From Leucobacter sp. Ag1 (GTDB lineage: Bacteria; Actinomycetota; Actinomycetes; Actinomycetales; Microbacteriaceae): 64,000 nucleotides of DNA. Positions within the stretch are counted from its first letter, which is position 1. The number at the start of each line of letters is the position of its first letter. Made by a program: the position numbers and the translations under genes. The DNA lies in assembly GCF_000980875.1 (NCBI RefSeq), contig NZ_LAYO01000110.1, positions 62,001-126,000 on the forward strand. The letters are read 5' to 3'. The notes beneath the pieces were generated by a model, which was not told the origin of the DNA, ran no database searches, and saw nothing but the letters and a program-made list of their open reading frames with translations. Positions 1 through 64,000 of the stretch are shown here, piece after piece.

Positions 1-440
<440 letters not shown>

Positions 441-443
441 GGT

Positions 444-770
444 TCAAATCTCTTTCGTAACAGTGGGATCGATGTACACGTCACCGTCTTCGATTTCGAC
501 GACGAAGACGGGAACCGGCTCGTAGGCCGGGAGGTTCTGCGGGGCGCCGGTGCGGAGCGAGAAGGCCGAGCCGTGAGCCCAGCATTCGAGCGTGTCGTCC
601 TCGACGAACCCCTCGGAGAGGCTGATCTGGCCGTGGGTGCAGGTATCGCCGATGGCGTGCACCTCACCCTGACCGTCGAGCACGACCGCCATCGGCACGC
701 CGTCGATCTCGACGCGGACCGCTTGGTCCTGCGTGAGATCGGCGAGCGCCAGGGCCTTCTGTCGGGTCAC
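444..770 (-). CDS. Rieske-type non-heme ferredoxin of the suf operon
   Basis: A 108-residue [2Fe-2S] Rieske ferredoxin. The two ligand motifs are visible as C44-T-H46 (GDTCTHGQ) and C63-W-A-H66 (LECWAHGSAF), 17-20 residues apart, as in bacterial non-heme Rieske ferredoxins. It probably supplies or carries electrons during cluster assembly; genes of this type lie between sufD and sufC in many actinobacteria (known), but the exact role is not established. The start is taken as GTG at 768-770, which overlaps the sufD stop (GTGA); a longer reading frame upstream is antisense-quality Arg-rich sequence. No membrane segment is present. Confidence 0.9.
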   Translation of the reverse strand: MTRQKALALADLTQDQAVRVEIDGVPMAVVLDGQGEVHAIGDTCTHGQISLSEGFVEDDTLECWAHGSAFSLRTGAPQNLPAYEPVPVFVVEIEDGDVYIDPTVTKEI

Positions 771-1957
771 GAGCGCACGCTCGCGGCGAGCTCCGCTTCG
801 ACGGCTTCGTGGAGACGCTCCTCGGTCGCCGCATCGCCGATCTGAGCGATCACCTCGAACAGGAACCCGCGGACGACGAGCTTGCGCGCCTCCTCGGCCG
901 AGATGCCCCGGCTCTGGAGGTAGAAGATGTGCTCGTCGTCGAAGCGGCCCGTCGCGGAGGCGTGGCCCGCACCCTCGATGTTGCCGGTCTCGATCTCGAG
1001 GTTCGGGATCGAGTCCGCGCGCGTGCCCTCGGTGAGCACGAGGTTGCGGTTCTGCTCGTAGCTGTCGGTGCCGTCGGCGTTCTGCCGGATGAGCACGTCG
1101 CCGATCCACACGGTGTGCGCGCCCTCGCCCTGCAGCGCACCCTTGTAGGTGACGCGGCTGCGGGTGTGGGGAGCGTCGTGATCCATGTAGACCTGGTGCT
1201 CGAGGTGCTGGCCCGCATCGGCGAAGTAGGCGCCGAGCGCCTCGCCGTTGGCGCCCTCGTGGTCGAGGTGGATCGACGGGTTGAGGCGCACCACGGAGCC
1301 GCCGAGCGACACCACGATGTGGGTGAGCGACGCATCGCGGCCCACGGTGGCGTAGTGGCTGGCGAGGTGGATCGCCTCGTCGTCCCACTGCTGGACGCTG
1401 ACCACGGTCAGCTTCGCGCCGTCGCCGACGACGATCTCGACGTTCTCGGTGAGGTTCGCGTCGCCCGCGTTCTCGAGGATCACGAGACCCTGCGACTGCG
1501 GGGCGGCCTCGATCACGGTGTGCGCGGCGCGCTCCGCGTGATCGAGCGCGTCGCGGCGGACGATCGCGGTGACCGTCTCGTCGCCCGAGATGGTCACGAG
1601 GTGCGCCTCGCCGAACGCGGTCCAGGCGTTCGCCGCGCCGCGCTCCTCGGGAGTGCCCGCGCGGCCGATGCGCGCGTCGTCGCGGGCGATCCACTCGCTC
1701 GAGACGCCGGCGACCTCGGTCACGGACACCGGGAGGCGCGAACCGTCGAGCGCACCGTCGAGCAGGCCCTGGAACTTCGCGATGGGTGCGAACTTCCAGG
1801 TCGCCTCGCGGCCGGTGACCTGCGGGAAATCGGCGACATCGGTCGAGGTGAACCGATCGGAGCGGGTCTGCACCGGGATCTTGCGGTCCCAGCCGCCGTC
1901 CGAGTGCGCCACTGCGCCGTGCTGAGCGGGGTCCATCGTTGCTGCAGCGTTCGTCAT
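767..1957 (-). CDS. sufD: SufD, Fe-S cluster assembly protein
   Basis: Component of the SufBC2D scaffold, 396 residues, the usual size for actinobacterial SufD. The C-terminal half has the SufB/SufD beta-helix core, with stretches such as GALQGEGAHTVWIGDVLI and EIETGNIEGAGHASATGRFD, the latter holding the conserved HAS(A)TG segment. The last ~60 residues carry FYLQSRGISAEEARKLVV, matching the SufC-binding helix region. The ATG at 1955-1957 overlaps the sufB stop codon by one base (TAATG), so translation is probably coupled. The low-complexity N-terminus ([14 protein letters not shown]) is poorly conserved; the second Met at residue 8 is an alternative start. Confidence 0.95.
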   Translation of the reverse strand: MTNAAATMDPAQHGAVAHSDGGWDRKIPVQTRSDRFTSTDVADFPQVTGREATWKFAPIAKFQGLLDGALDGSRLPVSVTEVAGVSSEWIARDDARIGRAGTPEERGAANAWTAFGEAHLVTISGDETVTAIVRRDALDHAERAAHTVIEAAPQSQGLVILENAGDANLTENVEIVVGDGAKLTVVSVQQWDDEAIHLASHYATVGRDASLTHIVVSLGGSVVRLNPSIHLDHEGANGEALGAYFADAGQHLEHQVYMDHDAPHTRSRVTYKGALQGEGAHTVWIGDVLIRQNADGTDSYEQNRNLVLTEGTRADSIPNLEIETGNIEGAGHASATGRFDDEHIFYLQSRGISAEEARKLVVRGFLFEVIAQIGDAATEERLHEAVEAELAASVRS

Positions 1958-3375
1958 TATCCGACGGATCCTTCCATGCCCATCTCGATGAGCTTGTTCA
2001 GTTCGAGCGCGTACTCCATGGGCAGCTCTCGGGCGATCGGCTCGATGAAGCCGCGGACGATCATGGCCATGGCCTCTTCTTCGGCGAGCCCGCGGCTCAT
2101 GAGGTAGAACAGCTGCTCCTCGCTCACGCGGGAGACGGTCGCCTCGTGGCCGAGCTCGGCATCGTCCGTGCGGATGTCGATGGCCGGGTAGGTGTCGCTG
2201 CGCGAGATGGTGTCGACGAGCAGCGCGTCGCAGACGACCGAGTTGGCGGCGTGGTGGGCGCTCGCCTCGACGCGGACCTCGCCGCGGTAGCCGGTGCGCC
2301 CGCCGCCGCGCGCGATCGACTTCGCGAGGATCGACGACTTGGTGTGGGGTGCGAGGTGGATCATCTTCGCGCCCGTGTCCTGGTGCTGGCCGGGGCCGGC
2401 GAAGGCGACCGAGAGGGTCTCGCCCTTCGCGTGCTCGCCGGTCAGGTAGATCGACGGGTACTTCATGGTGACCTTGGAGCCGATGTTGCCGTCGACCCAC
2501 TCCATGGTCGCGCCCGCCTCGGCGACGGCGCGCTTGGTGACCAGGTTGTAGACGTTGTTCGACCAGTTCTGGATCGTCGTGTAGCGCACGCGGGCGTTCT
2601 TCTTCACGATGATCTCGACGACGGCCGAGTGCAGCGAATCGCTCTTGTAGATGGGAGCGGTGCAGCCCTCGATGTAGTGGACGTAGCTGTCCTCGTCGGC
2701 GATGATGAGCGTGCGCTCGAACTGGCCCATGTTCTCCGTGTTGATGCGGAAGTAGGCCTGCAGCGGGATCTCGACGTGCACGCCCTTGGGGACGTAGACG
2801 AAGGAGCCGCCCGACCAGACGGCCGTGTTCAGCGCGGCGAACTTGTTGTCGCCCGACGGGATGACGGTGCCGAAGTACTCCTCGAAGATCTCGGGGTGCT
2901 CGCGCAGCGCGGTATCGGTGTCGAGGAAGATGACGCCCTGCTCTTCCAGATCCTCGCGGATCTGGTGGTAGACGACCTCGGACTCGTACTGGGCGGCGAC
3001 GCCCGCGACGAGGCGCTGGCGCTCGGCCTCGGGGATGCCGAGGCGCTCGTAGGTCTCCTTGATCTCCTCGGGAAGCTCTTCCCAGGAGGTCGCCTGCTTC
3101 TCGGTGGAGCGCACGAAGTACTTGATGTTGTCGAAGTCGATCTCGGAGAGGTCGGCGCCCCAGCCCGGCATCGGCTTCCGGTCGAAGATCTGCAGGGCCT
3201 TCAGGCGTCGCTGCAGCATCCATTCGGGCTCGTTCTTGAGCGCCGAGATATTGCGCACGACGGCTTCGCTGAGGCCGCGCTGCGCCGCAGCGCCGGCTTC
3301 ATCGGCGTCGTGCCAGCCGAACTCGTATACGCCCAAGCCCTCGAGCTCGGGCCGGTCAATCAGCACCTCTGGCAT
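1957..3375 (-). CDS. sufB: SufB, Fe-S cluster scaffold protein
   Basis: Core scaffold of the SUF system, about 472 residues, highly conserved from [20 protein letters not shown] to the C-terminal [19 protein letters not shown]. The family hallmarks are [20 protein letters not shown], the [19 protein letters not shown] segment and the [20 protein letters not shown] motif, which holds the cysteine/histidine region implicated in de novo cluster formation (known for the family). Start: an ATG at 3382-3384 lies directly against the GAGGG ribosome site. The ATG at 3373-3375 has GAGGG about 9 nt upstream, so it is preferred. It is the first gene of the operon. No sufR-type repressor gene is adjacent; the neighbour across the 281-bp divergent gap is ctaA. 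Confidence 0.96.
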
Positions 3376-3566
3376 GGCTTCCATCCCTCGATCGTCTCCG
3401 CGCGGGAACCCGACGCGAGACCGGAGGGATCCGGCCCTCGGAGCGCGACCGCGCCCTGCGAGTTCCCTGCAGCGGTGCAGTAGTCTGGGCCGTGAGCGGC
3501 CGTGACCCCGAGACCGCAGGTGCTGGGCACCGCGCTCCGGGTCGCCGCACGCAACCTCAACTCACC

Positions 3567-3572
3567 ATTCTA
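3567..3572 (-). promoter_or_regulatory. possible -10 element for the suf operon
   Basis: On the minus strand the hexamer reads TAGAAT, close to the TANNNT consensus, about 190 nt before sufB, in the divergent gap between sufB and ctaA (3376-3656). No convincing -35 element lies 16-18 bp upstream. The rest of this gap shows only a short direct repeat, GGCCGTGA twice, at 3488-3505. Weak call. Confidence 0.25.
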
Positions 3573-3656
3573 CAGACTCGCTGTGAAAACGGGAGAGGTG
3601 CGCCGCGGTTCGACGAACCCGGTCCGCTCGTTCCCAGCATCGAGAGGAATTCAACC

Positions 3657-4589
3657 GTGTCGAGCGCGAGCACCGTCTCCCCCGCATCCGATTCGCCCGC
3701 GGCGGGTCCGACATTCCGCGCCTCGCGCTTCCTGCGCATCGCCGCGTGGGTGTCCTTCGTGCTGAACGCGACGATCATCGCGACCGGCGGCGCGGTCCGC
3801 CTCACCGGCTCCGGCCTCGGCTGCCCCACCTGGCCGCTCTGCACCGCCGGATCGCTGGTCCCCACCGACGAGCTGAGCTACCACTCGCTCATCGAGTTCG
3901 GCAATCGCACCATCTCGGGCCCGCTGCTCGTCTTCGCGATCCTCGTCGCGATCCTCAGCTGGCGCATCCGCGCGGTGCGCAGGGACCTCTTCACGATGTC
4001 CGTCGTCGTGCTCGCGCTGGTCCTGCTGCAGGCCCTCGTCGGCGGCGTCATCGTCTGGCTGCACCTGAACGCGAACCTCGTCAGCTTCCACTACATCGTC
4101 TCGCTCGTGCTCGTCTGCCTCACCGCCGCGTACATCGCGCGCATGTACGATGCGCCCGGTGCTCGCGAGCGCGCCGTGCCGAAGCCCTTCGCGATCCTCA
4201 CGCACATCACCACTTTCGTCATGGCGATCCTCGTGGTCGTCGGCGTGCTCACCACTGGCGCCGGCCCGCACTCGGGCGACGCCGACATCCAGCGCCACGG
4301 GCTCGACGCCTCGATCCTCGCGCACGTCCACGCGTGGCCCGGCTACATCTCGTTCGCCCTCGTGGCCGTGCTCTTCGGCTGGGCGATCACCCGCGAGCTC
4401 CGCCCCCGCCGCTGGACCGCCGCGCTGCTCGGCCTCCTCATCGTGCAGATCATCGTCGGCGTCTACCAGTCGCGCTCGGGCCTGCCCCCGCTGGCCGTCG
4501 GCGTGCACATGGTGCTCGCCTCGCTCACGGCGGCGACCATGACCATCGTCGTGCTGCGGCTGAAGCGGCCTGTCGCGGCGAACGACTGA
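3657..4589 (+). CDS. ctaA: heme A synthase (COX15/CtaA)
   Basis: Integral membrane enzyme that oxidises heme O to heme A for aa3-type cytochrome oxidase. 310 residues with about eight hydrophobic segments. The N-terminal hallmark GGAVRLTGSGLGCPTWPLC (approximately residues 43-61) carries the conserved cysteine pair region, and heme-ligand histidines lie in the helices containing SFHYIVS, LAHVHAW and GVHMVLA. The start is GTG at 3657, with GAGAGGA at 3642-3648; upstream in-frame sequence is not protein-like. It works with ctaB (11433-12365), which is usually closer; here about 6.8 kb of other genes separates them. A small membrane protein follows 11 nt downstream. Confidence 0.94.
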   Translation: MSSASTVSPASDSPAAGPTFRASRFLRIAAWVSFVLNATIIATGGAVRLTGSGLGCPTWPLCTAGSLVPTDELSYHSLIEFGNRTISGPLLVFAILVAILSWRIRAVRRDLFTMSVVVLALVLLQALVGGVIVWLHLNANLVSFHYIVSLVLVCLTAAYIARMYDAPGARERAVPKPFAILTHITTFVMAILVVVGVLTTGAGPHSGDADIQRHGLDASILAHVHAWPGYISFALVAVLFGWAITRELRPRRWTAALLGLLIVQIIVGVYQSRSGLPPLAVGVHMVLASLTAATMTIVVLRLKRPVAAND

Positions 4590-4600
4590 AGGACCCCCGC

Positions 4601-5095
4601 GTGCGCATCGCGATCGCCGCCGCAGGATCCCTGCTGGTCCTCGCATTCGGGATCTTCGGGCTCCTGGTGATGAACGACTGGGGTCTCGTCGCGGCCAGCC
4701 ACGAACCGCTGGACCGGACGCTGGACGCGATGCAACAGGCCGAGCAGGATCGCGCGCTCGTTCCCGGCGGCATCTTCATCGTGCTGGCCGTCGCTGCGGC
4801 GGCCGGCCCTGCGTTCGCCGCGCTCAAGTCCAGCGAGCTCCCTGCCTGGGCGCTCGCGGCGATCTACCTGGCACTGCTGGTACTCGGCGGCCCCGCCTAC
4901 TTCATGTTCTCGTTCGCCAATCTGAATTCGATCGGCGATACCTACGCCGACTGGGACTCCGAGGCCGTGCAGCGCCTCGAAGCCCCGCTCTATTCGACGA
5001 GCCTGGGCGCGATGATCGTCCTGGTGCTCCTGCTCGTCGTCGTCGGCGTGCGGAAGCTCAGTCGCCCGACTCCCGGGACTCGTTCGTCCCGCTGA
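4601..5095 (+). CDS. small membrane protein of unknown function
   Basis: A 164-residue hydrophobic protein with one N-terminal membrane segment (IAIAAAGSLLVLAFGIFGLL), two central ones (PGGIFIVLAVAAAAGP and AIYLALLVLGGPAYFMF) and one near the C-terminus (AMIVLVLLLVVVGVR). The loop of about 30 residues between the first two segments is acidic and polar. I recognise no family. GTG start with GAAGGA at 4588-4593 (spacing 7), overlapping the ctaA stop region, so probably co-transcribed with ctaA; a role in the cytochrome oxidase pathway is only suggested by position. The 3' end overlaps the convergent YihY-like gene by 38 bp. Confidence 0.75.
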   Translation: MRIAIAAAGSLLVLAFGIFGLLVMNDWGLVAASHEPLDRTLDAMQQAEQDRALVPGGIFIVLAVAAAAGPAFAALKSSELPAWALAAIYLALLVLGGPAYFMFSFANLNSIGDTYADWDSEAVQRLEAPLYSTSLGAMIVLVLLLVVVGVRKLSRPTPGTRSSR

Positions 5096-6083
5096 TCGCC
5101 TGCCGCTCCGCGCGCTCGGCCTCCTGCGCCGCCCGCAGCTCCTGCTGCACGGCGTGCAGGCGGTCCTCGGCCTGTTGACGTCGGCGCTGGGCGAGCGTCT
5201 CCGCACCGAACTTCTGGCGCACGCGGTCGCGCGCCTCGGCGACTCCCGTGATGATGTAGCTGCTCGCGATGAGGATGGCCTGCGCGGACAGATTCACCCA
5301 GAGCAGCAGCGCGACGAGCGCGGCGAACGTCGCCAGCAGCGGGTTCGCGGTCGCTCCGCGGACGAAGAGCCCCGACAGCTCCTGCAGCACGGTCAAGGCA
5401 ACTCCGCCGAGCGCGGCGCCCGCCCACAGGGTGCGGGCGGGGGCGCGCACCCCGGACAAGACACGGAACGCCAGCGCGACCGCCGCGGCGTCGATCGCGA
5501 ACACGATCACAATGCCCAGTGCGCGCGACAACGCGATCGCGGCACCGCTTCGCGGCGAGAAGCCGAGCACCCCGCTGACGCTCTCGACGCCGGCCGACGC
5601 CAGCACGCTGAGCGCCGCTGCTGCGACGAGCAGGCCGCCGAATGCGATGCCGACCAGCAGGTTGCGCAGGAGGGTCCAGAGGAAGAAGCCGTCGTCGTGC
5701 TCCTCTCCGGCCAGCACTCGGAGCGCGGTGCGCAGGCTGCTGATCGCGCTGATCGCTGCGCCGACGAGACCGACGAGCGACAGGGCGCCGACGATGCTGA
5801 AGCCGACCGGTGCGGAGATCGAGGTCGGGTCGACGACCTTCGATAGCCCGGGGATCACCCGTTCCAGCGCGTCGCGCAGCGCCCGCATGGCCTCGGGGTC
5901 GCCGCCCAGCCAGAGCGCCGCGATCGAGAACCCGAGCAGCACCGCAGCGGAGATGCTGAACAGCGCCCGGTAGGTGATGCTGTCGGCGAGCATCGCGCCC
6001 CGGCGTTCGGTGTAGAGCAGGAACGCGCGGACCAGCCGCAACCGGAGCGCCCACGCGGTCGCACGTCGGACGAGCGCGTTCAC
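5058..6083 (-). CDS. YihY/BrkB family inner-membrane protein
   Basis: A 341-residue membrane protein. The first ~270 residues hold six hydrophobic helices with family features: LADSITYRALFSISAAVLLG near residue 33 and LLWVNLSAQAILIASSYI near 255. The ~75-residue C-terminal tail is charged and probably a coiled coil, rich in Gln, Arg and Glu (RRRQQAEDRLHAVQQELR). YihY was once called RNase BN, wrongly (known); its function is unresolved, with transport or envelope roles proposed. It is the last gene of a three-gene minus-strand string (DinB-like, lipocalin, YihY) joined by ATGA overlaps. Confidence 0.85.
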   Translation of the reverse strand: MNALVRRATAWALRLRLVRAFLLYTERRGAMLADSITYRALFSISAAVLLGFSIAALWLGGDPEAMRALRDALERVIPGLSKVVDPTSISAPVGFSIVGALSLVGLVGAAISAISSLRTALRVLAGEEHDDGFFLWTLLRNLLVGIAFGGLLVAAAALSVLASAGVESVSGVLGFSPRSGAAIALSRALGIVIVFAIDAAAVALAFRVLSGVRAPARTLWAGAALGGVALTVLQELSGLFVRGATANPLLATFAALVALLLWVNLSAQAILIASSYIITGVAEARDRVRQKFGAETLAQRRRQQAEDRLHAVQQELRAAQEAERAERQAISGTNESRESGD

Positions 6084-6607
6084 GCCTGACGACCCGATTC
6101 GAGTTCACCGTCCGAGACCGGGGTCCCGGTCTGCTCGGTCCGGATCCACGGTGTCAGGTCGAAGCCCTGGGCGCGTGCCGTACTGGCGTAGTCGGCGACC
6201 GTCGCCGCATCGAGCTCGGGCTCGCGTGCGAGCAACCAGAGGTGGGTGCGGTCCGGGGTGCCGACGAGCGCGATCCGGTATTCGGGATCGATACGGAGCA
6301 CCCAGTAGTCGGCGCGGGTGAACGGGATCCATCGGAGGCCGGCGGGGAGGAACGTCACCCGCAGCCGGCCTGGGTGGCCCTCGACCGGCTCCGCCTGGCC
6401 GACGGCCTGCGTCGGGACCCCCTCGCCGTCGATGCAGCGGTTGTCGACTCGGATCGTGCCGTCCTCGTGCAGCGAGTACTCCGCGGTGACGCGGATCGCA
6501 TCGTCGTCCTCGAAGCGCAGCGGCAGGCGCCCGATCTCGAACCACAGCCCCAGGTAGCGCTGCAGGTCCAGCTGGGCCACCGGTGCGACGTCGCCGTGCT
6601 CGCTCAC
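6080..6607 (-). CDS. lipocalin family protein (Blc-like)
   Basis: 175-residue lipocalin. The N-terminal lipocalin signature is visible as YLGLWFEIGRLP (residues ~18-29, the GxW motif). It is followed by strands with VTAEYSLHEDGTIRVDNRC, very close to the Blc-type YxxxxDGxxxVxNxC pattern, and by ADYWVLRIDPEY and LWLLAREPEL near the C-terminus. There is no signal peptide or lipobox, unlike E. coli Blc, so the protein is probably cytoplasmic and may bind fatty acids or lipid breakdown products (inference). ATGA overlaps on both sides tie it to the DinB-like gene upstream and the YihY-like gene downstream. Confidence 0.86.
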   Translation of the reverse strand: MSEHGDVAPVAQLDLQRYLGLWFEIGRLPLRFEDDDAIRVTAEYSLHEDGTIRVDNRCIDGEGVPTQAVGQAEPVEGHPGRLRVTFLPAGLRWIPFTRADYWVLRIDPEYRIALVGTPDRTHLWLLAREPELDAATVADYASTARAQGFDLTPWIRTEQTGTPVSDGELESGRQA

Positions 6608-7128
6608 GCGCGTCCTCCCTCGAACGCGTCGCGGGACATTCCGGCGATGTACGCCGCCTGGCCCACGTGCTCGAGTGCGTCCGCCGACATGCTGACGAGA
6701 CGGGAGCCGCGCGTCACCGGCGGGTCCCAGCGGTCGTCGACGATCTGCGCGAGCGACGCTTCGTCCAGCTCAGACAGGTAGGCGAGCTGGGCGGCGACCA
6801 CGGCGCCCAGGTGGTCGAGCAGCAGGTCCGCGTCGTCCGCTCGAATCGCGCGCGCCTCCTCGGCGCTGTGGCCGTAGCCGAGTTCGTGGGCGCCGGTCGC
6901 GAGCCCGAAGCGGCGGTCGAAGCCGTCCGCGGTCCAGACCGGCTCGCGCCCGGAGAGCGCTGAGAGCTGCTCGTCGATCTCTCGCGCCGCGTGCCAGAGC
7001 AGCCACGCGATCGAGTTGTCGTGATGCGGGTGAGCGTTGAGCAGCTCCGGAGTCAGCCGCTCGCGCAGATGCTCCGCCGCGTCGAGCGGCCGCCGGGTCA
7101 GGTCGGTGAGGATCTCGATGCCGTTCAT
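6604..7128 (-). CDS. DinB-like / DUF664 metal-binding helical protein
   Basis: 174-residue protein of the DinB/DUF664 four-helix-bundle type. Candidate metal-ligand histidines are seen in NAHPHHDNSIAWLLWHAARE (~residues 32-51) and in ALEHVGQAAYIAG near residue 153; a three-His pattern is typical of the superfamily. Actinobacterial members of the wider fold include mycothiol-dependent enzymes (known), but substrate cannot be read from sequence. It is first in the string with the lipocalin and YihY genes. The upstream 88 bp to the next gene show no clear promoter. Confidence 0.8.
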   Translation of the reverse strand: MNGIEILTDLTRRPLDAAEHLRERLTPELLNAHPHHDNSIAWLLWHAAREIDEQLSALSGREPVWTADGFDRRFGLATGAHELGYGHSAEEARAIRADDADLLLDHLGAVVAAQLAYLSELDEASLAQIVDDRWDPPVTRGSRLVSMSADALEHVGQAAYIAGMSRDAFEGGRA

Positions 7129-7216
7129 GGCGCCAGGATATGAGTGCGTTCGGATCGGCGCCAGGGGGTTGCCGCCCGCGTGCGTCCCCGAGCCGATCCG
7201 TGCGCGGCGTGGCTCA

Positions 7217-7702
7217 TCAGTGCCCCTGATGGGACTCGCCGTGCGGCAGCGCGAATTCGCCCGGCGTCGAGAGCGCGAGTGCCGGTGTCGTCACCGCGGC
7301 GACGACGAGCGCCTCTGCGACGAGCACGAGCACGAACGCACCCGGCCGGCGCCCGCGAGACAGCGGAGCGGCGGGAGCTTCCCGCCGCCCGCGGCGCAGC
7401 GCGATCGCCGCGACGGCCGCCACGCTCCAGCTGAGGCCGGCCAGGGCGAGGAACGGGACGAAGCCGATCAGTCCGGTGATGAGCATCCCGCCGGCCAGCA
7501 GCACCTCGACCGCGGCGACCGAGCAGGCGATCCGAGGAGTCGCGATCCGGCCGAGACGCAGGGAGATGACCGCCCATCCCAGGTGCGCCGCTGCGAGGAC
7601 GAGCAGTGGGATCGCGACCGCGATCCCACTGCCCGCGGCCGTCGCGCACAGGATCAGCGCGATACCGACCCCCGCGAGCGACGACCAGAGCGTCCCGTTC
7701 AC
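7217..7702 (-). CDS. hypothetical membrane protein with His-rich C-terminus
   Basis: 161 residues with four hydrophobic segments (LAGVGIALILCATAAGSG, VAIPLLVLAAAHLGWAVI, LLAGGMLITGLIGFVPFL, AFVLVLVAEALVVAAVT), an Arg-rich loop before the last segment, and a short C-terminal tail PHGESHQGH with three histidines. No family recognised. The GTG at 7700-7702 overlaps the stop of the DUF4383 gene (GTGA), so the two are translationally coupled. The His-rich end could bind a metal, but that is a guess from composition. Confidence 0.7.
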   Translation of the reverse strand: MNGTLWSSLAGVGIALILCATAAGSGIAVAIPLLVLAAAHLGWAVISLRLGRIATPRIACSVAAVEVLLAGGMLITGLIGFVPFLALAGLSWSVAAVAAIALRRGRREAPAAPLSRGRRPGAFVLVLVAEALVVAAVTTPALALSTPGEFALPHGESHQGH

Positions 7703-8130
7703 GGCGCGGGCGACGGTGTCAGCCCCGCACCCGATCCCGAGACCTCCCGGTCTGCGGCCAGTGCCACCACGATCAGGACCAGCGCGCTCGCCAGGTGCAG
7801 GACGTGGTCCGCGGTGTTCAGCGCGAGGATGTTCGCCGCCGTGTCCGCGATGAAGAAGCCGACGATGCCGACCAGCAGGTAGACGAAGCCGACCGTCCCG
7901 TTCGCGCCCTTCGCCGCGCGAACACCGGCGAACGCGGCGAGCAGCAGCGCCGCGCCGATGAGCAGGTGGACGATGTTGTGCAGCGGATTCACCGCGAAGA
8001 GCCCGAGCAGCAGCCCGCCCTTCGTCGCGATGAAGCCCACTCCCCCGGTCACGGCGAAGCCGAGCAGGCCGACGAGCAGGTAGACGGCGCCGAAGATGCC
8101 TCCGACGATGCGGTTGGGTGAGGTGTTCAC
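7699..8130 (-). CDS. DUF4383 membrane protein
   Basis: 143 residues, four transmembrane helices. The pattern NPLHNIVHLLIGAALLLAAF followed by VGFVYLLVGIVGFF and NTADHVLHLASALVLIVV is characteristic of DUF4383, small actinobacterial membrane proteins with paired N-x-x-H-x-x-H motifs in helices 2 and 4. Function unknown; such genes are often stress-induced in related genera (general knowledge, not shown here). First gene of a two-gene unit. A 12-bp perfect inverted repeat sits 31-63 bp upstream of its start. Confidence 0.85.
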   Translation of the reverse strand: MNTSPNRIVGGIFGAVYLLVGLLGFAVTGGVGFIATKGGLLLGLFAVNPLHNIVHLLIGAALLLAAFAGVRAAKGANGTVGFVYLLVGIVGFFIADTAANILALNTADHVLHLASALVLIVVALAADREVSGSGAGLTPSPAP

Positions 8131-8160
8131 GGTGGTTCTCCCTCGAACAGCCGGGACGGC

Positions 8161-8193
8161 CCGATCGGGCGCGTCGGGCCCGCGCCCGATCGG
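8161..8193. repeat. 12-bp inverted repeat, operator-like, with a third copy of its half
   Basis: CCGATCGGGCGC at 8161-8172 and its exact reverse complement at 8182-8193, with a 9-bp centre. Ten bases of the same half (CGATCGGGCG) recur at 8331-8340, 13 bp before the polyketide synthase start. The repeat therefore lies near both divergent units of the 222-bp gap 8131-8352. It could be a binding site for a regulator of both units, or a hairpin in the leader of the DUF4383 transcript. Confidence 0.6.
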
Positions 8194-8263
8194 AGGTGGT
8201 TCCCCCGGGCCGACCGCCGACCTCTTTCAAGTTTCCGAACCCGTGGGCTTTCGCGGCACCCCC

Positions 8264-8292
8264 TTGACTCCAGCTCGGCGAGCGACTATCGG
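8264..8292 (+). promoter_or_regulatory. candidate promoter for the type III PKS operon
   Basis: TTGACT at 8264-8269 and TATCGG at 8287-8292, separated by 17 bp, about 60 bp before the polyketide synthase start. The -35 is a 5/6 match to TTGACA; the -10 is only fair. Confidence 0.45.
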
Positions 8293-8352
8293 CTGCCGTG
8301 CATCCGCTGTCAGGGGCTTCCCATCCGGAGCGATCGGGCGTTTCATGAGTCC

Positions 8353-9465
8353 ATGAGCACTCAGATCCTCGCCATCGGCACCGCAGTCCCCGAATCCCGG
8401 CTGCCGCAGCCGAGCACCCGCGACTTCTTCGCGGCGCAACCGGGGGTCGACCGCCTGACCGCCCGACTGATCGGAGCGGCCTTCGACTCCTCCGCCATCG
8501 ACAACCGCTACTCCGTGATCGGCGGTTTCGGAGCCGGCGAGAACCTGTTCACCGAGGACGGGGCGACATTGCGCGCGCCGTCGACCGGGGCTCGCAACGA
8601 GCTCTATCGGCGGGAGGCGCCGCTGCTCAGCGCCGCCGCCTCGCGCGAGGCCCTCGAACGCTCCGGCTACACGGCCGCGGAGGTGACACACGTCGTCACC
8701 GCCTCCTGCACCGGGTTCTTCGCGCCCGGCCCCGACTACCTGCTAGTGCGTCAGTTGGGGATCCCCACGAGCGCCGAGCGCACGCACATCGGATTCATGG
8801 GCTGCGCCGCCGCGTTCCCGGCGCTCCGCGCGGCCGCCCGTATCTGCGCCGCGCAACCCGGATCCGTCGTGCTCGTGGTCTGCACGGAGCTCTGCTCGCT
8901 GCATATCCGGTCGTCGAGCGATCCGGAGCAGATCGTCGCGTCCGCCGTGTTCGGCGACGGTGCGGGCGCCGCGATCGTCTCGTCGGCCCCGGCGAGACGG
9001 AGCGAAGCGCTGGAGGTGGGCGACTTCTCCACGGCGATCACCTCGGAAGGCGAGGCCGACATGGACTGGACGATCGGGGATCGCGGATTCGAGATGCGCC
9101 TGACCGCGAACGTGCCCCGGATCATCGGGCGCGAGATCGCCGGCGTCGTCGAGTCGATGATCGGGGCGGACGCCGATCCGCTGACCGAGATCGACGTCTG
9201 GGCCGTGCACCCGGGAGGTCGGAGCGTGCTCGACCGCGTGCAGGACGGTGTCGGTCTCGGCGACGGAGCGTTGGCGCACTCCCGCGCCATCCTGCGCGAC
9301 TTCGGCAACATGTCGAGCGCGACGATCCTGTTCATCCTGCAGCGGATCCTCGCGGATGCCGAGGTCGCCGACGGCGCTCGGATCGCCGGTCTGTGCTTCG
9401 GGCCGGGGCTGACCGTCGAGACGGCCCGATTCGTGCGGCGCACACGCGCGGATCAGCGGGCATGA
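8353..9465 (+). CDS. type III polyketide synthase (chalcone/alkylresorcinol synthase family)
   Basis: 370-residue ketosynthase-like enzyme that condenses an acyl starter with malonyl-CoA. The catalytic triad is visible: Cys119 in TASCTGFFAPG, His286 in VWAVHPGGRSVLD, and Asn319 in RDFGNMSSATILF; FGDGAGAAIV and the C-terminal CFGPGLTVE are also family features. It heads an operon with a methyltransferase and a flavin monooxygenase (ATGA overlaps), the same three activities as the Streptomyces srsABC operon for alkylresorcinols and alkylquinones (known). A phenolic-lipid product is therefore the best inference; starter and chain length cannot be read. No strong Shine-Dalgarno site; start chosen as the first ATG of the conserved frame. 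Confidence 0.92.
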   Translation: MSTQILAIGTAVPESRLPQPSTRDFFAAQPGVDRLTARLIGAAFDSSAIDNRYSVIGGFGAGENLFTEDGATLRAPSTGARNELYRREAPLLSAAASREALERSGYTAAEVTHVVTASCTGFFAPGPDYLLVRQLGIPTSAERTHIGFMGCAAAFPALRAAARICAAQPGSVVLVVCTELCSLHIRSSSDPEQIVASAVFGDGAGAAIVSSAPARRSEALEVGDFSTAITSEGEADMDWTIGDRGFEMRLTANVPRIIGREIAGVVESMIGADADPLTEIDVWAVHPGGRSVLDRVQDGVGLGDGALAHSRAILRDFGNMSSATILFILQRILADAEVADGARIAGLCFGPGLTVETARFVRRTRADQRA

Positions 9466-10181
9466 AGCCGCCCGGCCCCGGCCTCGCACAGCGTGACGAG
9501 GCGCTGACGGAGCTGATGGACGACCCGGACTGCGATCCCCGCCGCCTGCAGCGGACGCTGCGCGGCTTCGGCCTCGTCAATGGCGCCGTGTCGCGGTGGG
9601 GCGCGGTCTACCGCACGCTGCTCAGACCGATCCTCGCCGCGACGGAGGCGCCCGCGCGCGTGCTCGACATCGGATCGGGCGGCGGCGATGTGCTCCGGCG
9701 GCTGGCACGACTGGCCCGACGCGACGGCTTCGCGATCGATGGGCTCGGCGTGGACCCCGATCCGCGCGCACTCGACGCGGCGGGTCGGGGGCCGCGCACC
9801 CCCGGAGTCCGGTTCACGTGCGCGACGAGCGCGGAGATCCGCCGCTCGGGCGACACCTTCGACCTCGTCGTCTCGAACCACGTGCTGCACCACCTCGACG
9901 AGGCATCCTTCGACGCGCTGATCGACGACTCGAGCGCGCTCGCCGCGCGCGCCTGCGTCCACTCGGACATCGCCCGCGGGCGGCTCGCCTACGCGGCGTT
10001 CTCGGTCGCGGCGCTCCCCGTCGCCCCGGGCACGTTCCTCCGGGTCGACGGGCTGCGGAGCATCCGACGGAGCTACACCCCCGCCGAGCTCACCGCGCGG
10101 CTCCCCGCCGAGTGGCGGGTGGAGACCGTCGGCCGGTTCCGCCTGCTCGCGGTGCGCCGCTTCTCCGGGGCGCCCCGATGA
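9462..10181 (+). CDS. class I SAM-dependent methyltransferase of the PKS operon
   Basis: 239 residues with a Rossmann-type methyltransferase domain: motif I VLDIGSGGGDVLRRL (~residues 66-80), an acidic residue after beta-2 in GLGVDPDP, and motif IV region FDLVVSNHVLHHLDE (~residues 136-150). The C-terminal part (GTFLRVDGLRSIRRSYTP) resembles MTs that act on polyketide or quinone rings. ATG overlaps the PKS stop (ATGA). Probably methylates the resorcinol or quinone product of the PKS (inference from context). It belongs to the class I fold, so it need not be an SrsB orthologue even though the operon logic is the same. Confidence 0.88.
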   Translation: MKPPGPGLAQRDEALTELMDDPDCDPRRLQRTLRGFGLVNGAVSRWGAVYRTLLRPILAATEAPARVLDIGSGGGDVLRRLARLARRDGFAIDGLGVDPDPRALDAAGRGPRTPGVRFTCATSAEIRRSGDTFDLVVSNHVLHHLDEASFDALIDDSSALAARACVHSDIARGRLAYAAFSVAALPVAPGTFLRVDGLRSIRRSYTPAELTARLPAEWRVETVGRFRLLAVRRFSGAPR

Positions 10182-11419
10182 CCGCCCGCGTCGATCACGA
10201 GGCGATCGTCGTCGGCGCGGGCCCGAGCGGGCGTTTCCTCGCCTCGGAGCTCGCCCGGCAGGGCATCGACGTGCTGCTGGTCGAGCGCCGGAGCGCACCC
10301 GCGGAGCCCGGCGTGGTACCTCCTCAGGGAGGCCGCGCGATCGGTCTGCACCCGCCCGCGCTCGCCGCGCTCGAGCCGTCCGGCGCGACCGAACTCCTGC
10401 TGGCGCTCGCCGCGCGGGTCGAACGGGGCCTCGCCTACGACGGACCCCGCCGGCTCGCGGTCCTCGACTTCGCGAGGCCCGGGCGTCGCTTTCCCTTCGC
10501 GGTCTCGGTCCCCCAGTCCGCGACCGAGCACGCCGTATCGCTCGATGCTCCGGAGCCGAGCTTCGACGCGGAGGTGCGATCGGTCGTGCCGTACCCCGAC
10601 CGGGTCGTCCTGGAGATCGTGCGGAACGAGCAGGAGCAGGAACTCACCGCGCGCGCCGTCGTGCTCGCGACCGGCGCCGCCGGCCGGGTGCTCGCGCTGC
10701 CGTACGCGCGCCTCGCCGCCCGCGAGTATCCCGACCGCTTCCTGATGTCGGATTCCGCGGAAGCGTTCGATCGGCGCGGCGACGACCGCACAGCCGTCAT
10801 TGCGCTCGATCCTCGCGGGGTGCTCGAGTCCTTTCCGCTGGCGGGCGGCGGTCGTCGATTCGTGGCCGGATTCGGAGCAGAACCCGATGACGTGGGCGGT
10901 GCCAGTCTCGAGGACTCAGGGAATGGGCGATCCGGGCACGCCGCGCGTGCCTCGGAGCGGTTGCGGCGAGCCGTCGCGGAGCGTTCGGGCGACGCCGCGT
11001 CGGTTCCGGCGTTCGAGGCGGTCTCCGTGTTCCGGATCCGCCGCGCGCTGCTGGACCGGATGCGGCTCGACGCGGGCGGCAGGCTCTTCGCGATCGGCGA
11101 CGCGGCGCACGAGATCAGCCCGATCGGCGGGCAGGGAATGAACCTCGGCCTGCTCGACGCGGCCGGGCTCGCCCCGATCCTCGCCGCGCGTCTGCGCCTG
11201 GACGACGACCAGGATCGTGAGCTGGTCCGGTGGGAGCGGCAGCGCCTGGCTTCGGCGAGGACCGCGGCCCGCATCGCGGGCCTCAACACCGCGCTGGGTC
11301 GCCCGCGCGGCCGCCTCGAGCACACGGCGCTGCGGGCCTCGATCGGAACGACGATGCGGACGCCGTTGATCCGGACCGCGGCGAAGGCCTACACGATGGG
11401 CTTCGATCGCGCCGCGTGA
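10178..11419 (+). CDS. FAD-dependent monooxygenase (class A / UbiH-like) of the PKS operon
   Basis: 413 residues. The N-terminal FAD fold has IVVGAGPSGRFLASELARQG (residues ~10-29) and the ribose-binding acid in LLVERRSAP; the second FAD motif GDAAHEISPIGGQGMNLGLL (~residues 307-326) is diagnostic for p-hydroxybenzoate-hydroxylase-like hydroxylases. Likely hydroxylates the aromatic ring of the polyketide, giving a quinol or quinone, as SrsC does (family knowledge; the role here is inferred). ATG overlaps the methyltransferase stop. It is the last gene and ends 13 bp from the convergent ctaB stop, leaving no room for a terminator between them. Confidence 0.9.
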   Translation: MTARVDHEAIVVGAGPSGRFLASELARQGIDVLLVERRSAPAEPGVVPPQGGRAIGLHPPALAALEPSGATELLLALAARVERGLAYDGPRRLAVLDFARPGRRFPFAVSVPQSATEHAVSLDAPEPSFDAEVRSVVPYPDRVVLEIVRNEQEQELTARAVVLATGAAGRVLALPYARLAAREYPDRFLMSDSAEAFDRRGDDRTAVIALDPRGVLESFPLAGGGRRFVAGFGAEPDDVGGASLEDSGNGRSGHAARASERLRRAVAERSGDAASVPAFEAVSVFRIRRALLDRMRLDAGGRLFAIGDAAHEISPIGGQGMNLGLLDAAGLAPILAARLRLDDDQDRELVRWERQRLASARTAARIAGLNTALGRPRGRLEHTALRASIGTTMRTPLIRTAAKAYTMGFDRAA

Positions 11420-11432
11420 TGCGGGCGAGGGA

Positions 11433-12365
11433 TCAGAACGGCAGCAGCGCGTCCACCGCGATGAGGAGCGAGAGCACCGAGAGGTAGAGGTTCGCCGTGT
11501 GGAAGACCTGCATCGGCTTGCCCTCCTTGCCGCGGATCGCCTGCGCGTAGAGGCGGTGCGCCTGCACGATGAAGTAGGCGCCGAACGCGGTCGCCGCGAT
11601 CGAGTAGAGGAGGCCCATGTCGGCGACGGGGATGAGCAGCAGGCTCGCTACGACGGTCGCCCAGGTGTAGAGGATCACCTGGAGGCCGACGGTGACCCGG
11701 CCGCGCACCACGCCGAGCATCGGCACGCCGGCGGCGGCGTAGTCCTCGCGGTAGCGCATGGACAGCGGCCAGTAGTGGGCCGGGGTCCAGAGGAAGATGA
11801 CGAGGAAGAAGACCCACGCCGGCCAGTCGAGCGAACCGGTGACGGCGGCCCAGCCGATGAGCACCGGGAAGCAGCCGGCGATGCCGCCCCACACGATGTT
11901 CTGCTCGCTGTGGCGCTTGAGCACGATCGTGTAGATCACGACGTAGAAGAAGATCGCGGCGGCGGACAGCGCCGCCGCCAGCCAGTTGGTCGTGGCCCAG
12001 AGCCACGCGACCGACAGGATGCCGAGCACCCAGGAGAAGATCAGCGCGCCGCGGTCCGAGATCTCGCCGGTGACGAGCGGACGATTCTTGGTGCGCTTCA
12101 TCTTGCGATCCATGTCGCGGTCGATGTAGCAGTTGAACGCGCCCGCCGAGCCGGCGCTCATGGCGCCGCCGATGAGCGTCGCCAGCACCAGCCAGAGGTT
12201 CGGCACTCCGCGCTGCGCGAGGAACATCGCCGGGATCGTCACCACCAGCAGCAGCTCCATGACGCGAGGCTTGGTCAGCGACACGTATGCCTTCACGGTA
12301 CGGCGGAATCCCGGCCGCTGACGCGGCTCGTGGAGCTGTTCGGGGGCTGCGATCTCGGTGGACAT
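11433..12365 (-). CDS. ctaB: protoheme IX farnesyltransferase (heme O synthase)
   Basis: UbiA-superfamily membrane prenyltransferase that adds a farnesyl chain to heme B. 310 residues, about nine helices. The Asp-rich motif NCYIDRDMDRKMKRTKNRPL (residues ~91-110) and the second loop region TPAHYWPLSMRYREDY are typical of CtaB/COX10. It is divergent from tkt, the conserved arrangement in actinobacteria (known). The ATG at 12363-12365 has GAGAG only 2 nt upstream and a TATCAT hexamer 8 nt upstream, so a leaderless message is possible. Product feeds CtaA (3657-4589). Confidence 0.96.
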   Translation of the reverse strand: MSTEIAAPEQLHEPRQRPGFRRTVKAYVSLTKPRVMELLLVVTIPAMFLAQRGVPNLWLVLATLIGGAMSAGSAGAFNCYIDRDMDRKMKRTKNRPLVTGEISDRGALIFSWVLGILSVAWLWATTNWLAAALSAAAIFFYVVIYTIVLKRHSEQNIVWGGIAGCFPVLIGWAAVTGSLDWPAWVFFLVIFLWTPAHYWPLSMRYREDYAAAGVPMLGVVRGRVTVGLQVILYTWATVVASLLLIPVADMGLLYSIAATAFGAYFIVQAHRLYAQAIRGKEGKPMQVFHTANLYLSVLSLLIAVDALLPF

Positions 12366-12373
12366 CGCTCTCA

Positions 12374-12398
12374 ATGATATCCCGAGCCGCGGTAAGCT
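12374..12398. promoter_or_regulatory. candidate divergent -10 elements, ctaB and tkt
   Basis: Minus strand: TATCAT at 12374-12379, 8 nt before the ctaB start. Plus strand: TAAGCT at 12393-12398, about 54 nt before the tkt TTG. Neither has a clear -35 element. The whole divergent gap is 86 bp. Confidence 0.35.
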
Positions 12399-12451
12399 GG
12401 GACCCGGTCTGCGCGGCCTTCGCGCAATCAACGGTTCCGAGAGGCTGGGCA

Positions 12452-14542
12452 TTGGCAAACGAACTGCAGTGGGATGAACTCGACGATCGCGCGGTGGACA
12501 CCGCTCGTGTGCTGGCCGCGGACGCGGTCGAGAAAGTGGGCAACGGCCATCCCGGCACCGCGATCAGCCTCGCCCCGGTCTCGTATCTGCTGCACCAGAA
12601 GGTGATGCGGCACGATCCGGCCGACGCCGACTGGGTGGGCCGCGACCGCTTCATCCTCTCAGTGGGGCACTCGTCCCTGACCCAGTACGTGCAGCTCTAC
12701 CTCGGCGGCTACGGCCTCGAGCTCGAGGATCTCGAGTCGCTGCGCACCTGGGGCTCGAAGACCCCCGGCCACCCCGAGTACGGGCACACCAAGGGCGTCG
12801 AGATCACCACCGGCCCGCTCGGCCAGGGCCTCGCCTCCGCCGTCGGCTTCGCCTACGCGGCGCGCTACGAGCGCGGGCTCTTCGATCCCGAGGCCGCTCC
12901 GGGCACCAGCCCCTTCGACCACTTCATCTACGTCGTCGCCGGCGATGGCGACCTGCAGGAGGGCGTGACCAGCGAGGCGTCGTCGCTCGCGGGCCACCAG
13001 GAGCTCGGCAACCTGATCGCGATCTACGACTCCAACCAGATCTCGATCGAGGACGACACCGACATCTCCTTCTCCGAGGACGTGGCGAAGCGCTACGAGT
13101 CCTACGGCTGGCAGGTCATCGAGGTCGATTGGAAGAAGACCGGATCCTACGTCGAGGACGTCGCCGAGCTCTACACCGCGATCGAGGCCGCCAAGGCCGA
13201 GACCGGAAAGCCGAGCCTCATCATCCTCAAGACCATCATCGGCTGGCCCTCGCCCGGCAAGCAGAACACGGGCGGGATCCACGGTTCCGCCCTCGGCGCG
13301 GAGGAGCTCGCCGGACTCAAGACCGTGCTCGGCTTCGATCCCGAACAGCGCTTCGCCGTCGCCCCCGAGGTCATCTCGCACACCCGCGAGGCCGTCGCCC
13401 GCGGCGCTGAGAAGCGGGCCGCCTGGCAGGCCGACTTCGACGCCTGGGCCGCGGCCAACCCCGAGCGCAAGGCGCTGTTCGACCGCGTCGAGGCGCAGGA
13501 GCTGCCCGCCGAGGCCGCCGAGGTGCTGCCCGAGTTCGAGCCCGGCACGAGCATCGCGACGCGCGCGGCGAGCGGCAAGGTACTGAACGCGCTCGGCCCC
13601 GTGATGCCCGAGCTGTGGGGCGGCTCGGCCGACCTCGCGGGCTCCAACAACACGACCATCGCCGGCGCGGCATCCTTCGTGCCCGCCCACCACTCGACCG
13701 GCGCCTGGACCGGCAACGACTACGGGCGCGTGCTGCACTTCGGCATCCGCGAGCACGCCATGGGCTCGATCCTCAACGGGATCCAGCTGCACGGCAAGAC
13801 GCGCAGCTACGGCGGCACCTTCCTCATCTTCAGCGACTACATGCGTCCCGCGGTCCGTCTCGCGGCGCTCATGAACGTGCCGAGCGTCTTCGTCTGGACC
13901 CACGATTCGATCGCCCTCGGCGAGGACGGCCCGACGCACCAGCCGATCGAGCAGCTCGCCACGCTCCGCGCGATCCCGAACCTCGCGATGGTGCGCCCCG
14001 CCGACGCCAACGAGGTCTCGGTCGCGTGGCACGAGATCCTCACCCGCCACGCGGGCCCCACCGGCATCGCACTGACCCGCCAGAACGTCCCCGTGCTGCC
14101 GCGCGGTGGCGACTTCGCGACCGCGGAGCAGGCCGCGGAGGGCGTTCGTCGCGGCGCCTACGTGCTCGCGGACTCCCCCACGGGCACCGTCGACGTGCTG
14201 CTCATCGCGACGGGCTCCGAGGTGCAGCTCGCCGTCGAGGCGCGCGAGATCCTCGCCGCCGAGGGCGTCGGCGCGCGCGTCGTCAGCGCTCCCTGCCTCG
14301 AGTGGTTCGCCGAGCAGACCGCCGAGTACCGCGAGAGCGTACTGCCCGCGGCCGTCACCGCGCGCGTCAGCGTCGAGGCCGGCCTCTCGCTCGGCTGGGA
14401 GCGCTACGTGGGCGACCGCGGCCGCTCCGTCTCGATCGAGCACTTCGGCGCCTCCGCCGACTACCAGACCCTGTTCCGCGAGTTCGGGATCACCACCGAG
14501 GCCGTCGTCTCCGCCGCGCGCGAGACCGTCGCCGCCGTCTGA
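12452..14542 (+). CDS. tkt: transketolase
   Basis: Thiamine-diphosphate enzyme of the non-oxidative pentose phosphate pathway, 696 residues, normal family length. The TPP motif is seen as [19 protein letters not shown] (~residues 168-186), the substrate-binding His region as GNGHPGTA near residue 28, and the pyrimidine-domain motif [15 protein letters not shown]. Start: no ATG fits. A TTG at 12452 has GAGAGG at 12439-12444 (spacing 7) and gives [20 protein letters not shown], the normal N-terminus. First gene of tkt-tal-pgi-zwf-opcA-pgl. Confidence 0.97.
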
Positions 14543-14562
14543 CCCGCTGAAAGGACCGAACG

Positions 14563-15684
14563 ATGAACGCATCACCCACCGCCGAGCTCAGCACCGCCGG
14601 CGTCAGCATCTGGCTCGATGACCTCTCGCGCTCGCGCATCGAGAGCGGCAACCTGGTCGAGCTGATCGGCTCGCGCAACGTGGTCGGCGTGACCACGAAT
14701 CCGACGATCTTCGCGAACGCGCTCGCCAAGGGCCACGGGTACGATTCCCGCATCGCCGATTGCGCGAGGCGCGGACTCGACGTCACCGAGACCATCTTCG
14801 AGCTGACCACCGCCGACGTGGCCGACGCCTGCGACATCTTCGCCGACGTCTACGCCGCATCGAACGGCCTCGACGGCCGGGTCTCGATCGAGGTCGAGCC
14901 GGGTCTCGCCCGCGACACCGCGGGCACCGCGGCGCAGGCGAAGCAGCTCTGGGAGCGCGTCGGCAAGCCGAACGCGATGATCAAGATCCCCGCGACGGTC
15001 GAGGGCCTCGAAGCCATCACCGAGACCATCGCGGCCGGTATCAGCGTCAATGTGACCCTGATCTTCAGCCTGGAGCGCTACCGCCAGGTGATCAACGCAT
15101 ACCTGACCGGGCTCGAGCGGGCCCGCGAGGCCGGCATCGACCTGTCGACGATCCACTCGGTCGCGTCGTTCTTCGTGTCGCGCGTCGACACCGAGATCGA
15201 TGCGCGGCTGCGTGCCGCCGGCACCGACGAGGCCCTGGCGCTCACCGGCGCCGCGGGCGTCGCGAACGCACGCCTCGCCTACGAGGTCTTCGAGCAGTCC
15301 TTCGCCTCCGAGCGCGCCGCGCTGCTGCGCGCGGCGGGTGCCAACCCCCAGCGTCCGCTCTGGGCGTCCACGGGCGTCAAGGATCCCGCGCTGCCCGACA
15401 CGCTCTACGTGATCGACCTGGTCGCGCCCGGCGTCGTCAACACGATGCCGGAGGCCACCCTCGAGGCCGTCGCCGACCACGGCGAGGTCCGCGGCGACAC
15501 CGTCAGCGGCACCTACCGCGAGGCGGATCAGGTGCTCAACGCGATCGACGCGCAGGGCGTCGACTACGCGGAGGTGACCGAGCTGCTCGAGGTCGAGGGT
15601 CTGCAGAAGTTCGACGTGTCCTGGGCGGAGCTCGTCGAGACCGTCAGAGGCGCGCTGAGCGCCGCTCGGGAGGACGTGCGGTGA
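14563..15684 (+). CDS. tal: transaldolase
   Basis: Transfers the dihydroxyacetone unit in the non-oxidative pentose phosphate pathway. 373 residues, the long transaldolase form usual in actinobacteria. The N-terminal [14 protein letters not shown] (~residues 41-54) and Schiff-base lysine segment [15 protein letters not shown] (~residues 139-153) are visible, with [19 protein letters not shown] near residue 265. 20 nt after tkt with AAAGGA ahead of the ATG. The stop overlaps the pgi GTG start (GTGA). Confidence 0.97.
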
Positions 15685-17432
15685 ACCCGGTCGTGCGGAT
15701 GGGGAACGGGCAACCTCTGACGCGCGAGCGTTCGGCCGACGAGCCGAACGGCAGCCCACTGGCTGACCAACCCGGCGGCACCGCGGGTGCTGCCGCCGAC
15801 GGTTCGGTCGAGGCGCTCCTGGAGCGCCTCGTCTCCGGCCGCATCGCGAGCCGGATCGCGGCGCACGACGCCGCGATCTGGGGGCCCGAGGCCGAGGCCG
15901 AGGCACGGATCCGTCTGGGATGGACCGATGCCTCGGCTCGGGCCGCGGAGCTGCTGAGCGGCATCGCCGAACTGCGGAGCGATTTCGCCTCGCGCGGCAT
16001 CGATCGGATCGTGCTGTGCGGCATGGGCGGTTCGAGCCTCGCACCCGAGGTCATCACCCGGCACGACGGCGTCGGGCTCGTCGTGCTCGACTCGACGCAC
16101 CCGGACCAGGTGCGACGCGCGCTCTCGGGCGACCTCGCGCGGACCGCGGTCGTCGTGAGCTCCAAGTCCGGATCCACCATCGAGACCCGGAGCCACCGCG
16201 CGACCTTCGCCCAGGCGTTCCGCGACGCGGGCATCGATCCCGCGGATCGCATCGTCGTGGTGACGGATCCCGGCTCCCCCCTCGAGGCCTCCGCGCGCGA
16301 CGCGGGGCAGCGGGTGTTCATCTCCGACCCGAACGTGGGCGGCCGGTACTCCGCGCTGACCGCCTTCGGGCTCGTCCCCTCGGGGCTCGCCGGCGCCGAT
16401 GTCGCCGCGCTCGTCGCCGAGGCGGAGGGCGTGCGCGAGGCGCTCGCGACCGATGCACCCGAAAACCCCGCGCTGCAGCTCGCCGCCGCGATCGCCGTGG
16501 GGCTTCCCGAGCGGTTCGCGCTGGCCATCGCCGAGGCCGCCGATGCCCGCTGGGGGCTCGGCGACTGGATCGAACAGCTCGTGGCCGAATCGACCGGCAA
16601 ATCGGGACAGGGCGTGCTCCCCGTCGTGCTGGATCCCGCCGCCCCCGAGCTCGTCGAAGGCCTCCCGACGACCGCGCTCGGCGTCACCGTCGGCGCCGTC
16701 GATAACGGTGAGGTCCCGTCCGCGCCGCGGCTCGACCTCTCGGCGTCCGGTCCCCTCGGAGCCCAGATGCTCACCTGGGAGGTCGCGACCGCCGCCCTCG
16801 GCTTCCTCATGGGGATCGACCCGTTCGACCAGCCGGACGTCGAGTCGGCGAAGGTCGCTGCTCGGGCCGCCCTCGACGATGCGCACGGCACGATCCCGGC
16901 GATCGGTGCGATCGGCGACTCCTCCGGCACCGCCGATCTCGGCATCGAGGTGCTCGCCGCACCTTCGGGCGCCCTCCCGGCCACGATCGCCGAGCTCATC
17001 GCGTCGCTCCGCGCCGCCGTCGGCCCGGCCGGCTACCTCGCGATCCAGGCCTATCTCGACCGCGAGGGCGGCACTTCCGAGGCGCTGCACGCGCTCCGGG
17101 CCGCCGCGGCGGAACGGCTCCTGGCCCCCGTCACCTTCGGCTGGGGTCCCCGTTTCCTGCACTCCACGGGGCAGCTGCACAAGGGCGGCCCTGCGGTGGG
17201 CGTCTTCCTGCAGATCCTCGACGCGGCAGAGCCCGAACTGGCCATCGCCGAGTCGGACTCCGGTTTCGGGGAGCTCATCGCTGCGCAGGCCCGCGGAGAT
17301 CGCGACGTGCTCGTCGAGCGCGGACGTCCGGTGTTCGCGCTGCGCTGCGCCGACCCGGCCGCCGCCGCGCGCACGATCGCGGCCGCGTTCTCCGATGCGC
17401 CGTCGCAGGGCACCGAGGAGGCCTCTGCGTGA
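15681..17432 (+). CDS. pgi: glucose-6-phosphate isomerase
   Basis: Interconverts glucose-6-P and fructose-6-P, linking glycolysis with the oxidative branch encoded just downstream. 583 residues. SIS-domain features: [15 protein letters not shown] (~residues 112-126), [19 protein letters not shown] (~residues 157-175), and the late [20 protein letters not shown] segment that aligns with the actinobacterial Pgi C-terminus. The GTG at 15681 has GGAGG at good spacing and overlaps the tal stop. The first ~35 residues (polar, Gly/Ala/Asp-rich) look like an extra N-terminal segment compared with typical relatives; a later start is not supported by a ribosome site. Confidence 0.93.
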
Positions 17433-18940
17433 TCGGGAATCCGCTCCGCTCCCCCGACGACCTCCGACTCGACCGCGTCGCCGGCCCCTGCGCCATCGTG
17501 CTCTTCGGCGTGACCGGCGACCTCGCCCGCAAGAAGCTGCTGCCCGCGATCTACGACCTCGCGAACCGCGGCCTGCTGCCCCCGGGCTTCGCCCTCGTCG
17601 GGTTCGGCCGACGCGAGTGGAGCGACGAGGAGTTCACGCAGGTCGTGCGCGAGGCCGTCGACGCGCACGCGCGCACCCCGTTCGATCCGGACACCTGGGA
17701 GCAGTTCTGCACCGGGATCCGCTTCGTCACCGGCGCCTTCGATGAGGCCGCGGCCTACGAGCGCCTCGCCGAGGTGCTCGGCGAGCTCGAGCGGGATCGT
17801 GGAACCGGGGGCAACACCGCGTTCTACCTGTCGATCCCGCCCAAGACGTTCCAGACCGTGAGCACGCAGCTGCGCGACGTCGGCCTCGCCGAATCCCCGT
17901 CGAACAGCTGGCGCCGGGTCGTCATCGAGAAGCCGTTCGGGCACGACCTCGAGAGCTCGCAGGAGCTCGGCCGCGCCATCGACGCGGTGTTCCCGCCCGA
18001 GCACGTCTTCCGCATCGACCACTACCTCGGCAAGGAGACGGTGCAGAACCTGCTCGCGCTCCGCTTCGCGAACGTGTTTTACGAACCGATCTGGAACGCC
18101 GAGCACGTCGACCACGTGCAGATCACGATGGCGGAGGACATCGGCGTCGCCGGCCGTGCCGGCTACTACGACGGCATCGGGGCGGCGCGGGACGTGATCC
18201 AGAACCACCTGCTGCAGCTGCTCGCGCTGACGGCGATGGATCGACCCGCGAGCCTCGGTGCCGACGATCTGCGGGCGGCGAAGGAGCGGGTGCTCGAGTC
18301 GGTGGTGCTGCCCGACGATCTCGTCGAGACCACCGCGCGAGGCCAGTACCTCGGCGGCTGGCAGGGCGGCGCGAGCGTCACCGGGTTCCTCGAGGAGGAG
18401 GGCATGGCCCCGCACTCCACGACCGAGACTTTCGCGGCGATCACCCTCGGGATCGATACGCCCCGCTGGCGCGGAGTGCCGTTCTATCTGCGCACCGGCA
18501 AGCGCTTGGCCAAGCGCGTCACCGAGATCGCCATCGTCTTCAAGAAGGCCGTCGATCCGCTGGTCGCTCCCGAGATGCTCGGCAACAACGCCCTCGTGAT
18601 CCGGGTGCAGCCCGACGAGGGCGTGACCACCCGGTTCTCGTCCAAGGTGCCCGGCCCCGGTCTGCAGATCCGCGACGTCACCATGGACTTCGGCTACAGC
18701 CACGCCTTCACCGAGGCCAGTCCGGAAGCGTACGAGCGGCTGATCCTCGACGTGCTGCTGGGCGAGCCCCCGCTCTTCCCCGGCCAGCGCGAAGTGGAGC
18801 TCTCCTGGCGGATCCTCGATCCGATCGAGGAGGCCTGGAGCACGAGCGGAGCGCCCGAACCCTACCATCCGGGCGGATGGGGCCCGACGAGCGCCGAGCG
18901 GATGCTCGGTCGCAGCGGCCGCGCTTGGAGGATGCCGTGA
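17429..18940 (+). CDS. zwf: glucose-6-phosphate 1-dehydrogenase
   Basis: First enzyme of the oxidative pentose phosphate pathway, making NADPH. 503 residues. Nucleotide-binding LFGVTGDLARKKLLPA (~residues 27-42), the substrate motif FRIDHYLGKETVQNLLALRF (~residues 191-210) with the catalytic His, and VIEKPFGHDLESS are all visible. GTG start inside the pgi stop (GTGA). Followed by opcA through another GTGA overlap; OpcA is the allosteric partner in actinobacteria (known). Confidence 0.98.
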   Translation: MIGNPLRSPDDLRLDRVAGPCAIVLFGVTGDLARKKLLPAIYDLANRGLLPPGFALVGFGRREWSDEEFTQVVREAVDAHARTPFDPDTWEQFCTGIRFVTGAFDEAAAYERLAEVLGELERDRGTGGNTAFYLSIPPKTFQTVSTQLRDVGLAESPSNSWRRVVIEKPFGHDLESSQELGRAIDAVFPPEHVFRIDHYLGKETVQNLLALRFANVFYEPIWNAEHVDHVQITMAEDIGVAGRAGYYDGIGAARDVIQNHLLQLLALTAMDRPASLGADDLRAAKERVLESVVLPDDLVETTARGQYLGGWQGGASVTGFLEEEGMAPHSTTETFAAITLGIDTPRWRGVPFYLRTGKRLAKRVTEIAIVFKKAVDPLVAPEMLGNNALVIRVQPDEGVTTRFSSKVPGPGLQIRDVTMDFGYSHAFTEASPEAYERLILDVLLGEPPLFPGQREVELSWRILDPIEEAWSTSGAPEPYHPGGWGPTSAERMLGRSGRAWRMP

Positions 18941-19956
18941 TCGAGACCCTGCCCGACACCACCGTCAGCGGGATCAGCAAGCGTCTCGTGCTGCTGCGCG
19001 CCGAGGGCGGAGCGACCACGCTCAGCCGCGTGCTCACGCTGCTGATCTTCAGCACCTCCGAGGGGCTCGAAGAAGCGGTCGCGGCCGCGAACTTCGCGTC
19101 CCGCGAGCACCCCATGCGCATCATCGCGATCGCGCTGCCCGAGGGCGAGGACCGCCCGACCTGGGTCGGCGAGGTCAGCCGCGACGTGCGTCAGCGCGAG
19201 CTCGGCATCGGCGACGTCCCGGTCAGCGGGCTCGACGCCGAGATCCGCGTGGGTCGCGACGCCGGCGCGGGCGAGGTCATCGTCCTACGCCCTCGCGGTG
19301 CCGTCGCCGTGGATCCCGAACGCCTCGTCAGCGGTCTATTGCTCGCCGATGCGCCCGTGGTCGTGTGGTGGTCCGACGTGTGGCCCAGCCGCACCATCGA
19401 CACGCCGCTCGGCCGGCTCGCACAGCGGCGTATCAGCGACAGCGGCGGCTTCCGGGATCCTGCCGCGCACCTCACGGAGCTCGCCTCGGGCTACCGCGCG
19501 GGTGACACCGACCTCGCCTGGTCCCGCGTGACGCTCTGGCGCGCGCAGCTCGCGGCCGCGCTCGACAACGCGCCCGAGCGGCGCATCACGGGCGCCACCG
19601 TGTGCGGCACCCCCGACTCCTCGTCGACCATGCTGCTCGGCGCCTGGCTGCGCTTGCAGCTCGGCGTGCCGGTGCGCCTGCTCGACCTTCCGGAATCCGC
19701 GGGTATCGAGTGGGGCATCCAGTCCGTCACGATCCACTCCGACGACGCCGACACCGTCATCGAGCGCTCGCGGGGTACCTTCGCCGCCATCACGCAGCCC
19801 GGGCACCCGCGCCTCGAGGTCCCGATCCCCCGGCGCGGTCGCGCGCAGTGCCTGGTCGAGGATCTGCGTCTGCTGCAGGCCGACCAGCTCTTCGGCCGCG
19901 TCCTCACCGCGGGCGTTCCCCTGCTGCTCGCCGATCAGCCGGAGGGCGAGCGATGA
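18937..19956 (+). CDS. opcA: OpcA, glucose-6-phosphate dehydrogenase assembly protein
   Basis: 339 residues. OpcA is needed for full activity of actinobacterial Zwf; redox control of the complex is described in related organisms. Visible family segments are RVLTLLIFSTSEGLEEAVAA (residues ~30-49), EIRVGRDAGAGEVIVLRPRG, the strongly conserved DAPVVVWWSDVWPSRTIDTP (~residues 144-163) and RVTLWRAQLAAALDN. The GTG at 18937 has TTGGAGG upstream and overlaps the zwf stop. The next gene, pgl, starts within its stop codon. Confidence 0.95.
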   Translation: MIETLPDTTVSGISKRLVLLRAEGGATTLSRVLTLLIFSTSEGLEEAVAAANFASREHPMRIIAIALPEGEDRPTWVGEVSRDVRQRELGIGDVPVSGLDAEIRVGRDAGAGEVIVLRPRGAVAVDPERLVSGLLLADAPVVVWWSDVWPSRTIDTPLGRLAQRRISDSGGFRDPAAHLTELASGYRAGDTDLAWSRVTLWRAQLAAALDNAPERRITGATVCGTPDSSSTMLLGAWLRLQLGVPVRLLDLPESAGIEWGIQSVTIHSDDADTVIERSRGTFAAITQPGHPRLEVPIPRRGRAQCLVEDLRLLQADQLFGRVLTAGVPLLLADQPEGER

Positions 19957-20684
19957 CCGCCGGGCTCCGCTTCGAGTCCGCACCCGACGCCGCAGCGCTC
20001 ACCGAACGGATCGTCGAACGCCTCGTCGGCGTGCTGCGGCGCGCTCAGGAGGACGGTCGGATCCCGGTGCTCGTGCTCACCGGCGGAAGCATGGGCAAGG
20101 CGTCCCTCGCGGGCATCGCCGCGCACCGCGACCGCGGTCTCGTCGACTGGCGACGGGTGCGCGTGCTCTGGGGCGACGAGCGCTGGCTCCCCGCCGGCGA
20201 CGCGGAGCGCAACGACCGGCTCGCCGACGACCTGCTCTTCGGAGCGGTGGACTTCGATCCCGCGCTCGTGCACCGCGTCGCGGCCGCCGATGCCGGCCTG
20301 AGCCTGGACGATGCGGCAGCGGCGTACGCCGGGCTGATCGCCGGGCTCGACCGCATCGACCTCGCGCTGAACGGCGTCGGCCCCGACGGGCACCTCTGCT
20401 CGCTCTTCCCCGGCCGTGACGATCTGCTCCGCGACGACGATGCGCAGCCGCTCGCGATCGCGGTGCGCGAGTCGCCGAAACCGCCGCCCGAGCGGGTCAG
20501 CCTGAGTTTCCGGGCGCTGGACCGGGTCGAGCACCTGTGGCTGCTCGCCGCGGGCGCCGAGAAGGCTCCGGCGATCGCACGAGTGCGCTCCGCCGACGAT
20601 CCCGAGCCGCTGCCGGCCGGTCGCGCGCGCGGCAGCGTCGAAACGGTGCTCTGGGCAGACGAAGCGGCGCTCGGCCGGAACTGA
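19953..20684 (+). CDS. pgl: 6-phosphogluconolactonase
   Basis: Hydrolyses 6-phosphogluconolactone after the Zwf step. 243 residues, NagB/SugarP-isomerase fold. Diagnostic segments: VLTGGSMGKASLAGIA (~residues 43-58), VRVLWGDERWLPAGDAERND (~residues 70-89) and LALNGVGPDGHLCSLFPG (~residues 133-150). ATG overlaps the opcA stop. Last gene of the pentose phosphate operon; a pair of hairpins follows directly. Confidence 0.96.
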   Translation: MTAGLRFESAPDAAALTERIVERLVGVLRRAQEDGRIPVLVLTGGSMGKASLAGIAAHRDRGLVDWRRVRVLWGDERWLPAGDAERNDRLADDLLFGAVDFDPALVHRVAAADAGLSLDDAAAAYAGLIAGLDRIDLALNGVGPDGHLCSLFPGRDDLLRDDDAQPLAIAVRESPKPPPERVSLSFRALDRVEHLWLLAAGAEKAPAIARVRSADDPEPLPAGRARGSVETVLWADEAALGRN

Positions 20685-20691
20685 ATCCGGG

Positions 20692-20724
20692 CCGAGCGCC
20701 GCTCGGTGCCCGCTGTTCGCGGGC
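20692..20724. terminator. bidirectional terminator between pgl and rbpA
   Basis: Two adjacent hairpins: CCGAGC-GCC-GCTCGG (20692-20706) and GCCCGC-TGTTC-GCGGGC (20708-20724). They lie between convergent pgl and rbpA. No T-tract, as is common at high GC. Confidence 0.6.
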
Positions 20725-20733
20725 GGGGTGGGG

Positions 20734-21099
20734 TTACGCCTTGGAGCGCGCGGAACCGCGGCGGGCGCGCAGCTTCAGCAGCGCCTCCTCCAGCAGCTCT
20801 TCGGCTTCCTCGGGCGTGCGACGCTCCTTCACGTATGCGAGGTGCGTCTTGTAGGGCTCGTTCTTGAGGAGCTCCGGCGGATTGTTCTGATCCCGGCCGG
20901 CGGGCAGACCGCTGTGCGGGGAATCGATCTGCTCGGGGATCTCCTCTTCGGCGACGTCCGCCGAGAAGTAGCGGACGGTCTCGTTGCCGAGTGCGTCCCA
21001 GTACGAGACCTCTTTGCGGTCAGCGCGAACGCCGTGATCCATCTCGCCCATGGGGCCGGATCCGACTCGAGCGCCGCGGATAGCGTTGCTACCGGACAC
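20734..21099 (-). CDS. rbpA: RbpA, RNA polymerase-binding protein
   Basis: Actinobacteria-specific transcription factor that binds RNA polymerase and principal sigma factors and stabilises open complexes (known). 121 residues. Visible: the basic N-terminus with GARVGSGPMG, the central domain VSYWDALGNETVRYFSADV (~residues 31-49) and the C-terminal sigma-interacting helix EEAEELLEEALLKLRARR. GTG start at 21097-21099 with AAAGG upstream. It stands 68 bp from secG on the same strand; the intervening sequence holds only a weak GCAGC/GCTGC hairpin. Confidence 0.95.
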   Translation of the reverse strand: MSGSNAIRGARVGSGPMGEMDHGVRADRKEVSYWDALGNETVRYFSADVAEEEIPEQIDSPHSGLPAGRDQNNPPELLKNEPYKTHLAYVKERRTPEEAEELLEEALLKLRARRGSARSKA

Positions 21100-21167
21100 G
21101 TGTTGCCTTTCTTGCGATGCAGCCGGGGCTGCGGCTGGTCAGTGGTGCGCCGGACGGCGTCGGACGG

Positions 21168-21416
21168 TCAGACCGTCGCGAAGCGCTCGACCAGGCCGAG
21201 GCCCACGATCGAGGCGAACCACACCAGCGAAACGCCGATGGTGATGCGGTTGAGGTTGCGCTCCGCAACCCCCGACGAACCGAGGCTCGAAGTGACGCCG
21301 CCGCCGAACATGTCCGACAGACCTCCGCCGCGACCCTTGTGCAGCAGGATGAAGAGCGTCAACAGCAGGCTGGTGATCACCAGGAAGACGAGCAGAACGA
21401 TCTTGAGGATACCCAC
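21168..21416 (-). CDS. secG: SecG, preprotein translocase subunit
   Basis: Small membrane subunit of SecYEG. 82 residues, two transmembrane helices: ILKIVLLVFLVITSLLLTLF (residues 3-22) and ITIGVSLVWFASIVGLGLV (59-77), joined by the conserved loop HKGRGGGLSDMFGGG. GTG start at 21414-21416 preceded by GAAAGGTGG; the longer frame upstream runs through the terminator hairpin and is rejected. The gene follows tpiA in the order gap-pgk-tpiA-secG common in actinobacteria, but a strong hairpin and a TATACT element separate it from tpiA. Confidence 0.95.
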   Translation of the reverse strand: MGILKIVLLVFLVITSLLLTLFILLHKGRGGGLSDMFGGGVTSSLGSSGVAERNLNRITIGVSLVWFASIVGLGLVERFATV

Positions 21417-21460
21417 GCGGGCCACCTTTCGAGGGGTCGAGGCGCAGCGCGCCATCGACC

Positions 21461-21466
21461 AGTATA
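21461..21466 (-). promoter_or_regulatory. candidate -10 element for secG
   Basis: Minus strand TATACT, a near-consensus -10 hexamer, 44 nt before the secG start and directly at the foot of the tpiA terminator hairpin. No good -35; the -35 region would fall inside the hairpin stem. Confidence 0.4.
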
Positions 21467-21502
21467 CCGTGCCGTCCCGGGGCCTCCCCCGGGACGGCAC
21501 GG
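21467..21502 (-). terminator. terminator after tpiA
   Basis: Perfect 16-bp stem, CCGTGCCGTCCCGGGG paired with its complement, and a 4-nt loop (CCTC), 11 bp after the tpiA stop. No T-tract. It should separate tpiA from secG transcription. Confidence 0.8.
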
Positions 21503-21513
21503 TGCGTCGCCGA

Positions 21514-22449
21514 CTACGCGCCGGTGACGTGCTTCTTGAACTGGATGATTCGGGAGAACTCGTCGGACTTGAGGCTGGCTCCGCCGACGAGCGCGCCGTC
21601 GACGTTCGGCTGCCGCATGAAGCCCGCGATGTTCTGGCTCGTCACCGAGCCGCCGTAGAGGATCCGGGTGGAACCGGCCGCCTCTTCGCCGCGTGCGCGC
21701 AGGATCGCCTCGCGCAGGGCGCGGGCGACCGCCTCGGCCTGCTCGGGCGTGGCGGCCTGGCCACTGCCGATCGCCCAGACCGGCTCGTAGGCGAGCACGA
21801 ACTCGGCGCCCTTCGGGAGCTCGGCGAGCGCGGCCTCGAGCTGCGCGACGGGGATCGCCGCCGCACCGTGCTCGGCGAGGTCCTCGGCGGTCTCGCCGAC
21901 GCAGATGACCGGGGTGACCCCGGCAGCCGCAGCCGCGCGGGCCTTGGCCCCGACGGTCGCGTCATCCTCGCCGTGCCCGTGACGGCGCTCGGAGTGCCCG
22001 ACGATGACGTAGGCGGCCTCGAGCTTGGCGAGGAACTGTGCCGAGATATCGCCCGTGTAGGCGCCCGACTCGTGCGGGGAGACGTCCTGCGCGCCGAGCT
22101 TCAGCGAGAGCTTGTCGGCGGCGAGCAGCGTCTGCACCGAACGCAGGTCGGTGAACGGCGGGAACACCGCGACCTCGACATCCGCGTAGTCGTGGCGCGC
22201 GTCCTTCAGCGCCCACGAGAGCTTCTGCACGAAGGCGATCGCCTGCAGGTGGTCGAGGTTCATCTTCCAGTTGCCGGCGATGAGCGGGGTGCGCTCGACC
22301 TGCGGCAGCTCGACGGGTTCGGCCGTCTCGGCTGCGGGGGCCTCATCGGCCGCGGGCGCTGCGTCCTGCTCCGCGAGCGGCGCCACCTCGACCGTGTCGT
22401 CGGTGACGAGCTCGGCGTCCTGCGCGTCGTTCTGCGATTCGTTGCTCAT
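21514..22449 (-). CDS. tpiA: triosephosphate isomerase with N-terminal extension
   Basis: Interconverts glyceraldehyde-3-P and dihydroxyacetone-P. The TIM-barrel core starts at residue ~53 with [12 protein letters not shown] (catalytic Lys62), then IVGHSERR (electrophilic His) and [10 protein letters not shown] (catalytic Glu), and [12 protein letters not shown] near the phosphate site. 311 residues, about 50 longer than usual because of an acidic Ala/Glu/Asp-rich N-terminus. That start has a strong GGAGGT site 7 nt upstream and overlaps the pgk stop, so the extension appears genuinely translated. Third gene of gap-pgk-tpiA. Confidence 0.95.
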
Positions 22450-23648
22450 GCGAGCACCTCCAAACCGGGAAGGGTCTTCCCCTCAAGGAACTCGAGGCTG
22501 GCGCCGCCGCCAGTCGAGATGTGTCCGAACTGGTCGTCGCGGAAGCCGAGCGCGCGCACGGCCGCGGCGGAGTCGCCGCCGCCGACGACGGTGAAGCCGT
22601 CGGTCTCGGTCAGCGCCCGCGCCACGGTGCGGGTGCCCTCCGCGAACGCCGCCATCTCGAACACGCCCATGGGCCCGTTCCAGAAGACGGTCTTGGCCTC
22701 GGCGATGACCGCGGCGAACGCCGCGGCCGACGCCGGGCCGATGTCGAGGCCGATGCCGGCCGCTCCGAAGGAGCTTCCGTCGATGGCGTCGGCGGCGACC
22801 ACCTCGTGCGCGGCGTCGGCGGCGAACCGCTCCGCCACGACGATGTCGGTCGGCAGCACGATGCGCACGCCGCGCTTCTCGGCGTCGGCGAGATACCCGC
22901 GCACGGTGTCGAGCTGGTCCGCCTCGAGGAGGCTGGAGGCCACCGCGTGCCCCTGCGCGGCGAGGAAGGTGAAGACCATCCCCCCGCCGATGAGCAGGGT
23001 GTCGACCCGCTCGATGAGGTGCGAGATGACGCCGAGCTTGTCGGAGACCTTCGACCCGCCGAGCACGACCGCGTACGGCCGCTCGGGGGTGACGGTCAGG
23101 CGCTCGAGCACGCGCAGCTCGGCTTCGACCAGGCGGCCCGCGGCGCTCGGGAGCGCCTCTGCCAGTTCGGTCACGCTGGCCTGGCGGCGGTGCACGACGC
23201 CGAAGCCGTCCGACACGAACGCGTCGCCGAACTCGGCGAGGCGTGCGGCGAACGCGCGGCGCTCCTCCGCGTCCTTGCTCGTCTCGCCCGGGTTGAACCG
23301 CAGATTCTCGAGGAGCACCACATCGCCGTCGCCGAGCGCCGAGACCGCGGCCGAGGCCTCGGTCCCGACGGTCTCGCCGACGAACGCGACGGGGGCCCCG
23401 AGCAGTTCCGCCATGCGCACCGCGACCGGACGCAGCGAGTAGCGCTCCTCAGGCGCACCGGCCGGACGGCCGAGGTGGCTGATGAGCACGATCCGTGCAC
23501 CGACCTCGCGGAGCTCGCGGATCGTGGTGAGCGAAGCGCGGATCCGTCCGTCGTCGGTGATCTCGCCGTCGGCGAGCGGAACGTTCAGATCGCAGCGGAC
23601 GATCACCGTCTTCGACCGGAGCTGGCCGAGGGATTCGATGGTGCGCAT
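22446..23648 (-). CDS. pgk: phosphoglycerate kinase
   Basis: Makes ATP from 1,3-bisphosphoglycerate. 400 residues, normal length. N-terminal [20 protein letters not shown] (~residues 18-37), substrate-site [20 protein letters not shown], hinge and nucleotide regions [15 protein letters not shown], and C-terminal [17 protein letters not shown] plus [18 protein letters not shown] at 23646-23648 with GGAGG upstream; stop overlaps the tpiA ATG. Confidence 0.98.
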
Positions 23649-23694
23649 GGCGGCTTGGGTCCTCCTTCAGGGGGATGTGGGTGCCGGGGGCTGG

Positions 23695-23713
23695 AGTCGG
23701 CCGGCGTCCGACT
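23695..23713 (-). terminator. weak hairpin between gap and pgk
   Basis: AGTCGG-CCGGCGT-CCGACT, a 6-bp stem with a 7-nt loop, 7 bp after the gap stop. Could attenuate read-through from gap into pgk or protect the mRNA 3' end; too weak to be certain. Confidence 0.3.
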
Positions 23714-23719
23714 TCGCGC

Positions 23720-24727
<1,008 letters not shown>

Positions 24728-24846
24728 TCACGTGCCTTTCAACTGTTGAGATGGCCGAGACGGACTCCCCGCCCCGGTGCACGGACCGCTCGGGTGAGCG
24801 ATCCGCACCACTCGACGGCGACCCGCGGGTCCCGCCGAGAGACGAA

Positions 24847-24874
24847 CGGGCCGATCCCCGAAGGGACCGGCCCG
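24847..24874 (-). terminator. terminator after sodA
   Basis: CGGGCCG-A-TCCC-CGAA-GGGA-C-CGGCCCG: a 7-bp outer stem, one A/C mismatch, a 4-bp inner stem and a CGAA tetraloop, 7 bp after the sodA stop and upstream of gap. Confidence 0.7.
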
Positions 24875-24881
24875 AGCCGAC

Positions 24882-25511
24882 TCACTCGCCGAGCTGGATC
24901 AGCCCGCTGGTCTGCGTGCGCGCCGCGTCGAAACGCTTCGCGACGTCCTGCCAGTTCGCGATGTTCCAGAACGCGGAGACGTAGTCCGCTCGCACGTTCA
25001 GGTAGTCGAGGTAGTACGCGTGCTCCCAGACGTCGAGCATCAGCAGCGGGATCTGGCCGGCCGGCAGGTTGCCCTGCTGGTCGAACAGCTGCTGGATGTG
25101 CGGACGCTGGCCGAGCGTGTCCCACGCGAGGAGCGCCCAGCCGGAGCCCTGCACGCCCAGCGCGGTCGCGGTGAACTGCGCCTGGAACTTCTCGAACGAG
25201 CCGAAGTACTCGTCGATCGCCGCGGCGAGCTCGCCCTCGGGGCGCTCTCCGCCCTCGGGCGACAGGTTGTTCCAGAAGATGGTGTGGTTGACGTGACCGC
25301 CGAGGTTGAAGGCGAGGTCCTTCTCGAGCTTGTTGACCGTGGCCAGGTTGCCGCTCTCGCGCGCCTCAGCCAGCTGATCGACCGCGTTGTTCGCACCGGT
25401 CACGTAGGCCTGGTGGTGCTTGTCGTGGTGCAGCTGCATGATCTTGCCGCTGATGTGCGGCTCGAGGGCGGCGTAATCGTAGGGAAGCTCGGGCAGGGTG
25501 TATGCGGCCAT
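24882..25511 (-). CDS. sodA: superoxide dismutase, Fe/Mn family
   Basis: Dismutates superoxide. 209 residues. All four metal ligands can be placed: His28 ([13 protein letters not shown]), His76 ([10 protein letters not shown]), Asp160 and His164 ([14 protein letters not shown]). The sequence [13 protein letters not shown] aligns with the GSGWAWL region. The choice between Fe and Mn cannot be fixed from sequence alone, though Mn is usual in aerobic actinobacteria. Stands as its own unit with a terminator behind it; AAGGAG precedes the ATG. Confidence 0.96.
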
Positions 25512-25613
25512 GTGGCGCTCCTTCGAATTCTTCGTTGATGTGACTTCAGTCTATGCCGACAACCGGACCCGACCGCGAGATATTCCGCGAGATGACCGGT
25601 GTTCGCAGCGACT

Positions 25614-26594
25614 TCAGAGTGCGTCGAGCTCTTCGGGCAGGCTCGCCTCGGTGCCGGGGATGCCGCGAGTCTCGGCTTCCTTGTCGGCCATCGCGAGCAG
25701 GCGGCGGATCCGGCCGGCGATCGCGTCCTTGGTGAGGGGCGGATCGGCCCGGGCGCCGAGCTCGTCGAGGCTGGCCTCGCGGTGGCTCAGGCGGAGCGCA
25801 CCGGCGTAGCGCAGGTGCTCGGGGGTCTCGTCGCCGAGGATCTCGAGCGCGCGCTCGACGCGGGCGCACGCGGCCACGGAGGCCTGGGCGGAGCGGCGGA
25901 GGTTGGCATCGTCGAAGTTGACGAGGCGGTTGGCGGTGGCCCGGGTCTCGCGCGCCTTGCGCAGCTCGTCCCAGGCGGCGCGGGCGTCGACGGCGCCCAT
26001 GGCGCTCAGCATCTCGCCGATCGCCTCGCCGTCGCGCACGAGCACCTTGTGCTGGCCGCGGATGTCGCGGCTCTTGGCGGCGATGCCGAGGCGGCCCGCG
26101 GCGCCCACGAGCGCCATGGTCGTCTCGTTCGTCGGGCACACGACCTCGAGGCTCGCCGAGCGGCCGGGCGGGGTGACCGAACCGCGCGCCAGGAACGCAC
26201 CGCGCCAGATGGCGGCGAGCTCGGGCTGCGAACCGGTGGTCAGGCGGTTGGGCAGGCCGCGGATGGGACGGCGGCGGGGATCCATGAGGCCCAGCTGGCG
26301 GGCGATGGTCTCGCCGTCGAGCACGCGGACGAGGAACTGCGGGGCACCGGGGCGGGTGCTCGATGCGGGGAGCTGCATGGCGTCCGAGCGGACGCCGTAG
26401 ATCTCGGCCAGGTCCTTGCGGACGCGCTGCACGATCGCGGGGGTGTGCAGTTCGGCCTCGAGGGCGATGCGCCCCGAGATGGTGTGGAGTCCCCCGGAGA
26501 GCCGCAGGATCGTCGCCAGCTCCGATACACGCTCGCTGGTGCGCTGCGGGACAACGCGGACGAGCTCGGTTTTGACGTCGGGGGTCGATGGCAC
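25614..26594 (-). CDS. whiA: WhiA, DNA-binding regulator
   Basis: Conserved Gram-positive regulator with a LAGLIDADG-like N-terminal domain and C-terminal HTH, needed for sporulation in Streptomyces and affecting division elsewhere (known). 326 residues. N-terminus VKTELVRVVPQRTSERVSEL, mid-region GAFLARGSVTPPGRSASLEV, C-terminal HTH LSHREASLDELGARADPPLT (~residues 270-289). GTG start at 26592-26594. It normally follows rapZ and yvcK; here rapZ ends only 65 bp upstream and yvcK is missing. Confidence 0.95.
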   Translation of the reverse strand: MPSTPDVKTELVRVVPQRTSERVSELATILRLSGGLHTISGRIALEAELHTPAIVQRVRKDLAEIYGVRSDAMQLPASSTRPGAPQFLVRVLDGETIARQLGLMDPRRRPIRGLPNRLTTGSQPELAAIWRGAFLARGSVTPPGRSASLEVVCPTNETTMALVGAAGRLGIAAKSRDIRGQHKVLVRDGEAIGEMLSAMGAVDARAAWDELRKARETRATANRLVNFDDANLRRSAQASVAACARVERALEILGDETPEHLRYAGALRLSHREASLDELGARADPPLTKDAIAGRIRRLLAMADKEAETRGIPGTEASLPEELDAL

Positions 26595-26659
26595 GAAAAG
26601 GATCCTCTCGAAGGGATGCGGATGAGATGACAGACTGCTGGCCGGGAACGGCCGGCGGA

Positions 26660-27535
26660 CTACTCGCGACCGAGGTCGCGGTGGCGCAGACTCACGCTCA
26701 CGCCGGGCACCCCGGCGAGGCGGTCTGCGAGCTCGCGGGCCATGGCGACCGAGCGGTGCTTACCGCCCGTGCAGCCGACCGCGAGCGACACATGTCGCTT
26801 GTTCTCGCGCTGGAATCCGGCGAGGACCGGTTGCAGCGCGGCGACGTAGTGCTCGAGGAACTCGGCCGCCCCCTCGCGGCTGAGTACGTAGTCCTTCACC
26901 TCGGCATCGACGCCGGTGAGGGGGCGGAGCTCGGGCTCCCAGAACGGATTGGGGATGAAGCGCATGTCGACCATCAGGTCGACGTCGGTCGGAGCCCCGT
27001 ACTTGAAGCCGAAGCTCTGCACCGACAGCTGCAGGCCGGGTGTGTCCTCTGCTGAGAACATCTCTCGCGTGGCCGTCGACAGGTCGTGCACGTTGTAGCG
27101 CGAGGTGTCGATGACGACGTCGCTGGAGGCGCGCAGCTCCTGCAGCCGCTCGCGCTCGAGCCGGATGCCGTCGAGCAGGCTGCCTTCGGCCTGGAGCGGG
27201 TGCGGGCGTCGCACCGCCTCGTAGCGACGCACCAGGATGTCGTCCGTGGCGTCGAGGAACACGACGCGGACGGTCGCGTGCTCGCGGAGCTCGGCGACGG
27301 TCTGCTGGATGTCGTCGAACAGGTCGCGCCCGCGCACGTCGATCACGGCGACGATCTTGGGCAGTGCGCCGCCCGATCGATCGGCCATGTCGGCCAGCGT
27401 CTTGAGCATGGGGAGCGGGAGGTTGTCGACCACGTACCAGCCGAGGTCTTCCAGGGCGTTCGCGACCGTGGACCGGCCGGCCCCCGACATTCCGGTGACG
27501 ATGAGGATCTCTTGTCCGGGTGCGTGCTCGCTCAC
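26660..27535 (-). CDS. rapZ: RapZ family nucleotide-binding protein
   Basis: 291 residues. P-loop IVTGMSGAGRSTVANALEDL (residues 12-31) with Arg in place of the usual Walker Lys, a form also seen in other actinobacterial relatives. Next are VVDNLPLPML and the C-terminal domain with FGFKYGAPTDVDLMVDMRFI and CTGGKHRSVAMA. In E. coli RapZ adapts RNase E to GlmZ sRNA; in actinobacteria the role is unclear, perhaps in cell-wall precursor control. GTG start overlaps the uvrC stop (GTGA). Confidence 0.95.
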   Translation of the reverse strand: MSEHAPGQEILIVTGMSGAGRSTVANALEDLGWYVVDNLPLPMLKTLADMADRSGGALPKIVAVIDVRGRDLFDDIQQTVAELREHATVRVVFLDATDDILVRRYEAVRRPHPLQAEGSLLDGIRLERERLQELRASSDVVIDTSRYNVHDLSTATREMFSAEDTPGLQLSVQSFGFKYGAPTDVDLMVDMRFIPNPFWEPELRPLTGVDAEVKDYVLSREGAAEFLEHYVAALQPVLAGFQRENKRHVSLAVGCTGGKHRSVAMARELADRLAGVPGVSVSLRHRDLGRE

Positions 27536-29453
27536 TCGCCGTCCTCCTCCGATGTCTCAGCCGATTCTCCGCCCACCAGCTTACCGGCTGCTGGGGCATG
27601 CACGTGCCGATGGATCTGCTCGGCGAGCTGATCCCCCACTCCGGGGGCGCTCGCGATCTCCTCCGGGCTCGCGGCGCGGAGCCGCGCGACCGACCCGAAA
27701 TGCTTGAGCAGCGCCTGCACCCGCTTGGGCCCGAGCCCCGGGATCTCGCTGAGCTGGCTGCTGATGGCGGTGCTGCGCCGCTGCCGCTGGAAGGTGATCG
27801 CGAAGCGGTGGGCTTCGTCTCTGATGCGCTGCACGAGGAACAGGGATTCGCTGGTGCGGGGCAGGATCACCGGGAACGGATCGTCGGGCAGCCACAGCTC
27901 CTCGAGCCGTTTGGCGACCCCGCAGAGCGCCACGTCGGTGATGCCGGCCTCGCGCAGGGCGCGCTGCGCGGCCGCGACCTGCGGCTCGCCGCCGTCGACG
28001 ATCAGGAGCTGGGGCCGGTCCCGGTACCTCCCGCTGGGCGGCTCCCCCGCCTCGGCCGCGGCGTTGAGCTGAGCGGCTCGGCGCGAGACGACCTGGTAGA
28101 TCGAATCGGTGTCATCGGTCGTCTGCTCGATGCGGTACTTGCGGTAGGCGCCCTTCGCGGGAAGGCCGTCCTCGAACACCACGAGCGAGGCGACGACGCC
28201 GGTGCCCTGCAGGTGCGAGACGTCGATGCACTCGATGCGCAGCGGCGCCTCGCCCATGTCGAGCCCCTCCTGCAGCTCGGCGAGCGCATCGGTGCGCGCG
28301 GTGATGTCGGCCGCGCGCTTGAGCTTGTGGCGCAGTAGATTCTCGCCCGCGTTCAGCAGTGCGCGATTCATGAGCTGCGCCTTGTCGCCCCGCTCGGGCA
28401 CCTGGATCCGCACCTTGCCGCGGCGCGGGCGGTTCGCCCGGAGCGCCTCTTCGAGCGCGGGCAGGTCGGCGGGCATGGTCGACACGAGAATCGTCGCGGG
28501 GGCTTCGTGACCGTCGTCGTAGGCGGACTGAATCACCTGCTCGAGGAGCGTCCCGGGCGAGTCGTCCAGTTCGACGTCGACGATCCAGCTCCGCTCGCCG
28601 CGAATGCGTCCGCCGCGGATGATGAACTGATGCGCCGCGGCCGAGAGCTCGTCGGACTTCAGCCCGAACACGTCGAGCTCGACGTCGAGGCCGAGCACGA
28701 TCGCGTTCTTCTCGAGCACGTGCTCGACCGCGTGCACCTGGTCGCGCAGGCGCGCGGCGTCCTCGTAGCGCTGCTCGGCGGCCGCGTCGCGCATGGCGTG
28801 CTGCAGCTGCTTGAGGTGGCTGGTGTCGCCGCCGGCGAGGAACGCGACGAGTTCGTCGACCCGTTCCCGGTGCGCTTCCATCGTGATCTTGCCCGAGCAG
28901 GGTCCGTTGCAGCGGCCGATCTGCCCGGCGAGGCAGGGTCGACCCGAGTCCATCGCCCGCTTGTAGTCGGCGTCGTTGCAGGTGCGGATCGGGAACGCCT
29001 GCTGCAGCAGGGTCGTGGTCTCGCGGAGCGCCCAGACCTTCGGATAGGGCCCGAAGTACCGGGCGCCGCGGATCTTCTCGTTGCGCGTGATGATCAGGCG
29101 CGGAGCGTCCTCGCGCAGTGTGACCGCGAGGTAGGGGTAGGTCTTGTCGTCCTTGAACTGGACGTTGAACGGCGGCTTGTACTCGGTGATCCAGGTGTGC
29201 TCGAGCACGAGCGACTCGGTGTCGGTCGCGACGACCGTCCAGTCGAGCTGCGCCGCGAGGGTGAGCATGCGCTGGGTCCGCGGCATGAGCGCGTGCATCG
29301 GCTGGAAGTAGTTCGCGAGACGGGCCCGCAGGTTCTTCGCCTTACCGATGTAGAGCACGCGCCCGTGCCGGTCCGAGAACCGGTAGACGCCGGGCGTGGT
29401 GGGGATCTCACCCTGCGCCGGTCGGAACGCCGCGCGGTGATCGCCCTCGATCA

Positions 29454-29454
<1 letters not shown>
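27532..29454 (-). CDS. uvrC: UvrC, excinuclease ABC subunit C
   Basis: Dual-incision nuclease of nucleotide excision repair. 640 residues. N-terminal GIY-YIG domain GVYRFSDRHGRVLYIGKAKN (~residues 23-42), Cys cluster CNDADYKRAMDSGRPCL and CNGPCSGK, UVR motif AEQRYEDAARLRDQVHAVEH, RNase H-like C-terminal nuclease with CIDVSHLQGTGVVASLVVFE and LLIVDGGEPQVAAA, and a terminal helix-hairpin-helix IPGLGPKRVQALLKHFGS. The ATG overlaps the last base of uvrA's TGA, so it is part of the uvrA transcript and presumably SOS-controlled. Confidence 0.97.
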
Positions 29455-32348
<2,894 letters not shown>

Positions 32349-32380
32349 CCGACTATCTTATCGAATCCGAGCCAGATATT

Positions 32381-32394
32381 CGAATACATGTACG
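32381..32394. promoter_or_regulatory. SOS (LexA) box upstream of uvrA
   Basis: CGAATACATGTACG matches the Gram-positive consensus CGAACATATGTTCG at 11 of 14 positions and is nearly palindromic. It is 33-46 bp before the uvrA GTG. It also lies 84-97 bp upstream of the divergent VOC gene. Confidence 0.75.
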
Positions 32395-32465
32395 AACGGA
32401 AGCGTGCGCCCCCGCGCTTCCGCCCCGTGTCCGATTCGTTCAAGACGGGACCGGGTCGACGCTCA

Positions 32466-32471
32466 TAGGCT
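32466..32471 (+). promoter_or_regulatory. -10-like element for the VOC gene, leaderless type
   Basis: TAGGCT followed by exactly 6 nt and the ATG at 32478. The sequence CATAGGCTG is shared with the murG promoter (44578-44586), with the same spacing. No Shine-Dalgarno site. Confidence 0.5.
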
Positions 32472-32477
32472 GAGCGC

Positions 32478-32888
32478 ATGACACTCGCATTCGACTTCAT
32501 CGGCATCGTGACGGCGGACCTCCCAGCGTCCCTCAGTTTCTACCGCACGCTCGGCCTCGACATCCCTGATGGGCAGGACGATGCGCCCCACGTCGAGACG
32601 GTGCTGCCCGGCGGCATGACGCTCGCCTGGGACCCGGTCTCGACCGTGCGGTCGTTCCGCCCGGACTTCGAGCTGCCGACCGGCGAGAACCGAATCGGCT
32701 TCGCGTTCAGCGCGGCAACGCCGGCCGAGGTGGATCGCGTCTATGCCGAGATCGTGGACCGGTTCCCCGCCGCGGCGTCGATGGCTCCGTGGGATGCCCC
32801 GTGGGGGCAGCGCTACTCGACGGTGCTCGATCCCGACGGCAACTCGATCGACATCTACGCGCCGCTCGCCGCCGAGCCCGCGGTCTGA
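32478..32888 (+). CDS. VOC (glyoxalase/bleomycin-resistance fold) protein
   Basis: 136 residues, two beta-alpha-beta-beta-beta modules. FIGIVTADLPASLSFYRTLG (residues 7-26) opens the first, and the C-terminal STVLDPDGNSIDIYAPL (~113-129) is the usual D-P-D-G-N-x-I-x-I/L motif with the metal-ligand position. The substrate cannot be assigned; members include dioxygenases, drug-binding resistance proteins and isomerases. Overlaps the convergent AraC gene by 34 bp. Likely a leaderless mRNA. Confidence 0.85.
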   Translation: MTLAFDFIGIVTADLPASLSFYRTLGLDIPDGQDDAPHVETVLPGGMTLAWDPVSTVRSFRPDFELPTGENRIGFAFSAATPAEVDRVYAEIVDRFPAAASMAPWDAPWGQRYSTVLDPDGNSIDIYAPLAAEPAV

Positions 32889-33649
32889 CCCCCGTCGGTG
32901 CGGTTCCGGGACGGAGCCGCACCGACGTTCGCCGCGACGAATCGCGCCGGCGTGGTTCCGACGATGCGGCCGAACTCGCGTGTGAGGTGGGCCTGGTCGC
33001 TGTAGCCGGTGCGGGTCGCCGCGGCCTCGACGGCGATCCCGGCATCGAGCAGACCGCGCGCGCGTTCGGCGCGCAGCACTCTGCGCAGCGCCGTGTAGCC
33101 GTAGCCGAAGTGCTGCAGCATACGGCGCTGCAACTGCCGTTCGGAGTAGCCGAGGCGCGCGGCCGCTTCGGTGACGGTCGCACCTCGTCGGGCCATGCGG
33201 AGCGCCTCGGCGGTCCAGTCGGGTGCGCCGAGTTCGAACGGTTGCGCGGAGCGGGCGCGGAGCGCGATGCGCGGGTCCGTGCCGGGCCGCTCCCCCGCTG
33301 CGGTTCTGACGGAATCACCGAGTGCGCGCAGGAGTCGTTCGCCACGACGTCGCACCTCGGGTGCCAGCGCGTCGGCTGCGGGTACCAGGCTGTCGCGCAG
33401 TTCGGACGCATCGAGTTCGAGCGCCCGGCCGGCGAGTCCGGGTGCGAAGCGGAGCCCGATCGTTGCGCCGTGGATGCTGCCGCTGCCGAGGAGCCAGCGC
33501 GTCGATGGGCCGGCGACCACGAGTTCGTCGTCCCGCAGGATGATGTCGGCGCTGCCGTCGGCGGGGATCACCGTGGGCGCACCGACGCCGACCGAGCGCT
33601 CGGAGCGCCAGAGCACTCCGAGCCCGGGGAGCTCGACTTCGCGGTACAC
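32855..33649 (-). CDS. AraC-family transcriptional regulator
   Basis: 264 residues. The C-terminal double HTH is clear: ATVTEAAARLGYSERQLQRR (~residues 156-175) and IAVEAAATRTGYSDQAHLTR (~residues 203-222), followed by GTTPARF. The N-terminal ~130 residues resemble the DUF6597-type sensor of AraC proteins (VIPADGSADIILRDDELVV), not a cupin sugar pocket. GTG start at 33647-33649 with AGAGG, 15 bp after uvrB on the same strand, so it may be read through from uvrB. Target unknown; the overlapping VOC gene is a plausible one. Confidence 0.88.
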   Translation of the reverse strand: MYREVELPGLGVLWRSERSVGVGAPTVIPADGSADIILRDDELVVAGPSTRWLLGSGSIHGATIGLRFAPGLAGRALELDASELRDSLVPAADALAPEVRRRGERLLRALGDSVRTAAGERPGTDPRIALRARSAQPFELGAPDWTAEALRMARRGATVTEAAARLGYSERQLQRRMLQHFGYGYTALRRVLRAERARGLLDAGIAVEAAATRTGYSDQAHLTREFGRIVGTTPARFVAANVGAAPSRNRTDGGQTAGSAASGA

Positions 33650-33664
33650 GGCGGCGCCTCTGCT

Positions 33665-35755
<2,091 letters not shown>

Positions 35756-35797
35756 GCGTTCGAGGCTACTCCGTACCACTGACATCGAGGCCCTGGA

Positions 35798-35803
35798 TAC
35801 ACT
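35798..35803 (+). promoter_or_regulatory. -10-like element for the SARP gene, leaderless type
   Basis: TACACT with 7 nt to the ATG at 35811. There is no Shine-Dalgarno site in the 30 nt upstream. A CTGACA hexamer at 35779-35784 is too close (13 bp) to serve as a normal -35. Confidence 0.45.
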
Positions 35804-35810
35804 CGACCCC

Positions 35811-38800
35811 ATGCGTTCCGAGTCTCCCCGTCTCGCGGTGCTCGGTCCCGTTCGACTCGACGGCCGGGATCCCGGCGGCCCGATGATCCGGGCGCTCCTC
35901 GTCGCCCTCGCCCTCGAACCGGGCGGCGCTCCCCGTTCGGTCGATGCGCTCTCCGCCGATATCTGGGGCGACGACCTCCCGCACAATCCGAAGGCATCGC
36001 TGCAGAGCCTCGTCTCCCGAGCACGAGCCGCCGGCGACGGCGGCATCATCACGACCCTCCCGGGCGGATACGCCCTCGAGCGTTCCTGGAGCGACGGCGC
36101 GCGGAGAATCCCCGGGGCGCGCAGCGATCTCGACCTCGCCCGCGATGTCGTGGAGCACCCGGACGGCGGCGGCCGCAGCGTCCGCGATCCGGCCGACCGG
36201 GTGCGGGCCCTCGACGCGGCACTGATGCTCTGGACCGGGGAACCCGGCCATGACCTCGCCGACTCCCCCGTCGCGGAGGACCTCCGGGTCGCAGCCGCCC
36301 GTCTGCACGACCGTCTGCGCACCGAACGGGCGCGAGCGCTCGCGACGACCGGGCGAACCGACGACCTCGACGCGGCAGCGCGCGAGCTCCGCGCGCTGCT
36401 CCCGGAGCACCCGCTCGACGAGCAGCGGCACGTCGAACTCATGGAACTGCTCGTCCGCGCCGGACGCGCCGCCGACGCGCTCGCGGTCCACGCGGAGTTC
36501 CGCACGCGTCTCCGCGACGAGCTCGGCGCTTCGCCGAGCACCGCGATCACCGAGCTCAATGCCCGGATCCTGCGCGGCGAGGGTGGACCCGACGCGCCTC
36601 GCGACCGTCCCGGAAACGCCTCCGCCGAAGCCGCGAGCGGCGCGGCGGGCGGCACCGCCCGCAGGGATCCCATCAGGATCGGGCTCCCCGTCGCCCTGAG
36701 CCCGCTCATCGGCCGCGACTCCGATATCGACGAGACCTCCGCGCTGCTCCGCGCCCACCGGCTCGTCACCGTCCTCGGGGCCGGCGGCCTCGGCAAGACC
36801 CGCCTCGCCGCAGCCGTCGCCACGGCCTCCGACGCTCCGTCCGTCGTCTTCGTGCCGCTCGCGGGCGCACGCGAATCCGCGGACGTGCTCCCCGCCATCG
36901 GCGGAGCGCTCGGCATCAGCGAGACCACCACGAGCACGCGGCTCGCCGACGCCCGCACGCAACCGGACCTCCGCCAGCGCGTGCTCTCCGCACTCGGCGA
37001 ACGCGACACCCTGCTCGTCCTCGACAACTGCGAGCAGATCGTCTCGGGCGTCGCGTCGTGGGCGGCCGACGCGCTCGCCACGGTGCCCGGTCTGCGGATC
37101 CTCACGACGAGCCGCACTCCGCTCGCGCTCGCATCCGAGGTCTGCCGTCCCCTCGACCCGCTCGCCTACGACGAGGTCACCGGATCCGCGGTCCGGCTCT
37201 TCGTCGAGCGCGCCCGGGCCGTCAGACCGGGCGCGGATCTCCCGCTCGACGTCGTCGCCCGCCTCTGCGCGCGCCTCGACGGCCTCCCGCTCGCGATCGA
37301 GCTCGCGGCCGCGCGGATCAGGACCATGAGCCCGGCGCAGATCGAGGCCCGGCTCGAGGATCGCTTCGCGCTGCTCACCGTCGGGGACCGCGCGGCACCC
37401 GAGCGGCACCGGACCCTCCAGGCCGTGATCGAGTGGAGCTGGGAGCTGCTCGAACCCGTCGACCGCCGTGCTCTGGCGATGCTCTCAGTGCTGCCGGGCG
37501 GCCTCTCGCTCGAGACCGCGATCGGCGTCCTGCGCTCCGGTGGCGTGTGCGCGAGCGAGACCGAGGTCGACGAGGTCCTCGACCGGCTCGTCTCGCAATC
37601 GCTGCTCGTGGTGTTCGAGGACGCGGGATCCGGCACGATCCGCTTCCGCATGCTCGAGACGGTCCGCGAGTTCGGCCTCGCCCGGCTCCGGCTCGACGGT
37701 GTCGAGGACGCGGCCTGGGACGCGGTGCTCGGCTGGGGGCGCGGTTTCGCGGACGCACGATCCCCGGGGATCTTCGCGCTGCCCGGATCGCTCGGAGCCC
37801 CGGCCTACCGGGTGATCCGGGCCGAGCAGGACAACCTGCTCGCGGCCCTGCGCCGCGCGGTACGCGACGACCGCCGCCGGGAGGCGGTGCTGCTGCTCGG
37901 CGTGCTGGCGCAATCCTGGACGGTTCGCGGCGCGTTCACCGAGTTCACCCGCACCGCGTCCGAGGTCTTCGACGTCATCGCGCGCGCCGCACGCCGGACG
38001 GACGGCGCCGATGTCCCGGGCGACGCGCTCGCGCTCTGCCTGGCCACCTGCGCGGTCGGCCTCGGCAGCACCGATCCCGGCCGCGCCGTTCGCGCCATCG
38101 CGCTCCTGCGCCGGCTGTGCCGCCGCGATCCCGCGCTGAGCCCGCTGTGGCAGGGCGTCTCGCACATGCTCGAATCCGGGCTCGATGCCGACGCCACCCG
38201 CACCGAGCTCGAGACGCTGCGGGCCGGCCCGGACGCCGACGCCCGACTCTTCGCCGAGATGCTCGTCGCGCAGCTCGCGGAGAACGACGGCGATCCGGAG
38301 ACCGCGCGCATCGCCGCCGAGCGCACCTGGCGGCTCGCGACGGCCGATGACGAACCGTGGATCGCGGCCATGGCCGCCCACTCGCTCGCGCAGCTCGCCA
38401 GCCAGTCCGCCCGGCCGGCCGAGGCGCTGCACTGGCTCGACATCGGCACCGCCGGGTTCGAGGACTTCGGGGCCGAGGACGAGATGGGCGAGCGCGGTTG
38501 GCTCCGCGGCCTCGCGCTGATCTCGCTCGGACGCGCGGACGAGGCCGAGGCGATGTTCCGAGACCTCACCGGCGCGGTCGATCGCACCGACGACGGCATG
38601 GGCCTCGCATCGATCGGCTGGTTCGGCGTCGCCGAGATCGAGCGGTCCCGCGGACGGTTCGGCGACGCGATCGTGAGCTTCGGCCGTGCCATCTCCGAGT
38701 TCCGCGAGAACGATCAGCGCGCATCCCCCTGGTACCTGATCGCGCTGGCGGGCTACGTCTCGGCCGCCTGCATCGACGGCTCCCTCCCGTCCACCGAGCA

Positions 38801-39167
38801 GGCCCGGCTCGCCGCGAAGCTGCGCTCCCGGACCATCGCGGTGCAGCGGCTCCTCGTGCTGCAGCGCTTGCGCTCCGTCTACGTCGATCGCCCGGTGCTC
38901 GGCACCGCGCTCACCGGTTGGTCGTCCTGGGCCATCGGGATCCCCGAGTTGCGGGAGCGCGGCCTCGAAGCGCTCGCCCTCGCCGAGCTGCTGGGCGCGC
39001 GCCAGGATCAGCCCTGCCTCGCGCTCGAACTGCACCGCGCGCGTGCCGCACGCCTCGTCGGAGCCGATGCGGTCGAGCGGGCGCGCGGCCGGGCGCGCGC
39101 GCTGAGCACGGACGAACGGGTGCCCCGAGCATTCACCGTGCTCGGGGCACCCGTCCCGTCGGTCTGA
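35811..39167 (+). CDS. SARP/BTAD-domain regulator with NTPase and TPR-like regions (AfsR-type)
   Basis: 1118 residues. Domains in order: winged-helix DNA-binding domain (residues ~5-95, with [20 protein letters not shown] and [13 protein letters not shown]), bacterial transcriptional activation (BTAD) domain (~100-265, ending [20 protein letters not shown]), NB-ARC/STAND ATPase (~295-560, Walker [13 protein letters not shown], Walker [11 protein letters not shown], then [10 protein letters not shown] and [13 protein letters not shown]), and a long alpha-helical, TPR-like C-terminal half. AfsR-type SARPs activate secondary-metabolite or transport genes by binding heptamer direct repeats (known). 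Such repeats occur before the neighbouring drrA gene. The final coding bases contain a strong hairpin. Convergent with drrB. Confidence 0.92.
39118..39152 (+). terminator. hairpin inside the 3' end of the SARP gene
   Basis: GGGTGCCCCGAGC at 39118-39130 and its exact complement at 39140-39152, loop 9 nt. A 13-bp stem within the last 17 codons. It is followed by an imperfect second hairpin (GGATCCCGG-AATG-CCGGATCC, 39171-39191) between the convergent stops. Confidence 0.5.
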
Positions 39168-39195
39168 TCCGGATCCCGGAATGCCGGATCCCGGC

Positions 39196-40020
39196 TCAGG
39201 CTTTGCGCATGTAGGCCCTCACCGTCAGCGGGGCGAAGATCACGACGATCACCGCGGCTCCCAGCAGCGACACCCAGAGGTCCGCACCGACCGTGCCGGA
39301 GTTCGCGAGGTCGCGCACCGCGGTGACGAGGTGCGACACCGGGTTGATGTCGGCGAACCAGCGCAGCCAGTCGGGCAGGGTGTTCGCCGGTACGAAGGCG
39401 TTCGACAGGAACGTCAGCGGGAACAGGATCAGCATCGAGATGCCCTGCACGCTCGACGCGGTGCGGGCGATCACACCGAAGAAGGCGAAGATCCAGCTGA
39501 TCGCCCACGAGCAGGCGATCACGAGCAGACCGGCGAGCACGACCCCGCCGAGGCCGCCGCCGGGCCGGTAGCCCATGAGAAAGCCGACGAAGAAGGTCAT
39601 GGTCGTGGCGATCGTGTAGCGGACCGTATCCGCGAGCAGCGCCCCCGAGAGCGGGGCGATGCGCGCGATCGGGAGCGAGCGGAACCGGTCGAACACGCCC
39701 TTGTCCATGTCCTCGCGCAGCTGGGTGCCGGTGACGACCGAACCCGTGATCACGGTCTGCACCAGGATCCCGGGGATCAGCAGCGGCAGGTACTTCTGCA
39801 CGTCGCCGGAGATCGCACCGCCGAAGATGTACGCGAACATCAGCGTGAAGATGATCGGCTGGACCGTGACGTCGACGAGCTGCTCCGGCGTGCGGCGGAT
39901 CTTGACGAGCCCGCGGTAGGCCATCGTGAACGTGTTCGCGATGGACTGGCTCAGGCTGGTGTGGTTCTTGAGATCCCGCTCGGCGGCGGGGACGATGCGT
40001 TCGAGGGTGGCGGTGCTCAT
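39196..40020 (-). CDS. ABC-2 type permease, DrrB-like
   Basis: 274 residues, six transmembrane helices in the ABC-2 arrangement typical of DrrB daunorubicin-resistance permeases. Visible: RGLVKIRRTPEQLVDVTVQP (residues ~36-55), GILVQTVITGSVVTGTQLRE, DMDKGVFDRFRSLPIARIAP, and ILFPLTFLSNAFVPANTLPD (~residues 198-217), the NxFVP motif of the subfamily. Pairs with the ATPase encoded upstream (ATGA overlap). Exports an unknown hydrophobic compound or lipid. Confidence 0.92.
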   Translation of the reverse strand: MSTATLERIVPAAERDLKNHTSLSQSIANTFTMAYRGLVKIRRTPEQLVDVTVQPIIFTLMFAYIFGGAISGDVQKYLPLLIPGILVQTVITGSVVTGTQLREDMDKGVFDRFRSLPIARIAPLSGALLADTVRYTIATTMTFFVGFLMGYRPGGGLGGVVLAGLLVIACSWAISWIFAFFGVIARTASSVQGISMLILFPLTFLSNAFVPANTLPDWLRWFADINPVSHLVTAVRDLANSGTVGADLWVSLLGAAVIVVIFAPLTVRAYMRKA

Positions 40021-41036
40021 GCTCGGACCTCCTGGAGTTCGGCGGCGGCCGATTCCGCCTGGTCGGCGGCATCGTGCCCGGTGATGGCGAGGAAGACCTC
40101 GTCGAGGGTCGGCTTCTGCACGCTCATCTCGACGAGGGGGATCCCCTCCTCGCGAAGGGTGATCAGCAGATCGGCGACGCGGTCCGCGTCGGCCATGGGT
40201 GCGGTGAGGCGGGATCCTTCAGGCGACGGTGCCGCGGTGACGCCGAGCACCCGCTGGATCGCGCGTGCGGCGGTCTCCAGGTCGGATCCGAGCACGGCTC
40301 CCCCGTCGCGTCCGCCGATGCGCAGCTGCAGCGATGAGGTACCAACCGAGCTCTTCAGCTCGTCCGGCGTGCCCTCGGCGACGACACGGCCGCGGTCGAT
40401 CACGGCGATGCGGTCGGCCAGCTGATCGGCCTCATCGAGGTACTGCGTCGTGAGCAGCACGGTCGATCCGGTCGCGACGAGCTCGCGGATCGTGTCCCAC
40501 ATCTGCCCACGGGTGCGGGGGTCGAGGCCGGTGGTGGGTTCGTCGAGGAAGATGAGCGGCGGCTGCGCGATGAGCGAGGCCGCGAGATCGAGCCGGCGGC
40601 GCATGCCGCCCGAGAACTTCTTCAGGGGGCGCTTCGCCGCCTCGGTCAGGCCGAAGCGCTCGAGCAGGTCGACGGCCTTCGCTCGGGCTTCGATCCGCGA
40701 GAGGCCGAGCAGGCGTCCGAAGATGATCAGGTTCTCGGTGGCCGACAGCGTCTCGTCGACCGACGCGTACTGGCCGGTCACGCCGATCAGCTGCCGCACG
40801 ACCTGCGGCTCGCGGACGACGTCGTGTCCGAATACCCGGGCGCTGCCGCCGTCGGGACGGAGCAGCGTCGCGAGCATGCTGATGGTGGTGGTCTTGCCTG
40901 CGCCGTTCGGGCCGAGCACGCCGTAGATGGATCCCGCGGCCACGCGGAGGTCGACGCCGTCGACCGCCCGGTTGTCGCCGAACACCTTGACGAGCCCATC
41001 GGCCTCGACGGCCCATTCGTTCAGTAGTGATGTCAT
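40017..41036 (-). CDS. ABC transporter ATPase, DrrA-like
   Basis: 339 residues. Walker A GPNGAGKTTTISMLATLLRP (~residues 41-60), Q-loop GVTGQYASVDETLSATENL, signature FSGGMRRRLDLAASL, Walker [22 protein letters not shown]-loop TQYLDEADQLADR, and the DrrA-type C-terminal domain ending QKPTLDEVFLAITGHDA. The ATG at 41034-41036 has no Shine-Dalgarno site; a GAGGCT hexamer lies 6 nt upstream, and three heptamer repeats lie behind that. Forms a two-gene operon with the permease. Confidence 0.94.
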   Translation of the reverse strand: MTSLLNEWAVEADGLVKVFGDNRAVDGVDLRVAAGSIYGVLGPNGAGKTTTISMLATLLRPDGGSARVFGHDVVREPQVVRQLIGVTGQYASVDETLSATENLIIFGRLLGLSRIEARAKAVDLLERFGLTEAAKRPLKKFSGGMRRRLDLAASLIAQPPLIFLDEPTTGLDPRTRGQMWDTIRELVATGSTVLLTTQYLDEADQLADRIAVIDRGRVVAEGTPDELKSSVGTSSLQLRIGGRDGGAVLGSDLETAARAIQRVLGVTAAPSPEGSRLTAPMADADRVADLLITLREEGIPLVEMSVQKPTLDEVFLAITGHDAADQAESAAAELQEVRA

Positions 41037-41042
41037 GCGGCA

Positions 41043-41085
41043 AGCCTCGCGGGGGCCGCTGTCACCGCGCTGTCGCGCCGCTGTC
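41043..41085 (-). promoter_or_regulatory. SARP-type operator: three heptamer repeats and -10 of drrA
   Basis: Minus-strand heptamer GACAGCG occurs three times (41085-41079, 41074-41068, 41063-41057), exactly 11 bp apart. The last copy ends 8 bp before GAGGCT (41048-41043), which is 6 nt before the drrA ATG. Direct heptamers with 4-bp spacers, the last one 8 bp from the -10, is the published geometry of SARP binding sites. The SARP gene is 1.9 kb away, behind the same operon. Confidence 0.65.
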
Positions 41086-41189
41086 ACGGGCTGCCGTGCA
41101 CGGTCTTGCCCGGCCGCACCCGGCTCCGGACCGCCGCCGCGCGAGAACTCGGGCTGGCGCACGGGGCATCGAGGTGCTTCGATGAGGCC

Positions 41190-42314
41190 ATGACGTCGAT
41201 CGCCTCGCGTCTCGGACGCACCCCGCTGCTCGTGCTCGTCCTGCTGCTCGCCGCGTGCTCCGGCGCGCCCGCCGATCCGCCGCCCACGTCCTCCGCATCG
41301 GGATCCGGAGTGCTGCCGAGCGAAGATCGTCTGCGGGCCGCGCTCGAGTCCGCACTGGCGGGTTCGGGCGTGCCCGGCGGCGCGGTCGTCGTCACCGATG
41401 CCGACGGCGGCTCGGCGACCGCGGTCTTCGGCGAACGCGCCCCCGGTGAACCGGTGACGGCGGACACGCGCTTCGCCTACCGGAGCATCACCAAGTCGTT
41501 CGTGGGCACGGTGATCCTGCAGCTCGCCGACGAGAAGCGGCTGTCGCTCGACGATCCGGTGTCGAAGTACGTCGCCGGGGTCCCGAACGGCGACCGGATC
41601 ACCATCGCCGAGCTCGGCGACATGCGGTCCGGGCTCGCGAACTACTCGGCGCAACCCGGCCTCGGCGCGATGCTCAGCAAGGATCCGGCCCGCGACCCGA
41701 AGACCTCGGAGCTGCTCGCGCTCTCCTACGCCGTGAAGCCCGTCGCGCCCGGCACCGCCTACGAGTACTCGAACACGAACACCCTGCTGCTCGGCGAGGT
41801 GATCCGGAAGGTCACCGGGGACGATTGGGCCACGGCCGTCGATCAGCGTCTGCTGCGCCCGCTGAAGCTGGAGAGCGTGCGCACCGGTTTCGTCGCGGGG
41901 AGCGAGAACGCGGCGGGATTCCAGCTCGCCGACGGCAAGATCGTCGAGCAGCTGCCCGTGGTCGCACCCGGGTGGTTCGGAGCGGCGGGCGCGCTCACCG
42001 GCAACGCCGCCGACCTCGCCACCTGGGGACGGTCGCTGGGTTCGGGGTCGCTCGTCTCGCAGGACGCCCAGCGGTGGCGCCTGGAGCAGTTCGGCTCGAC
42101 CGCGGACGACCCGGCGAGCCCGCTCTACGACGACTACGGCTTCGCGATGGGCCGCATCTCGGACTGGATCGGCCACACCGGCACAGGACTGGGCTTCCAG
42201 GGCCTCGTCATGTACGACCCCGCGACGCAGCACGTCATCGCGGTGCTGATCAACGGCACCGGCGAGAACCCGGATCTCCCCGTCACCGTGTTCCAGGCGG
42301 TGCGGAAGCTCTAG
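41190..42314 (+). CDS. serine hydrolase lipoprotein (class C beta-lactamase / DD-peptidase fold)
   Basis: 374 residues. Lipoprotein signal peptide with lipobox LLAAC, Cys23 the lipidated residue. Penicillin-binding-type active site: Ser99-x-x-Lys102 (YRSITKSF), Tyr193-Ser-Asn195 (YEYSNTN) and His329-Thr-Gly (WIGHTGTG). The family includes beta-lactamases, D-alanyl-D-alanine carboxypeptidases and esterases, and sequence alone does not decide between them. Anchored outside the membrane and next to ddl and alr, a DD-peptidase role in cell-wall remodelling fits (inference). The 153-bp gap upstream also holds the drrA operator. Confidence 0.88.
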   Translation: MTSIASRLGRTPLLVLVLLLAACSGAPADPPPTSSASGSGVLPSEDRLRAALESALAGSGVPGGAVVVTDADGGSATAVFGERAPGEPVTADTRFAYRSITKSFVGTVILQLADEKRLSLDDPVSKYVAGVPNGDRITIAELGDMRSGLANYSAQPGLGAMLSKDPARDPKTSELLALSYAVKPVAPGTAYEYSNTNTLLLGEVIRKVTGDDWATAVDQRLLRPLKLESVRTGFVAGSENAAGFQLADGKIVEQLPVVAPGWFGAAGALTGNAADLATWGRSLGSGSLVSQDAQRWRLEQFGSTADDPASPLYDDYGFAMGRISDWIGHTGTGLGFQGLVMYDPATQHVIAVLINGTGENPDLPVTVFQAVRKL

Positions 42315-42328
42315 CTCGGGCGACCTGC

Positions 42329-42364
42329 CCGGGTTCCGAAGGAGATCCGGGTTCAGAAGGACGG
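42329..42364. repeat. 18-bp tandem duplication between convergent genes
   Basis: Two consecutive copies, 18 bp each: CCGGGTTCCGAAGGAGAT and CCGGGTTCAGAAGGACGG; the first 15 bases differ at one position. It lies in the 67-bp gap between the serine hydrolase and ddl. A small CTCGGGC/GCCCGGG hairpin at 42315-42333 overlaps the first copy. Confidence 0.7.
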
Positions 42365-42381
42365 ATCGTCCCCGAACTCTC

Positions 42382-43368
42382 CTATCGAAGCCGGATCTCC
42401 TCCAGAACCACCGCGATCAGCTCCCCCACCAGCCCCGCGTAGTCGAGCCCGACCGCGGCGTACATGCGCGGCACCTGCGACTGCTCGGTCATGCCCGGCG
42501 AGGTGTTGACCTCGTTCAGCACCACCCCGTCGTCGGTCGCGAAGAAGTCGAAGCGCGCGACCCCGGCGCAGCCGAGCGCCTCGTAGAGCAGCACGGCGGC
42601 CTGCCGGATCGCGCCCTCCTCGCGCGGATCGAGCGACGCGGGGATCCTGAACTCCGCACTTCCGTCGTATTTCTCGGCCCGGTCGAACACCCCGCCGGGA
42701 ACCACCCCGATCTCGAGGGTCGATCCGACTCGCAGTCCACCGGACGCGTCCCGGAACACGGCGATGTCGACCTCGCGGCCGCGCACGTATTCTTCGACCA
42801 GCACCGTATCGCCGTAGGCGCGGGCCTGCTCGACGGTCGCGACGAGGTCGGCGCGGTCCGCGACGACGAAGACCCCGTTGCTCGATCCCCCGGTGGTCGG
42901 CTTCACGACGAACGGCGGCCTGAACTCCGAGGCGAACGCGGCCCCGACGGGCGCCGCCCAACCGCCGGCCAGCGCGCCGCGGGAGGTGGCGATGCCGAGG
43001 TCGTCCGCGACGAGCTTCGTCGCCCACTTGTCCATCCCGAGCGCGCCCGCCCGCACCGGGGATCCGACGAACGGGATCCCGGCCATGCGCAGCAGCCCGG
43101 CGATCGCGCCGTCCTCGCCGTCGACGCCGTGCAGCACCGGGAACGCGAGATCGCAGTCCGCGATGCGCCCGAGCGCCGCGTGCGCCGGCAGCCGCTGCCC
43201 GTCTTCGGCGAGCCAGTGCCCGTCCCGGGCGATCGTGAGCGGAACCGCTTCGAATCCGAGGGCCGCGACAGCCCGGACGACGGACGCCGCCGAGGCGATC
43301 GACACCTCGTGCTCGTCGCTGGTCCCGCCGCCGATCACGGCGACTCGGGTGGTGGGGGTCTGCGTCAT
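42382..43368 (-). CDS. ddl: D-alanine--D-alanine ligase (D-Ala-D-X ligase family)
   Basis: ATP-grasp ligase joining D-amino acids for peptidoglycan precursors. 328 residues. N-terminal GGGTSDEHEVSIASA with the catalytic Glu, HGVDGEDGAIAGLLRMAGIP, ATP-loop VVKPTTGGSSNGVF (unusual: most Ddl have KPxRxGSSxG), RAEKYDGSAEF with the Lys-Tyr pair expected for D-Ala/D-Ser acceptors rather than D-lactate, and metal-binding VLNEVNTSPGMTEQS. Overlaps the racemase stop (ATGA). The divergence from standard Ddl and the cluster with alr and murG suggest a second, specialised ligase (inference; other copies lie outside the window if present). Confidence 0.88.
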   Translation of the reverse strand: MTQTPTTRVAVIGGGTSDEHEVSIASAASVVRAVAALGFEAVPLTIARDGHWLAEDGQRLPAHAALGRIADCDLAFPVLHGVDGEDGAIAGLLRMAGIPFVGSPVRAGALGMDKWATKLVADDLGIATSRGALAGGWAAPVGAAFASEFRPPFVVKPTTGGSSNGVFVVADRADLVATVEQARAYGDTVLVEEYVRGREVDIAVFRDASGGLRVGSTLEIGVVPGGVFDRAEKYDGSAEFRIPASLDPREEGAIRQAAVLLYEALGCAGVARFDFFATDDGVVLNEVNTSPGMTEQSQVPRMYAAVGLDYAGLVGELIAVVLEEIRLR

Positions 43369-44504
43369 GCTGCTGCTCCTTGCGCGTGGTTCGAGGGTTC
43401 GATGGTGCGATGGATCCGCGGGATCCGGCTCCCGAGCCGGGTCACGATCTCGTGCGGGATCGTGCGCGCCCAGGCGGCCCACTCGGCGACGGTGGGTTCG
43501 CCCTCCGCACCGGGACCGAACACGGTCACCTGCTCGCCCGGCTGCAGCTGATCATCGCCCGTGTCGACGACGACCATGTCCATCGAGAAGCGTCCGACGA
43601 GCGGCCTCCGACGTCCGCGCACGAGCACCTCCGCGCGGCCGGACGCCTCGCGGGGCAGCCCGTCGCCGTAGCCGACGGGGAGCAGCGCGAGGTGGGTGCG
43701 ATCCGACGCGACGAAGTCGAGGCCGTAGCCGACACCCGTGCCGGCGCCCACCTCGCGCGAGGACACCACTCGTGAGGTGAGGGTGAGCGCGGGCTTCAGG
43801 AGGTCGGTGCTCGCCGACGGGTCGATCCCGAACAGTCCCGCACCGATCCGGTGCACGCCGAACCCGCCGCCCGCACCGGTGAGCGTCGCGGCCGTCGCGG
43901 CGAGGTGCGGCACGGCCGGCGCCAGCCCGCGCCGCGACGCGGTCCGGATCGCGTTCGCGAACACCAGCCGCTCGCGCGCGTTCTGCGGGTCCGCGGGGTC
44001 GTCGGCGCACGACATGTGCCCCATGATCCCGACCACCCGCACCGAGCCCGACGCCTCGACCTCGCGGGCGAGCGCGCAGAGCGGTGCCCAGTCGGCCGCG
44101 GCGCAGCCGTCGCGGGCCATGCCGACGTCGATGTGCAGGTGGATCCGCGCGGGCGACCCGGCGCGCACCGCACCGCGAACCACCGCCGCCAGCAGTTCGA
44201 CGCTCGGTACCGCCAGGTCGATACGCCGCCGCACCGCCTCCTCGAAGTCCGCCTCGGGCGTGTTCAACCAACTGAGGATCGGCGCGTCGACGCCGCCATC
44301 GCGCAGCGCCACGGCCTCATCGATCGAGGTGACGCCGATCGACTTCGCGCCGGCCTCGAGCACCGAGTGCGCGATGGCGCCGTGCCCGAACGCGTCGGCC
44401 TTCAGCACGGCCATGAGCCGATCGCCGGTCAGGCGCGCGAACGCGGCGGTGTTCTCGCGGATCGCGTCGTCGTGCACGATGAGTTCGGAGACGGTTGGCT
44501 GCAT
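43365..44504 (-). CDS. alr: alanine racemase family enzyme
   Basis: PLP-dependent, fold III racemase, 379 residues. PLP lysine Lys35 in MAVLKADAFGHGAI (usual form VKANAYGHG), the second catalytic base Tyr260 in GTGVGYGLDF, the HLAATAATL and HRIGAGLFGI segments where the family has HxANSA and RxGxxxYG, and GRFSMDMVVVDTGDD. Substitutions at these usually invariant positions suggest a divergent racemase; D-Ala, D-Ser or a diamino acid are all possible products. First gene of an alr-ddl unit, divergent from the MurG-like gene. Confidence 0.87.
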   Translation of the reverse strand: MQPTVSELIVHDDAIRENTAAFARLTGDRLMAVLKADAFGHGAIAHSVLEAGAKSIGVTSIDEAVALRDGGVDAPILSWLNTPEADFEEAVRRRIDLAVPSVELLAAVVRGAVRAGSPARIHLHIDVGMARDGCAAADWAPLCALAREVEASGSVRVVGIMGHMSCADDPADPQNARERLVFANAIRTASRRGLAPAVPHLAATAATLTGAGGGFGVHRIGAGLFGIDPSASTDLLKPALTLTSRVVSSREVGAGTGVGYGLDFVASDRTHLALLPVGYGDGLPREASGRAEVLVRGRRRPLVGRFSMDMVVVDTGDDQLQPGEQVTVFGPGAEGEPTVAEWAAWARTIPHEIVTRLGSRIPRIHRTIEPSNHAQGAAA

Positions 44505-44535
44505 GTGCAGCAGTCAAGCGGGTTCGATGTTGCCG

Positions 44536-44586
44536 CAGCCTATGCCGCTTTCGATACGCGGACGGTACGTCTCGCTTCATAGGCTG
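44536..44586. promoter_or_regulatory. inverted CAGCCTATG/CATAGGCTG elements between alr and murG
   Basis: CAGCCTATG at 44536-44544 and its exact reverse complement at 44578-44586, 33 bp apart in the 87-bp divergent gap. Each carries a TAGGCT -10-like hexamer pointing at its own gene; the plus-strand copy is 6 nt before the MurG-like ATG. Reads as back-to-back promoters with identical cores. Confidence 0.5.
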
Positions 44587-44591
44587 GCGCC

Positions 44592-45668
44592 ATGACCCGC
44601 TATCTGCTCGCCGGCGGCGGGACCGCCGGCCACGTCTCACCGCTGCTCGCGGTCGCCGACCGGATCCGAGAACGCGATCCCGGGGCGTCGGTCCTCGTCC
44701 TCGGCACCGAGGAGGGGCTCGAAGCACGTCTGGTCCCGCAGCGCGGGCACGAGCTCCGCACGATCCCGCGGGTACCGTTCCCGCGCAGGCCCGATCTGCA
44801 CGCCGCACGGTTCCCGGCGCGATTCCGACGCGCGGTCGCACTCACGCGCGAACTCCTGCGCGAAGAGCGCATCGACCTGCTGATCGGCTTCGGCGGATAC
44901 GTCTCGGCCCCGGCCTACGTCGCGGCCCGGCGGGAGCGCGTGCCCTACGCGGTGCACGAGGCGAACGTCCGGCCGGGGCTGGCCAACGTCTGGGGCGCCC
45001 GCCGCGCCGCAGCCGTCGGCACGGTCTTCCCCGGGACTCCGCTGCGCGGTGCCGAGGTCGTCGGCATGCCGCTGCGCGCCGAGATCGCGTCGCTCGACCG
45101 CGCGGCCTCCCGCGCGGAAGCCGCCGAGGTCTTCGGACTCGATCCGCACCGCCCGGTGCTGCTGGTGTTCGGCGGCTCGACCGGCGCGCGCCGGATCAAC
45201 GACGCCTTCGCGGCGTCCTGGCCCGCGATCGCCGCCGCGGGGTGGCAGCTCCTGCACGTGACCGGCGAGCAGAAGATCGACGAGGTGGGCGCGAGCAGCG
45301 CCGACGCCCGCGCGGTGGTCCCCTATGTCGATCGGATGGACCTCGCGTACGCGCTCGCCGATCTGGTCGTGTGCCGCTCGGGCGCGGCGACCGTGAGCGA
45401 GATCAGCGCACTCGGTATCCCGGCGGTCTACGTGCCCTACGCCGTCGGGAACGGCGAGCAGGCGCTCAACGCCCGCGCCGCGGTCGAGGCGGGCGGCGCC
45501 GTGCTGCTCGCCGACGCGGATCTCACTCCGGACGCGGTGGACGAACGGATCGTGCCGCTGCTGCAGGACGCGGATCGGCGCCGGCGCATGAGCGCGGCCG
45601 CCTCAGTGCTCGGCGTGCGGGACGCCGCCGGCCGGATGCTCGCGCTCGCCGAGCGTGCGCTCGGCTAG
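44592..45668 (+). CDS. murG: MurG-family UDP-GlcNAc:lipid I N-acetylglucosaminyltransferase
   Basis: GT-B glycosyltransferase, 358 residues. Glycine-rich LLAGGGTAGHVSPLLAVADR (residues 5-24), the membrane-facing GFGGYVSAPAYVAA (~residues 99-112), HEANVRPGLANVWG where MurG has HExNxxxGxxN, FGGSTGARRIND (~residues 194-205), and the UDP-GlcNAc-binding CRSGAATVSEISALG and GNGEQALNARAAVEAGG (canonical xxQxxNA). MurG normally sits in the dcw cluster between ftsW and murC. Here it stands alone, divergent from alr-ddl, so it is likely a paralogue or relocated copy. Probably leaderless. Confidence 0.88.
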   Translation: MTRYLLAGGGTAGHVSPLLAVADRIRERDPGASVLVLGTEEGLEARLVPQRGHELRTIPRVPFPRRPDLHAARFPARFRRAVALTRELLREERIDLLIGFGGYVSAPAYVAARRERVPYAVHEANVRPGLANVWGARRAAAVGTVFPGTPLRGAEVVGMPLRAEIASLDRAASRAEAAEVFGLDPHRPVLLVFGGSTGARRINDAFAASWPAIAAAGWQLLHVTGEQKIDEVGASSADARAVVPYVDRMDLAYALADLVVCRSGAATVSEISALGIPAVYVPYAVGNGEQALNARAAVEAGGAVLLADADLTPDAVDERIVPLLQDADRRRRMSAAASVLGVRDAAGRMLALAERALG

Positions 45669-45688
45669 GCCCTCCTGACGAAGCGAAC

Positions 45689-45727
45689 GCGCCCGCCTCC
45701 GCTCCGCGTACGGAGGAAGAGGGGCGC
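45689..45727. terminator. bidirectional terminator between murG and ndk
   Basis: Nested stems GCGCCC (45689-45694) with GGGCGC (45722-45727), and CCTCCG (45696-45701) with CGGAGG (45711-45716). Lies between convergent stops. Confidence 0.55.
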
Positions 45728-45753
45728 GCTCGACGTGCGGAGCGGCGGTCGAC

Positions 45754-46170
45754 TCAGGCGAACCAGAGCGCGAGCTCGCGGGCGGCCGACTCGGGCGAGT
45801 CGGACCCGTGCACGAGGTTCTGCTGCACTTTGAGGCCCCAGTCGCGGCCGAGGTCGCCGCGGATGGTGCCGGGTGCCGCCGTGGTCGGATCGGTGGTGCC
45901 CGCGAGCGAGCGGAAGCCCTCGATGACCCGGTGGCCCTCGGCGCGGATCGCGACCGTGGGGCCCGAGCTCATGAACTCGATGAGGGGCTCGTAGAAGGGC
46001 TTGCCCTCGTGCTCGGCGTAGTGCGCGGCGAGCAGCTCGCGATCGGCGTCCACCAGTCGGAGGTCGACCAGACGGTACCCCTTCGCCTCGATGCGGCGCA
46101 GGATCTCACCGGTCAGGCCACGGGCGACGCCGTCGGGCTTCACCAGGATGAGGGTCTCTTCTGCGGACAT
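45754..46170 (-). CDS. ndk: nucleoside diphosphate kinase
   Basis: Balances nucleoside triphosphate pools. 138 residues. N-terminal ETLILVKPDGVARGLTGEIL and active-site NLVHGSDSPESAARELALWF with the phosphohistidine. ATG at 46168-46170 with GAAGGAG; the longer frame is ignored. Follows folC and DUF4233, a linkage common in actinobacteria. A TACACT hexamer at 46206-46211 (minus strand) may give it its own promoter. Confidence 0.97.
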   Translation of the reverse strand: MSAEETLILVKPDGVARGLTGEILRRIEAKGYRLVDLRLVDADRELLAAHYAEHEGKPFYEPLIEFMSSGPTVAIRAEGHRVIEGFRSLAGTTDPTTAAPGTIRGDLGRDWGLKVQQNLVHGSDSPESAARELALWFA

Positions 46171-46225
46171 GCGTCTCCTTCGTTCAGAACGGAATACGGG
46201 GAACAAGTGTAGTGAGCGGAGGTGG

Positions 46226-46702
46226 CTACTCCGGTGCGCCTTGGGAGGCGAGCCAGGCGGCGCGGTCCCGGTCGATCTGCGCGCCCCGCACCATGCAGAA
46301 GATCCACAGGGCCAGGAAGACGAGGCTCACGAACAGGCTCATCGGCATGATGAAGGCGACGGCGAGCATGAGCGCGTGCACCGCCCAGCCGAGCTTGATC
46401 CCGAGCCCGCCGCGCATGCACGCCAGCGCGACGACGATCACCAGGCACAGCCCGATGCCGATATAGATGCCGAGCTCCCGTGGTTCCAACAGTGACAGCC
46501 CGAACACCGTCATGCCCATGAGGAACACGATGATCAGCTCGAAGCCGAGCACGATGGAGGCGAGCGCCCGCTGGGTGGACTGGCGACCGCTGCGGGCACC
46601 CGAGACGCGCATGGCGGAGTTGTGCGCGAGCGTCTCGGACGGCGACAGCTGGAGCTCCTCGCCGTCCTCGGCGGAGGCGCCGCGGACCTTGCGCGGGCTC
46701 AT
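46226..46702 (-). CDS. DUF4233 membrane protein
   Basis: 158 residues. An N-terminal polar region of ~45 residues precedes four hydrophobic helices beginning RALASIVLGFELIIVFLMGM (~residues 45-64), the conserved start of DUF4233. The C-terminus ends in a polar helix (GAQIDRDRAAWLASQ). This family is found between folC and ndk in many actinobacteria (known); function unknown. ATG overlaps the folC stop. Confidence 0.86.
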   Translation of the reverse strand: MSPRKVRGASAEDGEELQLSPSETLAHNSAMRVSGARSGRQSTQRALASIVLGFELIIVFLMGMTVFGLSLLEPRELGIYIGIGLCLVIVVALACMRGGLGIKLGWAVHALMLAVAFIMPMSLFVSLVFLALWIFCMVRGAQIDRDRAAWLASQGAPE

Positions 46703-48048
46703 GCGATCCCCCAGCCCTCGTCGCGCGAGTACGCGATGGCCTCGCCGGCGAGCATGACCGACCCGGTGACGAGGACGCCGCGCGACTCGCCCTCCTCGAC
46801 GGTCGACGCCCAGGCCCGAGCCGCGTCGAGCGCGTCGGGCAGGCGCTCCTCGACCTCGACCGGCAGGCCGGGCAGCGCGGTCGCCGCCAGCTCGGCGAGC
46901 CGGTCGGCGTCGATGGCACGGGGCGAATCCACGGTGGTGAGGATCACGCGCGACGCGAGCGGGGCCAGCGCGGCGAGCACGCCGGCGGCGTCCTTCTCGC
47001 CGAGCACGCCGACGATCAGTGCCACCTCGGAGAAGCGGAACGACTCGACGAACGCTCGCGCGAGCGCCTCCGCGCCGTGCGGGTTGTGCGCCGCATCGAC
47101 GACCACGGACGGGTCGGTCCCGATCAGCTGCAGGCGGCCCGGCGAGGTCAGCTGTCCGAGCCCCTCGTCGAGCACCTCCTCGGGCACCGGTCGCTCGCCG
47201 CCGAGGAATGCCTCGACGGCGGCGATGGCGAGCGCCACGTTCTCGGCCTGGTGTCCGCCGAACAGCGGGACGAAGGCCGGATCGTACGCATTGCCGGTCG
47301 CACCGACGACATCGATCTGACGTCCGCCGACGGCGAGACGGTCGTCGGCGAGGCGGAAGTCGCGCCCCTGCACGAGCACGCGCGAACCGGTGCGCTCCGC
47401 GGCGGCCTCGATCGCCGCCAGCGCGGCCGGATCCTGCGCGGCCGAGACGACCGTGCTGCCCGGCTTGATGATGCCGGCCTTGGTCTGCGCGATGGTCGCG
47501 ATGTCCGGGCCCAGGATCGCGGTGTGGTCGAGCGCGATCGGCGTGAATACGGCGACCTGCGCGTCGACGATGTTCGTCGCGTCCCACTCGCCGCCCATGC
47601 CGACCTCGATCACCGCGACGTCGACCGGAGCGTCGGCGAAGGCCGTGAACGCGAGCACGGCGAGCGCCTCGAAGAAGGTGATCGGACCCTGGCCCGACTC
47701 CTCGAGCTCGGCGTCGACGACCTCGAGCGGCAGCTGCAGCTCGCTCCACGCCTCGGCGAGTCGCGGTCCGCTGATCGGCGATCCGTCGACCTGGAAGCGC
47801 TCCGTGAAGTCGACGAGGTGCGGGCTCGTGAAGAGCCCGGTGCGCAGCCCGTGCGCGCGCAGCAGCGACTCCACCGCGCGGCTCGTCGAGGTCTTGCCGT
47901 TGGTGCCGGCGATCTGCACGACGGGGAACGAGAGCTGGGGCGAGCCCGCGAGCTCGGCGAGTCGGCGCACCGGCTCGATGCGCGGGCGGGGGTTCGCCTC
48001 GCCCACGCGGCCGAGCAGCGCGTCATAGACCTCTTCTGCGGTGCTCAT
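46699..48048 (-). CDS. folC: folylpolyglutamate synthase / dihydrofolate synthase
   Basis: Mur-ligase-type enzyme adding glutamate to folates. 449 residues. P-loop [20 protein letters not shown] (~residues 45-64), [45 protein letters not shown] with the metal ligands, and [15 protein letters not shown] (~residues 297-311). Overlaps the ileS stop (ATGA) and the DUF4233 start, forming ileS-folC-DUF4233 and probably ndk. Confidence 0.96.
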
Positions 48049-51000
48049 CGGGCGTCCTCCTCTTCGGGCGCGTCGAGCCCGGTGGTGTCGATCGTGATGA
48101 TGAGCGGAGCCTTGTCCGTGCCGAGGGCCTTCGCGCCGGTCACGAAGACGCCGTCGCCGGGAGACGGGATGTCGTCGACGATCGCGTCGATCCCGATCGC
48201 CTCCTGCACCGCGAAGCCGGCCGCGAGCGTCTCCGCGGCGATCAGTCCGCCGTGCGTCCGGAGCGCGTCCACGTGAGCGGGCTCCGCGTTCAGCGCGAGC
48301 ACGATGCGATCGCTCACGTCGAGACCGGCGTTCTTGCGCGCCTCCTGCACGGCGCGGATCGCGTCGCGTGCGATGCCCTCGGCCTCGAGCTCGGGCGTCG
48401 TCTCGGTGCGCAGCAGCACGAAGCCGCCGCCCTGGAGCAGCGCGAGCGCCGTCGACCCGTCGGAGCCGTCGCCGGCCGAGAGCGTGAGCTCGTACTCCCC
48501 CGGCTCGAGCGCGATGCCGCCGGCGGTGACGACGCCGTCGGTCTCGGACCAGTCGCCCGACTTCGCACCGCGGATCGCCTGCTGCACGTTCTTGCCGATG
48601 CGCGGGCCGGCGGCGCGGGCGTTGACGGCCAGCGTGTGCACGATCCCGTGCTCGGCCGCACTCTCGGCGGTCTGCTCGACGAGCGTGACCCGCTTGACGT
48701 TGAGTTCCTCGCGCAGGATCTCCGCGAACGGCTCCAGAGCCTCCGGCCGTGCGCTCACGACGGTGAGCTCCGAGAGCGGCAGGCGGACCCGCAGACGACG
48801 GGCCTTGCGCAGCGCGAGCGCCTGCGAGGTGATCTGACGGACCTCGTCCATCGCGACGATCAGCTCGTCGTCCGCGGGGAACTCCGCGGCGTCCGGCCAG
48901 TCCGCGAGGTGCACCGAGCGGCCGCCGGTGAGTCCGCGCCAGATCTCCTCGGTGACGAGGGGCGCCATCGGCGCCGCGACGCGTGCCACGGTCTCGAGCA
49001 CGGTGAACAGGGTGTCGAAGGCCTGGCGGTTCGACTCCTTGCCGTTCTCGCCGTTCGTGCCCTCCCAGAAGCGGTCGCGCGAGCGGCGCACGTACCAGTT
49101 GGTCAGCGTCTCGGCGAAGTCGCGCAGGGTCTCGGCCGCGCTCGTCGTGTCGAGCCCGTCGAGGTGCGCCTCGACCTCGCGCACCAGGCGTCCGGCCTTG
49201 GCCAGGATGTAGCGGTCCAGCGGATCGCTCGAGTCGGTGCGGCGCTCCGCCTCGATCCCGTCCGCGTTCGCATAGAGGCTGAAGAAGTAGTACGAGTTCC
49301 ACAGCGGCAGGATGAACTGGCGCACGCCCTCGCGGATCCCCTCTTCGGTCACGACGAGGTTGCCGCCGCGGACCACCGGCGAGGCCATGAGGAACCAGCG
49401 CATCGCGTCGGATCCGTCGCGGTCGAAGACCTCGTTCACGTCGGGGTAGTTGCGCAGCGACTTCGACATCTTGTTGCCGTCGGAGCCGAGCACGATGCCG
49501 TGGCTGATCACGTTCTTGAACGCGGGGCGATCGAAGAGCGCGGTCGCGAGCACGTGCTGCAGGTAGAACCAGCCGCGCGTCTGCCCGATGTACTCGACGA
49601 TGAAGTCGGCGGGCTGGTGCGTGTCGAACCACTCGCGGTTCTCGAACGGGTAGTGCGCCTGCGCGAACGGCATCGAGCCCGAGTCGAACCAGACGTCGAA
49701 CACGTCCTCGATCCGGCGCATGGTGCTCGCGCCGGTGGGATCGTCGGGGTTCGGCCGGGTCAGGGAGTCGATGTACGGGCGGTGCAGGTCGACCTCGCCC
49801 TGCTCATTGCGCGGCAGCTCGCCGAAGTCGGCCTCGAGCTCGGCGAGCGAGCCGTAGACGTCGACGCGCGGGTACTCGGGGTCGTCGCTCTTCCACACCG
49901 GGATCGGGCTGCCCCAGTAGCGGTTGCGGCTGATCGACCAGTCGCGGGCGCCCTCGAGCCACTTGCCGAACTGCCCGTGCTTGACGTTCTCGGGGACCCA
50001 GGTGATCTCCTCGTTGACCTCCAGCATGCGCTGCTTGATGTCGGTCACGCGCACGAACCAGCTGGAGACCGCCTTGTAGATCAGCGGGTTCCGGCAGCGC
50101 CAGCAGTGCGGGTAGGAGTGCTCGTAGCTCGCCTCGCGCAGCAGGCGGCCCTCTTGCTTGAGCAGGCGGATCAGCGGGCGGTTGGCGTCCATCCAGAGCT
50201 CGCCGGCCACGTCGGTGACCGCCTTGATGAAGCGGCCCCCGTCGTCGACGGAGACGATGACGGGCATGCCGGCTTCGGCGGTGATGCGGTGGTCGTCCTC
50301 GCCGTACGCGGGCGCCTGGTGCACGATGCCGGTGCCGTCGCTGGTCGAGACGTAGTCGTCGACGAGCACGCGCCAGTAACGCTCGGTGCCCCACACCTCG
50401 GCGTCGGCGAAGTAGTCGAAGAGCCGCGCGTATTCGACCTCGGCAAGCTCCGCGCCGAGCACGGTGCGCTCGACGGCCGCGTTCACGGCCTCGGCGGATT
50501 CGTAGCCGAGATCCTTCGCGTGGTTGCCGACGAGGTCGACCGCCAGCAGGTAGCGGGCCTCGCCCGCCGCTCCGCCGTCGGCGCCGCCCGCCGGGCCCGC
50601 GGGCACGACGGCGTAGGAGATCTCGGGTCCGACCGCGAGGGCCGCGTTGGTGGGCAGGGTCCAGGGCGTCGTCGTCCATGCGAGCGCGCGCACGCCGTCG
50701 AGACCGAGCTCGGCCGCGCGGTCTCCCGTGAAGGGGAAGGTCACGGTCACCGAGGGGTCCTGGCGCATCTGGTAGACGTCGTCGTCCATGCGCAGCTCGT
50801 GGTTCGAGAGCGGGGTCTCGTCGCGCCAGCAGTAGGGCAGGATCCGGGATCCCTCGTAGGCGAGGCCCTTCTCGTGCAGCTGCTTGAACGCCCAGAGCAC
50901 GCTCTCCATGTAGCCGAGGTCGAGGGTCTTGTACCCGTGCTCGAAGTCGACCCAGCGCGCCTGGCGGGTGACGTAGTCCTCCCACTCGCGGGTGTACTGC

Positions 51001-51425
51001 AGCACGGCGTCGCGGGCCTTCGCGTTGAACGCGGCGATGCCCATCTCCTCGATCTCGCGCTTCTCCGTGATGCCGAGCTGCTTCATCGCCTCGAGCTCGG
51101 CGGGCAGGCCGTGGGTGTCCCAGCCGAAGCGGCGCTCCACCTTCTTGCCGCGCATCGTCTGGAAGCGCGGGAAGACGTCCTTGGCGTAGCCGGTGAGCAG
51201 GTGGCCGTAGTGCGGCAGACCGTTGGCGAAGGGCGGGCCGTCGTTGAAGACCCACTCGGCCTCGCCCTCGCGGCGCCGGATCGACTCGCGGAAGGTGTCG
51301 TCGGCCTTCCAGAAGGCGAGCACGCGCTGCTCGACCTCGGGAAGTCGCGGGGACGGCGATACTTCGGCTGCTGCACCGTTCGGCTGCTGCGCGGCGTCGC
51401 CGGTCGACTGCTTCGGATACGTCAT
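48045..51425 (-). CDS. ileS: isoleucyl-tRNA synthetase (long, IleS2-like form)
   Basis: Class I aminoacyl-tRNA synthetase, 1126 residues. HIGH-type motif [13 protein letters not shown] (~residue 73), CP1 editing domain with [22 protein letters not shown] motif [10 protein letters not shown] (~residue 651), and a long C-terminal tRNA-binding part with [15 protein letters not shown]. The length and the editing-domain style match the eukaryote-like IleS2 class, often less sensitive to mupirocin (known of the class; not tested here). GAGGG lies about 9 nt before the ATG. Expression is probably controlled by the T-box in its 5' leader. Confidence 0.97.
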
Positions 51426-51492
51426 GTTCGGGGCCCTCGTGCGTGTCCGTGCGCGTACGGCTGCTGTCGCCTACGTGCACTGTTCCGACGCC

Positions 51493-51690
51493 GGGACGAG
51501 CGCTGCGCTTCGCAGCTCCCGCGGTACCACCCCGCTTGCCGACCCGCGCTGCGAGCAGCGAGGTTCGGCCTCTTCGTTCGGCTGTGACGGGCCGTTCCCG
51601 TTCGGTTCTAGTGGACCGCGCGCGCCGAAGCACTCACGAGCGTTCTTCCGAAGGCTCCCCGGTGATGGCCGGATCGACGCCTGTGCGTTC
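51493..51690 (-). ncRNA. T-box riboswitch in the ileS leader
   Basis: The minus strand contains the T-box sequence GGGTGGTACCGCGG (51532-51519), followed by a hairpin 51520-51493 (GGGAGCTGCG...CGCAGCGCTCGTCCC). A short Stem I near the 5' end presents ATC, an Ile codon, at 51666-51664 within CCGGCCATCACCGG. A TAGAAT -10-like hexamer (51697-51692) lies just upstream. This is the layout of actinobacterial ileS T-boxes, which sense uncharged tRNA-Ile and mostly regulate translation. 5' and 3' limits are approximate; the remaining leader runs to the ileS start at 51425. Confidence 0.85.
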
Positions 51691-51764
51691 GATTCTACCG
51701 GATCGCGATGAGCCGGGATAGCATCGCAGCATCCAGGTCGATGCCGATTCCCAGGAGGCCGCCA

Positions 51765-52238
51765 GTGTCCGCACCCGCCGATCAGCCCAACGTCGTCGAA
51801 CAGCCCGAGCAGCACCTCGCGGTCGTCCGGGATCGCGTCGCGTTCGCGGACGTCCCCGCGCTCTACGATCGCGCGTATCCGGCGATCTTCGGCGCGCTCG
51901 GCGCGGCGGGCATCGCCCCGAGCGCACCCCCGATGGGGGTCGTGCACGGCTCCCCCGACGGCACCCTCGATCTCTCGGTCGCGGTGCCGGTCGCGGAGCC
52001 CTTCACCGGCGACGGCGAGGTCACCGCCGAGACCATCTCGGCCGGGCGGGTCGCGACGCTGCTGGTGCGCGGCGATTACTCGCAGATCGGTCCGGCGTAT
52101 CAGCGCCTGTTCGAGTGGACCGCAGCCCAGGGCCTCGAAGCGACCGGCCTCGCGTGGGAGCAGTACCTGACGGAGCCGCAACCGGGCGGGGACCCGGCCG
52201 AGAACGAGACCCTCGTCGCGATCCAGCTCGCCGACTGA
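51765..52238 (+). CDS. GyrI-like / AraC effector-binding domain protein
   Basis: 157 residues, a stand-alone small-molecule-binding domain of the GyrI-like type without a DNA-binding part. Visible: DVPALYDRAYPAIFGALGAA (~residues 29-48), MGVVHGSPDGTLDLSVAVPV, VTAETISAGRVATLLVRGDY and TGLAWEQYLTEPQPGGDPAENE (shown here only as the start of the C-terminal strand pair). GTG start at 51765 with AGGAGG at 51753-51758. Ligand unknown; related domains bind drugs or heme. Divergent from the ileS leader. Confidence 0.8.
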   Translation: MSAPADQPNVVEQPEQHLAVVRDRVAFADVPALYDRAYPAIFGALGAAGIAPSAPPMGVVHGSPDGTLDLSVAVPVAEPFTGDGEVTAETISAGRVATLLVRGDYSQIGPAYQRLFEWTAAQGLEATGLAWEQYLTEPQPGGDPAENETLVAIQLAD

Positions 52239-52253
52239 GGCAGGCGAGGACGG

Positions 52254-53135
52254 CTACCGCGCGGGATCCGAGCAACGGGATTCGAGCGTAATCCAGACCT
52301 GCCCATCGATCGTCGAGCGGTCGTTGACCGACACTCGGTCCAGCAGCGGCTGTCCGGGATTCTGCAGGAAGCGCTCGGACCGGATCCCATCGACGACGGA
52401 GTACCCGATTCCCCGGAACTGGCGCAGCACCCGCTCGGCCCCCCAGCCGTCCTCGTCACCGGCGACCGAGAACCGGACGGACTCCCGCGCACCCTCGGGC
52501 GCGGTCCCGACTGCCTCGCAGGTCGCGGTCTCGATCGGGTCCTCGCCGGACTTCGCTCCGACCGCCATGATCATCCGCTCCATCTCCGTGCGCGCCTCGC
52601 CGACCCCGGGCACCGGCGCTTCGACAGGTGCCGGACTCGACTCGCCAGACGCCACCGACTCTCGTTCAGGTGACGAGGCATCCAGGTTCGCGAGGGCTGT
52701 GCCCACGGCTTGCTGCGAGGTCGCCACCTGCATCGTTCCCAGGAATACCAACGTGCCGAGCAGTGCCGCGCCGCCGAGCACCGTCGTACTGAGCCAGATC
52801 CGGGACCGGCGCCAGGCCGCGATCACGCACAGCACGCTCGAGACCGCGACAAGGACGGCGGCCAGGATCGCTAGATCGACGGCGCTGCTGGCGTTCGCGG
52901 CGACGTACTCGACCCACTGTCGGGCGTCGGCACGACGCAGCCCGGAATTCGGCCCCTGGGAGGCAGCCAGCCCGCGGAAGATCTCCGACCACCAGATCGT
53001 CGTGCAGATCCACGCCACAGCGAGCAGATAGAGGGTGATCAGCAGACCGCGGACGAAGAAGCGCAATCGCCGCGCGAAAGCGTCCGCCTCGGGCTTGTCC
53101 ACGAGCTCCGCGTCCGAAGCTGTATCGGCGTCCAT
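52254..53135 (-). CDS. hypothetical membrane protein with extracytoplasmic C-terminal domain
   Basis: 293 residues. Three hydrophobic segments: FVRGLLITLYLLAVAWICTT (~residues 27-46), AVDLAILAAVLVAVSSVLCV (~85-104) and WLSTTVLGGAALLGTLVFLG (~113-132). The region after the third helix is Pro/Ser/Glu-rich, then folds into a ~110-residue C-terminal domain with two cysteines (TATCEAVG and ESRCSDPA) that could form a disulfide outside the cell. No family recognised. ATG at 53133-53135 with a GGGGGT site; a TTG five codons upstream is less likely. Stop is 15 bp from the convergent GyrI-like gene. Confidence 0.72.
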   Translation of the reverse strand: MDADTASDAELVDKPEADAFARRLRFFVRGLLITLYLLAVAWICTTIWWSEIFRGLAASQGPNSGLRRADARQWVEYVAANASSAVDLAILAAVLVAVSSVLCVIAAWRRSRIWLSTTVLGGAALLGTLVFLGTMQVATSQQAVGTALANLDASSPERESVASGESSPAPVEAPVPGVGEARTEMERMIMAVGAKSGEDPIETATCEAVGTAPEGARESVRFSVAGDEDGWGAERVLRQFRGIGYSVVDGIRSERFLQNPGQPLLDRVSVNDRSTIDGQVWITLESRCSDPAR

Positions 53136-53223
53136 GCGGTTCACCCCCAACTCGATCCCCTGAAACGATACGCGAATACGCTTGAAGGGGCATCAAATCC
53201 GCTCGACGCGGGATACTGGTGGG

Positions 53224-53841
53224 ATGAACGCCTCCCCCAGCACCCCCGCTCGCGGTCGGCCGCGAGCCTCCAGCCGCGCCGTCCTCGAAGAGGCGGCGTC
53301 CGAGCTGTTCCTCGAGCAGGAATACGCTCGCACGAGCGTCGATCAGATCGCGCGCCGCGCCGGTGTGAGCCGAGGCACCTTCTTCAACTACTTCGCGAGC
53401 AAGGCCGACGTGTTCTGGGGCGACGTCGACGCGCAGCTCGATCGGCTGCCCGATCTGCTCGGCGCCTCCGATTCCGAGCCCGCCGTTGCCATCGAGGCCG
53501 CGCTCACCGAGATGGCCCGGAACTTCGGCCCCGACCGGGTGCCCTGGATCCTCAACCACTTCGAGGCGATCGGCTCGCCCGACGAGGTCCTCGCCGCGGC
53601 GACGCGCCGCGTCACCAGAGCCGCGGAGTCGCTGCGCGCCTTCGTCGCCGAACGCACGAACGCCCACCCGCAGGATCTCGGCGTCGCCCTGACCGTCAAC
53701 ACCGCGCTCGCCCTCGTGCTCTCCGCGGTGCAATCCTGGATCGCGGCGGGACCGAGCCGCGGGGGCCTCGACGGGCACCTCGCGCTCGTGGCGGCGATGC
53801 GGCGGGGCGGCGATGCCGATGCGACCGGATCGGTCCGCTAG
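53224..53841 (+). CDS. TetR-family transcriptional regulator
   Basis: 205 residues. N-terminal HTH TSVDQIARRAGVSRGTFFNY (~residues 38-57) followed by FASKADVFWGDV, the usual TetR pattern; the C-terminal ligand domain is not assignable. A GATACT hexamer lies 6 nt before the ATG, and the same spacer reads GGTGGG, so either leaderless or Shine-Dalgarno initiation is possible. Divergent from the membrane protein at 52254-53135, a likely target (inference). Confidence 0.88.
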   Translation: MNASPSTPARGRPRASSRAVLEEAASELFLEQEYARTSVDQIARRAGVSRGTFFNYFASKADVFWGDVDAQLDRLPDLLGASDSEPAVAIEAALTEMARNFGPDRVPWILNHFEAIGSPDEVLAAATRRVTRAAESLRAFVAERTNAHPQDLGVALTVNTALALVLSAVQSWIAAGPSRGGLDGHLALVAAMRRGGDADATGSVR

Positions 53842-54584
53842 AACCCTCCCTGGATCCAGGCGGTTCCGGCGGCCTGCGGGCGAGCCGGCCCGTTCATCGT
53901 GACCGCCGAATACCCGGCCTCCCACCCGGCCGGGGGCTCCGCGAGCAGCTCCCGCACGTCGCTCGCGGAGCGCTCCGGATCCCCGCTCCACGGGACGGAC
54001 ACGAACACCTGGTACTGGCGGTCCCCCGACTCGACGAGCCGCAGGCACACCCCGTAGCGCTCAGGCCGATCCCACGGCGGCCCGGAGAACTCGATCCGCA
54101 TGCCGGACGCGGCGAGCCGCTCGTGATCGACCAGTTCCAGCACCCGACGCGCGGCAGTGTCCTCCCGACGTTCCCAGGAGCGATCCGTGCCGATGCGGGC
54201 GACCTCCGCGTCGTACTGCGCCGCGTCGAACACGAGCGGGCGGTCTATCGGGGCCTCGTGCTCCCAGTCCCAGCGCACCGCGTCGCCGTCGCGGACGATG
54301 ACCGCGTCGGTCATGGCGCAGCCGTAGGTCCCGCAGATGCACCTCGCGACGGGCACGGAGCGCGCCTCGCGCGTCGCCACCAGACGGATCTCCGGGAGAA
54401 GCAGGTCGAACGGCCCCATTCCGAGCCCGGCTCCGCGCGCCGTGAGCTCGACCTCATCGACGCTGCCGGCGAGCACGCAGAAGATCCGGACCTGCAGCTC
54501 GCCCGCCACGGGGTCGAAGTCGTCATCCGCGCCGTCGCCCCGGCTCGCGTCGGCCACCTCGAACCGGACCCTGTCACGCATCAT
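53838..54584 (-). CDS. conserved-looking hypothetical protein with CxCx4C motif
   Basis: 248 residues, no signal peptide or membrane segment. I do not recognise the family. A central ARCICGTYGCAMTDAVI segment (~residues 85-101) has three cysteines in a C-x-C-x4-C pattern that could hold a metal. The rest is mixed alpha/beta with many Trp (WDWEHEAP, SGPPWDRPE). ATG at 54582-54584 chosen because TACCAT lies exactly 6 nt upstream; the second ATG follows directly. Shares its stop with tetR: the bases CTAG at 53838-53841 are TAG on both strands. Confidence 0.72.
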   Translation of the reverse strand: MMRDRVRFEVADASRGDGADDDFDPVAGELQVRIFCVLAGSVDEVELTARGAGLGMGPFDLLLPEIRLVATREARSVPVARCICGTYGCAMTDAVIVRDGDAVRWDWEHEAPIDRPLVFDAAQYDAEVARIGTDRSWERREDTAARRVLELVDHERLAASGMRIEFSGPPWDRPERYGVCLRLVESGDRQYQVFVSVPWSGDPERSASDVRELLAEPPAGWEAGYSAVTMNGPARPQAAGTAWIQGGF

Positions 54585-54639
54585 GCCGCAATGGTAGGCG
54601 GCGCGGCGGTTCCACCGCACCCCGATCATCGCGCTTCGA

Positions 54640-54645
54640 TAGACT
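54640..54645 (+). promoter_or_regulatory. candidate -10 element for valS
   Basis: TAGACT followed by a G-run, about 103 nt before the valS ATG and divergent from the gene at 53838-54584. No clear -35. The leader was searched for a T-box core and none was found. Confidence 0.35.
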
Positions 54646-54748
54646 GGGGGCACACACCTTCAGGCACCAGCGCGGTCGCGTCGATCGCGCGCAGACACGG
54701 TGCCGCCCACATCGACCCCGACCTCGCGTCGAGACACGGAGCCACCGC

Positions 54749-57340
54749 ATGAGCGCGATCCCCGACAAGCCGGCACTCGAAGGCCTCGAAGCCAAGTGGG
54801 GCACGAGCTGGGAAGCCGAGGGCACCTACCGCTTCCCGCGCGAGGGGGCCGAGCGCAGCGAGGTCTACAGCATCGACACGCCTCCGCCCACCGCGTCGGG
54901 GTCCCTGCACGTCGGGCACGTGTTCTCCTACACGCACACCGACACGGTGGCGCGCTTCCAGCGCATGCGCGGCAAGCGCGTCTTCTACCCGATGGGCTGG
55001 GACGACAACGGTCTGCCGACCGAGCGCCGCGTGCAGAACTACTACGGCGTGCGCTGCGATCCCTCGCTCCCCTACGTCGAGGACTTCGTCCCGCCGCACG
55101 AGGGCGGCGACGGCAAGAGCGTGAAGGCCGCCGACCAGCAGCCGATCTCGCGCCGCAACTTCATCGAGCTGTGCGAGCGCCTCACGGTCGAGGACGAGAA
55201 GCAGTTCGAGGATCTCTGGCGCACGCTCGGCCTCTCGGTCGACTGGACGCAGACCTACCGCACCATCGGCGCCGACTCGATCCGCGCATCGCAGCTCGCC
55301 TTCCTCGGCAACATCGAGCGCGGCGAGGCCTACCAGGCCCAGGCTCCCACGCTGTGGGACGTCACCTTCCGCACCGCGGTCGCGCAGGCCGAGCTCGAGG
55401 ATCGCGAGCAGCCCAGCGCCTACCACACGCTCGCGTTCCACCGGACGGACGGCGCGGGCGACATCCTCATCGACACCACGCGCCCCGAGCTGCTCGCCGC
55501 CTGCGTCGCGCTCGTCGCGCACCCCGACGACGAGCGCTTCAAGCCGCTCTTCGGCACCACCGTGCGCACCCCGATCTTCGGCGTCGAGGTGCCGATCGTC
55601 GCGCACCACCTCGCCCAGCAGGACAAGGGCACCGGAATCGCCATGATCTGCACCTTCGGGGACGTGACCGACGTCGTCTGGTGGCGCGAGCTCAACCTGC
55701 CGAACCGCGCGATCCTCGGCTTCGACGGCCGCGTGCTCGCCGAGGCCCCCGAGGCGATCACCAGCGAGGCCGGGCTCGACGCCTACGCCCAGATCGCGGG
55801 TAAGACCGTGTTCAGCGCCAAGCAGACCATGGTCGAGCTGCTGCAGGCCTCCGGCGAGCTGCAGGGCGAGATCCGAAAGATCTCCCACCCCGTCAAGTTC
55901 TTCGAGAAGGGCGACAAGCCGCTCGAGATCGTCTCGACCCGCCAGTGGTACATCACGAACGGCGCGCGCGACGAGGACCTGCGCGAGCGCCTGCTCGCCC
56001 ACGGTCGCGAGCTCGAGTGGCACCCCGACTTCATGCGGGTGCGCTACGAGAACTGGGTCGAGGGGCTGTCGGGCGACTGGCTGATCTCGCGCCAGCGCTT
56101 CTTCGGCGTGCCGATCCCGGTCTGGTACCCGCTCGACGCCGAGGGCAACCCGGTCTTCGACCAGCCGATCGTCGCGACGAAGGAGCAGCTGCCCGTCGAC
56201 CCGTCGAGCGATGTGCCCCCGGGCTACGACGCCGCGCAGCGCGGCCAGGCCGGCGGATTCGTCGGCGAGGTCGACGTCATGGACACCTGGGCGACCTCCT
56301 CGCTCACCCCGCAGCTCGCCGGCGGCTGGGAGCGCGATCCCGAGCTCTTCGAACTCGTCTTCCCGTTCAGCCTGCGCCCGCAGGGCCAGGACATCATCCG
56401 CACCTGGCTCTTCTCGACGCTGCTGCGCTCCGAGCTCGAGTCGGGGCGGCTCCCCTGGCAGCACGCCGGCATCTCGGGCTGGATCCTGGATCCCGACCGC
56501 AAGAAGATGTCGAAGTCGAAGGGCAACGTCGTCACCCCGCTCGGCATGCTCGAGCAGCACGGTGCCGATGCGGTCCGCTACTGGGCGTCGTCCGCCAAGC
56601 TCGGCACCGACGCGGCCTTCGACCCGCAGAACCCGACCCAGATCAAGATCGGGCGCCGACTCGCGATCAAGCTGCTCAACGCCGCGAAGTTCACGCTCTC
56701 GTTCGACGCCTCCGGCGCCGGCACCGTGACCGAGGCCCTCGACCGCTCGATGCTCGCGTCGCTCGCGACCGTGATCGAGGACGCGACCCGCGCATTCGAG
56801 GCGTACGATCACGCTCGCGCGCTCGAGATCACCGAGTCGTTCTTCTGGACCTTCTGCGACGACTACCTCGAGCTCGTCAAGGAGCGCGCGCACGCCGGCA
56901 GCGGCCAGCCGCAGGCCTCCGCGGTCACCGCGCTGCGCCTGGCGCTCTCGGCGTTCATCCGCCTGCTGGCGCCGTTCCTCCCCTACGCGACCGAAGAGAC
57001 CTGGTCCTGGTTCAACGAGGGATCGGTGCACGTCGCCGCGTGGCCGCAGGCCGCCGAAGCGTCGGAGCCCGCGGGCCCCGACGCCGATCCCGGCCTGCTC
57101 GGACTCGTCGGCTCGGCGCTCGTCGGTATCCGCGGTGCCAAGACGGCCGCGAAGGCCTCGCAGAAGACGCCGGTCGAGCTCGCGGTCGTGCAGACGCCCG
57201 CGGCCGACCGCGACCGCCTGCAGCTCGCCGCCGACGACCTCAGCAAGGTCGGGCGCATCGCCGAGCTCCGCATCGAAGCGGCCGAGGTCGACGCTCCGAC
57301 CGTCGCCGAGATCCGCCTCGAGGCTCCGGCCGAGGCCTGA
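54749..57340 (+). CDS. valS: valyl-tRNA synthetase
   Basis: Class I synthetase, 863 residues. HIGH-type motif GSLHVGHVFSYTHTD (~residues 51-65), GWDDNGLPTERRVQNYYGV, the editing region with DILIDTTRPELLAACVALVA, DTWATSSLTPQLAGG, and KMSKS motif DPDRKKMSKSKGNVVTPLG (~residues 584-602). The C-terminal ~90 residues replace the coiled coil of the usual bacterial enzyme with a short mixed domain, as in other actinobacteria. GGAG lies 7 nt before the ATG. Confidence 0.97.
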   Translation: MSAIPDKPALEGLEAKWGTSWEAEGTYRFPREGAERSEVYSIDTPPPTASGSLHVGHVFSYTHTDTVARFQRMRGKRVFYPMGWDDNGLPTERRVQNYYGVRCDPSLPYVEDFVPPHEGGDGKSVKAADQQPISRRNFIELCERLTVEDEKQFEDLWRTLGLSVDWTQTYRTIGADSIRASQLAFLGNIERGEAYQAQAPTLWDVTFRTAVAQAELEDREQPSAYHTLAFHRTDGAGDILIDTTRPELLAACVALVAHPDDERFKPLFGTTVRTPIFGVEVPIVAHHLAQQDKGTGIAMICTFGDVTDVVWWRELNLPNRAILGFDGRVLAEAPEAITSEAGLDAYAQIAGKTVFSAKQTMVELLQASGELQGEIRKISHPVKFFEKGDKPLEIVSTRQWYITNGARDEDLRERLLAHGRELEWHPDFMRVRYENWVEGLSGDWLISRQRFFGVPIPVWYPLDAEGNPVFDQPIVATKEQLPVDPSSDVPPGYDAAQRGQAGGFVGEVDVMDTWATSSLTPQLAGGWERDPELFELVFPFSLRPQGQDIIRTWLFSTLLRSELESGRLPWQHAGISGWILDPDRKKMSKSKGNVVTPLGMLEQHGADAVRYWASSAKLGTDAAFDPQNPTQIKIGRRLAIKLLNAAKFTLSFDASGAGTVTEALDRSMLASLATVIEDATRAFEAYDHARALEITESFFWTFCDDYLELVKERAHAGSGQPQASAVTALRLALSAFIRLLAPFLPYATEETWSWFNEGSVHVAAWPQAAEASEPAGPDADPGLLGLVGSALVGIRGAKTAAKASQKTPVELAVVQTPAADRDRLQLAADDLSKVGRIAELRIEAAEVDAPTVAEIRLEAPAEA

Positions 57341-57370
57341 GCCGGGGCTTCCGGCAGAGGAGAAGACAGC

Positions 57371-57616
57371 ATGCAGCTCGGGACGCGTTGGCGGGTGGGT
57401 CAGCCCCCGCACGCCAGCGTCCCGGGCGCCCTGCTGCCCCTGATCGCCGCGGCTGAGCGGCAGCACCCCGAAGCGTCCGCGTGGACGCTGACCTGGCTCG
57501 AGGGACGCCCCCGGTGCGCCCTCGACGACCTGCTGCTCGTCACCCTCGACGGCACCGAGTCGCTGCGCGCCTCCGCGGACGCGCCCGACGAGGACGATGA
57601 CGATTGGTTGAGCTGA
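57371..57616 (+). CDS. small hypothetical protein downstream of valS
   Basis: 81 residues, acidic C-terminus (DAPDEDDDDWLS). The sequence WRVGQPPHASVPGALLPLIA near the start and WTLTWLEGRPRCALDD in the middle suggest a small folded domain, but no family is recognised. Good ribosome site (GAGGAGAAG). Lies 30 bp after valS and 7 bp before a lipoprotein gene, so likely co-transcribed with valS. Confidence 0.75.
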   Translation: MQLGTRWRVGQPPHASVPGALLPLIAAAERQHPEASAWTLTWLEGRPRCALDDLLLVTLDGTESLRASADAPDEDDDDWLS

Positions 57617-57623
57617 GCATCCC

Positions 57624-58184
57624 ATGAAGCATTCGACTGTTCCCGCAACGCGCCGTCCGGTCGGCCCCCGCCGCGTGACCGCGGCGGTCGCGATAGCGCT
57701 GTGCCTGTCGGTCCCGCTCGCACTCACCGCGTGCGCACCCGAGCCCGGTGCGGGCGGGGGGGTCTCGCAGGACAAGCCCGGGAACAGCAGCACCAAGGGC
57801 GGTGGCGGGGACGCTTCGGGGTCGAGCTGGTCGAAGCCGAAGCACGAACCCGACATCGCCAAGCAGAAGACCCTGCCGAAGGGGTTCCCGACGGATGCGT
57901 TCGCCGTGCCGAAGAGCGCGACGATCGACGATGCGGGCGAGCGCGGCCCCGGTGTCTGGTTCGTCGTGCTGTCTGCGAAGGACCGCGCTGCGGCGGATGC
58001 GCTGTGGGCCGAGGTGATCTCGACGAATGGCTTCGCCGAGCAGGATGCGGCCGAGACGCCGGAGGGCGGCCGTTCAGCGACCCTGTCGAATACGCGGCTG
58101 ACCGTGCAGGCTCTCACCCTGCCGGGCGACGGCGGGGCCGTGCTGCTCAGCTACGACCTCTCGACTCCGCCGCCGTCCGAATAG
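57624..58184 (+). CDS. hypothetical lipoprotein
   Basis: 186 residues. Basic N-terminus (RRPVGPRR), hydrophobic segment VTAAVAIALCLSVPLALTAC with the lipobox LTAC, then a Gly/Ser/Lys-rich linker of ~40 residues, then a ~100-residue domain (GPGVWFVVLSAKDRAAADAL, RSATLSNTRLTVQALTLPGD). Exported and membrane-anchored; binding partner unknown. Ends 21 bp from the convergent clpX stop. Confidence 0.82.
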   Translation: MKHSTVPATRRPVGPRRVTAAVAIALCLSVPLALTACAPEPGAGGGVSQDKPGNSSTKGGGGDASGSSWSKPKHEPDIAKQKTLPKGFPTDAFAVPKSATIDDAGERGPGVWFVVLSAKDRAAADALWAEVISTNGFAEQDAAETPEGGRSATLSNTRLTVQALTLPGDGGAVLLSYDLSTPPPSE

Positions 58185-58205
58185 GAACCCGACCGCGGCA
58201 GCGGC

Positions 58206-59480
<1,275 letters not shown>

Positions 59481-59559
59481 GCGACGTCCCCTTTCGGATC
59501 GGTGTGGTTCGATGTTCTCGAGCCTAACCCGCACCACCGACATTGCCGCCGGCGGCACG

Positions 59560-59592
59560 CCGCGGCCCGACGCCGGTGGCGTCGGGCCGCGG
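59560..59592 (-). terminator. terminator after clpP2
   Basis: 15-bp perfect stem CCGCGGCCCGACGCC (59560-59574) with its complement (59578-59592), loop GGT, 6 bp after the clpP2 stop. No T-tract. Confidence 0.75.
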
Positions 59593-59598
59593 GGACGG

Positions 59599-60279
59599 TC
59601 AGGATCCGAGCACTGCCTGCGGGTTCTTCCGGCTGGTGAGCACCTGGTCGACCAGACCGTACTCGAGCGCCTCGTCGGCGCTCAGGATCTTGTCGCGATC
59701 GATGTCCTGGTGCACCTGCTCGGGAGTGCGGTTCGAGTGCTTCGACAGCGTCTCCTCCAGCCACTCACGCATGCGCATGATCTCGCGCGCCTGGATCTCG
59801 ATGTCCGAAGCCTGGCCGTGACCGCCCTGGCCCGACGAGGGCTGGTGGATCAGCACACGGGCGTTCGGCAGCGCGAGGCGCTTGCCGGGCGTGCCGCCCG
59901 CGAGCAGGACCGCCGCTGCCGAGGCCGCCTGGCCGAGGCACACCGTCTGCACGTGGGGGCGGATGTACTGCATCGTGTCGTAGATCGCCGTCATCGCGGT
60001 GAACGAGCCACCGGGAGAGTTGATGTACATGGTGATGTCGCGCTCGGTGTCCTGGCTCTCGAGGACGAGGAGCTGCGCCATCACGTCGTCGGCCGACGCG
60101 TCGTCGACCTGCACGCCGAGGAAGATGATGCGATCCTCGAACAGCTTGGCGTAGGGGTCCTGGCGCTTGTAGCCGTAGGCCGTGCGCTCCTCGAAGGAGG
60201 GCAGCACGTAGCGGGACTCGGGCATGAGCAGACCGGAACCGCCGGCCTGCGGCAGAGAAGGCATCTGCGGGGTGTTCAT
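59599..60279 (-). CDS. clpP2: ClpP2, ATP-dependent Clp protease proteolytic subunit
   Basis: 226 residues. Active-site Ser120 ([13 protein letters not shown]) and His145 ([13 protein letters not shown]). The ~45-residue N-terminal extension before the ClpP core ([20 protein letters not shown]) is typical of actinobacterial ClpP2. In actinobacteria ClpP1 and ClpP2 form a mixed tetradecamer (known). ATG at 60277-60279 with GAGAGAACTTCA upstream; 25 bp after clpP1. Confidence 0.96.
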
Positions 60280-60304
60280 TGAAGTTCTCTCCTGGTTCCG
60301 CTGG

Positions 60305-60889
60305 CTACTTGCTGGTTCCGCCGCCGCCGACCACGTCGGAGGCCGAATCGCGGATGAAGTCGACGAAGCCGTACTCGAGCGCCTCGTCGGCGGTGAACCA
60401 GCGGTCACGGTCGCCGTCGGCGTTGATCTGCTCGACCGTCTTGCCGGTCTGGGAGGCGGTGATCTCGGCCAGGCGGTTCTTCATCGAGGTGATGAGCTGC
60501 GCCTGGGTCTGGATGTCGCTCGCCGTGCCGCCGAAGCCGCCGTGCGGCTGGTGCAGGAGCACGCGGGCGTTCGGCGTGATGTAGCGCTTGCCCTTGGTAC
60601 CGGCGGTCAGCAGGAACTGGCCCATCGACGCCGCCATGCCGATGCCGACGGTGACGATGTCGTTCGGCACGAAGCTCATCGTGTCGTAGATCGCCATGCC
60701 CGCGGTGATCGAACCGCCGGGCGAGTTGATGTAGAGGTAGATGTCGGCCTCGGGGTCCTCGGCCGCGAGCAGCAGGATCTTCGCGCAGATCTCGTTCGCG
60801 TTGTCGTCGCGGACCTCGGATCCCAGCCAGATGATCCGATCCTTGAGCAGGCGCTCGAACACGCTGTTCGGCGTCGTCTGTTCTGCCAT
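60305..60889 (-). CDS. clpP1: ClpP1, ATP-dependent Clp protease proteolytic subunit
   Basis: 194 residues. Active-site Ser88 ([13 protein letters not shown]) and His113 ([13 protein letters not shown]), oligomer motif [23 protein letters not shown] at 60887-60889 has GGAG at 6 nt; an in-frame ATG four codons upstream overlaps that site and is rejected. First gene of clpP1-clpP2. A TAGCCT hexamer on the minus strand at 60921-60926 is a possible -10. Confidence 0.96.
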
Positions 60890-60981
60890 GCGTGGCTCCA
60901 TTCGATCTCGGTGTGATTCGAGGCTACCGACTCACGGGCCCCTCGACGCCCATGTTCGCCCTGGGCACACAGGCGGAAACG

Positions 60982-61017
60982 CAGAGGATCCCCGGTCCGC
61001 AGACCGGGGATCCTCTG
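60982..61017 (-). terminator. terminator after tig
   Basis: Perfect 16-bp stem CAGAGGATCCCCGGTC with loop CGCA, 18 bp after the trigger factor stop. Confidence 0.85.
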
Positions 61018-61035
61018 AGCGTGCAGTGCGTCGCC

Positions 61036-62532
61036 TTACTCGGCGGCGGCCTCCGCAGCGGCCTTCTTCGCGGCGCGGGTCGCAGCGGCCTTCTTGGCGG
61101 CTGCCGAACGAGCGGCCTTCTTGGCCTCCTCGTCGTCATCGCCCGCAGCCTCGGCGGCCTTCTTGGCCGGAGCCTTCTTGGCCGGAGCCTTCTTGGCGGC
61201 CGGCTTCTTCTCCTCGGCGGGGGCCTCGGCCTCGTCGGCCGACTCCTCGCCGTTGTCGACCGCGGTGAACTCGGCCAGATCGACGGCCTTGCCGTCCTGG
61301 TCGACGACCTCGGCCTTGGCGAGGGCGATCGCGAGCGCCTTGTTGCGGGTCACCTCGGCGACGATGATGCCCATCTGGCCGCCCTGGCTGAGCGCCTGGA
61401 TGAACTGGCCGGGCTCCATGCCGTACTGCTGAGCCGACTGGAAGATGTACTGCGAGAGCTCGGCCTCGGTCGGGGTGACCTCCTCCGCCTCGACGATCGC
61501 GTCGAGCAGGAGCTGCAGCTGGAGCTGCTTCTCCGAGGACTCGCGGACCTCTGCGCGGTGCTCGTCGTCCTCGAGGCGTCCTTCGCCCTCGAGGTGACGG
61601 TGCACCTCGTCCTCGACGAGCTCCTCCGAGATCGGGATCCCGGCCTGCTCGATGAGGGTCTCGGTGAAGAGGTCGCGTGCCTGGCGGCCCTGCGCGAACA
61701 CGGCGGCCTGGGCGACCTGCTCGGCGAGGCTCTCGCGGAGCTCCGCGACGGTGTCGAACTCGCTTGCGAGCTGCGCGAAGTCGTCGTCCGCCTCGGCGAG
61801 CTTGCGCTCCTTGACGGCGGTGACGGTCACGGCGACCTCGGCATCCTGGCCCTCGTACTCGCCGCCGAGCAGCTGCGAGGTGAAGGTGGTGGCCTCACCG
61901 GCGGTGAGGGTGTCGATCGCCTCGTCGAGCCCGACGAGCATGTTGCCCGCGCCGACCTCGTAGGAGACGCCCTGGGCCTGGTCGACCTCGGTGCCGTCGA
62001 TGGTGGCGGTCAGGTCGATCTCGACGAAGTCGCCCTTCGAAGCGGCGCGCTCGACGGTCTCGAGGGTGCCGAAGCGCTCGCGGAGCTTGTCCAGCTCGGC
62101 GTCGACCGCGTCGTCGCCGACCTCGGCGTTGTCGACGGTCAGCTTGAGGCCGTCGTACTTGGGGACGGTGAAATCGGGGCGGACCTCGACCTCGAACGCG
62201 AGCACGACCTCGCTCTTCGGGTCCTTCAGGTCGATCCACTGCTCGACGTCGGCGGTCGGGCGGCCCATGGGGCGCACATCGGACTCGGCGACGGCGGCCT
62301 GGTAGAACTCGTCGAGCGACGAGTTGACGGCCTGCTCGACGACGGCCTCGCGGCCGACGCGCTGGTCGATGATCGGCGCGGGGACCTTGCCCTTGCGGAA
62401 GCCGGGGATCGACACCTGCTCCGAGATGGTCTTGTAGGCGCCCTTGAGGTGCGGCTCGAGCTCGTCCATGGTGAGCGCGACCGTCAGCTTGACTCGGGTC
62501 GGCGTGAGCTTCTCAGCGTTCGTCTTCGGCAA
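61036..62532 (-). CDS. tig: trigger factor, with Lys/Ala-rich C-terminal tail
   Basis: Ribosome-associated chaperone and peptidyl-prolyl isomerase. 498 residues. Ribosome-binding loop [20 protein letters not shown] (~residues 40-59), PPIase domain with [19 protein letters not shown] and [19 protein letters not shown], and a helical C-terminal domain. From ~residue 423 the chain becomes an acidic then Lys/Ala/Pro-rich tail of ~75 residues with repeated KKAPAKK units, resembling histone H1-like tails. Start is TTG (62530-62532) with GAGAGG upstream. Independent of clpP through a strong terminator. Confidence 0.95.
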
Positions 62533-62598
62533 TTTGGCCTCTCAGTGATCGGATTCGTACGCAGCTAGCGGCGTGGTCGGACTCTGTGCAGGTCCGAG

Positions 62599-62673
62599 TC
62601 GGGGCGACAGGATTCGAACCTGCGACCTCCCGCTCCCAAAGCGGGCGCTCTAGCCAAGCTGAGCTACGCCCCG
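62599..62673 (-). tRNA. tRNA-Pro (UGG)
   Basis: Cloverleaf CGGGGCG acceptor, D-arm GCTC...GAGC, anticodon arm CCCGC-TTTGGGA-GCGGG with anticodon TGG, T-arm GCAGG-TTCGAAT-CCTGT, A discriminator at 62599. No encoded CCA. Confidence 0.95.
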
Positions 62674-62707
62674 AAACCCGCGGGTTCCGGGTGACCGCGG
62701 CCCAGTT

Positions 62708-62733
62708 CTCGCGCACGCGAGAGCGTGCGCGAG
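62708..62733. repeat. 10-bp inverted repeat upstream of tRNA-Pro
   Basis: CTCGCGCACG and its complement around CGAGAG, 35 bp upstream of the tRNA 5' end. A TAGACT hexamer (minus strand, 62762-62767) lies further upstream, so the hairpin would be in the tRNA precursor leader. Together with the tRNAs and terminators this accounts for the 492-bp gene-free stretch 62533-63024. Confidence 0.5.
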
Positions 62734-62808
62734 TACGGCTGTGCGGACAACCGCAGGCAAGTCTAGCCGAAAACGCGTGCGGGATCGCCCGAAACGGCAC
62801 CGAAACGA

Positions 62809-62836
62809 CGAGAGCCCCGCTTTAGCGGGGCTCTCG
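62809..62836 (-). terminator. terminator after tRNA-Gly
   Basis: 12-bp perfect stem CGAGAGCCCCGC, loop TTTA, 28 bp beyond the tRNA-Gly 3' end in its direction of transcription. Confidence 0.8.
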
Positions 62837-62864
62837 TGCGGCCCGGGCCGACCGGACGGAACAG

Positions 62865-62935
62865 AGGGGATGACGGGAATCGAACCCGCGTAATCAGTTT
62901 GGAAGACTGAGGCTCTACCATTGAGCTACATCCCC
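62865..62935 (-). tRNA. tRNA-Gly (UCC)
   Basis: Acceptor GGGGATG/CATCCCC, anticodon arm TCAGT-CTTCCAA-ACTGA with anticodon TCC, T-arm GCGGG-TTCGATT-CCCGT, T discriminator. No encoded CCA. Confidence 0.95.
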
Positions 62936-63024
62936 GTGGTCGGGGCGTTCACCGCGACCGGGGCGTGCCGAAGCACTCGACCGATACTAGTGCACTCCCG
63001 GCGCCGATCGGAAACCGTGGCGTG

Positions 63025-63606
63025 TCATTCGGCTCGCGCAGCCGGATTCCCGGGCGCGGCGAGCGGCGCATCGACCGCCGCTCGGTGCGCCGCCGTGTGC
63101 CCGATGTAGATCTCCGCGTTGCGCCGCACGCTCTCGCGCTCGGCGGCAGTGAGCTCGCGGACGACCCGCGCCGGCACCCCCGCGACGAGGGAGTTCGGCG
63201 GGATGATCCGGCCCTGCGGCACGAGCGCACCGGCCGCCACCAGGGATCCCTCCCCCACGACCGCTCCGCTCAGCACGGTCGCGTTCATGCCGATGAGGCA
63301 GCCGTCCTCCACGGTCGCGGCGTGCACGACCGCGTTGTGCCCCACCGAGACGCGATCCCCGATCACCGCACCGTGCGCGGCCTCGGTGTGCACCGCCACG
63401 CCGTCCTGGAAGTTGCTGTCGCGTCCGACCGAGATCGAGTTGGAGTCGCCGCGGAGCACCGCGTTGTACCAGACGCTGCTGCCGGGCCCGAGGGCGACGG
63501 CGCCGACGACGACCGCACCCGGCGCGATCCACGCGGAATCATGGATCCGCGGTGCACGCTCGGGATCCAGGGCGATGACGGTTCCGGTTCGCTCGACGCT
63601 GCTCAC
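63025..63606 (-). CDS. gamma-carbonic-anhydrase-like hexapeptide-repeat protein
   Basis: 193 residues, left-handed beta-helix of hexapeptide repeats. The three zinc-ligand histidines of gamma-class carbonic anhydrases can be placed: His73 (VAVHTEAAHG), His90 (VSVGHNAVVH) and His95. Other family positions: VWYNAVLRGDSNSISVGRDS (~residues 46-65) and LVAGVPARVVREL near the C-terminus. Carbonic anhydrase activity is plausible, though many relatives (PaaY, CaiE) act elsewhere or are inactive. GTG start at 63604-63606 with GAGGGAG upstream; the longer frame runs through the tRNA-Asn gene and is rejected. Confidence 0.9.
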   Translation of the reverse strand: MSSVERTGTVIALDPERAPRIHDSAWIAPGAVVVGAVALGPGSSVWYNAVLRGDSNSISVGRDSNFQDGVAVHTEAAHGAVIGDRVSVGHNAVVHAATVEDGCLIGMNATVLSGAVVGEGSLVAAGALVPQGRIIPPNSLVAGVPARVVRELTAAERESVRRNAEIYIGHTAAHRAAVDAPLAAPGNPAARAE

Positions 63607-63723
63607 GGGTGCTCCCTCTCTGCGCGGGTCGGCGGCGACGGCGCGATTCGATCCTACGGGCGCGCGGCGGGTATCGCGTTCGAAGAAACCGGGCGCCGAC
63701 GGTGGCCGGTCGCAGATACGACG

Positions 63724-63752
63724 AAACCCCCACCCGGTGCGGGTGGGGGTTT
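63724..63752 (-). terminator. terminator after tRNA-Asn
   Basis: 12-bp perfect stem AAACCCCCACCC / GGGTGGGGGTTT with a 5-nt loop, directly after the tRNA; on the minus strand the hairpin ends in TTTCGT. Confidence 0.85.
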
Positions 63753-63758
63753 CTCTTG

Positions 63759-63831
63759 CTCCCCCGGCTGGGCTCGAACCAGCGACATCCTGATTAACAG
63801 TCAAGCGCTCTGCCAACTGAGCTACAGGGGA
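63759..63831 (-). tRNA. tRNA-Asn (GUU)
   Basis: Acceptor TCCCCTG/CGGGGGA, anticodon arm CTTGA-CTGTTAA-TCAGG with anticodon GTT, T-arm GCTGG-TTCGAGC-CCAGC, G discriminator. No encoded CCA. Confidence 0.95.
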
Positions 63832-63853
63832 TCATTGCCGAAGCAACCCCTCT

Positions 63854-63883
63854 AGCTTACCCAGCGTCTCGCGCGCAGTGCAA
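63854..63883 (-). promoter_or_regulatory. promoter of tRNA-Asn
   Basis: Minus strand TTGCAC (63883-63878) and TAAGCT (63859-63854), spacer 18 bp, 22 bp before the tRNA 5' end. A good match for a housekeeping promoter. Confidence 0.6.
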
Positions 63884-63922
63884 ATCCAGGCCATCTCCGC
63901 GTGCCGCCCGGGCGCGCCCGCG

Positions 63923-64000
63923 CTATTCGTCGGCGATCTCGTCGTAGGCGGTCGCCCGCAGCGCCTGCGCGAGCTGCTGCACGTAGACGTGATCGGCCTG
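63923..64000 (-). CDS. C-terminal end of an unidentified protein (partial)
   Basis: The last 25 codons of a reading frame entering from the right edge, reading QADHVYVQQLAQALRATAYD and ending EIADE with a TAG stop. GC3 usage is like neighbouring genes. Too short to identify. It would be the gene upstream of tRNA-Asn on the same strand. Confidence 0.5.
   Translation of the reverse strand, partial: QADHVYVQQLAQALRATAYDEIADE

Follow-up and report, generated by a model that had tools for sequence, protein, structure and literature searches.

A putative SARP-dependent promoter-operator in front of drrA in Leucobacter sp. Ag1

Described SARP operators and the drrA locus

The role described for SARPs is to activate antibiotic biosynthesis (PMC10936776), and the published geometry of their operators comprises direct repeats in 11-bp steps with the 3' repeat 8 bp from the -10 element (PMC10936776, PMC4393881), a distance given as a common SARP feature (PMC4393881). 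In the AfsR-afs box-afsS system of Streptomyces coelicolor, as described in PMC10936776, a large SARP with NOD/STAND and TPR parts acts at two direct repeats of 11-bp period, the 3' repeat lying 8 bp from a weak -10 element, CACTGT. The AfsR structure reported there places sigma R4 on two SARP protomers and not in the -35 groove; the NOD and TPR parts inhibit the SARP domain until ATP binds, and it is called elusive whether an inducer exists for the AfsR sensor (PMC10936776). SARP operators with triple heptamers are also already known (PMC5930380, PMC10972967). PimR, a SARP-LAL acting on pimM in Streptomyces natalensis, has an operator of three heptamers with 4-bp spacers, at which at least two protomers are needed and three give the full effect; its heptamer reads CGGCAAG, its target is a regulator gene and its binding site lies upstream of the -35 and not over it (PMC5930380), so SARPs do not all share one activation geometry. 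OtcR of the oxytetracycline cluster, a SARP made of a DNA-binding domain and BTAD and shown to activate biosynthesis genes, has repeats 11 bp apart and is encoded beside the resistance pump gene otrB (PMC4393881). Closest in target is DnrI, a small SARP of daunorubicin biosynthesis (PMC5930380), which according to the title of Prija et al. 2017 (cited in PMC10972967) binds drrAB in Streptomyces peucetius.

The window, meaning the whole 64,000-nucleotide stretch of DNA that was analysed, holds a drrA gene (40017-41036, minus strand) for the ATPase subunit of a daunorubicin-resistance-type ABC exporter (TIGR01188, 365.3 bits, above the cut-off of 312.45). It overlaps by 4 bp a drrB-like permease gene (39196-40020, minus strand), the product of which matches PF01061 (ABC2_membrane) above cut-off and falls below the cut-off of TIGR01247 drrB (69.1 vs 223.05). 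Unlike the small DnrI, the SARP of this locus is a large STAND-TPR protein of 1118 residues, encoded convergently with drrBA at 35811-39167 on the plus strand. The locus adjoins uvrB and cell-wall genes, and divergent from drrA lies a gene for a beta-lactamase-family serine hydrolase (41190-42314, plus strand), for which no match was found in the fetched stretches of 40 relatives.

Profile matches and an AlphaFold model agree on the architecture of the SARP. An OmpR-type DNA-binding domain is followed by BTAD (PF03704, 84 bits, cut-off 22.1), and the NTPase part, of STAND/NB-ARC type, matches AAA_22 above its cut-off and NB-ARC, AAA_16 and nSTAND1 below theirs; the motif GxGGLGKT is invariant across 13 SARP orthologues. 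The model was built from 11 sequences (mean pLDDT 82.9, pTM 0.55), and with such a pTM the relative placement of the domains is uncertain. Residues 4-261 resemble the SARP domain of AfsR (8k60_J, Z 21.0, rmsd 3.4, 243 residues aligned, 35% identity), and residues of about 280-685 resemble CED-4 (2a5y_C, Z 16.3, rmsd 11.3, 311 aligned) and Apaf-1 (1z6t_B, Z 16.3, rmsd 12.0, 323 aligned). Residues of about 737-1095 align with Rap (8rsv_B, Z 23.2, rmsd 5.2, 327 aligned) and with the TPR superhelix of MalT domain III (1hz4, Z 18.2, rmsd 5.0, 334 aligned), which suggests that this part is a TPR-like solenoid and a candidate sensor, although the Pfam table lists no TPR family for the protein. Overall similarity to AfsR is low, the score against the NCBIfam AfsR equivalog (NF053617) being 115.3 bits against a cut-off of 1430. 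The fold of residues 4-261 and the base-contacting Arg92 are shared with AfsR (PMC10936776); the operator differs in having three repeats where the afs box has two, in its heptamer, and in lying before an exporter gene and not afsS (PMC10936776).

Read on the minus strand from 41085 to 41034, the region in front of drrA is GACAGCG-gcgc-GACAGCG-cggt-GACAGCG-gcccccgc-GAGGCT-tgccgc-ATG. Re-reading of the sequence bore out the preliminary description of 41043-41085 as three copies of GACAGCG with a period of 11 bp, 8 bp from GAGGCT, itself 6 nt from the drrA start. The upstream, middle and promoter-proximal heptamers occupy 41079-41085, 41068-41074 and 41057-41063, the gap 41049-41056, the -10 element (xAnnnT) 41043-41048 and the drrA ATG 41034-41036, all on the minus strand. 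When the 154-bp intergenic region was shuffled 5000 times with its dinucleotides preserved, three 7-mers with all seven columns equal at period 11 never arose, and the same seven-column identity at any period from 8 to 20 arose in 1 of 1500. Scored with a matrix built from relatives outside the window's genus, the operator reaches 36.5 bits, while the runner-up on both strands of the 64 kb reaches 3.6. The array is not a chance occurrence.

Occurrence of the array with and without the SARP gene

The SARP query matched 87 of 199 genomes of the window's family at E up to 0.001, many of them in the NTPase part only, and the 40 top-ranking loci other than the window were retrieved. In 39 of these 40, the SARP gene is accompanied by drrA and drrB on one stretch, usually adjacent and convergent; some have genes in between, and in one (L074) the genes run in the same direction. 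The fortieth (L048) stops at a contig edge, and its genome carries drrA with the array on another contig (L110). One of the 39, cut inside drrA (L057), was fetched again (L121).

An EM alignment of the window and 38 drrA upstream regions, started from the window site, gave one site in each, with the consensus GTnAGCG three times at 11 bp, followed by an 8-bp stretch of free sequence and (C/G/A)AnnnT. All 39 promoters share G1, A4 and G5 in the third heptamer and G1 in the second, and likewise the A and T in the -10 element; A4 of the second is kept in 38/39, and G1 and A4 of the first in 38/39 and 36/39, respectively. The first heptamer is poor in four loci (L061, L062, L064 and L065). The gap keeps its length with a free sequence, all eight columns carrying 0.05-0.53 bits. 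In leave-one-out scoring, 39/39 promoters stood above all 200 of their dinucleotide shuffles. The strict window motif, ACAGCG three times, reached P<0.05 in just 10 of 38 relatives, failing widely because the family consensus is GTnAGCG, and was dropped for EM alignment and leave-one-out scoring.

A wider search of 398 family genomes, the first 199 included, found a SARP orthologue in 86 at E up to 1e-75. The 47 promoters held out from the matrix (45 from new genomes, together with L110 and L121) all carry an array above 200 shuffles of their own upstream DNA (47/47) and xAnnnT at the fixed place (47/47); the lowest scores 17.3, near the top shuffled score of any locus, 15.5. Where the SARP gene and drrAB are both present, conservation of the heptamers and of the 8-bp distance had been named beforehand as the check on direct control, and it holds throughout, with an array at this distance upstream of drrA in 86 of 86 SARP-positive family genomes. 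A covariance model (R1) alone, run under stricter filters, places a site within 12 kb of the SARP gene at E up to 0.005 in at least 78 of the 86; for the other 8, one of which has drrA on a separate contig, inspection of the retrieved DNA gave the answer. Not counted among the 86 is L116 (G009:C1:360321-374351), where the SARP is matched in pieces, drrA is just 48% identical, and GACAGCG is present three times with the -10 element off register, perhaps a decaying module.

Orthologues of drrA (E up to 1e-120) occur in 45 of the 199 genomes, namely all 41 with a SARP orthologue and 4 without. In none of these four SARP-less genomes (G018, G032, G099 and G127) does the drrA upstream region carry the array (0/4, scores -5.9 to -23.0); G099 and G127 have weak SARP matches (E about 1e-12 to 1e-11) away from drrA. 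By eye, in three SARP-less loci without the array (L137, L138 and L140), drrA closely follows a gene ending in a GTVPRAL-type motif and is probably under different control.

The module also recurs outside the family. A search at order level matched the SARP in 20 of 396 genomes with E up to 1e-90; 13 of these belong to other families, and every one of the 13 has SARP gene, drrA, drrB and array. At class level R1 matched 11 genomes beyond the family; among the 7 fetched the whole module is present only in L227, one (L229) has a SARP-like stretch with no drrA, and the other five have neither a SARP nor a close drrA, L231 encoding an ABC ATPase of 33% identity. The 14 arrays from outside the family (13 order-level and L227) all exceed 200 shuffles. 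Among 80 named loci from Leifsonia, Curtobacterium, Rhodococcus, Nocardia, Streptomyces, Actinomadura and others, drrA came with sufficient DNA ahead of it in 48, and with the family matrix 36 of these beat their shuffles and 12 fail to do so. In a consensus-free test of the named loci, mean self-identity at period 11 was 14.1/21 against 7.5 in shuffles and 7.0-7.8 at periods 9, 10, 12 and 13; the 8-bp gap was not singled out by this measure, self-identity of at least 15 occurring in 31 loci at gap 9 and 28 at gap 10, vs 26 at gap 8. The heptamers there are often rewritten (GAAACCG, GTCGGTG, GCAAGGG), so the sequences suggest a module that recurs in other families with changed heptamers and an unchanged period.

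These results bear on whether the repeats could be a functionless remnant, compositional or inherited, as the GTCAGCG-like triplets that GC-rich DNA does give, probably by chance (e.g. L113, L120, L245), might lead one to think. A remnant would not be expected to keep its heptamers and xAnnnT on either side of a spacer with constant length and free sequence, to beat dinucleotide shuffles, or to appear in distant genera with rewritten heptamers at the same period, and we give this explanation almost no weight.

Heptamer sequence and the SARP recognition helix

In AfsR, as described, R92 contacts T-38 and T-27, and T88 contacts base pairs -36 and -25 (PMC10936776). If the -10 element is placed at -12 to -7, the 8-bp gap would put heptamer position 1 on -27 and position 3 on -25, a register that we infer. 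The equivalent of Arg92 is Arg in 85/85 SARPs, while that of Thr88 is T in 70, A in 7, S in 5 (the window included) and M in 3; one locus (L073), where the SARP lacks its N-terminus, was left out. An A stands at position 3 in 104 of 210 heptamers paired with Thr88 and in 0 of 45 paired with S, A or M, counts that are not independent, as each promoter contributes three heptamers. Met goes with G at position 3 (9/9), Ala with C (19/21) and Ser with C (13/15). Permutation of labels within genera gave P 0.0001 for residue 88 against position 3, a residue picked after the alignment was seen, though for its known contact; the three genera that mix Thr and non-Thr (g79, g17 and g12) all go in the same direction. 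In a free scan, uncorrected for ancestry, the columns of AfsR residue 50 (against position 3) and 85 (against position 2) had z above that of residue 88, presumably through shared ancestry.

Similar pairings appear outside the family, where Ala88 goes with T at position 2 (29/30) and C at position 3 (26/30), and Val88 with A at both (20/21 and 20/21). This tally covers 32 loci, the 80 named ones less 31 with no drrA within reach, 10 with no array above the cut-off, 4 with no readable helix, 1 with too little upstream DNA and 2 of the same family. Ser88 together with GAC-type heptamers recurs in two order-level families, f16 (L222-L226), where the outer two heptamers are of GAC type, and f9 (L215 and L216). 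Taken together, the comparison supports a covariation in which the operator sequence would track the SARP recognition helix at a residue that contacts bases in AfsR.

This covariation also bears on the identity of the regulator. PhoP boxes are 11-bp repeats, and another winged-helix regulator, a response regulator of PhoP, MtrA or OmpR type, might bind the array with the SARP as a mere neighbour. OmpR does share the DNA-binding architecture of SARPs and binds cooperatively as monomers (PMC5930380). Yet the array follows the SARP gene, present in 86/86 genomes with it and before 0/4 drrA orthologues without it, and a near-ubiquitous response regulator would not be expected to leave a heptamer that varies with the recognition residue of the SARP. 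Nor would such a regulator be expected to have a single site above chance in the window genome, where the best operator site has E 1.3e-6 in a sequence-only covariance model and the second 0.106. We consider control by a response regulator very unlikely. The only BTAD protein at E up to 0.001 (PF03704) in the window genome (111 contigs, 99.91% complete) is the SARP encoded at 35811-39167. It is therefore highly probable that 41043-41085 is a SARP-dependent promoter-operator for drrA, activated by the product of 35811-39167, and the suggestion in the preliminary description that this SARP directly controls the exporter is supported by the sequence comparisons.

Proposed activation, further sites and possible signal

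By eye, the drrA promoter of the window has no -35 hexamer at 17-18-bp spacing, and it therefore looks activator-dependent. A SARP of AfsR architecture would occupy the three heptamers as adjacent protomers, each taking one turn of the helix, and the proximal protomer, 8 bp from the -10 element (CACTGT at afsS, mostly CAnnnT or GAnnnT here; PMC10936776), would replace the missing -35 contact and bring in RNA polymerase in the way described for AfsR at afsS. The SARP is probably kept inactive by its STAND NTPase and TPR-like solenoid until a signal and ATP are bound, the signal being most plausibly a compound exported by DrrAB. We infer binding by the SARP, activation over repression, control by a ligand and the nature of that ligand.

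Exporters are often controlled by repressors, and the SARP might instead sit on the array as a repressor released by the drug, in the manner of TetR-type exporter repressors. A SARP with a negative effect, Atr32, has been described (PMC10972967). Against this, a site 8 bp from the -10 element and over the -35 region has the geometry of an activating SARP, and the missing -35 hexamer gives the promoter the look of one that depends on an activator; repression appears very unlikely, and activation remains the reading we prefer.

The 6 nt between -10 element and ATG in the window imply a leaderless drrA mRNA, with a transcript that would begin at or near the ATG. The first in-frame start lies 6-9 nt past the -10 element in 13 of 85 promoters from five genera, the window among them, 16-107 nt past it in 59 and 1 nt past it in 7, where the true start probably lies elsewhere; 6 were unresolved. 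Seven nt ahead of the SARP ATG (in the region 35798-35813) stands a TACACT without a heptamer array, so the SARP mRNA, too, may be leaderless. In a check for autoregulation, the plus strand ahead of the SARP start (35701-35830) held no array (best score -26.6). The array before drrA might conceivably act on the divergent hydrolase gene at 41190 as well.

Besides the known operators, extra R1 sites with E up to 1e-4 numbered 8 in the 86 SARP-positive genomes, one being the drrA of G194 itself, vs 2 in 312 others; the counts were 10 vs 7 at 1e-3 and 17 vs 28 at 5e-3, so weak matches are mostly chance. Scored with the full matrix, the 16 non-drrA sites in SARP-positive genomes fall into 8 above 27 bits and 8 at 25.2 or less, and the best of 9 examined among the 28 SARP-negative sites (all 7 with E up to 1e-3 included) scores 22.9. 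Overlap with open frames fails to separate SARP-positive from SARP-negative sites. The eight high-scoring sites (L105, L106, L107, L108, L109, L111, L112 and L234) precede genes for two SDRs, an alpha/beta hydrolase, an MFS pump, an anthrone-oxygenase-like protein and FAD monooxygenases, two of these being FAD_binding_3 by scan and a third (L234) by its sequence; L109 lacks xAnnnT at 8 bp. The fetched stretches L105-L109, L111 and L112 hold no SARP match at E up to 1e-10. The preliminary description had called regulator and exporter a local module, which stands for the window genome with its one site above chance level, and does not extend to the relatives that carry further sites.

The best NCBIfam model of the MFS pump is Tet(43), at 757 bits below its cut-off of 999. 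One monooxygenase fits Tet(X) best (170 bits, below the cut-off of 750), and another scores 189 as a tetracycline destructase (cut-off 550), behind PRK07588 at 269. The extra targets suggest a detoxification regulon in some relatives and hint at tetracyclic polyketides as the signal of the SARP. A wider reading, possible though on balance doubtful, would make large SARP and DrrAB an actinobacteria-wide, drug-inducible defence module outside biosynthetic clusters, in which the solenoid senses an aromatic or tetracyclic polyketide and the SARP responds by turning on export, joined in some genomes by modifying enzymes, the added targets being FAD monooxygenases that resemble Tet(X)/tetracycline destructase, SDRs and a pump that resembles Tet(43); heptamer positions 2-3 would co-evolve with residue 88 as a readable code.

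A literature search of titles and abstract starts recognised no report of a large SARP controlling drrAB outside a cluster, and as far as this search reaches four things are new, namely the pairing of a large SARP and DrrAB in a module outside clusters, how widely that module occurs, the covariation and the further targets. Since the module has one clear target, a predicted exporter, the inducer question becomes directly testable, the inducer being expected among the substrates of the exporter. The covariation offers a recognition code for SARPs that can be checked and would help to predict their targets in silent clusters.

Some arrays are longer than three heptamers. Upstream of drrA, L054:3999-4041 and L152 have arrays of 8 and 6 heptamers in 11-bp steps, and by eye L041 and L044 have further upstream heptamers with 3-bp spacers beside 4-bp ones, resembling the secondary PimR operator.
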